From the NCBI GenBank assembly GCA_946415315.1, contig CAMKRZ010000008.1, positions 29,791-93,790 of the forward strand: 64,000 bases of DNA, given 5' to 3'. This DNA comes from an uncultured Lachnoclostridium sp. Its GTDB lineage: Bacteria; Bacillota; Clostridia; Lachnospirales; Lachnospiraceae. Shown here in pieces: positions 1-64,000 of this stretch. Position numbers and translations under genes: made by a program. How positions within the stretch are numbered: the stretch's first letter is position 1; each line of letters begins with the position of its first letter. A model generated the notes under the pieces. The model did no database searches. It was not told where the DNA came from and saw only the letters and a list, made by a program, of their open reading frames with translations.

Positions 1-2734
1 ATCCGGTCTTCGTGGGCTTGTCTGTACGTAAAAGAAGATTTTTACCATATGTTTTCGTCTGGGCAGATGGCGGATTTGTTCCGCCGTTAGCATTGTAAGT
101 CACCTCGTACGTCAACGGTTTCCAGACAGCTACCAACTCGAGTTTTGCATTATCTTTATATGTATCTCCCGGGTTGTATTTGACTACACCCTCTTTTCCC
201 TTTACAGCCCAACCCTGGAAGGTATACCCCGTCTTCTTGGGTTTATCTTTACTCAACTGCAGTTTCTGCCCGTAAGTCTTTTTCTGTGGCGACGGCGCAC
301 CTGTTCCGCCATTTGCTTCATACGTTACTTTGTAAGTCGGAAGCGGCGTCACCGTAGGCGTTGGTGTCTTCGTCGGCGTCGGTGTCGGTGTCTTCGTCGG
401 CTTCGGTGTCGGTGTCTTCGTCGGCTTCGGTGTCGGTGTACTCGTCGGTCTTGGCGTAGGCGTACTCGTCGGCTTAGGCGAAGGTGTAGGCGAAGGTGTC
501 GGCGTGTTCGTCGGCTTAGGCGAAGGTGTAGGCGAAGGTGTCGGTGAAGGTGTCGGTGAAGGTGTAGGCGAAGGCGTAGGTGTCGCTTGGACTTCTACCC
601 AGCGCGCATACAAATACAACACATCACCCCCGTCATCCGGTGCTGTAACTTTACTATTCTTCGTTGTCGGATCCGAAGCATTATCAAGGAACCACCCGGC
701 GAATCTGAAGCCTTCTTTTACGGGATCCACAAGTTCCGTTCCATATGTCTGACCGTAAGTCACCGTTATTCTTACCGTGGAGATTGAACCTCCTGCAGGA
801 TCAAGATAAACGGTATAAGTCTTCGCCTCCCATTGTGCGTACAGGTCGTGATCCTTCTGGATCGTGACTTTCGTTTCCTCGTTAACCGGCGTTCCGTTCG
901 ATGCTTTTGTTGCCCATCCGATAAAGTTGTGTCCTTCCCGCTCCGGTTTCGGCAGCGTTCCGACTATCGCTCCATACGGCTCGTTGTAATGAACGAGGAT
1001 TGTCCGTTTAGCATCCTCGAGTTCGTTTCCGCCGTTGGCATTCAGCGTTACCTTATACTCTTTCTTGCCGGTACTCAACGTAAGGGTAACGGTACTTCCT
1101 TTCTTCTGCATTCCTTCGCTACCCGGAGACTGTTTGACAACGCAATCTTTCGGAATGGTTTCGTTGGAAATCGGATCCTCATATTGAACATCAAAGCCGT
1201 TCTTGAGAAGTGCCTGTTCCGCCTTGGACTTTTCCATCCCAACAACATCAGGAACATCTACATAATCGTTCCCGGCTGAAACTATCAAGGTTACCTTTTC
1301 GCCCTTGGCAAGCTCCGTCCCGAATTTCGGATCGGTCCTGATCACACAGTTAAACTCTATTGTGTTATCGTGTTGAAAAACAAAATCAAATGTCAATCCC
1401 GCAGCTTCAATCAACGACTTGGCATCTTCTACATTAGTCCCCGGATCTATCCTCGGAACCGCGATCATCTCAATTGTGGGAGTCGGACTCAGCGTAGAAG
1501 TCGGCGTGCTTGTCGGCGTAGGGGTCAACGTGGCGGTTGGAGCAATCGTTGGCGTCGGTTTGTTCTCCTCTGATTCACGATTCTTGCTTGCCCAGAGAAT
1601 TCCTCCCCCAATCAGCAAGCAAAGTAAAATGATCAACGCCGCCCAAAAAGCCTTTCTCTTCCATAACTTCGTCTTCTTCAGCGGTACGATCACACCCTTG
1701 TTCGTAGCGTCGAGTAACGCATCCTTGAATTCCTTAGCAGTTGCATACCGATCCTCCGGCTTATATTCACAAGCCTTCAAAATCGCGCTGCCAATCGCAT
1801 ACGAAGCCTCACACGGTGCCGGAAGACGTTCCCCGTTGATCCGTTTCTTCCAGGCCTCCTCGCGCTCCACCGGCGTCACCAGTTTCTTCTCCGCATTTAC
1901 AAGCGGAAGGCGATTGTTGTTCAGCATGCGATACAAAACAATACCGAGAGAATAGACATCAACTCGTGAGTCGTATTTTTCGCCCTTTACTACTTCCGGT
2001 GCCATATAATTCGGTGAACCTTTGTATGACGCTGTAACTGTCTGTTCCAGCTTTCGGGAAATTCCAAAGTCACCGAGTTTGTAGTCGCCGAAACTGTTGA
2101 TGAAAATGTTTTCCGGCTTGATATCCCGATGAATGATCTGCTTTTCCTCACACATCATGAGGGCATTACACATATCACAGCCGAGTTTTACAATCTCTTT
2201 CTCGCTCAGCTTTTTGTCTGACATATATGTAATAAGCGGCGTAAGCAACTCCATACGGATGTAAACATCCCAGCCGAAGCCTTCCGTATGTTCAACAATC
2301 TTATAATCCTCTATCAGTACGATATTGTTAGCGCCCTTGAGGTTCTGCAAAATCTGAATCTCATTCTTCAGATCCTCAACGACACTGGTATAGTAAGACT
2401 TGGTTGCATCGTCATCCAATCCTTCCGACTGCAGCGACTCCCTCTCAGAATCATCCCTGGGAATGGAAATGATCTTGATAGCCGCATAACTCTCTATACC
2501 GCCTTCCTCACGGACAGCACGATAAACCGTACCGAACGAGCCCTTCCCGATTGGCTTCTCGTCCATCTTCCATTCCGGCCAGACAGAGTGTTTTTTCCCG
2601 TAATTACCCGGGGAATTCGGTCCTTCCGGAATTTTAGCTACTGTTGGCAACTCAGTACCGCAAGCCGGACATACTCCAAGATACGGATCCTCAGTTTCAA
2701 AATTACACTCCGGATTTAAACACTTACGCCTCAT
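1..2734 (-). CDS. Ser/Thr protein kinase: N-terminal Cys motif, kinase domain, TM, Thr/Pro spacer, two PASTA-like domains, InlB B-repeat-like domains; C-terminus truncated by window edge
   Basis: Read by eye on minus strand from ATG at 2734 ([12 protein letters not shown]...CPACG...); [92 protein letters not shown] signature; repeated 'VTYNANGG...GYTFxGW' units. Not in the ORF track because it runs off the edge. Confidence 0.9.
340..590 (-). repeat. Degenerate tandem repeat encoding a Thr/Pro/Ser/Lys-rich spacer ([26 protein letters not shown])
   Basis: Repeated 'gtcggtgtcttcgtcggc' / 'ggcgaaggtgta' units visible on the plus strand. Confidence 0.85.
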
Positions 2735-2815
2735 AACACTATCGCACTGAAACAGTGCTACCTCCTTCGCGGATTTCTACAAACGATTTTTCCCGAATCT
2801 TTTTCCTATAGCAAT

Positions 2816-4102
2816 TCATCGATAGGACATTTCCCAAACATCTGCGTAGGTTCCCATTGGATCCTCCGAAACCATACACATCATTACGAAACATTCGTAC
2901 GGGTTCGTCACATACATTTTTCCCATATGACAGCGATCCAGGATCTCGTTGGTCCCATCGCAAAATGACAGGAACCGTTGTTTTCGATCCGGATACCGAT
3001 CCATCATTTGAGAGAAGATGAAGAAGTTCAATGTAATCAGGTCATAGCGGTTCACTTCATCGCTTCCCGCAAGAATCCGCCCGATATGCTGTCTGCTGAA
3101 CCGTTTTCCGGAGAACTGCGCGTTCAGTTTTGATTTCTTCTCCGGAGAAAGATTGCCATGGCGATCAAGTGGAATCGCCGAACAGATCACATGCTCAATA
3201 TCACTCTCCGTGACATCTTCCGCTGTAAACTGTTTGCGACGATCCTTCATGGTCTGCAGTCTCTCGGCAATTTCATAGTCATACAACCGACCGCTGTCTT
3301 CCAGCTTGCTCTTGTATTCTGCAACCTGCTGTTTCATCTCCTCTTCCGAACTCTCGTTAAACCAGTTCGCCACGATTTCTTTAGCCTTGCTGTACAATAC
3401 ATCGAACTGCTCCCTGGCAGACACGCTCATCAGCGATGCATTATCCGCATTCTTCAGTTTGACCATCCGGATCAGAAGAGCCATATCACTTACTGCCGTG
3501 TTGTTTCCCCCGCCGGCATGAATACTGCTGTTTCCAAAACTTTCCAGTGCTCTCAGATCATCCTTCGTAAGCTTGTTGTATTGTTCCCAGAGCTGGCTGA
3601 ACTTGTCATAACTGAAACCGTGCTCATAGCAATACCAGCATGCCAGTTCAAAAGGATCCTGCGAATTAATGCTTTCCTCTCCAAGCGCTTTTGTCAGGAA
3701 CTGGTTGACCTCCTCCGGAGTCATTTTAAGTCCGAAGCCAAGCAGGAAAACAACTCTGCGGCGTACCGTGAGCTGCGTCAGCCAGTTTTTTGCCTGCGCT
3801 CGAAGTTTCACCGTGCTTGAGGAAAATGATGCCGGCGTATGGTTGTCCCGAAATGCCAGTACAAGTATTTCCTGAAAATCTGACAGAGGAATATCCCGAA
3901 ACCTCTCCTGCATTTCCGCTTTCACATATATGTATCGCTTCAGATAATCGCAAAACGGGATCATTCGCAGCGTACGCTTGAGAGTACGATAGATCAGTTC
4001 CGCATCATACTCTTCGAATTTGCTGTCATCTACAGTATCATAGAAAGATTCCCATGCAGCTATCGTAAAATCAATTGTTCTTGATTTCGCATCCATGTCC
4101 AT
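2816..4102 (-). CDS. Uncharacterised 428-aa protein in kinase/phosphatase island
   Basis: Provided ORF; short gaps to neighbouring minus-strand genes; no family recognised. Confidence 0.8.
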   Translation of the reverse strand: MDMDAKSRTIDFTIAAWESFYDTVDDSKFEEYDAELIYRTLKRTLRMIPFCDYLKRYIYVKAEMQERFRDIPLSDFQEILVLAFRDNHTPASFSSSTVKLRAQAKNWLTQLTVRRRVVFLLGFGLKMTPEEVNQFLTKALGEESINSQDPFELACWYCYEHGFSYDKFSQLWEQYNKLTKDDLRALESFGNSSIHAGGGNNTAVSDMALLIRMVKLKNADNASLMSVSAREQFDVLYSKAKEIVANWFNESSEEEMKQQVAEYKSKLEDSGRLYDYEIAERLQTMKDRRKQFTAEDVTESDIEHVICSAIPLDRHGNLSPEKKSKLNAQFSGKRFSRQHIGRILAGSDEVNRYDLITLNFFIFSQMMDRYPDRKQRFLSFCDGTNEILDRCHMGKMYVTNPYECFVMMCMVSEDPMGTYADVWEMSYR

Positions 4103-4121
4103 ATGTCACCCCCGGGAACAA

Positions 4122-4892
4122 TCAGAATATTTCACGTAATCTTGATAATCCACTGCGCCTTACCAGAAGAACCAGTGCCGTCACGTTATCCCTTCCTCCG
4201 GCTTCCAAAGCTCTCCGAACCAGTTCATCTGCTACTGTCTCAATATCGAACGTGCACAATACTTCCGCAATCTCATCCTCAGGCAGCATGTCCGTCAATC
4301 CGTCAGAGCAGATCAAGAAGCAGTCTTCCGCCCCGCACCGTCCACTGGCTTCATAGGGTTCGATTATCCCCTCTCCTTCTTTCTGACCCAGTTTCTGAGA
4401 CAACGGAGCCTTCCGATACTTCGTTCCCGTGAAAATATGGTCGAGCGAAATCTGTTGCAATTTATCTTCTTCCACGCGATAAACCCTGCTGTCACCGATA
4501 TTGCACACGTAGTATTTTCCCTTGCGAAACACCAGCATTGCCGCTGTTGTTCCCATCGCATCAATAAAATGATCATCTGCGTACCGGCAGATCATTTTAT
4601 TCACAATATCACAGTATTCCGCCAACGATTTCTCAACGTCATCGGATATATCCCACTGTCCGGCAGTCCGGGCAGCGATCCAGGATGCCAGTTCGCCGTG
4701 CTCTTCTCCCCCAAGCCCGTCAAACACTCCGAAAACTGCCTGCGATTCTTCCTCAATCATCCCGTTACAGCGGCTTACAGACTCATTCAGATTGACATCC
4801 CGGCATTCACCCGCGCAAGTGAAATTGTCCTGGTTGATGCTTCTTAATCGTCCGGTGTCACAAGTGCAACTGTAGTAAATTTTCACGCCCAT
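4122..4892 (-). CDS. PP2C-family Ser/Thr protein phosphatase
   Basis: SINQDNF, FGVFDGLGGEEHGE, VCNIGDSRVYR, LICSDGLTDML, GGRDNVTALVL motifs. Confidence 0.95.
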   Translation of the reverse strand: MGVKIYYSCTCDTGRLRSINQDNFTCAGECRDVNLNESVSRCNGMIEEESQAVFGVFDGLGGEEHGELASWIAARTAGQWDISDDVEKSLAEYCDIVNKMICRYADDHFIDAMGTTAAMLVFRKGKYYVCNIGDSRVYRVEEDKLQQISLDHIFTGTKYRKAPLSQKLGQKEGEGIIEPYEASGRCGAEDCFLICSDGLTDMLPEDEIAEVLCTFDIETVADELVRRALEAGGRDNVTALVLLVRRSGLSRLREIF

Positions 4893-5001
4893 GGCACACC
4901 TCCTTTTGTGCCATTATGATAACTCTCATCTGTATTATGTCTGTAATCTGTATTTTCCTTTGTGCAAGCCGACAGTCCCATACCATCGTATTCCAACTGT
5001 C

Positions 5002-5835
5002 CTATCGTTTACTGTAATCGTACATCTTGGAATAGTATGCCTGGCGGAACGAATAGCTCTTATACTTTTCCTTCACGTATTGTATATAATTTGCTTTCGA
5101 ATCGCACTGTTTCCATATGTATCGCTCGTCCGAACGACCTTCCACAGTGTACGTTTCATATGTGTCCCCGTACTTTGCCTTCGCTGCGGAAAATGTGTTA
5201 TCCGGAACTTTCGCGGAATCAACATTGTAACAATAATATACCTCAATCAGCAGCTGATTCTGCAGCACGCACTGGAATTCGTTCTCACCGGTGCGAATCG
5301 TGCAACTCTGCATAGAATGATCGTCTTCCGATTCTGCCAGCGGAGTTACCGCAGAACTGCCGAACAGTTTCTTCAGCTCATCATAGGTCTTTCCGAACAG
5401 GCTTGTATCCATCTGAAAGAAACCGGTTTTGGAATCCACGCGGAGATACGATGATCCCTTTTTGAAGACACCGCACAGATAGAGCACCAATCCCAGTACC
5501 AGCGCTGCCAGCAGGCATATGCCTGCCACAAGCAATCGCTTCTTTCCGCGCTTCGTCTTTCCCCGATACCGAACGGTTTTCTTTCCGTCAACCGGATCGG
5601 CATCTCCAGATTCCGGATTATCCGCCCCGTTTTCCTCATTGCTTCTCGTAAAATGTCTCGCGTACGAAGCAACCTGCTTCGAGTGAGTTACGGAACCATC
5701 CGTCGCATCATCAGCCTCATCCTTATCTGTATGACGGCCGGGAAACATCCTGACTGTTCCCATTCTGGATCCGCATATCGGGCATATCTCAATCCGATCA
5801 TCTTCAATTTCATTATCGCAAAATGGGCAAATCAT
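5002..5835 (-). CDS. Zinc-ribbon membrane protein without kinase domain; C-terminal domain of unknown function
   Basis: MICPFCDNEIEDDRIEICPICGSRMGTVRM ribbon as in adjacent kinases; basic stretch then TM (LLVAGICLLAALVLGLVLYLCGVF). Confidence 0.8.
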   Translation of the reverse strand: MICPFCDNEIEDDRIEICPICGSRMGTVRMFPGRHTDKDEADDATDGSVTHSKQVASYARHFTRSNEENGADNPESGDADPVDGKKTVRYRGKTKRGKKRLLVAGICLLAALVLGLVLYLCGVFKKGSSYLRVDSKTGFFQMDTSLFGKTYDELKKLFGSSAVTPLAESEDDHSMQSCTIRTGENEFQCVLQNQLLIEVYYCYNVDSAKVPDNTFSAAKAKYGDTYETYTVEGRSDERYIWKQCDSKANYIQYVKEKYKSYSFRQAYYSKMYDYSKR

Positions 5836-5894
5836 AGTTGTTTCCTTTCACTTATCTCAGAATACGGCTCATAATCTCATGAAAAAAGTCAGTT

Positions 5895-7976
5895 CTAATC
5901 CTTTGTAAGTAGATCATCTGTAATCAATACCGCCGTTTTACCGTATTGAACATTAATAGTCAAAACTTCCACACCATCCACATCAAATTCAACTACTCTG
6001 TCCCGGGTATTAGTGAATACATACTCTCCCACAACCTTGACCCCATCGATTAAAAACGTAACATATGATGAACCGTCAAAAGCTGTTCTCGGATTAATTA
6101 CACAAGAAAAATGTTTATATTCTCCATCCAGCATATAGCTAACTTTTTTCCCCGTAGGAATCACTATTGCTTTTTCGTGTTTTCTTCCAGCTGCGTCTAT
6201 TGCAATCACCGGAGAAGTTACATACCCTTCCGACTTCAGATCGCTTAAGTTCATATTTGAACTGTTTCTATCCTTGGCAGTTAGATGGTATAGTAATATA
6301 ATCATCCCGATCAAAAATGCTGCCCCGATTACGATCCAAATCCGTTTTCGCGGAAGTCTCTTTCTTATTGTTGTAACAATACCTGACGCCGCGATTGCCT
6401 GTTTCAAGCTTCTCATCCGTTTACGCAAGGCATTTACTTTAGACTTTGTCTCATGCTCTGTTTCTGACTGTGTTTCCTGCTTCGCTTCTGGCTGTGCTTC
6501 CGGCTCCGCTTTCGGGTTTATTTCCTGCTTTATGTCATTTGGGGTTTCCCCTTTTATTTTCTTCTTTGTTTCTTTCCTCTTCTCTCGGCTCTTTTTTACC
6601 GCTTTTTCCTCATTATCATCAATTCCCCGCAACGCTTCTAACATTTCACGCGCTGTTCCGTACCGGTCTTCCCTCTTGAACGCGCAAGCTTTCAAGATAA
6701 CCCGTGCTGCTTCGGCAGACGCTTCACATGGCTTTGGAAAAGGATCTCCTGATACTCTCCGCTTCCACGCCTTCTCGCGCTCACTCGGAGAAGTCGATGA
6801 TTTCTGTGTATCAACGAACGGAAGTCGCTTGTTATTCAGAAACCGGTACAGCATCACACCAAGCGAATAAATATCAACACGCGAGTCGTATTCCTCTCCT
6901 TTGAATACCTCCGGTGCCATATAATTCGGAGATCCTTTGTACGACGCTACGACTGTGTGTTCAAGCTTACGCGCCACGCCGAAGTCGCCCAGTTTGAAAT
7001 CGCCGAATTCATTGACAAAAATGTTCTCCGGCTTGACATCGCGATGAATAATTTTTTTCTTCTCGCAAACCTCAAGTGCCTCACAGATGTCGCAACCGAG
7101 CCTGATTACCTCCTGCTCCGTCATTTTCCGGTCTCCGAGGTACATGTTCAGCGGAGTCAGCAATTCCATTCGAATGTTGATATCCCACCCCTGTCGGTCT
7201 GTTCTCTCAATGATCCTGTAGTCCTCGATTCCTACAACATTCTTCGCACTTTTCAACGATTGAAGGATTCGGATTTCATCCGCAAAATCCTTCACAATAT
7301 TATAAAAATATGTTCTCGTTCCTTCGTCGTCATATCCTTCTGCACGAACGGATTCCCACTCCGCCTCGTTTGCAGGAATTGAAATCACCTTGATTGCGGA
7401 GTATGTCCGGATATCGAAATCTTCACGCACTGCACGGTATACCGTTCCATAGGATCCTCGTCCGATTGGCTTCTTCTCAAGTTTCCACTCTGACCAAACA
7501 GAATCTATGAACTCAGGTAACTCATCTACCACCGCTTCATCGAGATTCACCTCGATGTTTTCTGCTGTATTCTCTGAATTTGTCTCACTGTTTTGATCTA
7601 CAACCGCAGGGTTTGTCTCAAAGGTTCTCACCGTATCAGCAAAGTTCGTACTCTCTTTGTAGGAAGTTACCGTTTCCGATCCTTCTTCTACGACAGACGC
7701 TTCATTCAGGAGTTCTTCTGCCGGAACTACGGCTTCCGAAGAAACTTCTTCCGACATCTTGTTCGCTTCTTCGTGTGCTTTTATGTCTTCCGTCCCTTTT
7801 ACATGCCCATCTGTTTCGTGACCGTTTGATTCCGCTTTTTCGCAACCATCTTCCTTCTCATTGCTTTTCGGAAAATTACGAATAAGCCGAACCGTCCCCA
7901 TCACAGACCCGCAAACAGGGCATATTTCGGTGCTATCATCCGGGATTTCGTTTTCACAAAAAGGGCATAATTTCAT
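5895..7976 (-). CDS. Zinc-ribbon Ser/Thr protein kinase with TM and NPCBM-like C-terminal domain
   Basis: [84 protein letters not shown]-terminal LSDLKSEGYVTSPVIAIDAAGRKHEKAIVI...LDGEYKHFS. Confidence 0.93.
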   Translation of the reverse strand: MKLCPFCENEIPDDSTEICPVCGSVMGTVRLIRNFPKSNEKEDGCEKAESNGHETDGHVKGTEDIKAHEEANKMSEEVSSEAVVPAEELLNEASVVEEGSETVTSYKESTNFADTVRTFETNPAVVDQNSETNSENTAENIEVNLDEAVVDELPEFIDSVWSEWKLEKKPIGRGSYGTVYRAVREDFDIRTYSAIKVISIPANEAEWESVRAEGYDDEGTRTYFYNIVKDFADEIRILQSLKSAKNVVGIEDYRIIERTDRQGWDINIRMELLTPLNMYLGDRKMTEQEVIRLGCDICEALEVCEKKKIIHRDVKPENIFVNEFGDFKLGDFGVARKLEHTVVASYKGSPNYMAPEVFKGEEYDSRVDIYSLGVMLYRFLNNKRLPFVDTQKSSTSPSEREKAWKRRVSGDPFPKPCEASAEAARVILKACAFKREDRYGTAREMLEALRGIDDNEEKAVKKSREKRKETKKKIKGETPNDIKQEINPKAEPEAQPEAKQETQSETEHETKSKVNALRKRMRSLKQAIAASGIVTTIRKRLPRKRIWIVIGAAFLIGMIILLYHLTAKDRNSSNMNLSDLKSEGYVTSPVIAIDAAGRKHEKAIVIPTGKKVSYMLDGEYKHFSCVINPRTAFDGSSYVTFLIDGVKVVGEYVFTNTRDRVVEFDVDGVEVLTINVQYGKTAVLITDDLLTKD

Positions 7977-7995
7977 GCGAGTTCTCCTGAAATAT

Positions 7996-9240
7996 TTACA
8001 TTCGTTCCGTTTCCGTTATGTCGGGATCAAGGTCTGTTTTAGTCATTGTCTGTTTCGGCCAAAAGATGCATAACAGAACACAAACCATGACATCCGACAG
8101 AATAAAGAAAAGTAGCGGGGCAGATAATACTACACATAACAAAGCACATATCGCAGCAGCTATTATCCCTCCGAAAATGAGCATTATTTTCTTGTAGAAC
8201 TCCCACCTTCTGGTTTTCTCAATTTCTTTCTTATACTCGTTTGCGTCAGTTTTCTGATTTTTTACTTGTTCCAGAGTTGTCGCCGCAATGTGCATTCCTG
8301 CTATCAACGCTTCACGCATCTCCCCGGCCGTCTCATAACGGTCTTCCGGCATAAACGCACACGCTTTCAATACAGCCTGCGCGACTTCTTCTGATGCGTC
8401 GCAAGGTTTCGGGAACGGTTTTCCGTGCATTCGTAACTTCCAAGAATTCTCACGATCACTCGGAGTCAACAATTCCTTATACGGATCCAAAAAAGGAAGT
8501 CGGTTATTGTTCAGGAATCGATACAACATCACGCCAAGGGAGTAGATATCCACGCGGGCATCGTATGCCTCACCATTATAGACTTCCGGTGCCATATAAT
8601 TCGGTGACCCCTTATATGACGCAACTATGGTATGTTCGAGTTTACGAGCCACACCGAAATCACCCAGTTTGAAATCACCAAACTCATTAAGGAAAATGTT
8701 CTCCGGTTTGATATCTCGATGGATGATTTTTTTCTTCTCGCATACTTCCAACGCTTCGCAGATATCGCAGCCAAGTTTTACAATCTCTTTCTCCGTCATG
8801 TTGTGGTCACAGAGATAGCTGTTCAGCGGAGTCAACAATTCCATTCGGATATAAATGTCCCAGCCGATCCGGTCAGTCCGTTCAACGATCTTGTAATCCT
8901 CAATACCGACAACATTTTTCGCACTTTTCAAAGACTGCAGGATACGGATCTCTCCGACAAAATCCTGCACGATGTTCTCAAAATACGAACGTGTCCTTTC
9001 TTCGGTAAATCCTTCCGCGCGTATGGAATCCAATTCCGTCTCGTTTGCAGGGATTGAGATTACTTTAATTGCGGAATATGTCTTGATCCCAAAATCCTCT
9101 CGCACGGCGCGATAAACCGTCCCATATGAACCACGTCCGATTGGCTTCTTCTCAAGTTTCCATTCCGGCCAAACGGAATCGCGCAGTTCCGAAACATCAG
9201 CGTCAGTTTTTTCAGTCGATTTTGAAGAATTCTCAGACAT
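7996..9240 (-). CDS. Ser/Thr protein kinase with C-terminal TM segments; separated from its zinc ribbon by an in-frame stop
   Basis: [33 protein letters not shown]; hydrophobic C-terminus; same frame as 9277..9465 ORF. Confidence 0.9.
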   Translation of the reverse strand: MSENSSKSTEKTDADVSELRDSVWPEWKLEKKPIGRGSYGTVYRAVREDFGIKTYSAIKVISIPANETELDSIRAEGFTEERTRSYFENIVQDFVGEIRILQSLKSAKNVVGIEDYKIVERTDRIGWDIYIRMELLTPLNSYLCDHNMTEKEIVKLGCDICEALEVCEKKKIIHRDIKPENIFLNEFGDFKLGDFGVARKLEHTIVASYKGSPNYMAPEVYNGEAYDARVDIYSLGVMLYRFLNNNRLPFLDPYKELLTPSDRENSWKLRMHGKPFPKPCDASEEVAQAVLKACAFMPEDRYETAGEMREALIAGMHIAATTLEQVKNQKTDANEYKKEIEKTRRWEFYKKIMLIFGGIIAAAICALLCVVLSAPLLFFILSDVMVCVLLCIFWPKQTMTKTDLDPDITETERM

Positions 9241-9276
9241 TAAACTATCCGAGTCAGAAGCCTCAACCTTTTTGCT

Positions 9277-9465
9277 TTACGAACCAGAATCACAAGCTAT
9301 TAAAACGTCCGAATCAGAAGTTGTGTTTTCAATTGTTTTCTCATTATCACAGGAACCTTTTTTCGATTCATAAACCAAGCGAACTGTACCCATCTGATCT
9401 CCGCAAAAAGGGCATACGGAAACGTCTTCATTGTTACTTTCCCTACCGCAACTCGGACATATCAT
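9277..9465 (-). pseudogene. Zinc-ribbon ORF in the same frame as the downstream kinase; likely N-terminal part of a nonsense-interrupted kinase gene
   Basis: MICPSCGRESNNEDVSVCPFCGDQMGTVRLV; TAA (complement of 9277-9279) is the only stop between the ribbon and kinase ORFs; 12 sense codons separate it from the ATG at 9240. Confidence 0.65.
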
Positions 9466-9661
9466 AAAGGCACCTCCCCGCTATAAATCTTTCAAGAGAA
9501 AACCGCAAACCAACATCTAAATTTGCGCAAAAAAACTTCACCCAACAGAATCGTGTACTAATAACACAAATGCACAATCAAAAATTTTTTGGTTTCCGAC
9601 AAATCATAATTCTCCGGGGATTACTGAATTACTTCCCACGAAACAAATTCACAAGAGTTCT

Positions 9662-11440
9662 TTACTTTATAGTCATTGTTACTGTGTTTGAAACCACCTT
9701 GTTCCCGTGAGCATCCTTCACAACGCAGCGCCACTTATATGAGCTTCGCTCAGTCCGTATCTTTGTTTCCAGCACTGATGTTGTTGCACTTGGCGCTTCG
9801 ACATTAATCCATGCACTTTCTCCCGGTTTTTGGTATTGCCACTGATAAGTAAACGGACCTTCACCATCAACTTTAATTGTAAAAGTTACCTCTGTATATT
9901 TCGGACCTGAAACACTCTTGGGCTGTTGTGTAATAACCAACGACTTCGCTGTCGGTGTCGGTGTGTTCGTCGGTGTCGGTGTGTTCGTCGGTGTCGGTGT
10001 GTTCGTCGGCGTCGGCGTGTTCGGTGCTTTCGTCGGCGCATTCGTCGGCGCATTCGTCGGCGTCGGTTTCGGTGTGTTCGTCGGTTTTGGCGTGTTCGTT
10101 GGCATCGGCGTGTTCGTCGGCATCGGCGTGTTCGTCGGCTTATGAGCCGGCGTATCCGTCGGTACCGGCGTGCTTGTCGCCTTTGTTTCCGAATTGGAAT
10201 CGCTATCTTCCGATGACTTTCCGAACAATATGATGCACACAACTATCGCTGCGATTAACAGCGCAATTCCTGCCAGGATCAGCCACAGTTTTTTCCTGCT
10301 CTTCCCTTCCTTAAGCGGTGCGGGAGGTGTTGCAACAACACCGGCTGCAACTTTGTTATTGCTCGCAAGAAGCGCCGCGCGCATCTCACTTGCCGTCGCA
10401 TAACGGTCTTCCCGTTTAAATGCGCATGCTTTCAACACTGCCTGTGCGACGCCGTCCGAAGCATTGCACGGCTTCGGGAACGGTTCTCCCTGCATTCTCA
10501 ACTTCCAGGAATTTTCCCGATCGCTTGGCGTCAAAATTGCCTTATATGGATCCAGGAAAGGCAGGCGGTTATTATTCAGGAAGCGATACAGCATAACACC
10601 GAGGGAATAGATGTCCACACGGGCATCGTATGCCTCACCGTTGAAGACTTCCGGCGCCATATAGTTCGGTGACCCCTTATATGACGCTGCCACGGTATGT
10701 TCGAGTTTACGAGCCACACCGAAGTCCCCCAACTTGAAATCGCCGAACTCATTGATGAAAATGTTCTCCGGTTTGATGTCCCTGTGAATAATGTTCTTCT
10801 TCTCGCAGACTTCCAACGCTTCGCAGATATCGCAGCCAAGTTTGACAGTCTCCGCCTCCGTCATTTTGCGATCGCAAAGATAGGTATTCAGCGGGGTAAG
10901 GAGTTCCATTCGGATATAGATGTCCCAACCGATCCGGTCGGTTCGTTCGACAATCTTGTAATCCTCAATCCCGACAATGTTCTTCGCACTTTTCAGGGTT
11001 TGCAGGATACGGATCTCTCCTGCGAAATCCTGCACGATGTTCTCAAAATACGAGCGCGTGCCTTCTTCACTGAGTCCTTCCGCACGAACAGAATCCAGTT
11101 CTGTTTCATTAGCAGGGATTGAGATCACCTTGATTGCGGAAAATGTCCTGATCCCGAAATCCTCTCGCACCGCACGATAAACCGTTCCATACGAACCACG
11201 TCCGATCGGCTTCCTCTCCAATTTCCACTCCGGCCAGACGGAATCCAACAATTCCGGAGACAGGGAAACCGGATCTGCAGTCGTAGAATGAGCGGAAGTA
11301 TCATTCAATAACTTCTCCACGTTATCTGCTCCTTGAAATGATTCGGACAACATCCGTACAGTTCCCAGGGAATAGCCGCAAAACGGGCAGTTCACTGAGC
11401 GCTCATCACTGATTTCTTTTCCGCAATTCGTACATTTCAT
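9662..11440 (-). CDS. Zinc-ribbon Ser/Thr protein kinase with TM, TPTNTP spacer and Ig-like C-terminal domain
   Basis: [28 protein letters not shown]; kinase motifs; [25 protein letters not shown]-terminal [23 protein letters not shown]...[12 protein letters not shown]. Confidence 0.93.
9950..10150 (-). repeat. Tandem repeat encoding TPTNTP/APTNAP spacer in the kinase
   Basis: Repeated 'gtgttcgtcggtgtcggt' units. Confidence 0.85.
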
Positions 11441-11485
11441 CGTTGATACCTCCTCAACACTCTATCAAAACACTTTCATCCCTCA

Positions 11486-12250
11486 TCAGAAGAACAGGAA
11501 TCTCGGTTTATCCTTCTTTATCTCCAGCAAAATCAATGTGGTATTGTCCCTGCCTCCCTTGGCAAGCGCCTGTTTCAACATTTTCCGAGACGCCTTCTTC
11601 ACGCTTTTCTCGACTGCGATCGCCTGAATCTCCGGTTCGCTCAGCATGTCAGTGACTCCGTCTGAACAGATCAGATAGCGCTCTCCGACCTTACAGCGAA
11701 GCTTTACTATGTACGGCTCTATCACAAATTCTTCTTTGGGAATTCCGAGGCATTGTGACAGCGGCGGCTTCCGTCCATGCGCACAGGGCGCGACATGATC
11801 CTTGGAAATCTGTTCAATGGACTGTCCGCTTATTCGGAAAATTCTGCTGTCGCCCAGGTTGCATACATACAGCCGGTCCCCCTGAAACGCTAACATCGCA
11901 ACCGTTGTTCCCGTGGACTGGAGTTGCTCCTTCTTCGCAAAATCGCAGATTTCCTCATTAGCCGCAATGCAGAAATCATACAACTGGGTCTTCAGATTTC
12001 CCTTCCACTCCGTATGCGATGCACGTTTGGCAGCAAGAAACGATGACTCCTCGCCGCGCTGCTCTCCGCCAAGACCATCAAAAACCCCGAACACGCTGCA
12101 CTTCCTTGCGGAAACTTCGCCCGTCAAAGGATACACCTTCGTGTCCTTTCCGTTATAGCGATACATACGCTCACAGGTGTAATTGTCCTGATTCATTTTC
12201 CGTATTCTGCCGACATGACAGACACATGCATAAGCTATCTTTGTTCCCAT
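11486..12250 (-). CDS. PP2C-family Ser/Thr protein phosphatase (second copy)
   Basis: KMNQDNY, FGVFDGLGGEQRGE, VCNLGDSRIFR, LICSDGVTDML, GGRDNTTLILL. Confidence 0.95.
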   Translation of the reverse strand: MGTKIAYACVCHVGRIRKMNQDNYTCERMYRYNGKDTKVYPLTGEVSARKCSVFGVFDGLGGEQRGEESSFLAAKRASHTEWKGNLKTQLYDFCIAANEEICDFAKKEQLQSTGTTVAMLAFQGDRLYVCNLGDSRIFRISGQSIEQISKDHVAPCAHGRKPPLSQCLGIPKEEFVIEPYIVKLRCKVGERYLICSDGVTDMLSEPEIQAIAVEKSVKKASRKMLKQALAKGGRDNTTLILLEIKKDKPRFLFF

Positions 12251-12305
12251 CCGTTATCCCCAATACCAATCATATTCTGATCAAAACAACAGTTGAAAAC
12301 CAGTC

Positions 12306-13682
12306 TTATTCCACCGACTTCAGCAAGATCACCACATACGAGGTATTGCCCTTTAATCCTTCCGCATAGTCATCTGCTTTTACTGTTTCTCCGTGGATTC
12401 TCTTCGATGGAGAAAATGTGACTTTCTTCACGTTTGAAAAGGACAGCGTTAACTCTGTAGCAGGTACCGAGGAATCGAACGTATTCCTGTAATACTCGGC
12501 AGAGACAAGGACCCAGACTTTTCCGCCGGAAGCTGTCTCGCAACTGCAGGCATAGTACGTGTAGGTACGTGAAATATTCTGGTAAATGCCGTATTCCGGC
12601 ACGATTGAAGTCACGTCAAGATACACCGGTTCCCCTGCCGTCATGCCGATCGCATACTCCACCTCCGGTTTCGGCGTAGGTGTGTTTGTCGCTGTCGGCG
12701 CAGTCGTAGGCGTTGATTTCGTCGAGGACTTTTGGGAATTCCTGCGATCCTTCGAAATAGTAGACAAGACGGAAACAATCACAAAGAAAACCAATACGCC
12801 CAATATGGTGAACAGACAACCTTTTCTGAGCGTTCCGGATTGATTGTTCTGACTGTTCTGAACATTCTGAAAATTCTGAGTGGCCGGTGCTTTCAGTTCC
12901 AGCTGAATCCACTCGCTTTTCAACTGTGCTCCGACAGTCGGCAGGTCTCCGAACTCAATCATCAGAATCTTTGCCATGTAAGCGGCATTTGCTGCTTGTC
13001 CTTTTGCATTATGCAGATTGACAACAGCGTTTCTTACCATCGTGCACAATGTCATTCTCGCATTCGTGCGTTTTTCGGTATCTTCGTACGACGTTCTCAA
13101 ACGGTCGTCAAAGACCTGTACGATCTTCATGTATTGCCGGAGCCCCGTGAGATCACTCGTAACCAACTGCTCTGTCTGCTCACGGATCACGTTCAGTCCG
13201 GCGTTCACTTCTTCATCTGTCATCCCGTTCAGAAATCCGTCCATGGATGTATTATACATGCTGACAGATTGATATATGTAATCAAATTGTTCCTTCGATC
13301 CGGAAGCTTTTTCGATCTTCTCTGCGATGACCGGATTCGTCTTGCGAATGTGCTCCAGCATGTCCTTATCAGGATATTCGCGATACAGGCGGACAGCCAG
13401 TTCAGGATCGCGAGCAATCCTGTCCCAATAACCGTTTTCGACCAGAAACGCCTTCCAACTCCTGTCATTCTCTCCCTTGCTTACTTTTTGTGCAAACATA
13501 GAAAAAAGAAAAGCAAACACAAGACACCCTACACCGAACAGAACCTCCGCTAATTTATCGTCACTGTTACCGAAAATGCAGTTCACAATAAGTGTAACAC
13601 CGATTACCATCGAAACTGACCCCAACACGCTCAACAACGTCGCTGTACTGGAATTCTTATACACCGTCGTGTTCACTCTCAT
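12306..13682 (-). CDS. Membrane protein of unknown function with N-terminal and central TM segments and Thr/Pro spacer; first gene of the kinase island
   Basis: TM stretches near N-terminus and 'GCLFTILGVLVFFVIVSVLS'; TPTTAPTATNTPTPKPE spacer. Confidence 0.8.
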   Translation of the reverse strand: MRVNTTVYKNSSTATLLSVLGSVSMVIGVTLIVNCIFGNSDDKLAEVLFGVGCLVFAFLFSMFAQKVSKGENDRSWKAFLVENGYWDRIARDPELAVRLYREYPDKDMLEHIRKTNPVIAEKIEKASGSKEQFDYIYQSVSMYNTSMDGFLNGMTDEEVNAGLNVIREQTEQLVTSDLTGLRQYMKIVQVFDDRLRTSYEDTEKRTNARMTLCTMVRNAVVNLHNAKGQAANAAYMAKILMIEFGDLPTVGAQLKSEWIQLELKAPATQNFQNVQNSQNNQSGTLRKGCLFTILGVLVFFVIVSVLSTISKDRRNSQKSSTKSTPTTAPTATNTPTPKPEVEYAIGMTAGEPVYLDVTSIVPEYGIYQNISRTYTYYACSCETASGGKVWVLVSAEYYRNTFDSSVPATELTLSFSNVKKVTFSPSKRIHGETVKADDYAEGLKGNTSYVVILLKSVE

Positions 13683-14157
13683 GATGCCGTTCCCCTCTCG
13701 TCTTCTTAAGCAGGACTATTCAACCGGAAAGTTGCCCTTGTCACGGGTTCAGATGCTGTTCGAATAATGCGATTTTTCACATTTTCTTCACATATCTAAA
13801 TTTTATCTAAAACAATTTGCTATGTCAAACATAATATATCTATACATATACAGTATTCTAAAGGTTATTCCGTTTATTATGTCTTTTTTTGCATTATTGT
13901 AATGTTTCTTGGCAATTCCGTTCTCGTCGGTGCCCGCTTTATACAAATACTTATTCCCTTAATGCTTCATCTGTTGATCTTCTCAAACACATCCTCAACA
14001 AATATAAAAGTTTGCAATTACATTCGTCGATTGTCACCTTTATCTTGCTTTTTTTCTGCTGTGCACATATCATAATAACTGTGTTGTACCGAGATCAATC
14101 GGATATCGGATTACTTAAACGAAAAATCAAACACGGACGCGATCGGGAGGTAAAACG

Positions 14158-15243
14158 ATGAAAACTACCAAGATTGTAATTACAGGCGGCCCGTGTGCCG
14201 GAAAATCCACCGCCATGAGCTGGGTGCAGAATGCCTTTACACAGATGGGCTATACCGTGCTTTTCATCCCGGAAACAGCAACGGAACTGATTTCCGGCGG
14301 TGTCGCGCCGTGGACATGCGGGAGCAACCTGGATTTCCAAAAGTGTCAGCTTCGTCTGCAACTTGACAAAGAAGATGTCTTTACGCAGGCTGCGAAAACC
14401 ATGAATGCTTCTAAAGTATTGATCGTCTGCGACCGTGGACTGCTTGATAACAAGGCATACATGAACGATTTTGAGTTTTCACAGGTGCTGGAGTATCTGA
14501 ACAGCAATGAAGTTACGCTTCGGGACAACTACGATGCAGTGTTTCATCTTGTCACAGCGGCAAAAGGCGCCGAAGGATTTTATACAACTGCCAACAACTC
14601 CGCCAGAACAGAGACCATCGAGGAAGCAGCCGCACTCGATGATAAGCTGATCAGCGCTTGGACAGGCCATCCGCACCTCAGAGTAATCGATAATTCTACC
14701 AACTTCGAGGATAAGATGAGGCGACTGATTTCCGAGATTTCGTCCTTCCTCGGAGAACCGGAACCGTACGAGATCGAACGCAAATTCCTGGTCGAGTATC
14801 CGGATGTCCGTTGGCTTTGCTCGATTCCGAACTGTCAGCGGATTGAAATCATACAGACATACCTGAAATCCGGTCCGGACGAGGAAGTGCGTGTACGCCA
14901 GCGCGGTATGGACGGCCACTACATTTACTTTCAGACAACCAAACGTCGGATCAGCGATGTAAAACGCGTGGAGATCGAACGCCGGCTATCGGAGCAGGAA
15001 TACCTGCATCTTCTTATGGATGCCGATACGAATTATCGCCAGATTCGGAAAGACCGCTATTGCCTGACGTTTGACAATCAGTATTTTGAGATCGATATTT
15101 ACCCGTTCTGGACCGATAAAGCTATCGTTGAGATCGAACTGAACGACGAAAACGAAGAGATCCGTTTTCCCGAACAGCTTAAGGTAATCAAAGAGGTTAC
15201 CAAGGATGAATCCTACACAAACAGGGCTTTAGCTCGAATATAA
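14158..15243 (+). CDS. NadR/Ttd14-like P-loop NTPase fused to CYTH-like domain
   Basis: KIVITGGPCAGKST Walker A; CDRGLLDNKAYM; C-terminal PYEIERKFLVEYPD...EVRVRQRG...KRVEIERRLSEQEY CYTH signature. Confidence 0.88.
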   Translation: MKTTKIVITGGPCAGKSTAMSWVQNAFTQMGYTVLFIPETATELISGGVAPWTCGSNLDFQKCQLRLQLDKEDVFTQAAKTMNASKVLIVCDRGLLDNKAYMNDFEFSQVLEYLNSNEVTLRDNYDAVFHLVTAAKGAEGFYTTANNSARTETIEEAAALDDKLISAWTGHPHLRVIDNSTNFEDKMRRLISEISSFLGEPEPYEIERKFLVEYPDVRWLCSIPNCQRIEIIQTYLKSGPDEEVRVRQRGMDGHYIYFQTTKRRISDVKRVEIERRLSEQEYLHLLMDADTNYRQIRKDRYCLTFDNQYFEIDIYPFWTDKAIVEIELNDENEEIRFPEQLKVIKEVTKDESYTNRALARI

Positions 15244-15260
15244 CCGTAAATGCGACACAA

Positions 15261-15298
15261 AAAACAGACCTCCGGGCGTTTTCCCGAAGGTCTGTTTT
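15261..15298. terminator. Bidirectional rho-independent terminator between convergent CYTH gene and galM
   Basis: aaaacagacctccggg / cccgaaggtctgtttt stem. Confidence 0.85.
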
Positions 15299-15362
15299 AA
15301 TACTGATCATTTCAAAATGTCTTGTCCGAACGGACCTGTTGTTGCCTCTTGCGCCAGCCTGC

Positions 15363-16457
15363 TTACTGCTCCTCCTCTTCCTCCACGGAGAACGAGTACA
15401 CCGTGCAATAATCGAAAGCTTCATCCTCACGGAAAATGCAGGTCGGGAAGGTCGGAATGTTGCAGGAGTTCGGATAGAACTGCGTCTCGAAGCAGACACC
15501 GTCGCGCTTCTTGTAGATCACGCCGCCCTTGCCGGGGTTCGGATCCTTCGAGCCGTCGATAAAGTTGCCGCTGTAGAGCTGCATGCCGGGAAGATCGGTG
15601 TAGACTTCCATCTTGCGGCCGCTCTTCGGATCGTAGAGGATTGCCACAAGGTCCATCTCGTCCTCCTCATCGATGTCGAGGTCGAGCACATAGTTGTGGT
15701 CGTAACCGCCGGCAATCTTGAGGCACTCCATGTCCGCGTTGATGTCGCGGCCGATCGGCTTCGGCTCCTGGAAATCCATCGCCGTTCCGGTGATGTCCAT
15801 GATCTCGCCGGTCGGGATCAGAAGCTTGTCGGTAGGCGTGATCTGGTGGCTGTTGATCCAGACTTCCTGGTCAAGCACGGAACCGCTCGCCTGGCCGGCA
15901 AGGTTGAAATACGTGTGGTTGGTCAGGTTGATGACCGTAGCCTTGTCGCAGTCTGCAAAATACTCGATCGCGAGGTCATTGTCGTTCGTGAGCGTGTAGG
16001 TCACGGTGACATTGAGGTTGCCGGGGAATCCCTGCTCGCCGTCCGGCGACAGACGCGAAAGCTCGACGCTCACGCACTCGTCATCCTCGTATGTCTCTGC
16101 CTCGTAGAACACCTTGTTGTAGCCGAGAGGGCCACTGTGAAGGTTGTTCACGCCGTTATCATTTTTCGCAAGCTCGTAGGTCTTGCCGTCGATCGTGAAC
16201 TGTGCTCCGCCGATGCGGTTTGCATGGCGGCCGATGAACGAGCCGTATCCGGGGCCGTTGGTCTCATAGCCCGTCACGTTGTCGTAGCCAAGCGCCACAT
16301 CCTCGAAATTGCCGTTCCGGTCCGGAACGATAATGTTGACGATCACGGCGCCGAAGTCCGACACCGTCACCTTCATGCCGTTCTTGTTCTCCAGCGTATA
16401 CAGGGTGGCTTCTTTTCCATCCTTGGTCTTTCCGAAACTAGATTTGCTGATACCCAT
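15363..16457 (-). CDS. galM: Aldose 1-epimerase
   Basis: GRHANRIGGAQFTIDGKTYEL, NNLHSGPLGYNKV, NLTNHTYFNLAG. Confidence 0.93.
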   Translation of the reverse strand: MGISKSSFGKTKDGKEATLYTLENKNGMKVTVSDFGAVIVNIIVPDRNGNFEDVALGYDNVTGYETNGPGYGSFIGRHANRIGGAQFTIDGKTYELAKNDNGVNNLHSGPLGYNKVFYEAETYEDDECVSVELSRLSPDGEQGFPGNLNVTVTYTLTNDNDLAIEYFADCDKATVINLTNHTYFNLAGQASGSVLDQEVWINSHQITPTDKLLIPTGEIMDITGTAMDFQEPKPIGRDINADMECLKIAGGYDHNYVLDLDIDEEDEMDLVAILYDPKSGRKMEVYTDLPGMQLYSGNFIDGSKDPNPGKGGVIYKKRDGVCFETQFYPNSCNIPTFPTCIFREDEAFDYCTVYSFSVEEEEEQ

Positions 16458-16634
16458 TCTGATATTCTCCTTTTTGTATTTCTGAGCCGCCCGGTACTCC
16501 CTCGCGACTCTTCGCGTCTCCGCATTGGTTTTACTCTTTTGTCAACGCGCACTCGATTTCCGTTGCGCCCCTTCTCTGACATTTTACATCATAGCAAATT
16601 CGCAACGGTTTGTCACGAAAGAATCATCCGAAAC

Positions 16635-16673
16635 AGAAAAAAGCATCGGAAAATGATTTCTTCTCCGATGCTT
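16635..16673 (-). terminator. Rho-independent terminator downstream of hisS
   Basis: aagcatcgga / tccgatgctt stem; T-run on minus strand. Confidence 0.75.
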
Positions 16674-16723
16674 CTCTGAAAAACTCGTCTTTCACTGCGG
16701 ATATTCCGTCAAAACGATTCCTC

Positions 16724-18040
16724 TTATCTCACGGCATCCGCAAGCTCCGCGACCGCAACCGCGCGCTGCTCGCCGGTCGCCATGTCCTTGAGCATCACGG
16801 TTCCCTGTGCCGCCTCATCCTCGCCGATGATGGCCGCGTACGGGACACCGATCTTCGCGGCATACTTCATTTTCTGCTTCATGCCCTTGCTCTGGCAGTA
16901 CACGTCCGCGTTGATGCCCGCCCCGCGGATCGCCGAAGCGGCCGTGAGGGCCGGGCTGAGCTGTTCCGGTCCCATCGGGATCACAAGGCACCGTGCCAGG
17001 CATCCGTTCCCTGCCGGGATCAGTCTGTTCTCCTTAAGCTGGTAGAACAGTCTCGTCAGACCGATACTGATGCCGATGCCCGGAAGCTTCTGGTCCGTGT
17101 AGTACTCGGCTAGGTTGTCATAGCGCCCGCCGGAGCACACGCTGCCCATGCTCGGATAGTCGTTGAGCATCGTCTCAAACACCGTTCCGGTATAGTAATC
17201 GAGGCCTCTCGCGATCGTGAGGTCGATGATGAACGCGCTCTCCTCAACGCCGAACAGGCGAAGGTACGAAACCACCGTCGCCAGTTCCTCCACGCCCTGG
17301 CGGTACAGTTCGTTGTCGATCTCCTGCGCGCGGAGCGCTTCGATAACTTCATCGTTCGTGCCGCGGAACGCAAGGAACGTAAGGATCCTGTCCGCATCCT
17401 CGGTCTTCACGCCGAACTTCTCGAGTTCCTCCGTGACCGCGTCGCGGCCGATCTTCTCCAATTTGTCGATCGTGCGCAAAATGTCCCCGATGATCTCCGC
17501 ATACCCCAGTGCCGAAAAATACCCGTTCAGCACTTTGCGGTTGTTCATGCGGATCGTGAACGCGCCGAACGCAAGCTCCTTAAACACGTTGTAAATGACC
17601 GCCGGCATCTCCGCGTCGTACACGATATCCAGCGAGTCCTGTCCGATCACGTCGATGTCGCACTGGTAAAACTCGCGGAAACGCCCCTTCTGCGGACGCT
17701 CGCCGCGGAACACCTTGCTCATCTGGTAGCGCTTGAACGGGAATGTCAGCTCCCCTGCGTGCTGCGCCACATAGCGAGCCAGCGGCACCGTCAGGTCAAA
17801 GCGCAGAGCGACGTCGTTGTCGCCCTTCATAAAGCGGTAAATCTGCTTCTCGGTCTCGCCGCCCGCCTTCGCCAGCAGCACCTCCGAAAGCTCGATCGTC
17901 GCCGTGTCAAGCGGCAGGAAACCGTAGCGCTCGTACACGCTGCGGATCGTGTCATACATTTTGTTAAATGCGATCTGATCCTCCGGGAGCAGTTCCATGA
18001 ATCCCGGCATGATCTTCGGTTGTACTTTGTTCTTACTCAT
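16724..18040 (-). CDS. hisS: Histidyl-tRNA synthetase; start placed at MSKNKVQ
   Basis: LRFDLTVPLARYVAQH, FRGERPQKGRFREFYQCDIDVIG, GRYDNL, GISIGLTRL; ggagg upstream of ATG at 18040. Confidence 0.93.
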   Translation of the reverse strand: MSKNKVQPKIMPGFMELLPEDQIAFNKMYDTIRSVYERYGFLPLDTATIELSEVLLAKAGGETEKQIYRFMKGDNDVALRFDLTVPLARYVAQHAGELTFPFKRYQMSKVFRGERPQKGRFREFYQCDIDVIGQDSLDIVYDAEMPAVIYNVFKELAFGAFTIRMNNRKVLNGYFSALGYAEIIGDILRTIDKLEKIGRDAVTEELEKFGVKTEDADRILTFLAFRGTNDEVIEALRAQEIDNELYRQGVEELATVVSYLRLFGVEESAFIIDLTIARGLDYYTGTVFETMLNDYPSMGSVCSGGRYDNLAEYYTDQKLPGIGISIGLTRLFYQLKENRLIPAGNGCLARCLVIPMGPEQLSPALTAASAIRGAGINADVYCQSKGMKQKMKYAAKIGVPYAAIIGEDEAAQGTVMLKDMATGEQRAVAVAELADAVR

Positions 18041-18161
18041 ATATCCTCCATACCGCAGTCTCCCACGGTTCTTCGTTGCATTTTCAGACACCGGTCCGGG
18101 GCAATGTCCCGTCACCGGCAACGCGCGTTTCACCCCGCGCCGGGCTTGGGTCGTTCAGTTG

Positions 18162-19001
18162 TTATCCGCGGTCACCCGCGTGCGTCCTTTCATCCGACTC
18201 AGCATTGTCCGCATGGATCTTTTCCCCGGTGCTGTCCGCATGCGCTGCCTGTGAAGCCGATGCTGCGCTGGCCTCCACGAGAGCCGTCTCATCCACCTCG
18301 ATCGTGAGCGCCCGGTCGATCAGCTCTTTCACTGACGCGAACTCCGGTCCGTACACAACCTTCAGGAAGGCGAGAAAGATCCGCATGTCATACTCGCGCA
18401 CATCCTCAATCATCTCGACGATCGCGGTGTCCACGGAAAATGCAGCCCGGTACGTGCGGTTACTCACCAGCGCGGAGAACACGTCGCACACGCGCAGGAT
18501 CCGCGCACCGTACGGGATCTCATCCTCCTCGAGATGGTTCGGATAGCCCGTTCCGTCGCAGTTCTCGTGATGGTTTGCGATGAATGAAATGATCTCCTCG
18601 GAGTACCCGCCCTCTTTGCGAAGAACGTCGATGCCGAGCGTCGGATGCATGCGCACATATTTGGAACGCTCGACCGCCAGGATGTCATCGCGATGGCCGT
18701 AGATGACGTCCGCGAGCTCCAGCTTGCCGATATCGTGCAGCATGCCTGCCACGCCGATCTCCTCGCAAAATGCCTCGTCCTCGCCGAGCGCTCTGGCCAC
18801 CAGTACTGCGAGCCTGCTCACGATCTCGCCGTGGGCATAGAAATCCCGCAGATCCTGCTCGACGGTCAGTCGCGCACCCATGCGTTCGATCAGTTGTCGC
18901 TCACGTTCCAGATTCATGATAGTCTCCGATAGTTTTATCCGCGACAGCTCCGTTCGCGGTACCCCCAGGTTCTCCTGCTCTGTCACTCTTTTATCTATCA
19001 C
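18162..19001 (-). CDS. HD-GYP-like phosphohydrolase
   Basis: LHDIGKLEL and HHENCDGTGYPNHLEEDEIPYGARILRVCDVFSAL; GTG start overlaps hemZ stop. Confidence 0.85.
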   Translation of the reverse strand: MIDKRVTEQENLGVPRTELSRIKLSETIMNLERERQLIERMGARLTVEQDLRDFYAHGEIVSRLAVLVARALGEDEAFCEEIGVAGMLHDIGKLELADVIYGHRDDILAVERSKYVRMHPTLGIDVLRKEGGYSEEIISFIANHHENCDGTGYPNHLEEDEIPYGARILRVCDVFSALVSNRTYRAAFSVDTAIVEMIEDVREYDMRIFLAFLKVVYGPEFASVKELIDRALTIEVDETALVEASAASASQAAHADSTGEKIHADNAESDERTHAGDRG

Positions 19002-20533
19002 TCGTTTCCGCCGGGCAGTTCATTTGCCGCCAGAAACGCCTGCTTCCGACCGATCATCTCATCGATGCGGTCGATGTAGTCCGTCAGACTCTTCACATTT
19101 TCCACGCGCTCGATGCGGTCTTCGTCGTAAAATACGAACTTCGACATCGCTCCTGCACCGGCCGCCAGGATCGTCTGCTTCTCCTCCATGATGAGGATGT
19201 TGTAAATGCCTTCCCTGCCGTGCTTCGCGTAGCCGACATTTTCCAGGTTTTCGGCCATGTTCTTCTGGCGGTAGAGGTAGTACGGCAGATAGTTGTGCTC
19301 GCGGCAGAAACGGATGCTCTCCGCAAGCATCTCCGTCACGCCCTGCGCCTCCATGCCCTCGTAGTCCTCGCGCTGCGTCGTCAGTCGCGCCGCGCGCTTT
19401 CGCGCAAGCGTGTGCACCGTGAGCGAGTCGGGATCGAGCTTCGCGATCTCCGCAAGAGTCCCACGCACATCGTCGGGGTTCTCGCCCGTCAGGCCGATAA
19501 TGATGTCCATGTTGATGTTGTCGTGCCCGAGCTCGCGGGCCATGTGCATCGCGTCGATGATCTGCTGCACCGTGTGCCGCCGCCCGATCAGATCGAGCGT
19601 GCGCTGCTGCATCGTCTGCGGGTTGATGCTGATTCGCGTGACGCCCTGCTCCTTGAGGATCCGGAGTTTCCGCTCCGTGATGCTGTCCGGTCTGCCGGCC
19701 TCCACCGTAAACTCGATGCAGTTCTCCATCGGAAGGAACTGCCATACGGCCGTGAGAAGCCTCTCCAGCTGCTCCGCCGAGAGCGCCGTGGGCGTGCCGC
19801 CGCCGATGTATACAGTCTGCAGTTTCCTGCCCGGCATGCATGTGCCGAGGTATTCGATCTCCTTCGTGAGCGCGTCCAGGTACGCGTCCGTCAACTTCCC
19901 GAACCGCTCCAGAGGGTACGATGTAAACGAACAGTAATGGCATGTCGTCGGGCAGAACGGAATGCCAATGTAAATGCTGTAGCCGTCGCGGTAGTTCATA
20001 CCCGTGAGAATTTCCCTCTCGCGCCGCGCTACCTGCAGGCTCGTCGCGATCTTCTCCTCGCTCACGAGATACTCCTCGCGCAGCCACGACTCGATCTGCG
20101 CCGCATCCTCGCCCGCCTCAAGCGCCTCGTAAACAAGCTTCGTCGGGCGTACGCCGGTGAGAATTCCCCACGGCAGCTCCGTGCCCGTCTCCGATGCCAG
20201 CACACGGTATATCTCCCGCGCAACGCTGTTGCGGTACGCCTTCCTCTCCGGGTCCACTGCGTCCGCATCGGCCCTGCCGACACACACGCCGCTCCGGTAC
20301 ACGCGGATGCGGTACCAGTCGTTCATCAAAATACAGGAAAATGTATATTCGTAGGCCGGGTTAGCCGCCAGCAGGAACGTCGGCTCCTCGTGGCAGAGTT
20401 CCCTCATGGGCTCCTCCTCGGCCTCGTAATGGTTCACTTCAAACTCGCTGTGCGGCAGAAAAGCACGGATCAGAGGACGCAGTTCCTGCTCGTAATCACG
20501 CCCGTATAGGTTCAGTTCGATCAGGATGTCCAT
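18998..20533 (-). CDS. hemZ: Coproporphyrinogen III dehydrogenase-like radical SAM protein (HemZ family)
   Basis: YIGIPFCPTTCHYCSFTSYP radical SAM cluster, YIGGGTPTALSAEQL, RISINPQTM. Confidence 0.88.
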   Translation of the reverse strand: MDILIELNLYGRDYEQELRPLIRAFLPHSEFEVNHYEAEEEPMRELCHEEPTFLLAANPAYEYTFSCILMNDWYRIRVYRSGVCVGRADADAVDPERKAYRNSVAREIYRVLASETGTELPWGILTGVRPTKLVYEALEAGEDAAQIESWLREEYLVSEEKIATSLQVARREREILTGMNYRDGYSIYIGIPFCPTTCHYCSFTSYPLERFGKLTDAYLDALTKEIEYLGTCMPGRKLQTVYIGGGTPTALSAEQLERLLTAVWQFLPMENCIEFTVEAGRPDSITERKLRILKEQGVTRISINPQTMQQRTLDLIGRRHTVQQIIDAMHMARELGHDNINMDIIIGLTGENPDDVRGTLAEIAKLDPDSLTVHTLARKRAARLTTQREDYEGMEAQGVTEMLAESIRFCREHNYLPYYLYRQKNMAENLENVGYAKHGREGIYNILIMEEKQTILAAGAGAMSKFVFYDEDRIERVENVKSLTDYIDRIDEMIGRKQAFLAANELPGGNE

Positions 20534-20613
20534 CATGCTCCTTTCCGCCGTTGTCAGCAATCATTTTCAATCTCAGGCGGTCACCGGCGCTAATGCTTCC
20601 CCGGCTCTGCCTT

Positions 20614-21342
20614 TCAGTCTTTCACCTGCAGAGGCTCGTCCTTCCCGGACTTCTTCCGCTCGGGCATCATCGCCTTCGTCTGCCCCTTCTCCCAGGTGTA
20701 CATGTTGTACCGCTTCTCGTACTCAATATTGGTCGCCGGCCCATGTCCCGGGAACACCAGCGTGCCGTTCGGCAACTGATACAGCTGCTTGCGGATCGAC
20801 GCCACCAGCTGCTCCATGTTTCCGGTCGGCAGGTCGGTACGACCGATGCTCTCCATGAACAGCGAATCCCCGCTGAAGAGGATCGTCTCCGTCGGGAAGA
20901 AATAGCACACGCCGTCCTCCGTGTGACCCGGTGTCGCAAGGCAGGTGATCGGGAAACCGGCGTACTCGACCAGCTCCTCGTCCTCCACATACTTCTTCAC
21001 CGGAAAATGCATCAGCGACTCCGGAAAATACTCCTCCGCTCCCTTCGGCGCGATCTTGGCGTAATCACTCAGAAAACTCTCCGCGGCGCGCCCTGCCACC
21101 ACCGGGATGTCGTAGACATCAACAAGTTCCCGCACGGCTCCGATGTGATCGAAATGTCCGTGCGTGAGCAGGATTGCCACCGGCATCATGTTCATGTTGC
21201 GGATCTCCTCGCGGATCGCGTCCGGCTCCGCGCCGGGATCGATGATGAGCAACTGTTCCGTCTCCGGATTGCCGACTAAGTAGCAGTTCGTGTCGACCGG
21301 ACCGACATGGATGGTTTTGATCTTTCTCATATGCTTCCCCAA
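20614..21342 (-). CDS. MBL-fold metallohydrolase (glyoxalase II-like)
   Basis: LLTHGHFDHIGAV, TPGHTEDGVCYFF, FSGDSLFMESIGRTDL, PGHGPATNIEYEK. Confidence 0.9.
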   Translation of the reverse strand: MGKHMRKIKTIHVGPVDTNCYLVGNPETEQLLIIDPGAEPDAIREEIRNMNMMPVAILLTHGHFDHIGAVRELVDVYDIPVVAGRAAESFLSDYAKIAPKGAEEYFPESLMHFPVKKYVEDEELVEYAGFPITCLATPGHTEDGVCYFFPTETILFSGDSLFMESIGRTDLPTGNMEQLVASIRKQLYQLPNGTLVFPGHGPATNIEYEKRYNMYTWEKGQTKAMMPERKKSGKDEPLQVKD

Positions 21343-21385
21343 ACCGTGCGCTGTGTCGTTCTACAGGAGTAGAACTTACTGTTTG

Positions 21386-23698
21386 TTACCCCGCTGTTCT
21401 CTCCACGTCCACGACGAACTCCACCTGGCGGATGCGGTTCATCATCGCATTCAGCTGGGCGGTGCTGTGCACTTCAAACGAAACGACGATCGTGCTGATC
21501 TCGTTCTTGCCCGGCCGTACGGTCGTGGAATTGATATTCAGATTATTTTCATTCAGGATGCGGATGACCTCGAGAAGCGTCTCCGTCTTGTGCGAGTTGT
21601 TCGCGAAGATCCGCACCTCCGCATTGTACGTGCGCTCAGGCGCCGCGGCCTCCTCGTCCTCCGTCATTTCCCATTTGGCCTCGATCAGACGCTGCTTGTC
21701 CTCCTCCGGCAGATGCTGCATGTTCACGCAGTCCGCACGGTGGATCGACACTCCGCGCCCGCGCGTGACGAACCCGACGATCGTGTCGCCAGGCACCGGT
21801 GCGCAACACTTCGAAAAATGAACCGAGATGTCGTTGGCGCCCTGCACGATGATGCCGCCGCCCTGCTTGGTGCGAGCCGGCTTCGCACGCTCCTCGGTGA
21901 GCAGCGCCTCAACCTGCTCCTCGGCGGTCATGCTCTTCGCGCGAGCCTTGTTCCACTCCTCGAACAGTTTGTTGACGACCTGGCCCTCCTTGATCGTGCC
22001 GTGGCCGATCGCCGCCATCAGCGAATCCCAGTCGCGGAAACCGTATTTGACAAGGCAGGCTTCCTGGTACTCCGGCTTGTTGATATCCGGCAGGTTGATG
22101 CCCTTCGTCTTCGCATAGTTCAAAATGGCGTTCTTGCCGCGCGCAATGTTGTCGTCCTTGAGCTCGGCCTTGAACCACTGGTTGATCTTGTTTCTCGCCT
22201 GCGCGCTCTTGACGATCTTGAGCCAGTCGCGGCTCGGTCCCTTCGCGTTCGCGGAGGTGATGATCTCCACGCGGTCGCCGTTCTGGATCTCGTACTCGAT
22301 GTTCACGAGGCGGTCGTTGACGCGCGCCCCGATCATCTTGTTGCCCACCGCACTGTGGATGCTGTACGCAAAATCCACCGTGTTCGAGCCGACCGGCAGC
22401 GTCTTCACCTCGCCTGTAGGCGTGAAACAGTACACGCTGTCGTTGAAGAGGTCAAAGTCACTCTTTAAGCTGTTCAGGAACTCCTTGTTGTCGGACATGT
22501 CGCGCTGCCACTCGAGGATCTGACGAAGCCATGCGAGCTTCTCATCCTCGGCGTTGTCCACGCGCTTTCCGCTCTGGGACTCCTTATATTTCCAATGCGC
22601 CGCGATACCGTACTCGGCGATGCGGTGCATTTCCTTCGTCCTTATCTGGATCTCCACCGGCGTGCCGCCCGGGCCGATCAGCGTCGTGTGCAGCGACTGA
22701 TAGTTGTTGGCCTTGGGCATGGCAATGTAATCCTTGAAACGCCCCGGAACGGGCGTGTACATATCGTGTAAAATGCCGAGCGCCGCGTAGCAGTCCTTGA
22801 CGCTGTCGACGATGATACGCACGGCAAACAAGTCGTAGATCTGCTCGATCGACTTGTTCTGGTTGACCATTTTCCGGTAAATGCTGAAGAAGTGCTTGGC
22901 ACGTCCGTCGATCTCCGCGTGGATGCCCGCCTCCTCCATCTTCTGTCCGACCTCGTCAGAAATCTTCTGCACAAACGCCTCGCGGTCCGCGCGCGTCGCC
23001 TTGATATCCTCCGAGAGTTTCTTGTAAACGTCGGGCTTGAGGTACTTTAAGGACAGGTCGTCCAGCTCCTTCTTGATGCGGCTGATACCGAGCCGGTGAG
23101 CGATCGGGGAGTAGATCTCCATCGTCTCCTTCGACTTCTCAACCTGCTTCTCCGGCGACTGGTACTGCATCGTGCGCATGTTGTGCAGGCGGTCCGCCAG
23201 CTTGATCACGACGACGCGGATATCCTTGGCCATGGCGATGAACATTTTCCGAAGATTCTCCGCCTGTACCTCGATCTTGTCCTGTGAATAATTCAGCTGC
23301 GTCAGCTTTGTGACGCCGTCCACGAGCAACGTGACTTCCTGTCCGAACAGTCTCGACAGCTCCGCCTCCGTGATCGTCGTATCCTCGACGACATCGTGCA
23401 GGATGCCGGCCACGATCGTCTCCTTGTCCATCTCGAGCTCCGCCAGGATGATGGCCACCGACAGGGGATGGATGATGTAGGGCTCGCCGCTCTTTCGCTT
23501 CTGATTACCGTGCGCGTCCAACGCAAGCCGGTACGCGCGCTCTATGATGCTGAGGTCCGTCGTGGGGCGATACTTCCGGATCGTCTCGATCAGCTTCTCA
23601 TACAGCCGCTCGGGTTCCGTAAAATCCGCCGTCTTGCCGATGCCTGTTCCTGTCGCCTCGGCTGCTGCCTCAGTCAGATTTTTGTCCTCGTCCGCCAT
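21386..23698 (-). CDS. relA: Bifunctional (p)ppGpp synthetase/hydrolase
   Basis: HD domain ILHDVVEDT; synthetase RIIVDSVKDCYAALG...FKDYIAMPKANNYQSLHTT; TGS and C-terminal ACT regions. Confidence 0.95.
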   Translation of the reverse strand: MADEDKNLTEAAAEATGTGIGKTADFTEPERLYEKLIETIRKYRPTTDLSIIERAYRLALDAHGNQKRKSGEPYIIHPLSVAIILAELEMDKETIVAGILHDVVEDTTITEAELSRLFGQEVTLLVDGVTKLTQLNYSQDKIEVQAENLRKMFIAMAKDIRVVVIKLADRLHNMRTMQYQSPEKQVEKSKETMEIYSPIAHRLGISRIKKELDDLSLKYLKPDVYKKLSEDIKATRADREAFVQKISDEVGQKMEEAGIHAEIDGRAKHFFSIYRKMVNQNKSIEQIYDLFAVRIIVDSVKDCYAALGILHDMYTPVPGRFKDYIAMPKANNYQSLHTTLIGPGGTPVEIQIRTKEMHRIAEYGIAAHWKYKESQSGKRVDNAEDEKLAWLRQILEWQRDMSDNKEFLNSLKSDFDLFNDSVYCFTPTGEVKTLPVGSNTVDFAYSIHSAVGNKMIGARVNDRLVNIEYEIQNGDRVEIITSANAKGPSRDWLKIVKSAQARNKINQWFKAELKDDNIARGKNAILNYAKTKGINLPDINKPEYQEACLVKYGFRDWDSLMAAIGHGTIKEGQVVNKLFEEWNKARAKSMTAEEQVEALLTEERAKPARTKQGGGIIVQGANDISVHFSKCCAPVPGDTIVGFVTRGRGVSIHRADCVNMQHLPEEDKQRLIEAKWEMTEDEEAAAPERTYNAEVRIFANNSHKTETLLEVIRILNENNLNINSTTVRPGKNEISTIVVSFEVHSTAQLNAMMNRIRQVEFVVDVERTAG

Positions 23699-23739
23699 AA
23701 CGGTACCTCCTTTCTTTCATACTTTGGAAACAAGCCCCT

Positions 23740-24906
23740 CTACAGCTGTTCCAGCATAAACTGCTTCACGCCCTCCAGGCTGCTGCGCTCCCAGGCTCTC
23801 TCCGCCTCCCGCTGCGCCAGGGGGTATATGATCTGCATGTCCAGGGTCTCCCCCGGCACGCGGCCGCTCCGTAGCGGCGTGTAAAAATCCGCGACCCAGT
23901 CTTCCTCCGTCGCGTTTCTAAACTTCTCCGGATAGAGGAAGGTCAGCTGCCGCTTCGTGTTGGCGATGAACACCTTCGCCGCGAGCGGCGCGAGCAGCTC
24001 GTACTCACGGGGCTGCACATCGGTGAAGATCCGCGGCAGTTCCGCGCTCACGATACGCTCATGCTTCCGGTCGATCCGGATCCCGTACGGCTCGAACGAC
24101 CACTCATTTTCCGTAAAATGAAGCTTCACGAACAGCCCGTATTCCGTGTTGAACTGCGCTCTCTGATAGTCCGTGTCGAAAATGAAATTGCCGAGGGAAT
24201 AAAAGATCGCCTTATCCCCCACGGTCTCATAGTTCATCGGCACGTGCGGATGATGTGCCACGACAACGTCCGCGCCCATCTCCAGATAGAGATGATAACG
24301 GTCTCTCGTGTAGGGCGAAGGCAAAGCCGTGAATTCTTCGCCCGCATGGGCAACGACGATGCACCAGCGGCAACGTTTCTTCACCTCGGCGATCCGTTCC
24401 CGGATCAGGTCCAAGTCACTCCACGAGAAGCATCCGGCCATGTCCTCGCCCGCCTTGCGGCAGGCTCTCTGGTAGCCGACACCGATCATGCCGATGCCGC
24501 CCGCCTCCTTAAACACCACGGGTGCCGAAGCCTCCGCGAGATTACTCCCCGCGCCGAGCGTTTGCACGCTGCACCGCTTCGCCTCCGCGAGCGTGTCAGC
24601 CATGCCGACCGGCCCCGCATCCATGATGTGGTTGTTGCAGATATTCCAGACATCCGCGCCGATACGCTGAAAGAACTTCGTTGCGTTCGGGTGGATGCGG
24701 TGCTTTAAGTTTGCGGCCGATCCCGCCACGCCGGCGACCTTGCGCCGTCTCGTGAGAGGGCCTTCCACGTTGATGACCAGATGGTCGGCAGAGCGCAGGA
24801 ATGCAAGCGCGTCGTCCGCAACGAGCTTCTCGTCGTTCCAGCGGCGATGCATGTATTTGTCAAATCCGATGTCGCCGGTGAAGGCGATTGTGGTGGCTCT
24901 CTTCAT
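23740..24906 (-). CDS. CapA-family (poly-gamma-glutamate capsule-type) metallophosphoesterase-like protein
   Basis: FTGDIGFDKYM, NVEGPLT, NNHIMDAG, VVVAHAGEE, GADVVVAHHPHVPMNYE, IFYSLGNFIFD. Confidence 0.88.
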   Translation of the reverse strand: MKRATTIAFTGDIGFDKYMHRRWNDEKLVADDALAFLRSADHLVINVEGPLTRRRKVAGVAGSAANLKHRIHPNATKFFQRIGADVWNICNNHIMDAGPVGMADTLAEAKRCSVQTLGAGSNLAEASAPVVFKEAGGIGMIGVGYQRACRKAGEDMAGCFSWSDLDLIRERIAEVKKRCRWCIVVAHAGEEFTALPSPYTRDRYHLYLEMGADVVVAHHPHVPMNYETVGDKAIFYSLGNFIFDTDYQRAQFNTEYGLFVKLHFTENEWSFEPYGIRIDRKHERIVSAELPRIFTDVQPREYELLAPLAAKVFIANTKRQLTFLYPEKFRNATEEDWVADFYTPLRSGRVPGETLDMQIIYPLAQREAERAWERSSLEGVKQFMLEQL

Positions 24907-24918
24907 GCTCTGCTCCCG

Positions 24919-26106
24919 TCACACTCCCACAAGCTCCTTAAACTTCTCGCCGCGCTCCTCAAAATTCTTGAAGTATCCGTACGATGCGGCCGCGGGCGAT
25001 AGTACGCATGCGCGTCCCGCGGGCGTGATCGCGCGCGCGGTCTCCACAGCCGCTGCCAGATCTTCCACATAGACACAGCTGTCGCAGTCATTTACCTGCT
25101 CATAGATCCGCCGTCCGGTCTCGTATGCGAGAATATACCGGTACTGCGGATTCCTGCGGATGAACTCGATCAGCGCATCGTAGTTGATGCCGCGGTCCAT
25201 GCCGCCGATGATGACCGAGTACGCGTTCGGGATCGCCAGAAGCGCCTCGATCGTCGCGTTCGGGATTGTCGAGATGGAGTCATCGTAGTACGTGACGCCG
25301 TCCTTCTCCCCGATCCGCTGCAGGCGGTGCGGCAGCCCCGTAAACGTCCGCAACGCTTCTCTCACGCGCTCCGGCTCCGCGCCGTAGACCTCTGTCGCGA
25401 TGCGGTACACAAACTCCGCGTTGTAGTTGTTGTGTTCGCCGAGCACCTGCAAATGATAGTCCGGCGCCGTCGCAAAATCGATCGCCGTCGTCGCAGCCTT
25501 CGTCTCGATCGGCGGAACCTGCGTTCCCACGAAGAAACGGTCGTTTTCCGACTGATACTCCGTGATGTGCCTCTTCGCCGCAAAATACCGGTCTAACGTG
25601 CGATAGTAATCGAGGTGCTCTTCGTATAAATTCAAAAAAACCGCCACATGCGGCGATGTCCGAAGATGCGCAAGCTGGTGGCAGGATAATTCAAACACGA
25701 TAACCGTATCCGGGTCAATCTCCCCGTAGTAATCAAGGCACGGAAGACCGATATTGCCGAGCAAAATAACCTTCTGCGGCAGGCACTCCCCGAGCACATG
25801 CGCAAGCATCGCGGACGTTGTGCTCTTGCCCTTCGTGCCGGTCACGCCGATCACCTGATCCCGGAATTCCTCCATGAACACGTCGGTCATTGAGGAGTAT
25901 TTGGGGTGATCCTCATCCATGACAATGCCGGGACTCTTGAGGATGACGTCGTACTTCGACTCGTCGATGTCCTCGCGCTTCCCCTCGAATACGGCAACCT
26001 CCCTCGGATGGCAATATGTCGCGAGAAAGCGCTCCATCGAGCGCCCCTCGCGACCATAACCCCAGATTAGGACGGATTGCCCGTCAAATCCTGTATATTG
26101 CTTCAT
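24919..26106 (-). CDS. murD: UDP-N-acetylmuramoylalanine--D-glutamate ligase-like Mur ligase
   Basis: GVTGTKGKSTTSAML, FELSCHQL, NLYEEHLDYY, YYDDSISTIPNATIEAL. Confidence 0.85.
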   Translation of the reverse strand: MKQYTGFDGQSVLIWGYGREGRSMERFLATYCHPREVAVFEGKREDIDESKYDVILKSPGIVMDEDHPKYSSMTDVFMEEFRDQVIGVTGTKGKSTTSAMLAHVLGECLPQKVILLGNIGLPCLDYYGEIDPDTVIVFELSCHQLAHLRTSPHVAVFLNLYEEHLDYYRTLDRYFAAKRHITEYQSENDRFFVGTQVPPIETKAATTAIDFATAPDYHLQVLGEHNNYNAEFVYRIATEVYGAEPERVREALRTFTGLPHRLQRIGEKDGVTYYDDSISTIPNATIEALLAIPNAYSVIIGGMDRGINYDALIEFIRRNPQYRYILAYETGRRIYEQVNDCDSCVYVEDLAAAVETARAITPAGRACVLSPAAASYGYFKNFEERGEKFKELVGV

Positions 26107-26115
26107 ACTGCGTCC

Positions 26116-27186
26116 TTACTTAACTTCTACCGTCCAGTTGCGATCGTCTGCGATCTTGCCGAGCTGAATGCCGGTGATCGTATCGTAAAGCTTCTGGCTG
26201 ACAGGGCCGATGCCGCCGTCGCCGATCTTGAACACTTCGTTCTCGAAGCGGAGATGGCTGACCGGGCTGATGACAGCTGCGGTACCCGAACCGAAGCACT
26301 CCTCGAGCGCTCCCGTGCGGCCTGCCTCAACCAGCTCGTCTACCGAGATGCGGCGCTCCTCAACCGGAAGACCCCAGCTCTTGCAAACCTCGATAACCGA
26401 GTTTCTCGTTACACCCGGAAGGATGGAACCGTTGAGCATAGGTGTGACGATCGTGCCGTTGATCTTGAAGAAAATGTTCATCGCGCCGACTTCCTCGATG
26501 TACTTTCTCTCACGGCCGTCAAGCCACAACACCTGCGAATATCCCTCGTCATGAGCCTTCACCTGCGCTGCGAGCGATGCGACATAGTTGCCGCCGGTCT
26601 TCGCCTCGCCGATACCGCCCTTGACGGCACGGACATACTCATCCTCGATCCAGATCTTAACCGGGTTCAGGCCTTCTGCATAGTACGGGCCAACCGGCGA
26701 GAGGATGACGATGAAAAGATACGTATCCGAAACGCGAACGCCGAGGAACGGATCGGTCGCGATCATGAACGGACGAATGTAAAGGGAGGTGCCGGGCTTC
26801 GTCGGGATCCAATCCTGATCAACCTTGACGACAGCCTTGCAGGCCTCAACAAAATCCTCCTCAGGAATCTGCGGCATGCACAGTCTCTTGTTGGAGTTGT
26901 TCGCACGCTCCGCATTCTTGTAAGGGCGGAACAGAAGGACTCTGTTGTCCTCGGTGCGATACGCCTTCATTCCCTCGAACATCTCCTGTCCGTAATGGAA
27001 CACCATTGCGGAAGGATCGAGGCTGATCTCGCCGTAAGGAACGATGCGCGCATCGAACCAGCCCTTGCCGGTCTCATAGTTCATGACGAACATATGATCC
27101 GTGAAAATGGTACCGAAACGAAGCGGGTCATCCGCTGCCGGCTTTGCCTTCGGGTTCTTCGTAAGCTCATACCTGATATTCAACAT
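26116..27186 (-). CDS. ilvE: Branched-chain amino acid aminotransferase
   Basis: HYGQEMFEGMKAYR, YIRPFMIATDP, GEAKTGGNYVASL, GSILPGVTRNS. Confidence 0.95.
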   Translation of the reverse strand: MLNIRYELTKNPKAKPAADDPLRFGTIFTDHMFVMNYETGKGWFDARIVPYGEISLDPSAMVFHYGQEMFEGMKAYRTEDNRVLLFRPYKNAERANNSNKRLCMPQIPEEDFVEACKAVVKVDQDWIPTKPGTSLYIRPFMIATDPFLGVRVSDTYLFIVILSPVGPYYAEGLNPVKIWIEDEYVRAVKGGIGEAKTGGNYVASLAAQVKAHDEGYSQVLWLDGRERKYIEEVGAMNIFFKINGTIVTPMLNGSILPGVTRNSVIEVCKSWGLPVEERRISVDELVEAGRTGALEECFGSGTAAVISPVSHLRFENEVFKIGDGGIGPVSQKLYDTITGIQLGKIADDRNWTVEVK

Positions 27187-27433
27187 AGTCTCACTCTCCT
27201 GTCTGCCGCGTGTTTGCGGCTTAAAAACTGTCTACTAATATAGTCCCATTTGCCGTAAAATGCAATAAAAATGCGTCGGTTTTCGCCGAAAATGAGCCAT
27301 TTTTCGTCAAAAAGTTGTTCTTTGCCGCTATGTGTGATACAATCGCAAGCGGTAGAAACGGCACGGATTGCCATGCCGCCTGCCGGCTTCCGTTCCATCG
27401 GAGAGTTCCTGTCATCTGAGGAGGTGTCTTCAC

Positions 27434-27955
27434 ATGAAATGTATCGCCGCCGTCGATCGCAACTGGGCGATCGGCAAGAACAACAAACTTCTGGTCAGCA
27501 TTCCCGCGGACATGCGCTTCTTCCGCGACCATACCGTGGGCAAGGTCGTCATCATGGGCCGCGCGACGCTGCAGAGTTTCCCGGGCGCAAAGCCCCTGAA
27601 GAACCGCATCAACATCGTGGTCACCCGCGATCCGAAATTCTACGTTCCCGACGCGATCATCGTGCACAGCGTGAAGGAGGCCGCCGAGGCCGCTGCCGCG
27701 TACCCCGCGGACGATGTCTACGTGATCGGCGGGGCCAGCATTTACCGCCAGTTCCTGCCCCTGTGTGACACTGCGTACATCACGAAGATTGACTACGCTT
27801 ACGATGCGGACACGTATTTTCCGAATTTGGATGCCGATCCCGAGTGGGCTTTGACCGATGAGAGCGATGAGCAGACATACTACGACCTCACGTACACATT
27901 TACCGAGTACCGACGCACAGCGGAAACGCCCGAAGCGCCTGCCGACGGGGAATAA
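27434..27955 (+). CDS. folA: Dihydrofolate reductase; start at MKCIAAVDRNWAIG
   Basis: MKCIAAVDRNWAIGKNNKLL, VIMGRATLQSFPGAKPLKNRINIVVT, VYVIGGASIYRQFL; upstream gaggaggtg. Confidence 0.95.
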   Translation: MKCIAAVDRNWAIGKNNKLLVSIPADMRFFRDHTVGKVVIMGRATLQSFPGAKPLKNRINIVVTRDPKFYVPDAIIVHSVKEAAEAAAAYPADDVYVIGGASIYRQFLPLCDTAYITKIDYAYDADTYFPNLDADPEWALTDESDEQTYYDLTYTFTEYRRTAETPEAPADGE

Positions 27956-27972
27956 AAACCTTTCGAATTGAC

Positions 27973-28024
27973 ACTGCCGCCCTTCCGCAAGTTTATGCTA
28001 TGCGGGAAGAGCGGCAGTTTTTTC
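27973..28024 (+). terminator. Rho-independent terminator after folA
   Basis: ctgccgcccttccgca / tgcgggaagagcggcag followed by T6. Confidence 0.85.
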
Positions 28025-28099
28025 CTTATCACTTTTGCAAAGACTGTACTGCTCAACTTATGAGACAACCTTTGTCGTCTTTGCTTACTTCAATTTCTG

Positions 28100-30505
28100 T
28101 CATTCCACAATAAGCGTCGCCATGGAGGAGATTGTCTTCCGGCCGTTTCCATCCGTCACAATACAACGGAACTCATAACCGTCCAGTCCCTTCGTGGCCG
28201 CCACAGAGAGCGTTGCGGTCTTGTTGCCGCTCTGTGCTGAATCCGCCCATGCACACGATGAGTTCTTCCGATACTGCCACTGGTACGTGAGAGTGCTCTT
28301 GCCGGTTGCCTCCACCTTGATCTGCGCCGTGGAACCTGCGGATACAGTCGTAGCTTTCGCCGGCTGCATTGTGATCCTCGGCTTCAGAGTCAGGGTAACA
28401 GTCTTTGAATACGTTATCTGTCCGTTCCCATCCGTCACGATGCAGCGGAACTGATATCCGTGAAGGGCTGCTGTGGTGGAAACAAGAAGCGTATCGGTCT
28501 TCGCTCCCTGCTGCCCCGAGTCTGCCCATTCTGCGGATTCGTTCTTCCGGTACTGCCACTGGTATTTCAGCGTTCCCTTGCCGGTCGCTGCGATCGTGAA
28601 TTTCGCAGTGGAACCAACCAGAAGGTCTTTGTCCAACGGCTGTGTGGTGATCCTCGGTTTCAGGGTCAATGTTGCCGCACGTGTATACGATTTCTGTCCG
28701 TTCCCGTCCGTCACAACACAGCGGAACTGATAGCCATGAAGGCCTGCTGTGGTGGAAACAAGAAGCGTATCCGTCTTCGCGCCCTGCTGTCCGGAGTTCG
28801 CCCATTCACTCGAAGAGTTCTTCCTATACTGCCACTGATACTTCAATGTTGACTTGCCTGTAACTGCCACAATAAACTTCGCTGTAGATCCTACCAGAAG
28901 GCTCTTATCCGCAGGTTGCGTTGTAATCCTCGGTTTCAGAGTCAGGGTTGCGGCATTGGAGTATGCCTTCCCTCCCGTGCTGTCAGTGACGACACAGCGG
29001 AACTGGTAGCCGTGCATACCTGCTGTTGTAGAAACCAGGAGCGTGGCGGTCTTGTTACCGCTCTGTGCGGAATCTGCCCAGGCGCTCGAGGAATTCTTGC
29101 GGAACTGCCACTGGTACTGTAACGTTCCGCTTCCGGTCGCTGCCACTGTAAACTTCGCCTTTGATCCGACTAGCAGACTCTTGTTCACCGGCTGTGTAGT
29201 GATCTTCAGCGCTGAAGTCGGTGCTGCAAGTTTCTTAGGAGTGCTTGCATAGTCGGTTTCGCGAATGCCGTTCACGTCCTCTGCCAGAAGATAAACATAA
29301 TAACTGCTGTCCCATCCGCTTAAGGAAAGGCCGGAAGGAAGCGTGAACGTTCCTGTTCCGGTGGTCGAAAATCCTGTGGCAGCACCGGTATCCAACTTAC
29401 CGTAATACTTAATCTTTGCGCTGTTAGTATTGCCTGCCGTGTAAGCCTTGTCAAGGATCAGAACGGATACCTGAGTTGCTTTCGAAGCATCACTTCCCGA
29501 AATGGTGTACGGTACGGTGACCTTGCTGCCTGACGCGGTCACTGTCTTGCCGGACTGAAGTCCGACCGTCAGGTTGCTGTCAGCAAGAGTCAGCTTGTAC
29601 TCGGCATTGTCCTTACCGGCGGTGCCCTTAACAACAGATGTGAAGATGATGGATGACAACTTGACGTTGAAAGCAGGGCTTACACCAAAGGTTGTGTCCA
29701 CATAGTCGTCGTAGACATAACCGGAGGATTCGATGTAACCGACGAAGTAGTCGCCGTAGTCGTAATTACCAATAAGGGCAGATCGTAGCCACCAACCGGT
29801 GCGGTCGTCTTCGCTGTCCATCTTAGTCCGGTTTATTGTAACGTGATCCTCATAGTAATAATATCCGTCCCCGTCCTCGCAACGATCCCAACCGGAATCC
29901 AACACATATCCGTACTTCTCGTTCACCACGTCCTCATAATCCAAAAGGAACACCTTTTCACCTGTGAGGCCGATGTAATTGACATACCATTCATCCGTAA
30001 CGTTTCCCGTGTTCAGTTTATGACCGGACACTTTACTCGCCGCGATTGCAGTTTTCTCAAGCGCGGTGAATCCATTTGCCTTTGTCAGGAACGCACTTCC
30101 GTTAAGGCCGTTCTTCACATCACTGTATCGCCATTCATTGGAATTCTGTGCCCCCTCGTTCGGTTCTTCATCCTCGTCAAAATACGCATTATACAGAATA
30201 ATGTCGCAATCCAGCAACATCGTTGTTCCACCATACGTGGTAGTCTTTGGTGCGAGCACGCGGTACTTCACCGGGTTGCCTTCGTATTTGCCGTACCATA
30301 CGTAACTGCCTGTCCACGGTGTGCTCGCATCCGCAGGAGCTGACGGTGCCTTGATTACGGACGTGCCAAGACCCGCAACAGTCTTAGTCCATGTTGCCGA
30401 TGCCGCCTGTGCCCTACCGATAAAACCGACAGAATTCAACAGCGATACCACCATGACCACAGCCAGGAGAACTGCCGTAAGCCGGCCCAATACATGTCTT
30501 TTCAT
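28100..30505 (-). CDS. Secreted protein: signal peptide, DUF6273-like domain, four Ig-like repeats
   Basis: N-terminal signal; DRTGWWLRSALIG...FGVSPAFNVKL; four copies of xITTQPxxKSLLVGSxAKFxVxATGxxTLxYQWQYRKNSS...YQFRCVVTDxxG. Confidence 0.85.
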   Translation of the reverse strand: MKRHVLGRLTAVLLAVVMVVSLLNSVGFIGRAQAASATWTKTVAGLGTSVIKAPSAPADASTPWTGSYVWYGKYEGNPVKYRVLAPKTTTYGGTTMLLDCDIILYNAYFDEDEEPNEGAQNSNEWRYSDVKNGLNGSAFLTKANGFTALEKTAIAASKVSGHKLNTGNVTDEWYVNYIGLTGEKVFLLDYEDVVNEKYGYVLDSGWDRCEDGDGYYYYEDHVTINRTKMDSEDDRTGWWLRSALIGNYDYGDYFVGYIESSGYVYDDYVDTTFGVSPAFNVKLSSIIFTSVVKGTAGKDNAEYKLTLADSNLTVGLQSGKTVTASGSKVTVPYTISGSDASKATQVSVLILDKAYTAGNTNSAKIKYYGKLDTGAATGFSTTGTGTFTLPSGLSLSGWDSSYYVYLLAEDVNGIRETDYASTPKKLAAPTSALKITTQPVNKSLLVGSKAKFTVAATGSGTLQYQWQFRKNSSSAWADSAQSGNKTATLLVSTTAGMHGYQFRCVVTDSTGGKAYSNAATLTLKPRITTQPADKSLLVGSTAKFIVAVTGKSTLKYQWQYRKNSSSEWANSGQQGAKTDTLLVSTTAGLHGYQFRCVVTDGNGQKSYTRAATLTLKPRITTQPLDKDLLVGSTAKFTIAATGKGTLKYQWQYRKNESAEWADSGQQGAKTDTLLVSTTAALHGYQFRCIVTDGNGQITYSKTVTLTLKPRITMQPAKATTVSAGSTAQIKVEATGKSTLTYQWQYRKNSSCAWADSAQSGNKTATLSVAATKGLDGYEFRCIVTDGNGRKTISSMATLIVE
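28103..29205 (-). repeat. Four tandem Ig-like domain repeats (~91 aa each)
   Basis: Repeat period visible in the translation and in the DNA. Confidence 0.85.
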
Positions 30506-30539
30506 TTTTATCCTCTTCCTCTCTTTCGTATGTCAAGAA

Positions 30540-31388
30540 TCATATCGCTACCGGTATCTTTGCTTTCCAGTCGTTGTATTCGTAATCCAGGAGTTGCACA
30601 TCGTCCTTTGTGAATGCGTAGAAATCCTTGATTTCCGGATTCAGCCAGAACTTCGGCGCCGGGTGCGTCGGCTGCTTGATCAGATCCTCGACAAGCTCGA
30701 TATGACGGTCGTAAATGTGTGCATCCGCGATCACGTGGACGAACTCTCCGACCTGCATGTCGCAGACCTGCGCGATCATATGCGTAAGAACAGCATACTG
30801 GCAGACATTCCATTCATTTGCCGCCAACACGTCGTTCGAGCGCTGGTTGAGAATGGTGTTGAGCACGAGTTTGCCGCCGTCGCGCGGCATCGTCACATTG
30901 AACGTCATGCTGTATGCGCACGGGTACAGATTCATCTCGTGCAAATCCTGATGAACATAAATGTTCGTGAGGATCCGCCTGCTGAACGGCGTGTTCTTCA
31001 GGTCGTAGATCACGCGGTCCACCTGATCGAACATGCCCTCTTTATATTGATGTTTCACGCTCATCTGGTAGCCGTATGCCTTGCCGATGGAACCGTTCTC
31101 ATCCGCCCAGGAATCCCAGATGTGCTGTCCGAAATCATTAATGTTGTTGCTCTTCTTCTGCCAGATCCACAGGAGTTCCTCCGTCGCTGACTTGATCGGC
31201 GTTCTGCGGATCGTCTGTGCGGGAAATTCTTTGGAGAGATCGTAGCGGTTCACAACACCGAACTTCTTCACGGTGTATGCCAGCTCACCGTCCTCCCAGT
31301 GCGGGCGAACCTTCTCACCCCGCGTGTCCGTGCCGTTGTCAATGATATCGCGGCACATTTTGATAAATACATCATCTGCGTAACTCAT
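30540..31388 (-). CDS. thyA: Thymidylate synthase
   Basis: TPIKSATEELLWIWQKKSN, SRRILTNIYVHQDLHEMNLYPCAYSMTFNV, NQRSNDVLAANEWNVCQYA, DAHIYDRHIE. Confidence 0.93.
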   Translation of the reverse strand: MSYADDVFIKMCRDIIDNGTDTRGEKVRPHWEDGELAYTVKKFGVVNRYDLSKEFPAQTIRRTPIKSATEELLWIWQKKSNNINDFGQHIWDSWADENGSIGKAYGYQMSVKHQYKEGMFDQVDRVIYDLKNTPFSRRILTNIYVHQDLHEMNLYPCAYSMTFNVTMPRDGGKLVLNTILNQRSNDVLAANEWNVCQYAVLTHMIAQVCDMQVGEFVHVIADAHIYDRHIELVEDLIKQPTHPAPKFWLNPEIKDFYAFTKDDVQLLDYEYNDWKAKIPVAI

Positions 31389-31482
31389 CCGGTCTCTGCC
31401 TCCCCTGTATCCACTACGGGCGGCGCCAAGACGCCGCCCGCAACAGTCGTTGTTTGTTTTTACTTTGTTTGTTCTGTTGGCC

Positions 31483-34107
31483 TTACTGTCCGCTGTGCTC
31501 GTTCACATACCGGCGGATGTTCGAAGCATTTGCATACTTCTCCACCTTCTCGTTTCCGAGAACGACCAGCGTCGGTGCCTGCATGATGCCGTACTTCATC
31601 GCGAGGTCGCTGTTCTCCTCGGCATCGATCACCGTGTAGTCAACACCGTTCAGGAATTCCTTCGCAAGTTTGCAGTTCGGGCACTTCTGGGTTGTGAACA
31701 GAAGAAGCTGGTTCTTGCTGTCCGCCGCATCTACTGCCTCTGCCGCAGAAGCGATGTCCGCAGCAATCTCCTTCGCGTCATCAGCGATGGTTCCCGCTGC
31801 CGATGCAGCCGCCTCCGTGAAAGCAGCCTCCTCGATCACAGCAGTAGCTTCCGCCGCTGCCTCAGCGGTTTCTGCCGCAACAAACTGATCCGCTGCTTCC
31901 ACAGCCGAAACAGCCTTGTCTGCAACTTCCTCTTTGACATCCGCGAATGCCTTGTTATCATCGGATTCTACTAAAGTAGAATATACATCCTGGCTAATCG
32001 TCACGCCACCGCCCGTGCAGCATCTGCCAGCGTTGAAATCGCCGAGATTGTACGTCAGACGATCCTTGTACTCCTGCGACTTACCCTCGTTCCAGTTCTG
32101 AACCGGACGATAGTAACCGGTGATACGGCTGTAAACTTCCGTCGCCTTGCCGCAGTGAGGACATACCTTCACCTCGCCGGTCAGATAGCCGTGCTCCGCG
32201 CAAACGGAGTACGTCGGGGACATCGTGTAGTACGGAAGCTCATAATTTTCCGCGATCGTGCGAACCAGCTTCGCGGCCGCCTGCCAGTCAGGCAGCTTCT
32301 CGCCGAGGAAGCAGTGGAACACCGTGCCGGACGTGTAGAGCGTCTGCAGCTTGTCCTGGATATCCAGCGCCGAGAATACGTCGTCGGTATAGCCGACCGG
32401 AAGATGTGAGCTGTTGGTGTAGTACGGAGTCTCGCCGGGCGCGCCTGCCGTGAGGATGTCCGGGAACTGCTCGCGGTCATGCTTCGCAAGACGGTACGAG
32501 GTGGATTCTGCCGGAGTTGCCTCGAGGTTGTACAGATCGCCGTACATCTCCTGGTAGTCGCTCAGACGCTCACGCATGTGATTGAGCACCTGCTTTGTGA
32601 ACTCCTGCGTCTCCGGAGTCGTCATATCCTTGCCGATCCACTTTGCGTTCAGACCCGCTTCGTTCATACCGACAAGACCGATCGTCGAAAAATGATTGTC
32701 AAACGTGCCGAGGTAACGCTTCGTGTAAGGATACAGACCCTCGTTAAGAAGCTTCGTGATGACGGTACGCTTTACCTTCAGGGAACGTGCGGCAACATCC
32801 ATCAGACGGTCGAGTCTCTTGTAGAAATCAGCCTCGTCCGTTGCCTGGTACGCGATGCGCGGCATGTTGATCGTCACGACACCGATACTACCGGTGCTCT
32901 CGCCCGAACCGAAGAATCCGCCGGTCTTCTTGCGAAGCTCACGCAGGTCAAGGCGCAGACGGCAGCACATCGAACGAACGTCGCTCGGCTGCATGTCGCT
33001 GTTGATATAGTTGCTGAAGTAAGGCGTGCCGTACTTCGCGGTCATCTCAAAGAGAAGACGGTTATTTTCCGTGTCGGACCAGTCGAAATCCTTCGTGATG
33101 GAGTATGTCGGGATCGGATACTGGAAGCCGCGGCCGTTCGCGTCACCCTCGACCATGGTCTCGATAAATGCCTTGTTGACCATGTCCATCTCTTTCTTGC
33201 AGTCCTTGTAGCAGAAGTCGAGCTCCTCGCCGCCGACAAGGCACGGAAGCTCAGCCATATCGGCCGGCACGGTCCAGTCGAGCGTGATGTTCGAGAAAGG
33301 CGCCTGCGTGCCCCAGCGGCTCGGCGTGTTCACGCCGTATACGAAACTCTGGATGCACTGCTTGACTTCCTTGTAGGAAAGGTTGTCGATCTTGACGAAC
33401 GGCGCAAGATACGTGTCAAACGAGGAAAATGCCTGCGCGCCGGCCCACTCGTTCTGCATGATACCGAGGAAGTTGACCATCTGGTTCATGAGGGTCGAGA
33501 GATGCTTTGCCGGGGACGAGGTGATCTTGCCGGGAATTCCGCCCAGGCCTTCCATGATGAGCTGCTTCAGGGACCAGCCTGCGCAGTATCCGGTCAGCAT
33601 GGAGAGGTCATGGATGTGAATGTCGGCGTTCTTGTGCGCGTCGCGGATCTCCTGATCGTAGATCTCGGAGAGCCAGTAGTTCGCCGTGATGGAGCCGGAG
33701 TTGTGCAGGATCAGACCACCGACGGAATACGTAACGGTCGAGTTCTCCTTCACGCGCCAGTCCTCCTCATGGACGTAGCTGTTCACGATCTTCTTGTAAT
33801 CGAGGATCGTCGACTTCATCTCACGCAGCTTCTCGCGCTGCTTGCGATAGAGGATGTATGCCTTCGCGACGTCGGTGTATCCGGTCTGCTCCAGGACATG
33901 CTCCACGCTGTCCTGAATGTCCTCCACCCCGATCACACCGTTCTCTACTTTATGCTGAAACTGCGCAGTGACGCGAAGCGACAGAAGGCTGATGATGTCG
34001 GACGTATATTCCTTGTTCGTCGCCTTGAATGCCTTCTCGATAGCCGCATCGATCTTGTGCAGGTCAAATTCTTTCAGTTCCCCGTTCCGTTTTGCTACCT
34101 GAATCAT
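31483..34107 (-). CDS. nrdD: Anaerobic (class III) ribonucleoside-triphosphate reductase with Ala-rich linker and C-terminal redoxin domain
   Basis: ATP-cone N-terminus; CAEHGYLTGEVKVCPHCGKATEVYSRITGYYRPVQNWNEGKSQEYKDR; C-terminal LLLFTTQKCPNCKLAKEFLNGVDYTVIDAEENSDLAMKYGIMQAPTLVV. Confidence 0.93.
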   Translation of the reverse strand: MIQVAKRNGELKEFDLHKIDAAIEKAFKATNKEYTSDIISLLSLRVTAQFQHKVENGVIGVEDIQDSVEHVLEQTGYTDVAKAYILYRKQREKLREMKSTILDYKKIVNSYVHEEDWRVKENSTVTYSVGGLILHNSGSITANYWLSEIYDQEIRDAHKNADIHIHDLSMLTGYCAGWSLKQLIMEGLGGIPGKITSSPAKHLSTLMNQMVNFLGIMQNEWAGAQAFSSFDTYLAPFVKIDNLSYKEVKQCIQSFVYGVNTPSRWGTQAPFSNITLDWTVPADMAELPCLVGGEELDFCYKDCKKEMDMVNKAFIETMVEGDANGRGFQYPIPTYSITKDFDWSDTENNRLLFEMTAKYGTPYFSNYINSDMQPSDVRSMCCRLRLDLRELRKKTGGFFGSGESTGSIGVVTINMPRIAYQATDEADFYKRLDRLMDVAARSLKVKRTVITKLLNEGLYPYTKRYLGTFDNHFSTIGLVGMNEAGLNAKWIGKDMTTPETQEFTKQVLNHMRERLSDYQEMYGDLYNLEATPAESTSYRLAKHDREQFPDILTAGAPGETPYYTNSSHLPVGYTDDVFSALDIQDKLQTLYTSGTVFHCFLGEKLPDWQAAAKLVRTIAENYELPYYTMSPTYSVCAEHGYLTGEVKVCPHCGKATEVYSRITGYYRPVQNWNEGKSQEYKDRLTYNLGDFNAGRCCTGGGVTISQDVYSTLVESDDNKAFADVKEEVADKAVSAVEAADQFVAAETAEAAAEATAVIEEAAFTEAAASAAGTIADDAKEIAADIASAAEAVDAADSKNQLLLFTTQKCPNCKLAKEFLNGVDYTVIDAEENSDLAMKYGIMQAPTLVVLGNEKVEKYANASNIRRYVNEHSGQ

Positions 34108-34197
34108 TTTCTTTCCACTCTCCTTTTTTACATTTTACCGCGGGTTTCTGCCTTGCGGGCGATTGTCTTCATGATAGCACAGGCCACCCGAGCATGT

Positions 34198-34213
34198 CAA
34201 CAAAATATTGAAC
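34198..34213. promoter_or_regulatory. Candidate NrdR box (weaker)
   Basis: caacaaaatattgaac; core CAAAATATTG. Confidence 0.45.
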
Positions 34214-34227
34214 TTTCTGTGAAGTCA

Positions 34228-34243
34228 CCACTATATATTGTGG
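34228..34243. promoter_or_regulatory. Candidate NrdR box (strong core match)
   Basis: ccactatatattgtgg matches CWATATATWG core upstream of nrdD. Confidence 0.6.
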
Positions 34244-34297
34244 TTTGTCGCTTTTGCACAAATTTTCATTTCTTCGTAAAATGTACTTGAAAACAGC

Positions 34298-34330
34298 AAA
34301 AAAGCCCGTCCGCAAAGGCTTTCGGGCTTT
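34298..34330 (-). terminator. Rho-independent terminator downstream of hflX
   Basis: Minus strand GAAAGCCCG...CGGGCTTTTTT. Confidence 0.75.
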
Positions 34331-34526
34331 CGACTCCTATTTCTCGTCCGGTCTCATTGTTAACAAATTTCGGCAGTTTGCCGAATTTCCGTGTTTTACG
34401 GTTCGGTTTCGGAGAATTTTCCGTAAAAAAAGATAAAAATGAACACAAGTTGTTGTGTTTTGCGCAAATGATCTCGCCGGTCCGTCGGCGCTTTTTCATG
34501 CCTTGAGTTTGTGCCGTATCGAATGC

Positions 34527-35765
34527 TTACAGCAGGTCCCTCCGGTCTCTCGGCACGTACGCCTTCACGGCGATCCCGTCCGCGACATACTCCTCCGAGA
34601 GGAGCTGTCCGTACTTGCGGATGCCCTGCAGCTTGGTGATCTCATCGTACGCGTACACGCGCTCGATATACACCTTGCCCTCCAGCAACACCTCGGAGAT
34701 CGCGTCCAGTAGCTCAGGGATCCCGTCCCCGGTCTTCGCCGAGATGCGCACCGTACGCTCTGCCCTGAGATCCTTCCAGCCGGACTCCGTCACAAGATCC
34801 TGCTTGTTCATCGCCGTCACAACTTTGCGGTCACCGATTTCCAGTTTCTGCAGCGTATCATAGACGACCGCCATCTGCACGTCCGCACTGCTGTTCGACG
34901 CATCCACAACATGCAGGATCAGATCGGAGTATTTTGCCTCCTCAAGCGTCGAGCGGAACGCGTCGATCAAATGATGCGGCAGTTTCCGGATAAAACCGAC
35001 CGTGTCCGTGAACAATACCTCCTGTCCGTTCGGCAGACGGCAGTTGCGCGTCGTCGGATCGAGCGTCGCGAACAACGCATCCTTCGAAAGCACACCGGCA
35101 TCGGTAAGCCGGTTCAGAAGCGTCGATTTGCCGGCGTTCGTGTAGCCGACGATCGCCACCACAGGGATGGCGGAGCGCAGGCGCTGCTCGCGCCGCACGT
35201 CGCGGTTCTTCTTCACTTCCGCAAGCTCCCGGTTGAGCTGTCCGATGCGGTTTCGGATCGTACGCCGGTCAACTTCCAGTTTCTTCTCACCGGGACCTCT
35301 CGTACCGATGCCGCCACCGAGACGCGACATCGCGCGGCCCATTCCGACCAGCCGGGACGAGCGGTACCGAAGCTGTGCCAGCTCCACCTGCAGTTTGCCC
35401 TCGCCGGTCATCGCATGCTGCGCGAAAATGTCAAGGATCACCATCGTGCGGTCCATCACGTTGCAAGACAGCGCATCCTCCAGGTTTTTCATCTGCACGG
35501 GCGCAAGCTCGTCATCCGTGACGATCCCGCTCGCTCCCGTCTCCTCCAGCAGTTCCGCAAGCTCCGCAAGTTTTCCCTTGCCGAGGTATGTCCCCGGGTG
35601 AATGGACTCCCGATTCTGTATAAGTCTTCCCACGACAACAGCGCCGGCAGTCTTCACCAGCTCGGCGAGCTCATCCAGTGACTCCTCCGCCCCGGTCAGA
35701 CTGTCCGAGCCGTCCTCCACGGCGACGAGCAGAACCTTCTCAATATCTTCCCCTGTTTCGTACAT
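34527..35765 (-). CDS. hflX: GTPase HflX
   Basis: GYTNAGKSTLLNRL, DALFATLDPTTR, DTVGFIRKLPHHLIDAFRSTLEE, GGIGTRGPGEKKLEVDRR; start set at MYETGEDIEK. Confidence 0.93.
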   Translation of the reverse strand: MYETGEDIEKVLLVAVEDGSDSLTGAEESLDELAELVKTAGAVVVGRLIQNRESIHPGTYLGKGKLAELAELLEETGASGIVTDDELAPVQMKNLEDALSCNVMDRTMVILDIFAQHAMTGEGKLQVELAQLRYRSSRLVGMGRAMSRLGGGIGTRGPGEKKLEVDRRTIRNRIGQLNRELAEVKKNRDVRREQRLRSAIPVVAIVGYTNAGKSTLLNRLTDAGVLSKDALFATLDPTTRNCRLPNGQEVLFTDTVGFIRKLPHHLIDAFRSTLEEAKYSDLILHVVDASNSSADVQMAVVYDTLQKLEIGDRKVVTAMNKQDLVTESGWKDLRAERTVRISAKTGDGIPELLDAISEVLLEGKVYIERVYAYDEITKLQGIRKYGQLLSEEYVADGIAVKAYVPRDRRDLL

Positions 35766-35841
35766 TTTCCGATCACTCCTTCTCCCCCGACAACACATCC
35801 GCCGCTCCGGCAGGCAGACCATCCGCGCGCCGGCGCGTCGA

Positions 35842-37035
35842 TCACTGGGCCAACCCTAACCGTTTCTTTAGGAACTTGTACTCGGTCGTCGCCTCCGTGT
35901 CCTCGGGATAATTCACAATGTACTCCTGCAGCGTCTCGTATGCTTTCATCAGCTCATTCTGCTCCTCGTAGAGCACAACCTGGTTGCGCAGGAGCTGGCG
36001 CCTTGCGGACGAACCCGGCACGCCGAGACCGATGTTCAGCATCTGCTGCGCCTTGTCGTACTCGAAAAGCGCCAGATAGCAGACAGCCTCCTGGTTGCAC
36101 ACGGACGGCGACTCCACGGTGCTGTTCGCGCGGTAGCGCTCGAAGTGCGTCAGTGCTTCCTCGTACTGCTTATCCGCGAGCGCGATCTCTCCGAGGAAAT
36201 AGTCCGCCTCGTTGTAGCCCATGTCGTACGCGTACTCCATCTCAATCTTCGCGGACTTATAATTTTTCTGATAGTAGTGAACCTGCCCAAGGTAGTATTT
36301 GTCCTCGTTGGTCTTCACCGGAAGCTTCGATGCCGTGTCCAGCACACTGTTCGCGTCATCCTCGCGCTCCATGGCCATGTAGCAGGTGTAAAGCCCGATG
36401 TAGGAGCGGTAATTCCCCTCCGAGAGGGACAGTGCCTTCTCGTAATCCGCGATCGCCTCCTCGTTTCGCTCCTCGAGGCGATAGAGGTTCGCGCGGCTTA
36501 GGTAGGCAGCGACATTTTCCTTGCTCCTCGAGAGGATCTCCGTGTAAATGTCGATTGCCGAAGTGCGGTATCCCATACACTCAAGCGTGTTGGCCTTGTA
36601 ATGTAAAATGTCGATGTCCCAGCCGCTCTCTGCCTTGATGTCAAGCGCGTTGTTGAAACATGTGAGGGCATCGGTGTAACTCTGCTTCTGAATGAAGACA
36701 AGCCCCTTGCCGCGGATGGCAAACTTGTTCAGTTTATCCGCATTTTTCGACACCTGCGCGCTGTTGGCGATCACGATCTCGAACTGCGCGAGCGCATCGT
36801 CATACAGCTTCATCTGCAGAAGCGTCATCCCGTAGTTGTTATGCACCTCCAGATCGGTGTCATCCAGCTCGAGAGCTCTCTCAAAATACTCCGCGGCCTT
36901 GACGTAATCGCCCGCCTCATAGTACATAAGGCCCTTCTTGTTCTCGCTCTGCGGAGTCATCTTGTCGTCGTCACAGCCGGTCAGCACCGCTGCGAACACG
37001 AACAGAATCAACAGGCAAATCCAACTTCTTCTCAT
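35842..37035 (-). CDS. TPR-repeat lipoprotein
   Basis: Lipobox LTGC near N-terminus; repeated TPR pattern YYEAGDYVKAAEYFERALELD. Confidence 0.85.
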   Translation of the reverse strand: MRRSWICLLILFVFAAVLTGCDDDKMTPQSENKKGLMYYEAGDYVKAAEYFERALELDDTDLEVHNNYGMTLLQMKLYDDALAQFEIVIANSAQVSKNADKLNKFAIRGKGLVFIQKQSYTDALTCFNNALDIKAESGWDIDILHYKANTLECMGYRTSAIDIYTEILSRSKENVAAYLSRANLYRLEERNEEAIADYEKALSLSEGNYRSYIGLYTCYMAMEREDDANSVLDTASKLPVKTNEDKYYLGQVHYYQKNYKSAKIEMEYAYDMGYNEADYFLGEIALADKQYEEALTHFERYRANSTVESPSVCNQEAVCYLALFEYDKAQQMLNIGLGVPGSSARRQLLRNQVVLYEEQNELMKAYETLQEYIVNYPEDTEATTEYKFLKKRLGLAQ

Positions 37036-37055
37036 TGCGAACTTCCCCTTTTCCT

Positions 37056-37096
37056 AAAAACCCCCGATGACGCGCGGCACGCGCATCGTCGGGGGT
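37056..37096 (-). terminator. Rho-independent terminator downstream of fba
   Basis: cccccgatgacgcg / cgcgcatcgtcggggg stem; T-run on minus strand. Confidence 0.85.
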
Positions 37097-37124
37097 CGGT
37101 GATCACTTCGGATAATCAGGTTTC

Positions 37125-38093
37125 TCAGATCTTGTTGTCCGAACCGAGAACGTACTTAATCTTGTGAGCAACCATGTCCTTAACAGCCTGACGAGCGGGC
37201 TTCAGGTACTGGCGAGGATCGAAATGATCCGGATGCTCCGCAAAATACTTGCGGATGTTGCCGGTCATGGCAAGACGGATATCGGAGTCGATATTGATCT
37301 TGCAGACAGCAAGCTCTGCAGCATGACGAAGCTGCTCTTCCGGAATACCTACGGCATCGGGCATGTTGCCGCCGAACTCGTTAACCATCTTAACGAACTC
37401 CTGCGGAACAGAGGACGAGCCGTGAAGAACGATCGGGAAGCCCGGAAGTCTCTTGATGCACTCCTCAAGTACGTCGAAACGCAAAGGCGGCGGAACAAGG
37501 ATGCCTTCTTCATTTCTCGTGCACTGAGCAGCCGTAAACTTGTATGCGCCGTGGGACGTTCCGATCGCGATCGCAAGCGAGTCGCAGCCGGTTCTTCCGA
37601 CGAACTCCTCAACCTCCTCGGGACGGGTGTAGCTTTCCTTACCGGACTCTACAACAACCTCATCCTCGATGCCGGCAAGGGTACCGAGCTCAGCCTCAAC
37701 CACTACGCCGTGGTCATGAGCGTACTCAACAACCTGCTTCGTGAGTGCGATGTTATCCTCGAAGGACTTCGAGGAAGCGTCGATCATGACGGAGGTGAAA
37801 CCACCGTCGATGCAGGACTTGCAAAGTTCAAAGGTATCGCCATGATCCAGATGAAGAGCGATCGGAATCTGAGGATTCTCGATAACCGCAGCCTCAACCA
37901 GCTTTACGAGATACGTGTGGTTCGCATACGCGCGTGCGCCCTTGGAAACCTGAAGGATAACCGGGCTGTTCAGCTCGCCTGCTGCCTCGGTGATACCCTG
38001 AACGATCTCCATGTTGTTTACGTTGAAGGCACCGATCGCATAACCGCCGTCATATGCCTTGGCAAACATTTCTTTTGTTGTGACTAATGCCAT
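37125..38093 (-). CDS. fba: Class II fructose-1,6-bisphosphate aldolase; start at MALVTTKEMF
   Basis: YAIGAFNVNNMEIVQGI, ALHLDHGDTFELCKSCIDGGFTSVMIDAS, VVEAELGTLAG, LHGSSSVP. Confidence 0.93.
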   Translation of the reverse strand: MALVTTKEMFAKAYDGGYAIGAFNVNNMEIVQGITEAAGELNSPVILQVSKGARAYANHTYLVKLVEAAVIENPQIPIALHLDHGDTFELCKSCIDGGFTSVMIDASSKSFEDNIALTKQVVEYAHDHGVVVEAELGTLAGIEDEVVVESGKESYTRPEEVEEFVGRTGCDSLAIAIGTSHGAYKFTAAQCTRNEEGILVPPPLRFDVLEECIKRLPGFPIVLHGSSSVPQEFVKMVNEFGGNMPDAVGIPEEQLRHAAELAVCKINIDSDIRLAMTGNIRKYFAEHPDHFDPRQYLKPARQAVKDMVAHKIKYVLGSDNKI

Positions 38094-38318
38094 AACTGTA
38101 TCTTCCTTTCTTGTTACGTTTATATCGCAAAAGCACTGCATTTTCCAAGACACAAAACCCTGTCGGAAAATGCCCTGCCGTTTTGCTCTTCCTCCTGTGT
38201 GTCCGAAACGGATCCGCGACACCTCACACATTATAGCAGAGGCCCGACCGAAAGTAAAGCAACAAACTCAACGCCCGTTCAACACCGCCTGGCGATGCGA
38301 CAACTCTGTGTCTCCGTC

Positions 38319-39524
38319 TTATTCCGGATTGTGTTTGCCGAACAGGAAAAACATCATCGTACACTTGATGTCTGATCTCTTGATCGGTCCGAAAGCGCGG
38401 CTGTCGTTCGAGTTGTAGCGGTTGTCGCCCATGATGAAGTATTCATCCTCGCCGAGCGTCACCGGTTTCTCGGTCTCCCGCGCGATGTTCTTGTCTCCGA
38501 ACCAGACGTACGGTTCATACAGCAGTTCCCCGTTCAGGTAAACCCGATAGACCGGATCCCCCGCTTTCACGATCTTGCCGTCGGAGAGCGTGACGTCGTA
38601 TTCGTATTTTTCGTAAGTACAGAAAATGGTGTCGCCGGGAACTCCGATCACACGCTTGATGAAGGAAGCTCCGCCGGTTCCTCCGTCCTCGCCTGTATTG
38701 ACGATCACGATATCTCCGCGCTCCGGATTCGCGTAACGGAAGCCGAACCCGAACGCTTTGTCATCCAGCGTCTTCTGCATGGACGGTCCGTCTACGATGT
38801 ACGGCGGAAATACGTAAAATATCAGCATCGCGACAACAAAGGCGATCGGCAGGAAAAGATAGTCCGAGATCAACGTCCGAAGGAATCCTTTGGGCTCCTC
38901 GTCGTCATCCTCCGGGAACTCCTGATCTTCCTCACCGTCATCCTCGTGCAACGCCGGCTCGACATCGGCGTCATCACCGAACGCGCCGTAGACGACTTCG
39001 TCGTCATCGTCATCGTCATCGTCATCGTCGTCGTATGCAGGAAATCCGTACGCAGGCGCAGCATCCTCCTCGATTGTCTGCTTCCGCGCGGCTTTTTCTG
39101 TACTCTTGACCGGTTCCGGCTTTGCGATTCGTTCCGGTGTCCTGGCAGGCTCAGACTCTGTGCTTCTTCTCGTCTTCGTCTGCTTCAAAGCGTCATCCAT
39201 GCCGGATTCTGCCGATTCCTCCGTTCTCTTCCGTTTCGGACGGACCGTTTCCTCGGCAACTGCAGAGGAAACCTCCTCCGCTCTTCTCCGCTTAAGCCTG
39301 ACGGTCTCTTCCTCGGATGCCGCCGGAACAGCTTCCGCTTTTCTCCGTTTCATGCCGACGGCTTCTTCAGAGGATGCAGCAGGTGTCGCTTTCCTCGATG
39401 GCCTTTCGCTGCGAATCGTCTCGTCGCCGGTTTTCCGTTCCTGATTCGGGAGTTTCGCCCGCTCCACCACGGAAACACTCACCACATCCTCTATATTTTC
39501 ATTCATGATGTCGTCAAGATTCAT
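38319..39524 (-). CDS. lepB: Type I signal peptidase with long charged N-terminal extension
   Basis: C-terminal VDGPSMQKTLDD, GDIVIVN, FIKRVIGVPGDTIF, YFIMGDNRYNSNDSRAFGPI; extension with repeated EExVxxKRRxAEE and acidic run. Confidence 0.9.
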   Translation of the reverse strand: MNLDDIMNENIEDVVSVSVVERAKLPNQERKTGDETIRSERPSRKATPAASSEEAVGMKRRKAEAVPAASEEETVRLKRRRAEEVSSAVAEETVRPKRKRTEESAESGMDDALKQTKTRRSTESEPARTPERIAKPEPVKSTEKAARKQTIEEDAAPAYGFPAYDDDDDDDDDDDEVVYGAFGDDADVEPALHEDDGEEDQEFPEDDDEEPKGFLRTLISDYLFLPIAFVVAMLIFYVFPPYIVDGPSMQKTLDDKAFGFGFRYANPERGDIVIVNTGEDGGTGGASFIKRVIGVPGDTIFCTYEKYEYDVTLSDGKIVKAGDPVYRVYLNGELLYEPYVWFGDKNIARETEKPVTLGEDEYFIMGDNRYNSNDSRAFGPIKRSDIKCTMMFFLFGKHNPE

Positions 39525-39556
39525 CGCAACCTCCGCCCCGAAGCCGGTGCCTCATA

Positions 39557-41755
39557 TCAGTCTATTACAGTCTCCGCGCCTTCTCTCACGATCGTGATCT
39601 CCGACGGCGCAACGCCCAACAATTCCACGCTTCGCGCGTCCGGCTGGGACATGCCGATGTAGATTCGATACTCCCCGGGAAGAAGCACCCGCACACCTCT
39701 TTCATTATATACGCCGAAGGCTTCCTTCGCAAGAGAAATCGTAACTTCCGCGGATTCCCCGGGCAGCAAACGTATCTTCCGAAGCCCCTTGAGCTGTGCG
39801 TTCGGGCCGCTTTCAAGCGGAGTCTTTACATAGACCTGTACGGTCTGCGCTCCCGCCGTATTTCCGGTGTTGGTCAGCACGGCGCGACACACGACACCGT
39901 CGTCCGGAGAAACCTTCGCGGAAGCGCTTGCGGCGGCACCGAGTTTCTCTCCTTCCGCCGCCTCCACGCGAGCATCGGATATCTCCCATGTAGTATATGA
40001 CAGACCGTATCCAAACGGATACAGTGCGGGTTGTTTCATATAACGGTACGTGCGGTTCTTCATCGCATAGTCAGTAAATGCGGGCAGTTCCTCCGTCGTG
40101 CGGTAGAATGTCACCGGCAGTTTTCCTTCCGGGCATGCCTGTCCGAACAGAACATCCGCTACAGCACGTCCACCCTGCGCTCCGGGATACCATGCGTCCA
40201 CAATCGCAGGGATGTGTTCATCGGCCCACGGAACCGCGATGGCGCTTCCGCCGAGAAGCACGAGAACAACCGGTTTGCCGCATTCCGCAAGCGCTTTCAG
40301 AAGCTGCTCCTGAAGTCCGGGCAGTTCCAGATTCGGCTTATCACCGGAGGCAAATTCATTGCCCTGATCGCCTTCCTCGCCTTCCAAACCGGGATCAAGG
40401 CCGAGCACTGCAATAACGACATCGCTCATCTGTGCGACTGCCTTCGCCTCTGCCATACGGTCGTTCGGCTGACCCAGCCCCTGGACACGGTCGCGGAACA
40501 GATGACATCCTTCCGAATACATGATGCGCGCCTTATCACCCGCAAGCTCACGGATTCCTTCAAGCACCGTGACATACTCCGATGCCGTACCTTCATAATT
40601 TCCTACCAGCGCCTTGCGGTTGTCCGCGTTCGGCCCGATGACGCCGATGGTCTTGATTTCCGAAAGGTTGAGCGGCAGAAGGTTGTTTTCATTTTTCAAA
40701 AGGCAAATGGTGCGGCGGCTTGCTTCGCGGTTGAGCTCGCGGTTTTCCTGTGTATCAACCTGCTCGTAACCGATCTCGTTGTACGGAACTTCATCCTTTT
40801 GATCGAACAGGCCGAGCTTCATGCGCGTCGTGAACAGCCTTGTCACAGCGCGGTCGATTGCGCTCTCCTCCACAAGCCCGTCGCGAACAGCCTGCAGCAG
40901 ATGGACGTAGAGATTGCCGCAGTTTAAGTCGCAGCCGGAGTTCATCGCAAGCGCAACCGTCTCCTCCTGATTCTTTGTGACCATGTGGAACTCATGAAAA
41001 TCCTTGAGTGCCCAGCAATCCGAGGTCACATGACCGCCGAATTTCCACTCGCCGCGCAGGATGTCAACCAGAAGCTTCCTGCTTCCGCAGCAAGCCTCAC
41101 CGTTCGTGCGGTTGTAGGCGCCCATCACGGCCTCCACTCCGCCTTCCGTTACGCAGGCGCGGAATGCAGGCAGATATGTCTCCCGCAGATCCTGCTCGGA
41201 CACAACCGCATTAAAGCTGTGTCTCTGGTCCTCCGGTCCGCTGTGAACCGCAAAATGTTTCGCACATGCGGCGACCTTCATGTACCGGCCGTTTCCCTGC
41301 ATGCCGCGGATGAAGCGAACCCCGAGGCGTCCGCTCAGGAAAGGATCCTCGCCGAACGTCTCATGGCCTCTGCCCCATCTCGGATCACGGAAAATGTTCA
41401 CATTCGGAGACCAGAAGGTAAGTCCCTTGTAAATGTCGCGATCCCCGTACTTCTGCTGCATGTTGAACTTCGCGCGCGCCTCTGTGGAGATCGTGTCTGC
41501 TACCTGCGCAATCAACTCCTCGTCAAATGAAGCTGCAAGTCCGATTGCCTGTGGAAAAACCGTGGCCACGCCGGCGCGTGCTACCCCGTGCAGCGCCTCG
41601 TTCCAGTAATTGTATGCCGGAACACCGAGTCGTTCGATCGCCGGTGCGCTGAACAGCGTCTGAAATACCTTCTCCTCAAGTGTCATCTCTCCCACAAGGG
41701 CCTTCGCCCGTTCTTCATATGATTTGCTCTCGTCGAGCCATTGCGCAGTATTCAT
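39557..41755 (-). CDS. Glycoside hydrolase family 3 (beta-glucosidase/xylosidase-like); start set at MNTAQWLDES
   Basis: FWSPNVNIFRDPRWGRGHETFGEDPFLSG, VMGAYNRTNGEACCGS, VTSDCWALKDFH, YPFGYGLSYTTWE; terminator lies in the upstream ORF extension. Confidence 0.92.
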   Translation of the reverse strand: MNTAQWLDESKSYEERAKALVGEMTLEEKVFQTLFSAPAIERLGVPAYNYWNEALHGVARAGVATVFPQAIGLAASFDEELIAQVADTISTEARAKFNMQQKYGDRDIYKGLTFWSPNVNIFRDPRWGRGHETFGEDPFLSGRLGVRFIRGMQGNGRYMKVAACAKHFAVHSGPEDQRHSFNAVVSEQDLRETYLPAFRACVTEGGVEAVMGAYNRTNGEACCGSRKLLVDILRGEWKFGGHVTSDCWALKDFHEFHMVTKNQEETVALAMNSGCDLNCGNLYVHLLQAVRDGLVEESAIDRAVTRLFTTRMKLGLFDQKDEVPYNEIGYEQVDTQENRELNREASRRTICLLKNENNLLPLNLSEIKTIGVIGPNADNRKALVGNYEGTASEYVTVLEGIRELAGDKARIMYSEGCHLFRDRVQGLGQPNDRMAEAKAVAQMSDVVIAVLGLDPGLEGEEGDQGNEFASGDKPNLELPGLQEQLLKALAECGKPVVLVLLGGSAIAVPWADEHIPAIVDAWYPGAQGGRAVADVLFGQACPEGKLPVTFYRTTEELPAFTDYAMKNRTYRYMKQPALYPFGYGLSYTTWEISDARVEAAEGEKLGAAASASAKVSPDDGVVCRAVLTNTGNTAGAQTVQVYVKTPLESGPNAQLKGLRKIRLLPGESAEVTISLAKEAFGVYNERGVRVLLPGEYRIYIGMSQPDARSVELLGVAPSEITIVREGAETVID

Positions 41756-41788
41756 AGTTTTCCTCTTTTCATTATGTGACAATACGAA

Positions 41789-41816
41789 GAAAGGCTGTCC
41801 CGAAGGACAGCCTTTC
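41789..41816 (-). terminator. Hairpin terminator/attenuator between sugar-binding protein gene and GH3 gene
   Basis: aaaggctgtcc cgaa ggacagccttt. Confidence 0.7.
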
Positions 41817-41834
41817 AGATAATCCCAAATGAGA

Positions 41835-43376
41835 TTACTTAACTCTGTTCGTGTTGAAATCGTTAATAGCGTTGTCGATTTCGGACGAATAGGTTGCCAA
41901 CAACTCGGCAGGAGTCTGAGCGTTACTATCAAACGAATAGTAAATCTTAGCCTGGATAAGACCGTTGTTGTTGTCATAGAGACCAGGAACGATGTAGGAA
42001 GGGTTAGCGAAAGGCTCGGTCTTGCCATTGATCATTCTGTCGAGGGTCTCATGAACGGATCTCTGATCAGCGAACAGGTTCTCATAAGCACCTGCCCATG
42101 CAGACGGATCGTCCTTTACTTCCGGAGCCTTGCTGGTGAAGATATCGTAAGCGAAAGCAATATCTGCAAGAACAGGCTGTGTAGCCGGGCAGTTAGCGAT
42201 AGCGTTTACGTTCTCACGTGCAACAGGCTGATAATCGGAAGCCTTAGGTCCCTTAGGGAAGCATACGAAGCCCCAGTCGAAATCGAACTGACGGGAACCG
42301 TCATCATTCTTAGCGATGAAAGCTGAAGCTCTGTACTCGTCATGAGCGATCATGACGCACTTCTGCTCCTGCCAACGAGTCTCGAAGAAGTCCCAAGACT
42401 GCTCGCCTTCAAGAGCTGCACGTGCATAACCCTTGGTGTAGTAGCTGTAAGCCCAGTTCAGATCGTCGATAACTTCCTGGTTCGAGCAGTTGTTGACGTA
42501 CTTGCCGTCAGCATTTCTCGTAACGATTGCGTGGCAACCATTGGAAACCATTGCCATCTCTGCGAATACGGAGTTCTGGATAAGAAGCGGGTAAACATCG
42601 GTAGCACCGTCGCCATCCGAGTCACCGATCTTAACAAGGAGATCCTCGCAAAGCTTGTCGAAGGTAGCCCAAGTCCAGTCACCGCTTGCCTGCAGATCGT
42701 AAGGCTTCTCTCTCCACTCAGCGCCGAGAGCCTTCTCGATGAGATCCTTGTTGAAGTAGATACCGGTTCTGGGCTCCTTGCCGTTAGCAAAGCCGTAGAT
42801 CGCGGAACCAACCGTCATACTCTCAACAACATACTTGTTCCACTTGGAATCGTTGAAGTCGAAAATGCCGAGCTTCGAAACATCAGCGAAGAGAGGCTCT
42901 TCCTGAGCCATGAACGAACCGATGAAACGATAGTCGAACGTCATGACCTGAGCAAGAGGCTCATTGGACGTGATGGAAAGAAGGCAGGTCTCAGCCTGAT
43001 CTCCCCATCCGCAAATGGTAGCGCGCTTGATGGTGTAGTGATACTTCTCCATCATCTCTTCCTGCCAGTCAGCGGTCTTCTCCTCGGCAGCATTGTTGCG
43101 AGGGAATTCCCAGCTGTCGCCGGACCACCAGTCACCGACTACAACAGCGAGACCCTTAAGATCACGATCGGGAATCGGCGTAAGTGTAGGGGTAGCAGTA
43201 GCCTCGGGCTGCTTTTCACCCTGGGTAGGGGTGGGCGTATCGGTAGCTTTTACAGTCTCGTTCTTCTTGTTATCAGTGGTGTTGTTCTCAGTCTTGTTAT
43301 CATCACCACAAGCAACAAGTACGAAGCAGAGTACGCAAGCCATCGCTACGAGCAGCAGTTTCTTGATTGTGCTCAT
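41835..43376 (-). CDS. ABC transporter extracellular solute (sugar)-binding lipoprotein
   Basis: MSTIKKLLLVAMACVLCFVLVACGDDNK lipobox; TPTPTQ spacer; SBP-type fold; ggagg before ATG at 43376. Confidence 0.88.
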   Translation of the reverse strand: MSTIKKLLLVAMACVLCFVLVACGDDNKTENNTTDNKKNETVKATDTPTPTQGEKQPEATATPTLTPIPDRDLKGLAVVVGDWWSGDSWEFPRNNAAEEKTADWQEEMMEKYHYTIKRATICGWGDQAETCLLSITSNEPLAQVMTFDYRFIGSFMAQEEPLFADVSKLGIFDFNDSKWNKYVVESMTVGSAIYGFANGKEPRTGIYFNKDLIEKALGAEWREKPYDLQASGDWTWATFDKLCEDLLVKIGDSDGDGATDVYPLLIQNSVFAEMAMVSNGCHAIVTRNADGKYVNNCSNQEVIDDLNWAYSYYTKGYARAALEGEQSWDFFETRWQEQKCVMIAHDEYRASAFIAKNDDGSRQFDFDWGFVCFPKGPKASDYQPVARENVNAIANCPATQPVLADIAFAYDIFTSKAPEVKDDPSAWAGAYENLFADQRSVHETLDRMINGKTEPFANPSYIVPGLYDNNNGLIQAKIYYSFDSNAQTPAELLATYSSEIDNAINDFNTNRVK

Positions 43377-43540
43377 TATAAGCTCCTCCTTGAAAGAAAA
43401 AATAAGTATCTTAAAATGCTTCCAGTCACATACCGAAAACATCTTAATTTGGATTATATCACAGTTTTTTCATAATTTCCACTATTTTTTTCAACAGTTT
43501 TCAACAATGAATACAACTGTGTTTTTCGGGATGATGATCA

Positions 43541-44560
43541 TCATCCCTTGATGCCGCTCGCGGAAATGCTCTCCACGAAGCTCTTCTGCGCAATAACGTA
43601 GATGACCAGCAGCGGAGCCAGGGCAATCAGCACTGCAGAAGCGTTCAGCTGACTCAGCGAAGCCTCCGGAGTATGGTAGGATTCTCCGTATTTAATAATG
43701 TTCTCACCGTTGAATGCATCTGCCGCACCGAGCAGCTTGTTGGAAACAAGCGCCCACTTGGTTACCGGGAAGAATACCTTCATATACACCTGATCCGCCC
43801 AGTTCCACACAAACGCAAACAGGAAACAGGAAACCATCATAGGACGTGCGCCCGGAAGCAGGATCTGGAAGAACGTACGCAGTCTTCCGCAGCCGTCCAC
43901 ATACGCCGCCTCCTCGAGCTCCTTCGGCTCGTTACGGAAATGCTGGCGCATCATGTAAATGTACAGTCCGGCTTTGTATCCGGCACAGGTAGCGCACATC
44001 ATCAGATACGGGGTCGCCGATCCGAGAAGGTTCAGCCCCTTCCCGTGATTGAACAGACCGATGATTCCGAAGATATCAAAATTCTGGAAGTACAGATACA
44101 GCGGAGTGATGATAGTCGTCGGCGGCACGATCAACATGACGATGACGCAGACGAACAAAGCTTTCTTGAACGGGAATTTATACCGTGCAAAGCCATAACC
44201 TACCAATGTGCACGACAGCATCTGCAACAGACCGACCGCAACTGACAGAAGGAACGAAGTGCGGAAGGTTCTCAGGGCTGAATAGTCCTTGGTGGAGAAC
44301 TGTCTCCATGCATTCTGGAACGACTGAACCGAAAAATGTTTCGGGATCAGAACGATCGACCGGTCGAACAGATCGGATTCGCTCATCAGACTCAGGGCAA
44401 GTTTCTGAATCAACGGCTGGAGGATCAGGAAACACAGTCCGAAGATCAGGATTCCACGCCCCAAACTGTACAGTGCAGCGCCGATCTTTTTCTTCAGAAG
44501 ATAACCGCCGGACTTCCGGTTGCGTTCCCAGAACGCCTTTCTTTTTTCGGCTCTAGTCAT
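43541..44560 (-). CDS. Carbohydrate ABC transporter permease (MalG-type)
   Basis: EEAAYVDGCGRLRTFFQILLPGARPM EAA loop; multiple TM. Confidence 0.92.
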   Translation of the reverse strand: MTRAEKRKAFWERNRKSGGYLLKKKIGAALYSLGRGILIFGLCFLILQPLIQKLALSLMSESDLFDRSIVLIPKHFSVQSFQNAWRQFSTKDYSALRTFRTSFLLSVAVGLLQMLSCTLVGYGFARYKFPFKKALFVCVIVMLIVPPTTIITPLYLYFQNFDIFGIIGLFNHGKGLNLLGSATPYLMMCATCAGYKAGLYIYMMRQHFRNEPKELEEAAYVDGCGRLRTFFQILLPGARPMMVSCFLFAFVWNWADQVYMKVFFPVTKWALVSNKLLGAADAFNGENIIKYGESYHTPEASLSQLNASAVLIALAPLLVIYVIAQKSFVESISASGIKG

Positions 44561-45740
44561 GGTAGTATACCCTCCTTGAGAAGATCAGGAACACAATTCC
44601 CAGGAATGCAGCGATTATCAGGAAGAAAACCCAGGATTCGGCAGCCATCTTTCCGTACTCGAAACGGATCAGCAGCGTGTCGTTGATAACTTTCATCAAC
44701 CCACTGTCGGTTCTTGTAAAGAAGTCAATCACGGTGTAAACGACATTCACGAGGATCATGGAGCTGATCATCGGGAACGTAATCTTCCAGAAACTCTCCC
44801 ATCCGGTACAACCCTCCATCTTGGCCGCCTCGTACATGCTCGGCGGGATAGTCTGGAGTCCGGACAGGAAAATGATGATCTGGATACCGGACGACATGGC
44901 TATGTCGTACACCTGCCCCACGATATCGATGACGTATTGGAAGAATTTGTTGCCGGTCTCACCTGATAGGAGTATATCCTCCAATGTCTTGGTTATGACC
45001 GCCGCACTGTTCTCTTCCTTCATTGCGTCGGAAATGCTGCTCAGCAACTGGTTATTGGACTCCAGTCCGAGGAACACGCCGGCCGAAAGAATAACCGGCA
45101 GGAAGTAAATGGCACGAACCACGGTACGGCCGCGGAACTCCTGGTTCAGCAGGGATGCCATAAAGAAACTGAACACCAGGATACCGGGAACGAACAGAAG
45201 CATACGCTCCAACTCATTTCCGAGAGCTTCATAATAGTCGGTGTCAATCTTGAAAATCCAGTAGAAGTTGGAACTTGAGTTCCAAAGGCCGAGCCACTCG
45301 AATTTCAGGCCCTGGCCGGGTGTCGCGGAAACTCTGTTCAGTGTCATGTACAAAGACATTCCGAGCGGATAACACAGGAACAGAAGGAATCCGATGATAA
45401 ACGGCAGGCAGAACAGAATTCCGGCGATCGCGTTTCCGCGCTCGAGGTTCTTGGTGCGCTTCCTCTTCGGCTTGTCCGACGCGGGATTCTTTCTTGCAGA
45501 TGCGAAAGCGGACTTCTTCGCAGCAGTGAACGGATCATCCTCCTCGGATGCCTGTTCAACCGCCGCAGCAGCCTTCTCAGCCGCTGCCTCAAAAGAATCC
45601 TCCGCCTGATCTGCAACTTCGGCTGCTTCGGAGGCAACCCCGGACAGTTCTGCTTCCGCATCATCGACTGCTGCATTCACATTGATCCGCACAGTCTCGT
45701 CAAGCTGATCTTCGGTCAACTTGTTGATATCTTGACTCAT
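44553..45740 (-). CDS. Carbohydrate ABC transporter permease (MalF-type) with long acidic/Ala-rich N-terminus
   Basis: YEAAKMEGCTGWESFWKITFPMI EAA loop; multiple TM. Confidence 0.9.
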   Translation of the reverse strand: MSQDINKLTEDQLDETVRINVNAAVDDAEAELSGVASEAAEVADQAEDSFEAAAEKAAAAVEQASEEDDPFTAAKKSAFASARKNPASDKPKRKRTKNLERGNAIAGILFCLPFIIGFLLFLCYPLGMSLYMTLNRVSATPGQGLKFEWLGLWNSSSNFYWIFKIDTDYYEALGNELERMLLFVPGILVFSFFMASLLNQEFRGRTVVRAIYFLPVILSAGVFLGLESNNQLLSSISDAMKEENSAAVITKTLEDILLSGETGNKFFQYVIDIVGQVYDIAMSSGIQIIIFLSGLQTIPPSMYEAAKMEGCTGWESFWKITFPMISSMILVNVVYTVIDFFTRTDSGLMKVINDTLLIRFEYGKMAAESWVFFLIIAAFLGIVFLIFSRRVYYHD

Positions 45741-45756
45741 TATCCGTTGCCTCCTT

Positions 45757-48399
45757 TCACCTTATAATCCAATCCTGAGCGGGAATGACATCGCCGTTTT
45801 CCAGCTTGTAATCCGCCGTACGGTAGTTGACATAGACCGTCGTTCCGTTTGAGAACTTCGTCATGCGGATGCCGCTGGCAATAATCTGATGATCCTCGAT
45901 CTCTGCGCCATAGGTGCCTGCGAAATCCGTTTTGAATCTCTGATACCACTTGATCGCATCATTCTTCCAGCTGTCGTAGTTCGCGCCGAAAAGATACGTA
46001 TAATCCGACTCTGCCAGATCCATGCCTTCGTTATGCATGAACGTGAAGTACAATCCTGCGCCTGTTTCCGCACAGTTCAGAAGATTGTTTGTGAAGTCTG
46101 CAGTGACATTGAGTGCGTCGCCGGTGTACTCCACCAATCCGTGAAGAACGATCGGGAAGAACGGGATCGATTCATCCAAAAGGCTGTGATGGTCGGAATC
46201 CACATCCATGTCGAGGATCAGATCTGCCTTTGCGACCGCATAGTCGAACGGATCATACATAACGATCTTCGATCCGCCGTTCACGATCTCGTCCAGCACG
46301 GAGACCTGTCCGTCTCTGGCCTTCTCGCGGGTTACCGTCTTCTTGCGGTTAAAATCGGAGGACAGACTATTTCCGATATCGGTAAATGCAATATTGGAAA
46401 GTCCGAGATCCTTGATCTCTTCGACATATCCGCGCATCGTCTTCTCAACATAACCCGGATTTGCCAGATAGTAATACTCGCTGCCCTCGTTCACTCCGTA
46501 CCAGACCTTGCTGAAGTCCTGCATTTTCATGAACTCGCGGGACAGGGATTTTGCAGTATCACGACGATACTGGAAACTGTCAAACAGACCGTTGTCATAT
46601 ACATACGTGAAGCCCGCCTTGAGATACAGCTTGTTGCCGGCATCCTGTATGCTGCTGACTGCTTTATTAAACGCGCTCTTTCCGCCGAGCACGCGGATCA
46701 GGCTTACGTCATCCGCAGGATCATGTCTGACTCCGTCATTGAACCAGCCTTCCAGCACGACAGACATATTGGTAAAGCCGGAATCATTGAGATCCTTCAC
46801 GATGTCTGCCATCTGCTCGTATGTGGTCAGTGCGAACGGACGAACCTTCGGGAATCCGAGAACGTGCTGTACCTTGTCGATCGCGCCCACCAGTTCAACT
46901 GCTACAGGCAGATCGCCGGACACCGTCGAATTCTTAAACTCGGGATTTCTTTCGAGATAGTAATCGCGGTACGCCTTAGCCATATCAACATAATTTGAAC
47001 TGCTCAGCGAGCGATACCGGATAACAATGCTCTCATCCTTTGCAAGTTCCTGTTCGAAACCGTAAATGTTACCGGTGGAACGTTTACCGACGTTCACTTC
47101 CTCGTTGTGGATAATGCTGAACGTGGTATATACATAGTTTACGTTAAGGCTGCCTACGACGTTGGACTTGATGATGCCGTAGCTTTCACCCTTCTCGATC
47201 ATCGCCAGCATCGACTGGTTCAGCGTCTCCTTCTGTTCGCCGGCGCCTCTTCCGGTAACGGCAATGCCGTAAACCGGATAGTTCACCAGGGGATCGGAGA
47301 CATACTCGACTCTGGTCATGCAGTAGTCGGTACCGTAGATTTTGGCGGTGTACGTCTGCTGGCTTTTCTTGCCGTTAAAGTTGATGATCGCACCGCTTCC
47401 GTCCGGAACAAACATGTAACCGTCCGACGTTGCGGGTTCCGACATCATATACGGAAGAACGATGAGCTCCGTCATCGGATAATCCGAACGGAACTGCATC
47501 TGGTCGTAAGGAACCTCAACAACCAGATCGTCACCTTCGAGTTTCAGGATCATGGTAACGTTGTAAGCCGGCTGCGTAACGCCTGCGGACTCATCGACAT
47601 ACTCACGCTGATCCTCGATCCACTCTTCCTTGGTATAATCGATTTCCGTCTTCAGGATCTCTTCCAGGATTTCCAGTTTCCAGCCCTGATAACCGTCACG
47701 GCGTACATAGAGTGTCTCCACCTCACCCTTCTCAAGAGGAGTCTTGATCTTCGGGTATTTTTCGAGATAGGACTTATAGTTCTTACCCTGTGCGCGCTTC
47801 CAAGTCATTTCGATATAGCAGTCCTTGAATGTCTTCAGATTTTCCTCTGCCTTCTCCGACTGGAATCCACCTATAATCTCCTCGTAGCGTTCCTTGGTGA
47901 TAACTTCCGGAACGAGATATGTATGGGAAATCTTACCGATCGTGTACTTGATGGTAACAGTATTGTTAGCCTCATCAACTTCCGAAGTGAAGTTGTTTCG
48001 CTCAATACACTGAACAAACGAATCCAGCGTCTGCTCGTTGCCGGCGGAGTTTTTATACTTGACGATCATGAGCGCTTCCAGCTCCTTGTGACTCTTGTTG
48101 GCCACCTGAGCGGAAGAATACCAGCGATTGCCGTCTTTGTCCGTCAGCGTAAACTGTGTCGTGTCTTGGTCAAACACCAATGTAAGACTTCCGTTGGAGA
48201 GAGTTTTGACTCCAAGCTTCACTTCCGGATCATGCTGGTAAGGAATGATCTCCTCGATATTGGCAGCTGTCGTTTTCGTTCCGAAATGCCACGCGAGGAA
48301 TACCAGAACACCGATCACCACAATTGCGATGGGGTATCCGATCAGTTTTGATTTGTTGTTCTTTGCAAATTCTTTAAGTGCTCTTTTCACTGATTTCAT
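45757..48399 (-). CDS. DUF5696-type membrane-anchored protein
   Basis: N-terminal TM LIGYPIAIVVIGVLVFLAW; large extracellular region, resembles DUF5696 proteins of carbohydrate transport loci. Confidence 0.75.
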   Translation of the reverse strand: MKSVKRALKEFAKNNKSKLIGYPIAIVVIGVLVFLAWHFGTKTTAANIEEIIPYQHDPEVKLGVKTLSNGSLTLVFDQDTTQFTLTDKDGNRWYSSAQVANKSHKELEALMIVKYKNSAGNEQTLDSFVQCIERNNFTSEVDEANNTVTIKYTIGKISHTYLVPEVITKERYEEIIGGFQSEKAEENLKTFKDCYIEMTWKRAQGKNYKSYLEKYPKIKTPLEKGEVETLYVRRDGYQGWKLEILEEILKTEIDYTKEEWIEDQREYVDESAGVTQPAYNVTMILKLEGDDLVVEVPYDQMQFRSDYPMTELIVLPYMMSEPATSDGYMFVPDGSGAIINFNGKKSQQTYTAKIYGTDYCMTRVEYVSDPLVNYPVYGIAVTGRGAGEQKETLNQSMLAMIEKGESYGIIKSNVVGSLNVNYVYTTFSIIHNEEVNVGKRSTGNIYGFEQELAKDESIVIRYRSLSSSNYVDMAKAYRDYYLERNPEFKNSTVSGDLPVAVELVGAIDKVQHVLGFPKVRPFALTTYEQMADIVKDLNDSGFTNMSVVLEGWFNDGVRHDPADDVSLIRVLGGKSAFNKAVSSIQDAGNKLYLKAGFTYVYDNGLFDSFQYRRDTAKSLSREFMKMQDFSKVWYGVNEGSEYYYLANPGYVEKTMRGYVEEIKDLGLSNIAFTDIGNSLSSDFNRKKTVTREKARDGQVSVLDEIVNGGSKIVMYDPFDYAVAKADLILDMDVDSDHHSLLDESIPFFPIVLHGLVEYTGDALNVTADFTNNLLNCAETGAGLYFTFMHNEGMDLAESDYTYLFGANYDSWKNDAIKWYQRFKTDFAGTYGAEIEDHQIIASGIRMTKFSNGTTVYVNYRTADYKLENGDVIPAQDWIIR

Positions 48400-48421
48400 T
48401 TAACTACCTCCTTTCGCATTG

Positions 48422-49096
48422 TCATAATCGGAACAATATTTCCTTATATATGGAAATGAAGAATACCACCGCATCACTGATCAAACTGAAGAACAGCAGC
48501 GCGATGAACATGATGACTGCCATGCCCAGGAGGGAGATGAGAATAGCCACCAGACCCCAGCCGAGGGAGTAGTCATGAATCATCAGCACCGCACAGAGGA
48601 TTAGGAAACCTGCCCAGATCAGTGCAAACGTGTTGAAGTAGGTGTAGAAGACGCCTTCCTCTTTCGTTGTGATATTACTGAGAAAGATCATCGGAATACC
48701 GATCAGCGGATACGGTGTAAGCGCGTATGCGGTTCCCATGTAGATCTCGTAATAGTGTCCTTTACCGTTCAGGAGTGTCGTGACACACCAGTTGGCCGTC
48801 ACCCAGATGATCAACGGAACAAGAATACCGAGCGTATTGAGCCAGATACTGAACTCACTCCACCGGGTGTTATTTACAAGGAAACTACTGAATCGACGAT
48901 CCCAAAGGTGCGTCAGCACGGTCAGGATGACGATTGTATGAGCGGCTGCCATGGAACCGCGCTTCTCATGCGTGAGATCCCAGAAGCCGTCGAATGGGTG
49001 AAGGATTACATAGAGTGCATACCGCAGCGTCTTGCGATAGTGTGCCCAGCCTTCCCCTTTGAAAAACGATGCGATACCGGAGAATACTTTACTCAT
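48422..49096 (-). CDS. YIP1-family membrane protein
   Basis: ILHPFDGFWDLTHEKRGSMAAAH N-terminal motif; five predicted TM. Confidence 0.75.
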   Translation of the reverse strand: MSKVFSGIASFFKGEGWAHYRKTLRYALYVILHPFDGFWDLTHEKRGSMAAAHTIVILTVLTHLWDRRFSSFLVNNTRWSEFSIWLNTLGILVPLIIWVTANWCVTTLLNGKGHYYEIYMGTAYALTPYPLIGIPMIFLSNITTKEEGVFYTYFNTFALIWAGFLILCAVLMIHDYSLGWGLVAILISLLGMAVIMFIALLFFSLISDAVVFFISIYKEILFRL

Positions 49097-50904
49097 GCCT
49101 CTCTAATCTCCTTTCGCAGTTTTCTTACCTTACGGACAATCTTCGGAATAATGACCAGCAGTGCAATCGCCACCACGAAGTAAATGATGTACTTCTCCAC
49201 AACCTGTTCACGGTAATGCTGGTAAGCTTTCGAGTAGTTCTCGGAATCATGCGCATTCTCGAAATATCTCATGGCTTCCTCATAGTTGTCGGTACGAAGA
49301 AGAGCACGTCCGATACCGATGTAAGCCAGTTCGAGGTTGCCGTTATACTGGAGGATTCTCTTCCATACCTCTGCGGACTCGTCATAGTAACCGAGCTTAT
49401 AGAGGCGAAGTGCCTCATTGATCATCCTGCCGTAATCCGTCATGGTAAACTCGGTGATGCTTCCCGCCAGACTGTCGAGAACCAGAATGGTCTCCTCGTC
49501 GAGGTTGTCCATCGAGATTGCCATGTACTTCTGGAAACGGCCGCGGGAATAACCCGTGTTGCCGAATGCATACAGGAGATTTCCCTGGAAGTCGTACATG
49601 AACAGCTTGCCTCTGGTCTTATCCAGACAGCAGTAGGTGTCATTGTTAAATGCGATCACATCAACAAACTTGGATGCGCCGGAAGGTGCGGTTCCCTTGG
49701 TATTGCCCCAGCTCAGGTCGCCCATCGGGAAAGCGGTACCGTTTCGGATCAGGATGTCGGTTCCCATTGCGTTCAACTTACGCACCGGCGTTGCGGTTCC
49801 GTCCCAGATATCCTGGTCCTCGAGGGAACTGATCGTCGCGTAGATGAATCCGCGGGAGTCAACACTCAGGTTGTTGTACTCGGTCGGAACGAACTGTGCG
49901 CTTCGGTCTCTCTGCTCCTGCGTCTTCAGCTTTCTCCACAGTTTCTGAATAAGACTGATCACAACTTTGGCAGCGCCCATATAACCCTTGAACGAACCGT
50001 CTTTGTTGAACTCCATAAAACCGTTCAATACACCCTGTGCCTGAACATAGGTGCGGTACGCCATATCCGTAACAAGATGCTCCGGATGGAAAATGAAATC
50101 CTTTCCGAGCGTGTCATCCTGCGGGTCGCGGATCACGCTGACCACGTTGAGGTCATAATCGCAATGGATAACGCGGCAGTGCTGGCAGTCGGCGATGTAC
50201 AGGTCGTACTCGCGGTCCAGATCCTGGCGCACAACATTGGCCTTGCGCTCCTTCGGAGCTTTCGGTGCTTCCGTGGGAGTCGGAGTTGCTTCTCCGCCGT
50301 CTCCTCCCTCGGGAGTCGGGGTCGGAGTCTCCTCCGCTTCCTTCTGCTCTTCCTCACCGGCGGTTTCATCTTTCTTCTCTTCTCCGTCGGCAGGCGTTTC
50401 TTCAGTCTTGGCTTCGTCCGGGAAGACGTAGGGATCTCCGCGGTATTCGCCGTAGTTTGTCAGGCGATCTTCAAGTGTTACCTTCTTAACGAAGATATCG
50501 GTCGGGTTGAACAGTGTGTTGTCCACCGCGCCGTCGTAGGTCATAGCCTCTGCAAACTTCTGGGCAAGCTGGACCGTATAGATGATACGAACAAGTTCGT
50601 AAACACCTTCCACTTTTCTCAACTCCACGATGCGGTTGTTCTTGGTATCGCATACGAATACCAGATCATCGATACAGAACAGGCTGGTTGCACCGGAGAA
50701 TCTTCCGAGTTCTTCATCCAGCGTGGCAGGGAAAACAACATTGGTCACCGCAAATGCGTTCGGTGATGCCATTTCCTCGCCCCAGTAACTGTACGAGTAG
50801 GTGTACCAGTCGTCATCATCAGCGATCGCGTTGGAGAGGGAGGAAAGCAGCATGCACAGAAGCATCAGCAGTACGATAAAACGTTTAGTACTCGTCTTCA
50901 TCAT
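49093..50904 (-). CDS. Secreted/membrane-anchored NHL-repeat-like protein with TPR-like C-terminus
   Basis: Signal peptide; LFCIDDLVFVCDTKNNRIVEL; TPTPEGG spacer; C-terminal TPR-like region and TM. Confidence 0.75.
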   Translation of the reverse strand: MMKTSTKRFIVLLMLLCMLLSSLSNAIADDDDWYTYSYSYWGEEMASPNAFAVTNVVFPATLDEELGRFSGATSLFCIDDLVFVCDTKNNRIVELRKVEGVYELVRIIYTVQLAQKFAEAMTYDGAVDNTLFNPTDIFVKKVTLEDRLTNYGEYRGDPYVFPDEAKTEETPADGEEKKDETAGEEEQKEAEETPTPTPEGGDGGEATPTPTEAPKAPKERKANVVRQDLDREYDLYIADCQHCRVIHCDYDLNVVSVIRDPQDDTLGKDFIFHPEHLVTDMAYRTYVQAQGVLNGFMEFNKDGSFKGYMGAAKVVISLIQKLWRKLKTQEQRDRSAQFVPTEYNNLSVDSRGFIYATISSLEDQDIWDGTATPVRKLNAMGTDILIRNGTAFPMGDLSWGNTKGTAPSGASKFVDVIAFNNDTYCCLDKTRGKLFMYDFQGNLLYAFGNTGYSRGRFQKYMAISMDNLDEETILVLDSLAGSITEFTMTDYGRMINEALRLYKLGYYDESAEVWKRILQYNGNLELAYIGIGRALLRTDNYEEAMRYFENAHDSENYSKAYQHYREQVVEKYIIYFVVAIALLVIIPKIVRKVRKLRKEIREA

Positions 50905-50913
50905 TTTCCTCCT

Positions 50914-51780
50914 TTACTCTTTGATACCGGAGCTTGCCATGGTCTCGACGATGTTGCTCTGTGCGAGGATGAAGCAAAGCAGCGGCAGGATCATCATGAA
51001 CAGGGTTGCTGCGGATGCTGCACCGGTACGGGCAACACCGCCTGCGCCGATCGTCTGCAGTGCAAACGGGAGCATCTTCAACTCGTCACGATAGATGTAG
51101 GTGGTACCGGCGTTGTTCCACAGTGCCTGGATTGAGAAGATCATCAGGGTGAGGATAGCCGGCTTTACAAGCGGCAAGACGATGGAAATGTAAACCTTAA
51201 GTTCCTTGGCGCCGTCAATCTTGGCAGCCTCGATCAGTACATCCGGGATACTGGACTCAATGAACTGCTTCATAAGGAAGAGTCCCATCGGCATTGCGAA
51301 TGCCGGGATGATCAGGGAGAGGTACGTGTTCGTCAATCCGAGCTTTGCCATGATCAGGTAGCCCGGGATCTGTGTTACGTAACCCGTGAACATGAGGGCT
51401 ACGGTAACTGCTGCGAAAAATGTTCTGCTTCCGGGGAAGCGATACTTGGCAAGCACATAAGCTGCTGCGGAAGCGATCATGATATGACCGACCGTTCCGA
51501 CTGTCGTCACGAAGATGGAGTTGAACATGTATCTCGTGAAGGTGACGACACCCTGCTTATTCAGGAGCAGGAACAGGTCGCTGAAGTTGTCCGTTGTAGG
51601 CTGACGAACGAACAGCTTCGGCGGGTAGATAAAGAGCTCGTTCAGCGGTTTGAATGCCGCATTGATCGCATATACCAGCGGGAAAGCGAAGAACGCGCCG
51701 AAAATGCAAAGTACGATCGCAACACCGACGTCACCTGCGCGGGAACGATTCGGTTGTCTGCCGGATTTAATCTTTTTCAT
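50914..51780 (-). CDS. Carbohydrate ABC transporter permease (MalG-type)
   Basis: IEAAKIDGAKELKVYISIVLPLVKPAILTL; multiple TM. Confidence 0.92.
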   Translation of the reverse strand: MKKIKSGRQPNRSRAGDVGVAIVLCIFGAFFAFPLVYAINAAFKPLNELFIYPPKLFVRQPTTDNFSDLFLLLNKQGVVTFTRYMFNSIFVTTVGTVGHIMIASAAAYVLAKYRFPGSRTFFAAVTVALMFTGYVTQIPGYLIMAKLGLTNTYLSLIIPAFAMPMGLFLMKQFIESSIPDVLIEAAKIDGAKELKVYISIVLPLVKPAILTLMIFSIQALWNNAGTTYIYRDELKMLPFALQTIGAGGVARTGAASAATLFMMILPLLCFILAQSNIVETMASSGIKE

Positions 51781-51795
51781 TGCTCGTTCCTCCTA

Positions 51796-52728
51796 TCAGG
51801 TTCCCAGGCGCATCAGGAAACGCTGGATAAATTTATTACACAGGTACATAACTGCAAACAGCACGGTTGCGACGGCGGAAGCATATCCCATCTCGAATCG
51901 GTAGGAACCGTAGTCGATCAGGTGCGTAACAACGGTATGCGCCGCATAGTCGGTGCTCGGGAAACCACAGAGGTTCATCGAGACATCCGCGGTGTTGAAG
52001 GACTGGGAGATTGCCATGACGGCACCGAACATCAACATGGACTTCATGTTCGGAAGGGTAATGTACCACAGTTCCTGCCAGCGGTTGCGGATACCGTCCA
52101 CATAACCGGCTTCGTACTGGTCTGCCGGGATGGTGTTGAGACCTGCGATGAAGGACAGGAAACCGGCACCAAGCGACAGCCACAACTGTACGACAATAAC
52201 GATGACCAGCATGTAGCGGGGGTCAGTCAGCCACAGGACAGGGTTGTCCAGGAATCCCCACTCTACCATATAAGAGTTGAAGTAACCGTAAGCGTCACCA
52301 CTGAAGATGATGCTCCAGATCAGATATACCTGACCGGAGATCGTCGGCGCGTAGAATACGAGCACCGCGATCGCGCGGATGCTTCTCGGCAGCTCATGGA
52401 TCAGCCATGCGAAGATGAATGCCATGATGTAACCGATCGGACCTGTGATAGCCGCGATCAGGAACGTGTTCTTGACAGCGGTCAGGAAAATGTCATCCGC
52501 GAGGATCAGGTTGATGTAGTTCTGGAACCCGATGAATCTCGCCGGCTGCAGCACGTTGAAATACGTGAAACTGTAGCAGATTGAAACGATAACGGGCGCG
52601 ATAAAGAACAGGGTAAAAACGATTGCGTAAGGCAGAAGGAACAGGTAACAGGTACTGTGGTCCTTGATGTCCTTCCAGAGGAAGTGAGCCTGACGCTTTT
52701 TACTTGCTTTCCAATTGGCTATACTCAT
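51796..52728 (-). CDS. Carbohydrate ABC transporter permease (MalF-type)
   Basis: QYEAGYVDGIRNRWQELWYITLPNMKSML; multiple TM. Confidence 0.92.
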   Translation of the reverse strand: MSIANWKASKKRQAHFLWKDIKDHSTCYLFLLPYAIVFTLFFIAPVIVSICYSFTYFNVLQPARFIGFQNYINLILADDIFLTAVKNTFLIAAITGPIGYIMAFIFAWLIHELPRSIRAIAVLVFYAPTISGQVYLIWSIIFSGDAYGYFNSYMVEWGFLDNPVLWLTDPRYMLVIVIVVQLWLSLGAGFLSFIAGLNTIPADQYEAGYVDGIRNRWQELWYITLPNMKSMLMFGAVMAISQSFNTADVSMNLCGFPSTDYAAHTVVTHLIDYGSYRFEMGYASAVATVLFAVMYLCNKFIQRFLMRLGT

Positions 52729-52745
52729 TGTCTAGGCTCTCCTTT

Positions 52746-55700
52746 CTATTCTGTCGGAAGACCGAATTCTTTTCTCTTCTTGATCAACTCGTCATTGATA
52801 TCGCGCGTGTAATCCAGAAGCGTCTCACGAGGATCCATGTTCTGGTTCATAACTTTACGGATCGCGTTGATGATGTGACGGTTGGTGTAGTATCCGCCGG
52901 GAACTTCAGGAGTACCGACAACCCAGTTCCACTGCTCAAGAAGCATCTCGCGCTGTGCGGTGCTCCATGCGAGCTGGTTGAATGCCTCAATGTTCGCGGA
53001 TGCGTATCTTGCGGACTCACCCATGACAGCCTCAAGTTCCTTGCCGTAACGGGCCTGTACCTTCGAACTTCCCCACCACTGCAGGAACGTCCAGGACTCT
53101 TCCGGATATTCTGTTGTGCCGAGGATCATTGCACAGGTTCCCCAGCAACCGCAGCTTCTGTTGATATCCTGCTTGCCGTCGCCGTCGGCATCCACCGGAT
53201 CGCCGTTCTCATCGACAACAGGTGTGCCGGGCAGAACTGCCATATCCCACAGACCGCGGATCTCCGGCGCGGAGACAACCAGCGTGTTGAAGTTGTTGAA
53301 ATCTACGAAACCGATCGGCATCTCACCGGTACGGAAACGGTCGACAAAGTTGTAATCGGTCGGTGTCTTATAGTGCGTGAAGAACATCGTGTAATACTCG
53401 AACGCCTCAACCGCGATATCACCGTCGAGGAGTACGCGGGAACCGTTGTCGTTATACAGCTTGCCGTTTCTCTGATACAGCTGTGCGAAGAAACCGTTCA
53501 TATCCGGGTTCGTCACACCGTTGATCTTACGCTCGGTGGAAGGTACGCCGACGTTCATGTTGGCATTCTGGATAACCGAAAGCATTGCGATCAGGTCTTC
53601 CCAGGTATCCGGGATCTCAAGTTTGAGTTCCTCAAGGATATCCGTGCGGTAGAACATCAGGTTGTAATACTGCGTCTCGGGAAGTCCGAACACGCCTTCG
53701 TGTTCCTGGTTGTTCTCGTCTTTGTACGTATATTTATAAGGAACATACGAAGACGGCATGAACTCGCTGAAGCACTCCTCAAAGCTCTTGATTCCCTTGG
53801 ATGCATCGCCCTTAAACTGTGTCAGGTCAATGGACGCGCCTCGCAGAGCGTAGTTGACCGGTTCTCCGGAGGCAACGTTGAGTGCCACATCCGGACCGGT
53901 CTTCGCGACCGTTGCCGGAAGCAGAACCGCTGCGGTCATCAGGTCGACGTTGACACCGATGTTGTATGTGCCTACGAAGTCATCGTCGATCATGTCCTTC
54001 AGGATCGTACACTGGTCACGGCCGGCGAAGATCCAGACCGTGATAACTTTCATGTCATCGCTGTCCTCGTAAACGTTACCGATCGCGTTGTAGTCGATAA
54101 CGAACGAAGCGAGGAAGGAACGGATCTCGTGTGCAGCCTTGTCGAGCCAGCTCACGGAGTCATCCGGGATATCATACTTGGTTCCGGATACGATCATGTA
54201 GTCGATATCCAGATTGGATTCTCTCAGGTTCAGGATGGAAGTACCAAGTGAACTTACATTGAGCTTGAATGTACTGAGGCCGCCCGGAATCTTGTCCGGG
54301 TCTTCAACGAAACGTTCCAGCTGCGTAGCCAGCGTAAGCAGGGAGCTGACCTGTTGTCCGGATTCACCGGTGTACTCGACAAGCTCATCGATGATCTTGT
54401 AGAGAACCTTGACTTCCGTCCTCATCGTGGAAATAACATCAGGATATTCCTTATCGATGTTATAGTCGCGGTCCGGATCCGGCTCCGTGCCGGTGTACAC
54501 GAGAATACGACGATAAACCTGGTTCATACGGTACACGCTGTCGGTCATCTCATTGAGGATGTCACCGATCGCTCCGAGCGTAACCTGCAGACGGATCCGG
54601 TTAACGCCCGCGTTGAGACGGAACAGATACGGATTGCCGTCGTCGTCCGAAAGCGTAAGCATCTGCCAGTCATTGTCAAAGTCAAATTTGATCGCGGATA
54701 CTTCCTTGAACGGAATCTCGCCGTTGATATACATGGAGCGGCAGGATACGTAACCACGGTTGTAGTTCTGACGGGTCTTCATCGTCAGACGATAGTAACC
54801 GTCACTCGGAACTTCCACTTCCCACTCGATCCACTGACCGGCATACTTCCAGTTCTGGCCGCCGCCCATGTTGATCACCTGGTGCTTGACATCGTAAGGC
54901 TCGGTTCCTGCAGAACTGCGGTCGTAGGTGGAATACAGGGACTGCGAAGATCTTGCCCTCGACTTCTCTCCCTGGACTTTCGTGCCGAAGTCCGTCGCCG
55001 CAGACGAAGTGTCTGCGCCGGCGATGTATTCTGCATACGTCGGATAGTCCTTAACAGGACTGAGGACCAGCGAGCGGAGGATCAACGTTTCCTGCTTAGC
55101 TTCGAAACGGATCCTGTTCTCTCCCTGGTCGAAATAAAAGCAATACGGGGTATCGACGTAACCGAGCTCATCGCAAAGGCTTACGTCCTCCCATCTGGGA
55201 AGTTCAACCTGAGCCGGACGGATCTCGTTGCCCTGGTTGTCCTTCTTGGGCTCCTTCTCATCTGTCCATACGCGAGGCAGCATGATCGCATCCGCACCGC
55301 TGAACGGCATTATATCGTTGATCTTCAGCACGCGCTCGATCTCGATGCCGCGGGACGTCTCCTTGTCCTGATCCGGATAGTAGCTGAGGTTAATATAGTA
55401 GAAACCCGCCTCCGGAACATTCGCTCTCAACTCGACGGCACCGCCCTCGTACGAGACGAGCGCATTGTCCACTCCGCCGATTGAAGCATACTTGTAGTTC
55501 GAGCTGTTCGCTGCAACGATCGCATCCAAAGGAACCTCGATCGTCTGCTGGGGTTTTGCCGCGCCGCTGTGGCGGAGCAGATAGGCGCTGTAGGTATCGC
55601 TGCGGCCTTCACTGATCAGTGTGTTGATATCAAGGTCGGCATACTTATCCTTATACGTCTTGGCTCCACTAAGCTTTCCGTAGATCAGAATCGCGGCAAC

Positions 55701-55757
55701 GGCGAGAATACAAATCGCCACAACCCAAAAGGTTTTGCTTTTGAAAAATCTGCGCAT
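52746..55757 (-). CDS. Large membrane-anchored extracellular solute-binding protein with N-terminal beta-sandwich (CBM-like) region
   Basis: N-terminal TM without lipobox; C-terminal SBP region; start set at MRRFFKSKTF with ggagg upstream. Confidence 0.85.
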   Translation of the reverse strand: MRRFFKSKTFWVVAICILAVAAILIYGKLSGAKTYKDKYADLDINTLISEGRSDTYSAYLLRHSGAAKPQQTIEVPLDAIVAANSSNYKYASIGGVDNALVSYEGGAVELRANVPEAGFYYINLSYYPDQDKETSRGIEIERVLKINDIMPFSGADAIMLPRVWTDEKEPKKDNQGNEIRPAQVELPRWEDVSLCDELGYVDTPYCFYFDQGENRIRFEAKQETLILRSLVLSPVKDYPTYAEYIAGADTSSAATDFGTKVQGEKSRARSSQSLYSTYDRSSAGTEPYDVKHQVINMGGGQNWKYAGQWIEWEVEVPSDGYYRLTMKTRQNYNRGYVSCRSMYINGEIPFKEVSAIKFDFDNDWQMLTLSDDDGNPYLFRLNAGVNRIRLQVTLGAIGDILNEMTDSVYRMNQVYRRILVYTGTEPDPDRDYNIDKEYPDVISTMRTEVKVLYKIIDELVEYTGESGQQVSSLLTLATQLERFVEDPDKIPGGLSTFKLNVSSLGTSILNLRESNLDIDYMIVSGTKYDIPDDSVSWLDKAAHEIRSFLASFVIDYNAIGNVYEDSDDMKVITVWIFAGRDQCTILKDMIDDDFVGTYNIGVNVDLMTAAVLLPATVAKTGPDVALNVASGEPVNYALRGASIDLTQFKGDASKGIKSFEECFSEFMPSSYVPYKYTYKDENNQEHEGVFGLPETQYYNLMFYRTDILEELKLEIPDTWEDLIAMLSVIQNANMNVGVPSTERKINGVTNPDMNGFFAQLYQRNGKLYNDNGSRVLLDGDIAVEAFEYYTMFFTHYKTPTDYNFVDRFRTGEMPIGFVDFNNFNTLVVSAPEIRGLWDMAVLPGTPVVDENGDPVDADGDGKQDINRSCGCWGTCAMILGTTEYPEESWTFLQWWGSSKVQARYGKELEAVMGESARYASANIEAFNQLAWSTAQREMLLEQWNWVVGTPEVPGGYYTNRHIINAIRKVMNQNMDPRETLLDYTRDINDELIKKRKEFGLPTE

Positions 55758-56110
55758 TGCTTCCTCCGTTCCTGCCTTTACAGAGCATAAGCCCGCAATT
55801 TCGCCATTTTTTGACAAAACGGGGGCTTAATCGGGAATAATTTAAGGTAATTGTACTAAAAACCACTTGCAATTGCATATCAATTTTTGCTATATTTAAG
55901 TCAAAACTTGCGAATTTGTGCTATTTCTTTATAGGTGCCTTTGTTGAAAATGTTTACAAAATCGATTATTTCAGACAAAACCATCGCTTCTTTTTGGTGT
56001 TTTTCACCAAATTCCGGTCGGTATCGGAGCAAAAGCAGCGAAAACCGCTCTGTTTTTGTGCAGTTGCATCACATCAAATAGCAAGAAATGCAAAGTCTCG
56101 GGAGAATAAC

Positions 56111-57271
56111 ATGGCCAAAAATCTCAAGGGGGCATTCGAATCGGTTCCGTTTCATGAAAACGAATCCCTTCTCATGTACATCAACACGGAAAATGCGGAT
56201 TTTGACACGCACTGGCACCCTGCCGCCGAACTCATCATGCCGATTGAGAACGGTTATCAGGTGACGATCGGGCGCCAGGTCTACCGCCTGAAAGAACGCG
56301 ATATCCTGTTCATCCCGCCCGGAGAGCTTCATTCCCTGCAGGCTCCTCCCGGCGGTAAGCGCATGGTCTTTCTGTTCAACTTCACGCCGATCTGTTCATT
56401 GCGGGATTTCTCCTCTCTCCTGCCGGTGCTCGCCCAGCCTATGCTGATCCCACACAATGAGAGCAACGTTTCCGGTACGCTCGGTGACGCGAAGTCCGGT
56501 CTCCGCACTGCCGGATCCGGCAGCCGGTTTGCCGACGCGCTGTACGATCTTCAGGCGGGCATGCGCGCGGAAGACGGTACCCACCGTTTCCCGGATCGGG
56601 AAGATTCCAAAGCTGCCGTCCAGCACGGCAACGGATTCGCGAATCCCTCTGTGAAGGACGTAGATCTCCATGCGGAGATCGAGCGGTTGTTGCAGCGGAT
56701 CATCGACATTTACCCGGACCGCAGCGAACCGCTGCGCGTCCCGATGATCTACTCCTACCTGATCCAGTTTTTCGTGTGTCTCGGGCGGCACAGGATCCGC
56801 CGTGACATGCTGACGCCGGACTCCAAAACGCGCCGGCAGTCAGACTGCTACGAGCGTCTCAACGCCTCGCTGAACTTCATCAACTCAAACTATATGAACG
56901 ATATTTCCGTAGAGGATGCCGCGCGGGCCGCCGGCTTCAGCAAGTTTCATTTTTCGAGACTGTTTAAGCAGTTTACCGAGCAGACATTCTGTGAATATCT
57001 GAACCAGCGCCGCATCAGCGCTGCGGAGACTCTCCTGCTGAACCCGCGCCTGTCGGTCACCGACGTCGCGCTGCAGAGCGGTTTCTCCTCGCTCTCCACC
57101 TTCAACCGGACATTCCGCGCACTGAAATCGTGCACGCCGTCCGAGTTCAAGGCGTACCATCAGCGGCGCGGTTTGCGCATCCGACGCCACGGTAGCAGTT
57201 CGTCCGCATCGCCGGAACCTGCGATGCCTGAACCTGCAGTCCGTGAGACCGCATCCGCCAAGAGTTTCTGA
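56111..57271 (+). CDS. AraC-family transcriptional regulator with cupin-like sensor domain
   Basis: DFDTHWHPAAELIMPIENG; ISVEDAARAAGFSKFHFSRLFKQFTEQTFCEYLNQRRISAAETLLLNPRLSVTDVALQSGFSSLSTFNRTFRALKSCTPSEFK. Confidence 0.93.
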   Translation: MAKNLKGAFESVPFHENESLLMYINTENADFDTHWHPAAELIMPIENGYQVTIGRQVYRLKERDILFIPPGELHSLQAPPGGKRMVFLFNFTPICSLRDFSSLLPVLAQPMLIPHNESNVSGTLGDAKSGLRTAGSGSRFADALYDLQAGMRAEDGTHRFPDREDSKAAVQHGNGFANPSVKDVDLHAEIERLLQRIIDIYPDRSEPLRVPMIYSYLIQFFVCLGRHRIRRDMLTPDSKTRRQSDCYERLNASLNFINSNYMNDISVEDAARAAGFSKFHFSRLFKQFTEQTFCEYLNQRRISAAETLLLNPRLSVTDVALQSGFSSLSTFNRTFRALKSCTPSEFKAYHQRRGLRIRRHGSSSSASPEPAMPEPAVRETASAKSF

Positions 57272-57287
57272 CCTCACAACAAAACTG

Positions 57288-57311
57288 CCCCGCATGGTTG
57301 ACCATGCGGGG
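57288..57311. terminator. Terminator hairpin between convergent AraC gene and membrane-protein gene
   Basis: ccccgcatgg ttga ccatgcgggg. Confidence 0.8.
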
Positions 57312-57463
57312 TGTTCTTATCGTTCTTATGCTTCTTCGGAAAATGCGGCTTCTCCGCTGTGTTTTCTCCGATCGGCGTTTAGCATTCTGTTGTGTATTGA
57401 TTGCTTTCGCACAACTCTCACAGTGTACCGTTTCCTTTTGCGAAACCGTCACTGTGCACTTGG

Positions 57464-58831
57464 TTACTGCTGCGGAAGTCTCACCGTGGCATCATCCGGA
57501 GTTTCCGCTTCGGCAACGGTATCGTTCACCGCCGCTGCTGCTTCATTTACGGCACCGGGGATGACGCCGCCGGTCCATGCGGAGAAATCACTCGCCGCAT
57601 CATCTGCGGTCTCTTCCACGCGATCCGCGACAGCATTTGCGTTCGCCGCATACTCATTGACTGCCTGTGCGGGAGCCTGGTAAGCAGGCTGCTCCGGTGC
57701 CTGGTAAACAGGTTTCTCAGGAGCCTGGTAAGCGGGCTGCTCCGGTGCCTGGTAAACAGGTTTCTCAGGAGCCTGAGGCGCCTGATATGCAGGCTGCTGC
57801 GACTGCTGCGGTGCCTGGTATGCGGACTGCTGCGGCTGCTGAGGCGTCTGAGGCGCCTGGTATGCAGGCTGCTGCGGTGCCGCAGGCGCGCTGGGAGCCT
57901 GATATGCGGGCTGCTGCGGTGTCTGAGGCGCCTGAGGTGCCTGGTAAGCCGGCTGTTGCGGCGCCTGATATGCAGGTTGCTGCGGTGCCTGAGGTGCCTG
58001 GTAAACCGGCTGCTGAGGTGCCTGGTTAGCTGTCGCAGGATTACCGTACAGAGCTGCCGTCGGGTTCGCATAACCCGCAGCCGGTGCAGCCATATACGGA
58101 TTGGCTCTTGTTACACTGTACGGATTGACCGGCTGCGCACCGTTCATTCCTGCACCGTTCTTCACCTTCGCAGCATACTCGTCAACCCATGCGCAGGCCC
58201 ATCTGACAACAAGCAGTATGAAGATCAGGCCGGTCAGATACAGTCCCGTGTCAAGGTACGAAACCGAGATGCCGACGTTCCCCTTCTTCCAGCTGTCCGA
58301 CGTGTACGGCAAAATGTCGAGCAGAACAACCAAAATGAGACCGGCGGCCGCAAAAAACGCCGTCAGGAAGCCGAATCCCTTCGCGGCCGAAGACCCGCTG
58401 AGAACGAAGATTGCCATCAGCAGAACAAGCAACGAGACCAGTGCGATCAGCACATAACTGGCGATAAACTTGATTGTGAAATCAGCGGTCCACTTGACAT
58501 TTTTCTGCTTGTTCAGATTTTCGATGAGCTTGTAAAGTCGATATCCGACTGCTCCGCAATTGATAAGCGCGCCTACGAAGAACACGCCCCGGTTATTCAG
58601 GAACAGAGCGATCACAAGCACAAACATCGCAGCGATCCCCGCAACCCAGACCCACATGCCTTCACGGGTCGCTTTCTCCTCGAACAACAACTTAAAAACT
58701 TTCCAGAATTTCAGATCACTGTCTTTGCATTCCTGCCACAACGGCATGAAAAACGAGTACAGCTCAGACAACAGGAAGAACAGTATCCACCCCGCCGCTG
58801 CGCGGGAAAACATCTTGCTTTTTGTTACCAT
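57464..58831 (-). CDS. Multi-TM membrane protein with long Gln/Pro/Ala/Tyr repeat tail
   Basis: Several TM segments then ~16 QQPAYQAPQ-type repeats; aaggaggtatc before ATG at 58831. Confidence 0.8.
   Translation of the reverse strand: MVTKSKMFSRAAAGWILFFLLSELYSFFMPLWQECKDSDLKFWKVFKLLFEEKATREGMWVWVAGIAAMFVLVIALFLNNRGVFFVGALINCGAVGYRLYKLIENLNKQKNVKWTADFTIKFIASYVLIALVSLLVLLMAIFVLSGSSAAKGFGFLTAFFAAAGLILVVLLDILPYTSDSWKKGNVGISVSYLDTGLYLTGLIFILLVVRWACAWVDEYAAKVKNGAGMNGAQPVNPYSVTRANPYMAAPAAGYANPTAALYGNPATANQAPQQPVYQAPQAPQQPAYQAPQQPAYQAPQAPQTPQQPAYQAPSAPAAPQQPAYQAPQTPQQPQQSAYQAPQQSQQPAYQAPQAPEKPVYQAPEQPAYQAPEKPVYQAPEQPAYQAPAQAVNEYAANANAVADRVEETADDAASDFSAWTGGVIPGAVNEAAAAVNDTVAEAETPDDATVRLPQQ
57660..58030 (-). 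repeat. Tandem repeat encoding QQPAYQAPQ/EKPVYQAPEQ
   Basis: Repeated 'gcctggtaagcaggctgctgcggt' units. Confidence 0.85.
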
Positions 58832-58918
58832 GTCGATACCTCCTTGTGAATTTCGCTGTTTTGCTCCGCCCTCAGCGGAACAAACGGGATCTATGTGAAA
58901 ACGCAAAATCCGTTCTCA

Positions 58919-59749
58919 TCACGATTTGAAGTAAATGTGCGAGTTCGGCTCCGAAGCCTCACTGTTTTTTTCGTCAACCTTTTCACCGGCCTCTTCCGCT
59001 GTCTCCTCGGCAGCCTGCCGCGCTACCACATCCTCAATGTGCACATAGTGGATCAGCAGGGCGCACATCACAACGACAAATGCGTAGTTAAAAACCATAT
59101 ACACAAGCCGTACGCCGTTCAGTCCGTAAAATGCAGCGAGATCCTTCACGACACCCGTGAACACCGTCAGAAACAGAAACAGGTAGATCAGCTGTGTCTC
59201 TTTGTGGTTCTGGAACCGGTCGCACTCGCGAAGAAAACACAGCGTGGAAAACATGAGCGCGGCGCCGGAAATGATCGCAAGTCCGAAATTGATGAAGTAC
59301 TCCGGACCGTACAGCTGAATCCCGTTGGTGTAAAACGGGAGCAGTCGCGCCAGCGCATACAGTGCCGCCCCGGCCGCGGGAAGCGCGACATATTTCAACT
59401 TCACGCGAGGCATCAGCCACCCGAATTTGGAGGCGAGCTTCTTAAGTTCGCTCTTCTTCGAGACCTCGGGTCTCGCGTACGACCACACGATCAGCAGGGA
59501 GATCAGGAGAAACAGATATCCCAGAAACTCCGAAGCAACATCCAGCGTCAAACGTGCTCCCACAACATCCTCCAGGATCATCCGCTGCGTCACGTCCCCG
59601 TAATTCTCCGCGAATTCGTAATCCGGGTACTGCACGTCTGTCTTCACACGCACATCGATGCACAGAAGCAGTGCGCCGAGGATCAACAGGATCAGAGCCG
59701 CGTGGCGCGCGTGGAAAGCGCGAAAAGAATTGTTCCGCAAATCACTCAT
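58919..59749 (-). CDS. Multi-TM membrane protein, function unknown
   Basis: Provided ORF with several hydrophobic segments. Confidence 0.7.
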   Translation of the reverse strand: MSDLRNNSFRAFHARHAALILLILGALLLCIDVRVKTDVQYPDYEFAENYGDVTQRMILEDVVGARLTLDVASEFLGYLFLLISLLIVWSYARPEVSKKSELKKLASKFGWLMPRVKLKYVALPAAGAALYALARLLPFYTNGIQLYGPEYFINFGLAIISGAALMFSTLCFLRECDRFQNHKETQLIYLFLFLTVFTGVVKDLAAFYGLNGVRLVYMVFNYAFVVVMCALLIHYVHIEDVVARQAAEETAEEAGEKVDEKNSEASEPNSHIYFKS

Positions 59750-59849
59750 AGTTACCAGTCCAAACCTTTGTTTTCAAAGAGTCCGCCGGAATCCTCATCC
59801 GGCACAGCCGAACAACGAAACCCGGGAGGGCTCTCATTTTCCGAATCGA

Positions 59850-61388
59850 TCAGGCCTCGTCCTCCTGCTCAACCATCGCGACCGCCTTATCGAAGAGCTC
59901 CTCCACTTCCTTCGAAGGCTTCGAGGTGCAGAGCGTCACGATAACACAGACGATCAGGCTCACGATGAAGCCGGGGATGATCTCGTACAGGCCGCTGAGC
60001 GTGCCCGTGAAGATCGCGTCTTCTTCGGATAGGATCATTCTGCCGGCGGTTGTAGCCCATGTAATATCCACTACGAAACCGCTGATGATACCGCTGATCG
60101 CGCCGGCATAGTTAAACCGCTTCCAGTACAGCGAGAGAAGGATCGCAGGTCCGAATGCCGCGCCGAACGCGCCCCATGCATTTTCCACGAGATCCATGAT
60201 GCTCTTGTTGCCGATATAGGCGATGAAAAATGCTGCCACACAGATGAACGCCACCACGAAACGACCGGCCCACATGACTTCCTTGTCACTCGCATGTCTG
60301 CGCAGCGGCTTGTAAAGGTCGCTGGAAAATGCGGACGACGAGGTGAGCAGCTGCGAATCCGCCGTGCTCATGGACGCTGCAAGGATAGCCGAGAGCAGCA
60401 CACCCGCGAGGACAGCCGGGAACACGTCACGGACAAGGCGAATGAACACAAGTCCCTTCGTATCGTCGTTCAGAATGTCGCCGAGATACCGGCGCGCTAC
60501 AAGACCCACAACCGTTGCCATCGCAAGGATCAGGAAGGTCCAGAGGATACCGATGATCTGGGAGCGCTTCATCTCCTTCTTCGAGCGGATGGACATGTAG
60601 CGCACAAGGATGTGCGGCATGCCGAAGTAGCCGAGACCCCAGCCGAGACCGCTCAGGATGGTGATGATCGCAGGGCCGTCCAGTTTGCCGGAGCTCAGGA
60701 AATTGTAATAGTTATCGCCGAGCACATGCGTGGGCTCGATAAAGCCTGCGCCCTTCATCACGATGACCGCCACGATCGGCGCTGCCATCAATGCCGCAAG
60801 CATCAGAAGGCCCTGGAAGAAGTCCGTCCAGCACACGGCGTTAAATCCGCCGAGGAACGTGTACGCTACGATGATGATGGCCGCAGCGGCCATAGCCGTC
60901 TTGCGTCCGTCATCCGTAAGGTTGAACACGGTCTTGAAAAGATCACCGCACGCAGAAATGCTCGATGCGGAATAAATGCAGTATACGATAATGAACACGA
61001 TCGCGCAGACCGCCTGAAGAGCAACGTTCTTGCTCAGGAAACGGTTGTTCAGATACTGCGGGATCGTGATGGAATCCTTCGAGGCGATGGAAAATGTACG
61101 AAGCCTCGGCGCTACGAAGAGCCAAGCCAGTATCGTTCCGATGAGCAGACCGACGCTGATCCAGATCTTGCTCATGCCGGCGAAATAGATCGCACCCGGC
61201 AATCCCATCAGTACCCAGGCGCTCATGTCCGACGCACCGGCACTCAGCGCTGCCACGGGACCGCTCATGCCGCGGCCGCCGAGGAAATAATCCTTCTCGC
61301 CGCCGGTTTTCGACTTGATAAAGAAGTAGACGCCGATACCGATCACTAACACAAAGTACACGACAAACGCAATGACTTCCCAGTTCAT
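59850..61388 (-). CDS. putP: Sodium/proline symporter-like SSS-family transporter
   Basis: YFLGGRGMSGPVAALSAGASDMSAWVLMGLPGAIY, AYTFLGGFNAVCWTDFFQGLLML, AAILAASMSTADSQLLTSSSAFS. Confidence 0.92.
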   Translation of the reverse strand: MNWEVIAFVVYFVLVIGIGVYFFIKSKTGGEKDYFLGGRGMSGPVAALSAGASDMSAWVLMGLPGAIYFAGMSKIWISVGLLIGTILAWLFVAPRLRTFSIASKDSITIPQYLNNRFLSKNVALQAVCAIVFIIVYCIYSASSISACGDLFKTVFNLTDDGRKTAMAAAAIIIVAYTFLGGFNAVCWTDFFQGLLMLAALMAAPIVAVIVMKGAGFIEPTHVLGDNYYNFLSSGKLDGPAIITILSGLGWGLGYFGMPHILVRYMSIRSKKEMKRSQIIGILWTFLILAMATVVGLVARRYLGDILNDDTKGLVFIRLVRDVFPAVLAGVLLSAILAASMSTADSQLLTSSSAFSSDLYKPLRRHASDKEVMWAGRFVVAFICVAAFFIAYIGNKSIMDLVENAWGAFGAAFGPAILLSLYWKRFNYAGAISGIISGFVVDITWATTAGRMILSEEDAIFTGTLSGLYEIIPGFIVSLIVCVIVTLCTSKPSKEVEELFDKAVAMVEQEDEA

Positions 61389-61718
61389 AACGCAGACCCT
61401 CGCTTTGTTTTAAAATCTTCAACACGTTACCGTAATGAAGTGCCTTGCTATAATATACTAGTTTACCCTAAAGAAGAGAAAAATGCAAGACACGAAATTC
61501 CGCGTTCCTCGACCGTATTTGCCGCTGCACGAACCTCCTGTCAGTGAAAAAACGGCCCTTTGCTTGGCTGTTCGGCAGTTGTGTTCTACCGCAGTAGAAT
61601 TGTTATTTTATCGCTTTTCTATTTTATTACATGGCTTTGAAGCGCAAATCATTCTACAGCGCTCGACTATTATCTTTAAAAACGTCCGATCACCGAACTT
61701 CCGTGTCATCACGGCGGT

Positions 61719-63110
61719 TCACTCCGCGGCAAGCCACTCTGTCGCGTACCTCATCAGCGTCTCCCTGGTGTTGGCTTCCGGATTATCCAATACGACCTCG
61801 AGAAGCCGCTTCAATGCCTCCCCGAGTTCCGGCCCGGTCTGATAGCCGAGGCTGATCAGCACTTTTCCGTCGACGGCCAGGTCCCGGATGGAAACGCACT
61901 GTTCCTTCTCCAGGATCCGCTCGAACTCACGCTCGAACCTGTCGACTTCGCGCATGCTTACCTCAAAGTAATCCGGATGCTGGCCTCGGATGTCCGCCCT
62001 CTGTATCGTAAACAGGTACTTCATGCGATCCTTGCCGATCTTGCTCACAAGGTGGCGCACCGCCTTCGGATAATCAACCGCCTTCACAAGATCAAACCGG
62101 CAATCGTGATACAGCACAAGCGCCGTCACCAGATCCGTGGTCTCATTGTCGAACTTCAGGCGGCGCAGTACTTTTCTTGCAATCTCCGCCGAAGCCTTCG
62201 GGTGCCCCTTAAAATGCTGCTTGCCGTGTTTGTCCGTTGTCCTGGACTCCGGCTTGCCGGCATCGTGCAGAAGCATTGTCATATCATACACCATGCGCTC
62301 ATGTTCATCCGCCGCCAGGTAGGCCGGTTCCTCATGCATGGCGAGTAACGTTTTGACCGTATGCACGCCCACTCCATAGAGATGATGAGGATTCTTCTGC
62401 TCCGTCTCCATCATGACATCCCACTCCGGCAGGACGATGCTCGTCGCGCCTGTCTCGTACGCCGTGATCATCAGTTCCGGATGCTCGCCGGCAAGAAGTT
62501 TTACAAGCTCGACACGCACGCGCTCCGCGCTGACCGCCTCAAGTCGCGGTGCCAGTTTCTTCATGGCCGCCAGCGTATGTTCCTCAATCTCAAAACCAAG
62601 CTGCGACGCAAACCTGAGCGCGCGCAGGATCCGAAGCGCATCCTCCGCGAACCGCTCCTCGGGCACGCCCACGCAGCGGATACATTTTCGCGCCAGGTCC
62701 CCCATACCGTCGTAACGGTCGACAAGACCGGTATGCGGATTGTACGCCATCGCATTGATCGTAAAATCTCTGCGCAACAGATCCTCATCAAGATTTCTCG
62801 TGAACGTCACGCTACTCGGGTGACGTCCGTCCTCATATCGGCCATCCACACGGTACGTTGTGACCTCGTACCCGACGTGGTGTTCCATCACGGTCACCGT
62901 GCCGTGCTCAATCCCCGTGTCAATCGTTCTCGGGAAAATGGCTTTCACCTGCTCAGGCGAAGCCGACGTCGTGATATCCCAGTCCTCCGGCTCTCGGCCG
63001 AGCACCGAATCGCGCACGCAACCACCGACGGCGTACGCTTCGTACCCCGCCTGTTCCAGTTTCTCAATGATCCGCACCGCATCCGCGGGCATTTGAATGA
63101 CCGGTTCCAT
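61719..63110 (-). CDS. cca: CCA tRNA nucleotidyltransferase with HD domain
   Basis: YAVGGCVRDSVLGREPEDWDITTSA, RRDFTINAMAYNPHTGLVDRYDGMGDL, DALRILRALRFASQLGFEIE, LLHDAGKP. Confidence 0.93.
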   Translation of the reverse strand: MEPVIQMPADAVRIIEKLEQAGYEAYAVGGCVRDSVLGREPEDWDITTSASPEQVKAIFPRTIDTGIEHGTVTVMEHHVGYEVTTYRVDGRYEDGRHPSSVTFTRNLDEDLLRRDFTINAMAYNPHTGLVDRYDGMGDLARKCIRCVGVPEERFAEDALRILRALRFASQLGFEIEEHTLAAMKKLAPRLEAVSAERVRVELVKLLAGEHPELMITAYETGATSIVLPEWDVMMETEQKNPHHLYGVGVHTVKTLLAMHEEPAYLAADEHERMVYDMTMLLHDAGKPESRTTDKHGKQHFKGHPKASAEIARKVLRRLKFDNETTDLVTALVLYHDCRFDLVKAVDYPKAVRHLVSKIGKDRMKYLFTIQRADIRGQHPDYFEVSMREVDRFEREFERILEKEQCVSIRDLAVDGKVLISLGYQTGPELGEALKRLLEVVLDNPEANTRETLMRYATEWLAAE

Positions 63111-63291
63111 GCGCCCTCCAAATTCGTTTCCGCTTTCGCACCTCGCGAAAGCACACTCTCATTATACCTGCACCCGGGATTCCTTGCAACCGGTTTCGAA
63201 AGCCGCCCTTCCCGGAGCGCCTGCAACCTGTCTCGAAAAGCTGTCCTTCCGACAGCTTCCTCACTTTTGTTCCTCTATGCACAAATTCAAA

Positions 63292-63372
63292 AACGCCCCG
63301 ATTCCTTTGGTCACATCCCTCTCAACCGGACAACCGGTACTAAGAGATCAAATCCTATGGGATCAGGGCGTT
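63292..63372 (-). terminator. Long structured terminator-like hairpin with nested stem
   Basis: Outer stem 63292-63305 with 63359-63372 (one mismatch, one G.U); nested accgg acaa ccggt; T-run on minus strand. Confidence 0.6.
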
Positions 63373-63398
63373 CTTCTATGGTTTGGTCAAGACGTTAA

Positions 63399-64000
63399 TC
63401 AGTTCAATTCCTCGTCGGTTTCCTTACGTCTTCTGCGCGCTGCCACAAACATGACAAACGCCGCGCCGAGAAGGCCTGCGATATAGATCGGATTCATGGT
63501 GTCTCCGGTCTTCGGCGTTGACTCGTTGTTATTCTCAGCATTCTCGTTTGCAGGATTCGTTTCCCCCTTCTGCTCCGATTTTCCGGTTTCTTCCTTCTTC
63601 TCGGGCTCCGCCGGATTCACCTGCTCCTCCTGCTGCTCAGGTTCCTCCTGCTGCTCAGGTTCCTCCTGCTGCTCGGGCTCTTCCTGCTGCTCAGGCTCTT
63701 CCTGCTGCTCAGGCTCCTCCTGCTGCTCGGGCTCTTCCTGCTGCTTTGGCTCTTCCTGCTGCTCGGGCTCTTCCTGCTGCTCGGGCTCTTCCTGCTGCTT
63801 CGGCTCTTCCTGCTGCTCAGGCTCTTCCTGCTGCTCAGGTTCCTCCTGCTGCTCAGGCTCTTCCTGCTGCTCGGGCTCTTCCTGCTGCTCAGGCTCTTCC
63901 TGCTGCTTAGGCTCTTCCTGCTGCTCAGGCTCTTCCTGCTGCTTCGGCTCTTCCTGCTGCTTCGGCTCTTCCTGCTGCTTCGGCTCCTCCTGCTGCTTCG
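63399..64000 (-). CDS. C-terminal part of cell-wall-anchored protein (TPKTGD sorting motif) with Glu/Gln/Pro repeats; N-terminus beyond window
   Basis: STPKTGDTMNPIYIAGLLGAAFVMFVAARRRRKETDEELN; frame open to window end as (QQEEPE/K)n. Confidence 0.85.
   Translation of the reverse strand, partial: KQQEEPKQQEEPKQQEEPKQQEEPEQQEEPKQQEEPEQQEEPEQQEEPEQQEEPEQQEEPEQQEEPKQQEEPEQQEEPEQQEEPKQQEEPEQQEEPEQQEEPEQQEEPEQQEEPEQQEEPEQQEEQVNPAEPEKKEETGKSEQKGETNPANENAENNNESTPKTGDTMNPIYIAGLLGAAFVMFVAARRRRKETDEELN
63621..64000 (-). repeat. 18-bp tandem repeat encoding QQEEPE/QQEEPK, continuing past window edge
   Basis: 'ttcctgctgctcgggctc' units with c/t/a variation. Confidence 0.9.

What the first reader, a model, noticed from the sequence alone, without database searches (positions are those of the whole stretch)
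9238..9465. Kinase gene split from its zinc ribbon by a single in-frame TAA
The 62-aa ribbon ORF (9465 to 9277) and the kinase ORF (from 9240) are in the same frame. Reading through gives ...ACDSGS-[TAA][45 protein letters not shown], matching the ribbon-linker-kinase layout of the paralogs. No good ribosome-binding site precedes the ATG at 9240. Options: recent nonsense mutation, sequencing error, readthrough, or a functional split into a free ribbon plus a soluble-N-terminus kinase.
Basis: seen in the sequence. Interest (0 to 1): 0.6.

Follow-up and report, generated by a model that had tools for sequence, protein, structure and literature searches.

The report
Kinase gene broken by recent stop
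One of several near-duplicate signalling-kinase genes in a gut-type Lachnospiraceae bacterium carries a single stop codon in the floppy linker between its small zinc-binding tip and its kinase; all its closest relatives are unbroken, so this is most likely an ordinary, recent loss-type mutation (or an assembly/strain error) and not a new kind of gene arrangement.

Summary
On the minus strand a 62-codon zinc-ribbon ORF (9465-9277) ends in TAA (9279-9277). After 12 open codons in the same frame, ATG 9240 opens an intact 414-aa Ser/Thr kinase ORF (9240-7996). The six nearest kinases are all fused ribbon-linker-kinase: four in the same genome and two in a congener whose syntenic locus has no stop. 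A kinase tree nests the split copy inside this fused clade, as sister of the adjacent gene 11440-9662 (SH-aLRT 98). Fusion is therefore ancestral and the split derived. The kinase shows no relaxed selection, and the stop lies in a linker predicted to be disordered. ATG 9240 has no better Shine-Dalgarno match than random sequence and lies 36 nt past the stop. None of the 43 tRNA loci found gave a stop-reading anticodon. Best explanation: a recent, lineage-specific nonsense change (or a strain/assembly variant, not excludable without reads) that leaves a free ribbon and at most low kinase output by reinitiation. A conserved functional split and programmed readthrough are not supported. The wider family is mostly ribbon-less, so a kinase starting at ATG 9240 would have a normal architecture. 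Low interest.

The parts
9277..9465 (-). 62-aa ORF: zinc ribbon (CPSC...CPFC, GTVR motif) plus first part of acidic/Ser-rich linker, ends in TAA
   Evidence: start has strong SD GGGGAGG (-13.7 kcal/mol); weak zinc-ribbon-type Pfam hit below cut-off
9277..9279 (-). in-frame TAA that splits the gene
   Evidence: search reports '1 TAA' inside the 489-residue match
9241..9276 (-). 36 nt (12 open codons, SKKVEASDSDSL) between the stop and the next ATG
9238..9240 (-). only usable start (ATG) for the downstream kinase; no SD, start codon partly in an 8-bp hairpin
7996..9240 (-). 414-aa Ser/Thr kinase ORF (Pkinase E=5.5e-41) with hydrophobic, membrane-anchor-like C-terminus
9662..11440 (-). nearest paralogue: intact fused ribbon-linker-kinase-TM-ectodomain protein, 592 aa
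   Evidence: 90% identity in the kinase core, sister in tree
5895..7976 (-). second adjacent paralogue: intact fused ribbon-long linker-kinase, 693 aa
5002..5835 (-). ribbon fused to TM and extracytoplasmic part, without a kinase (277 aa)
11486..12250 (-). PP2C phosphatase of the same array; syntenic counterpart in congener G005

Best explanation
The locus is one copy of a tandem family of fused ribbon-linker-kinase membrane signalling genes. In this lineage (or in this assembled strain) a stop codon has recently arisen in the unstructured linker. The ribbon ORF is still translated from its strong ribosome-binding site and now yields a free 62-aa ribbon. The kinase is probably made little or not at all, by inefficient termination-reinitiation at ATG 9240, 36 nt downstream. 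Shown: the stop, the intact frame on both sides, the fused state of all nearest relatives, the nesting in the fused clade, the missing SD. Inferred: recency, low kinase output, redundancy with the adjacent paralogues.
For: Six nearest homologues are all fused: window 11440-9662, 7976-5895, the copy hit at ~2572 (full ORF L110 17524-13751), L110 12329-9702, and two in the congener G005. The G005 locus is syntenic. Tree: the split kinase is sister to 11440-9662 (SH-aLRT 98) inside a 7-row clade (99) otherwise all fused. Kinase codons show no relaxation: 21 non-synonymous/39 synonymous on the split branch against 22/49 on the paralogue branch, pairwise dN/dS about 0.08. In the fused paralogue, residues 26-63 have pLDDT < 50 between a folded ribbon and kinase. 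No SD at ATG 9240; start in a weak hairpin. [quoted passage not shown] coli (PMC7538156), and removing the SD lowered reinitiation by 60-90% in three E. coli gene pairs and was strictly required in a fourth (PMC6728339).
Against: Both halves still look constrained, so no decay is visible; that also fits a functional split or a base-call error. No second genome of the same species was available. The predicted loss of kinase output is not measured.
Confidence: 0.62

Rival explanations
1. Sequencing, assembly or strain-consensus error: the real gene has no stop here.
For: A 42-contig draft with no reads at hand. Both halves are free of further damage and constrained. Neighbouring paralogues (90% identity in the kinase core) could mislead an assembler.
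Against: The linker is the part least like the paralogues, so collapse or chimaera is unlikely there. No other SD-less, same-frame split of this type stood out in 479 kb of the same genome (13 pairs flagged, gaps 0-36 nt, most with an SD), although the filter also missed this case, so its power is limited.
Confidence: 0.2
2. Functional split: a free ribbon and a separately started, ribbon-less kinase, possibly translationally coupled.
For: Most of the wider kinase family has no ribbon and starts about 10-20 residues before the aligned kinase core, much like the ATG 9240 product (26 residues). A kinase-less ribbon protein exists next door (5835-5002). Kinase codons are constrained.
Against: No relative has a stop at this place; all nearest copies are fused. 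No SD and no promoter-like site for a separate start. The gap of 36 nt exceeds the optimum for coupling (PMC7538156).
Confidence: 0.14
3. Programmed or suppressor-mediated readthrough of TAA makes some full-length protein.
For: The frame is open on both sides.
Against: No stop anticodon was predicted at any of the 43 tRNA loci found in the genome. TAA ends 86 of 220 long ORFs. Nothing similar in the close relatives.
Confidence: 0.03

Closest known systems
Hanks-type Ser/Thr kinase with PP2C partner (PknB/Stk1-Stp1 type)
   Same: Kinase domain with all core motifs; hydrophobic C-terminal anchor; PP2C neighbours (Stp1/IreP model hit); some paralogues carry PASTA repeats.
   Different: N-terminal zinc ribbon in this clade; far below the PknB equivalog cut-off (120.8 of 450 bits); this copy lacks an extracellular domain.
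Nonsense-split genes with possible downstream restart
   Same: Single in-frame stop in the 5' part, intact downstream frame with an in-frame ATG.
   Different: Nothing that sets it apart; the restart site here is weak (no SD).

Membership tests
Hanks-type Ser/Thr protein kinase | Pkinase domain above the curated cut-off | tested here: met
   PF00069 141.1 bits against 31.7
Hanks-type Ser/Thr protein kinase | Glycine-rich loop, Lys, HRD, DFG and APE motifs | tested here: met
   [26 protein letters not shown] in the translation
PknB/Stk1 PASTA kinase (NF033483) | Score over the equivalog cut-off; PASTA repeats | tested here: not met
   120.8 bits against 450; no PASTA hit in this copy
MADS6/mad6 anti-phage kinase | Score over the equivalog cut-off | tested here: not met
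   102.4 bits against 460; the PADLOC mad6 hit reflects the shared kinase fold
Ribbon-linker-kinase fusion clade | Ribbon and kinase in one uninterrupted frame | tested here: not met
   TAA at 9279-9277, although the kinase nests in this clade
Functional split gene conserved by selection | Same stop plus independent start in relatives | tested here: not met
   All nearest relatives fused; no conspecific genome available
Stop-codon readthrough gene | Suppressor tRNA or conserved readthrough signal | tested here: not met
   No TTA/CTA/TCA anticodon predicted at the tRNA loci found; no close relative with the stop

The most novel reading that the evidence does not exclude
A domain-fusion gene caught while splitting: the ribbon becomes a free small protein that acts in trans on the kinases of the array, and the kinase is kept at low, coupled expression.
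Probability: 0.1. Interest if true: 0.4.

Novelty: new member of a known kind. Interest (0 to 1): 0.2.

Why it matters
Mostly as an annotation warning: automatic annotation would list a small ribbon protein and a ribbon-less kinase where the clade ancestor had one fused protein. If the stop is real, the locus is a natural test of whether the ribbon must be tethered to the kinase in these array-encoded kinases.

Tried and rejected
Conspecific or closer orthologue: searched the genus (22 genomes), 299 family genomes, GTDB species contigs and viral contigs; best relative outside this genome about 71-72% identical in the kinase. A 30-nt periodic self-similarity of the linker as trace of a tandem duplication: not significant against codon shuffles (P about 0.06). 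Defence-system reading: PADLOC hits are generic kinase-domain matches and NCBIfam MADS6 is far below its cut-off. Internal promoter for the kinase: none found on the minus strand. PMC4648390 concerns eukaryotic reinitiation and was not used; two literature searches found nothing on ribbon-fused kinases of this type.

Full report
OBSERVATION. The described arrangement is really there. The ribbon ORF runs 9465-9277 on the minus strand and ends in TAA. The same frame continues through 12 codons to ATG 9240 and on through a complete kinase to 7996. No other stop or frameshift lies between. The ribbon ATG has one of the best Shine-Dalgarno matches in the window (GGGGAGG, -13.7 kcal/mol). ATG 9240 has none (-3.3 kcal/mol; 48% of random positions do as well), and its U and G pair in a modest 8-bp hairpin. 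It is the only ATG/GTG/TTG between the stop and the kinase core.

WHAT THE RELATIVES SHOW. The own genome holds five close kinases of this type, counting this one, all in one array. The other four are intact fusions of ribbon, linker and kinase. One congeneric genome, G005, has the same neighbourhood (RelA/SpoT, MBL-fold hydrolase, HemZ-like, HD-domain protein, HisS, aldose epimerase, PP2C; these names other than PP2C are from reading the translations) followed by two kinases, both intact fusions. Among the other relatives from species genomes and family genomes, only one more ribbon fusion was seen (L041). The remaining 115 rows in the set (which include this split copy and some rows cut by contig ends) show no ribbon in the kinase frame, most starting shortly before the kinase core. 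In a tree of 130 kinase cores the split copy pairs with the adjacent gene 11440-9662 (SH-aLRT 98) inside a clade (99) that holds only the six fusions and itself. So the fused state is ancestral for this copy and the split is derived. No genome of the same species was available, so the age of the stop within the species is unknown.

SELECTION. The kinase of the split copy has not evolved faster than its sister. Polarised by 7976-5895, the split branch has 21 non-synonymous and 39 synonymous changes, the sister 22 and 49; pairwise dN 0.086, dS 1.04. The ribbon keeps all four cysteines and the GTVR motif. The stop is therefore young relative to the duplication, or the kinase is still made, or the stop is not real; these data do not separate the three.

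MECHANISM. An AlphaFold2 model of the fused sister (8 sequences, mean pLDDT 78.5) has a separately folded ribbon end and kinase joined by residues 26-63 with pLDDT below 50. The corresponding linker of the split copy holds the stop, so both halves could fold alone (inference). With no SD, and 36 nt beyond the stop, the kinase would depend on termination-reinitiation. In E. [quoted passage not shown] removing the SD cut reinitiation by 60-90% in three gene pairs and the SD was strictly essential in one (PMC6728339). Readthrough is unlikely: ARAGORN predicted no stop anticodon at the 43 tRNA loci found, and TAA ends 86 of 220 long ORFs. The likely outcome is a free ribbon and little or no kinase, tolerated because close paralogues flank it (inference).

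ERROR OR REAL. The genome is a 42-contig draft. A scan of 479 kb for same-frame neighbouring coding ORFs flagged 13 pairs, most with an SD and short gaps, i.e. ordinary operon neighbours. That gives no hint of widespread nonsense errors, but the filter did not flag the present case either, so the test is weak. Reads are needed.

CONTEXT. The array continues upstream of the window into a 1535-aa FHA plus FtsK/SpoIIIE ATPase and an Mbeg1-like protein. From knowledge of type VII secretion (EssC/YukB), this looks like a T7SSb-type locus with kinase, PP2C and FHA regulation. The remaining T7SS components were not identified in the 15 kb further upstream, and this was not followed further. The family assignment (Lachnospiraceae) rests on the named relatives and on one same-family genome, G133, whose contig has the length of a Lachnoanaerobaculum gingivalis record.

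VERDICT. Confirmed observation, ordinary explanation: most likely a recent nonsense change in one of several redundant paralogues, with an error or strain variant as the main rival.

Noticed in passing
L110:5047-9654 (-) (G000 contig C8, upstream of the window start): 1535-aa protein with FHA and FtsK/SpoIIIE domains, EssC/YukB-like, next to an Mbeg1-like protein (2441-4132) and the ribbon-kinase/PP2C array: looks like a type VII secretion locus tied to Ser/Thr phosphorylation.
   Followed up: partly
window 5002-5835 (-): Ribbon of the same type (CPFC...CPIC, GTVR) fused to a TM segment and extracytoplasmic part but no kinase: the ribbon is a shuffled module in this array.
   Followed up: partly
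L110:9702-12329, 13751-17524 (-) and L111:8973-12185 (+): Fused ribbon-kinases with large extracytoplasmic parts made of List_Bact_rpt (InlB-type) repeats, some with PASTA domains.
   Followed up: no
window 2816-4102 (-) and 12306-13682 (-): 428-aa and 458-aa proteins inside the kinase/phosphatase array without any Pfam or NCBIfam hit at E 0.01.
   Followed up: no
   Followed up: partly
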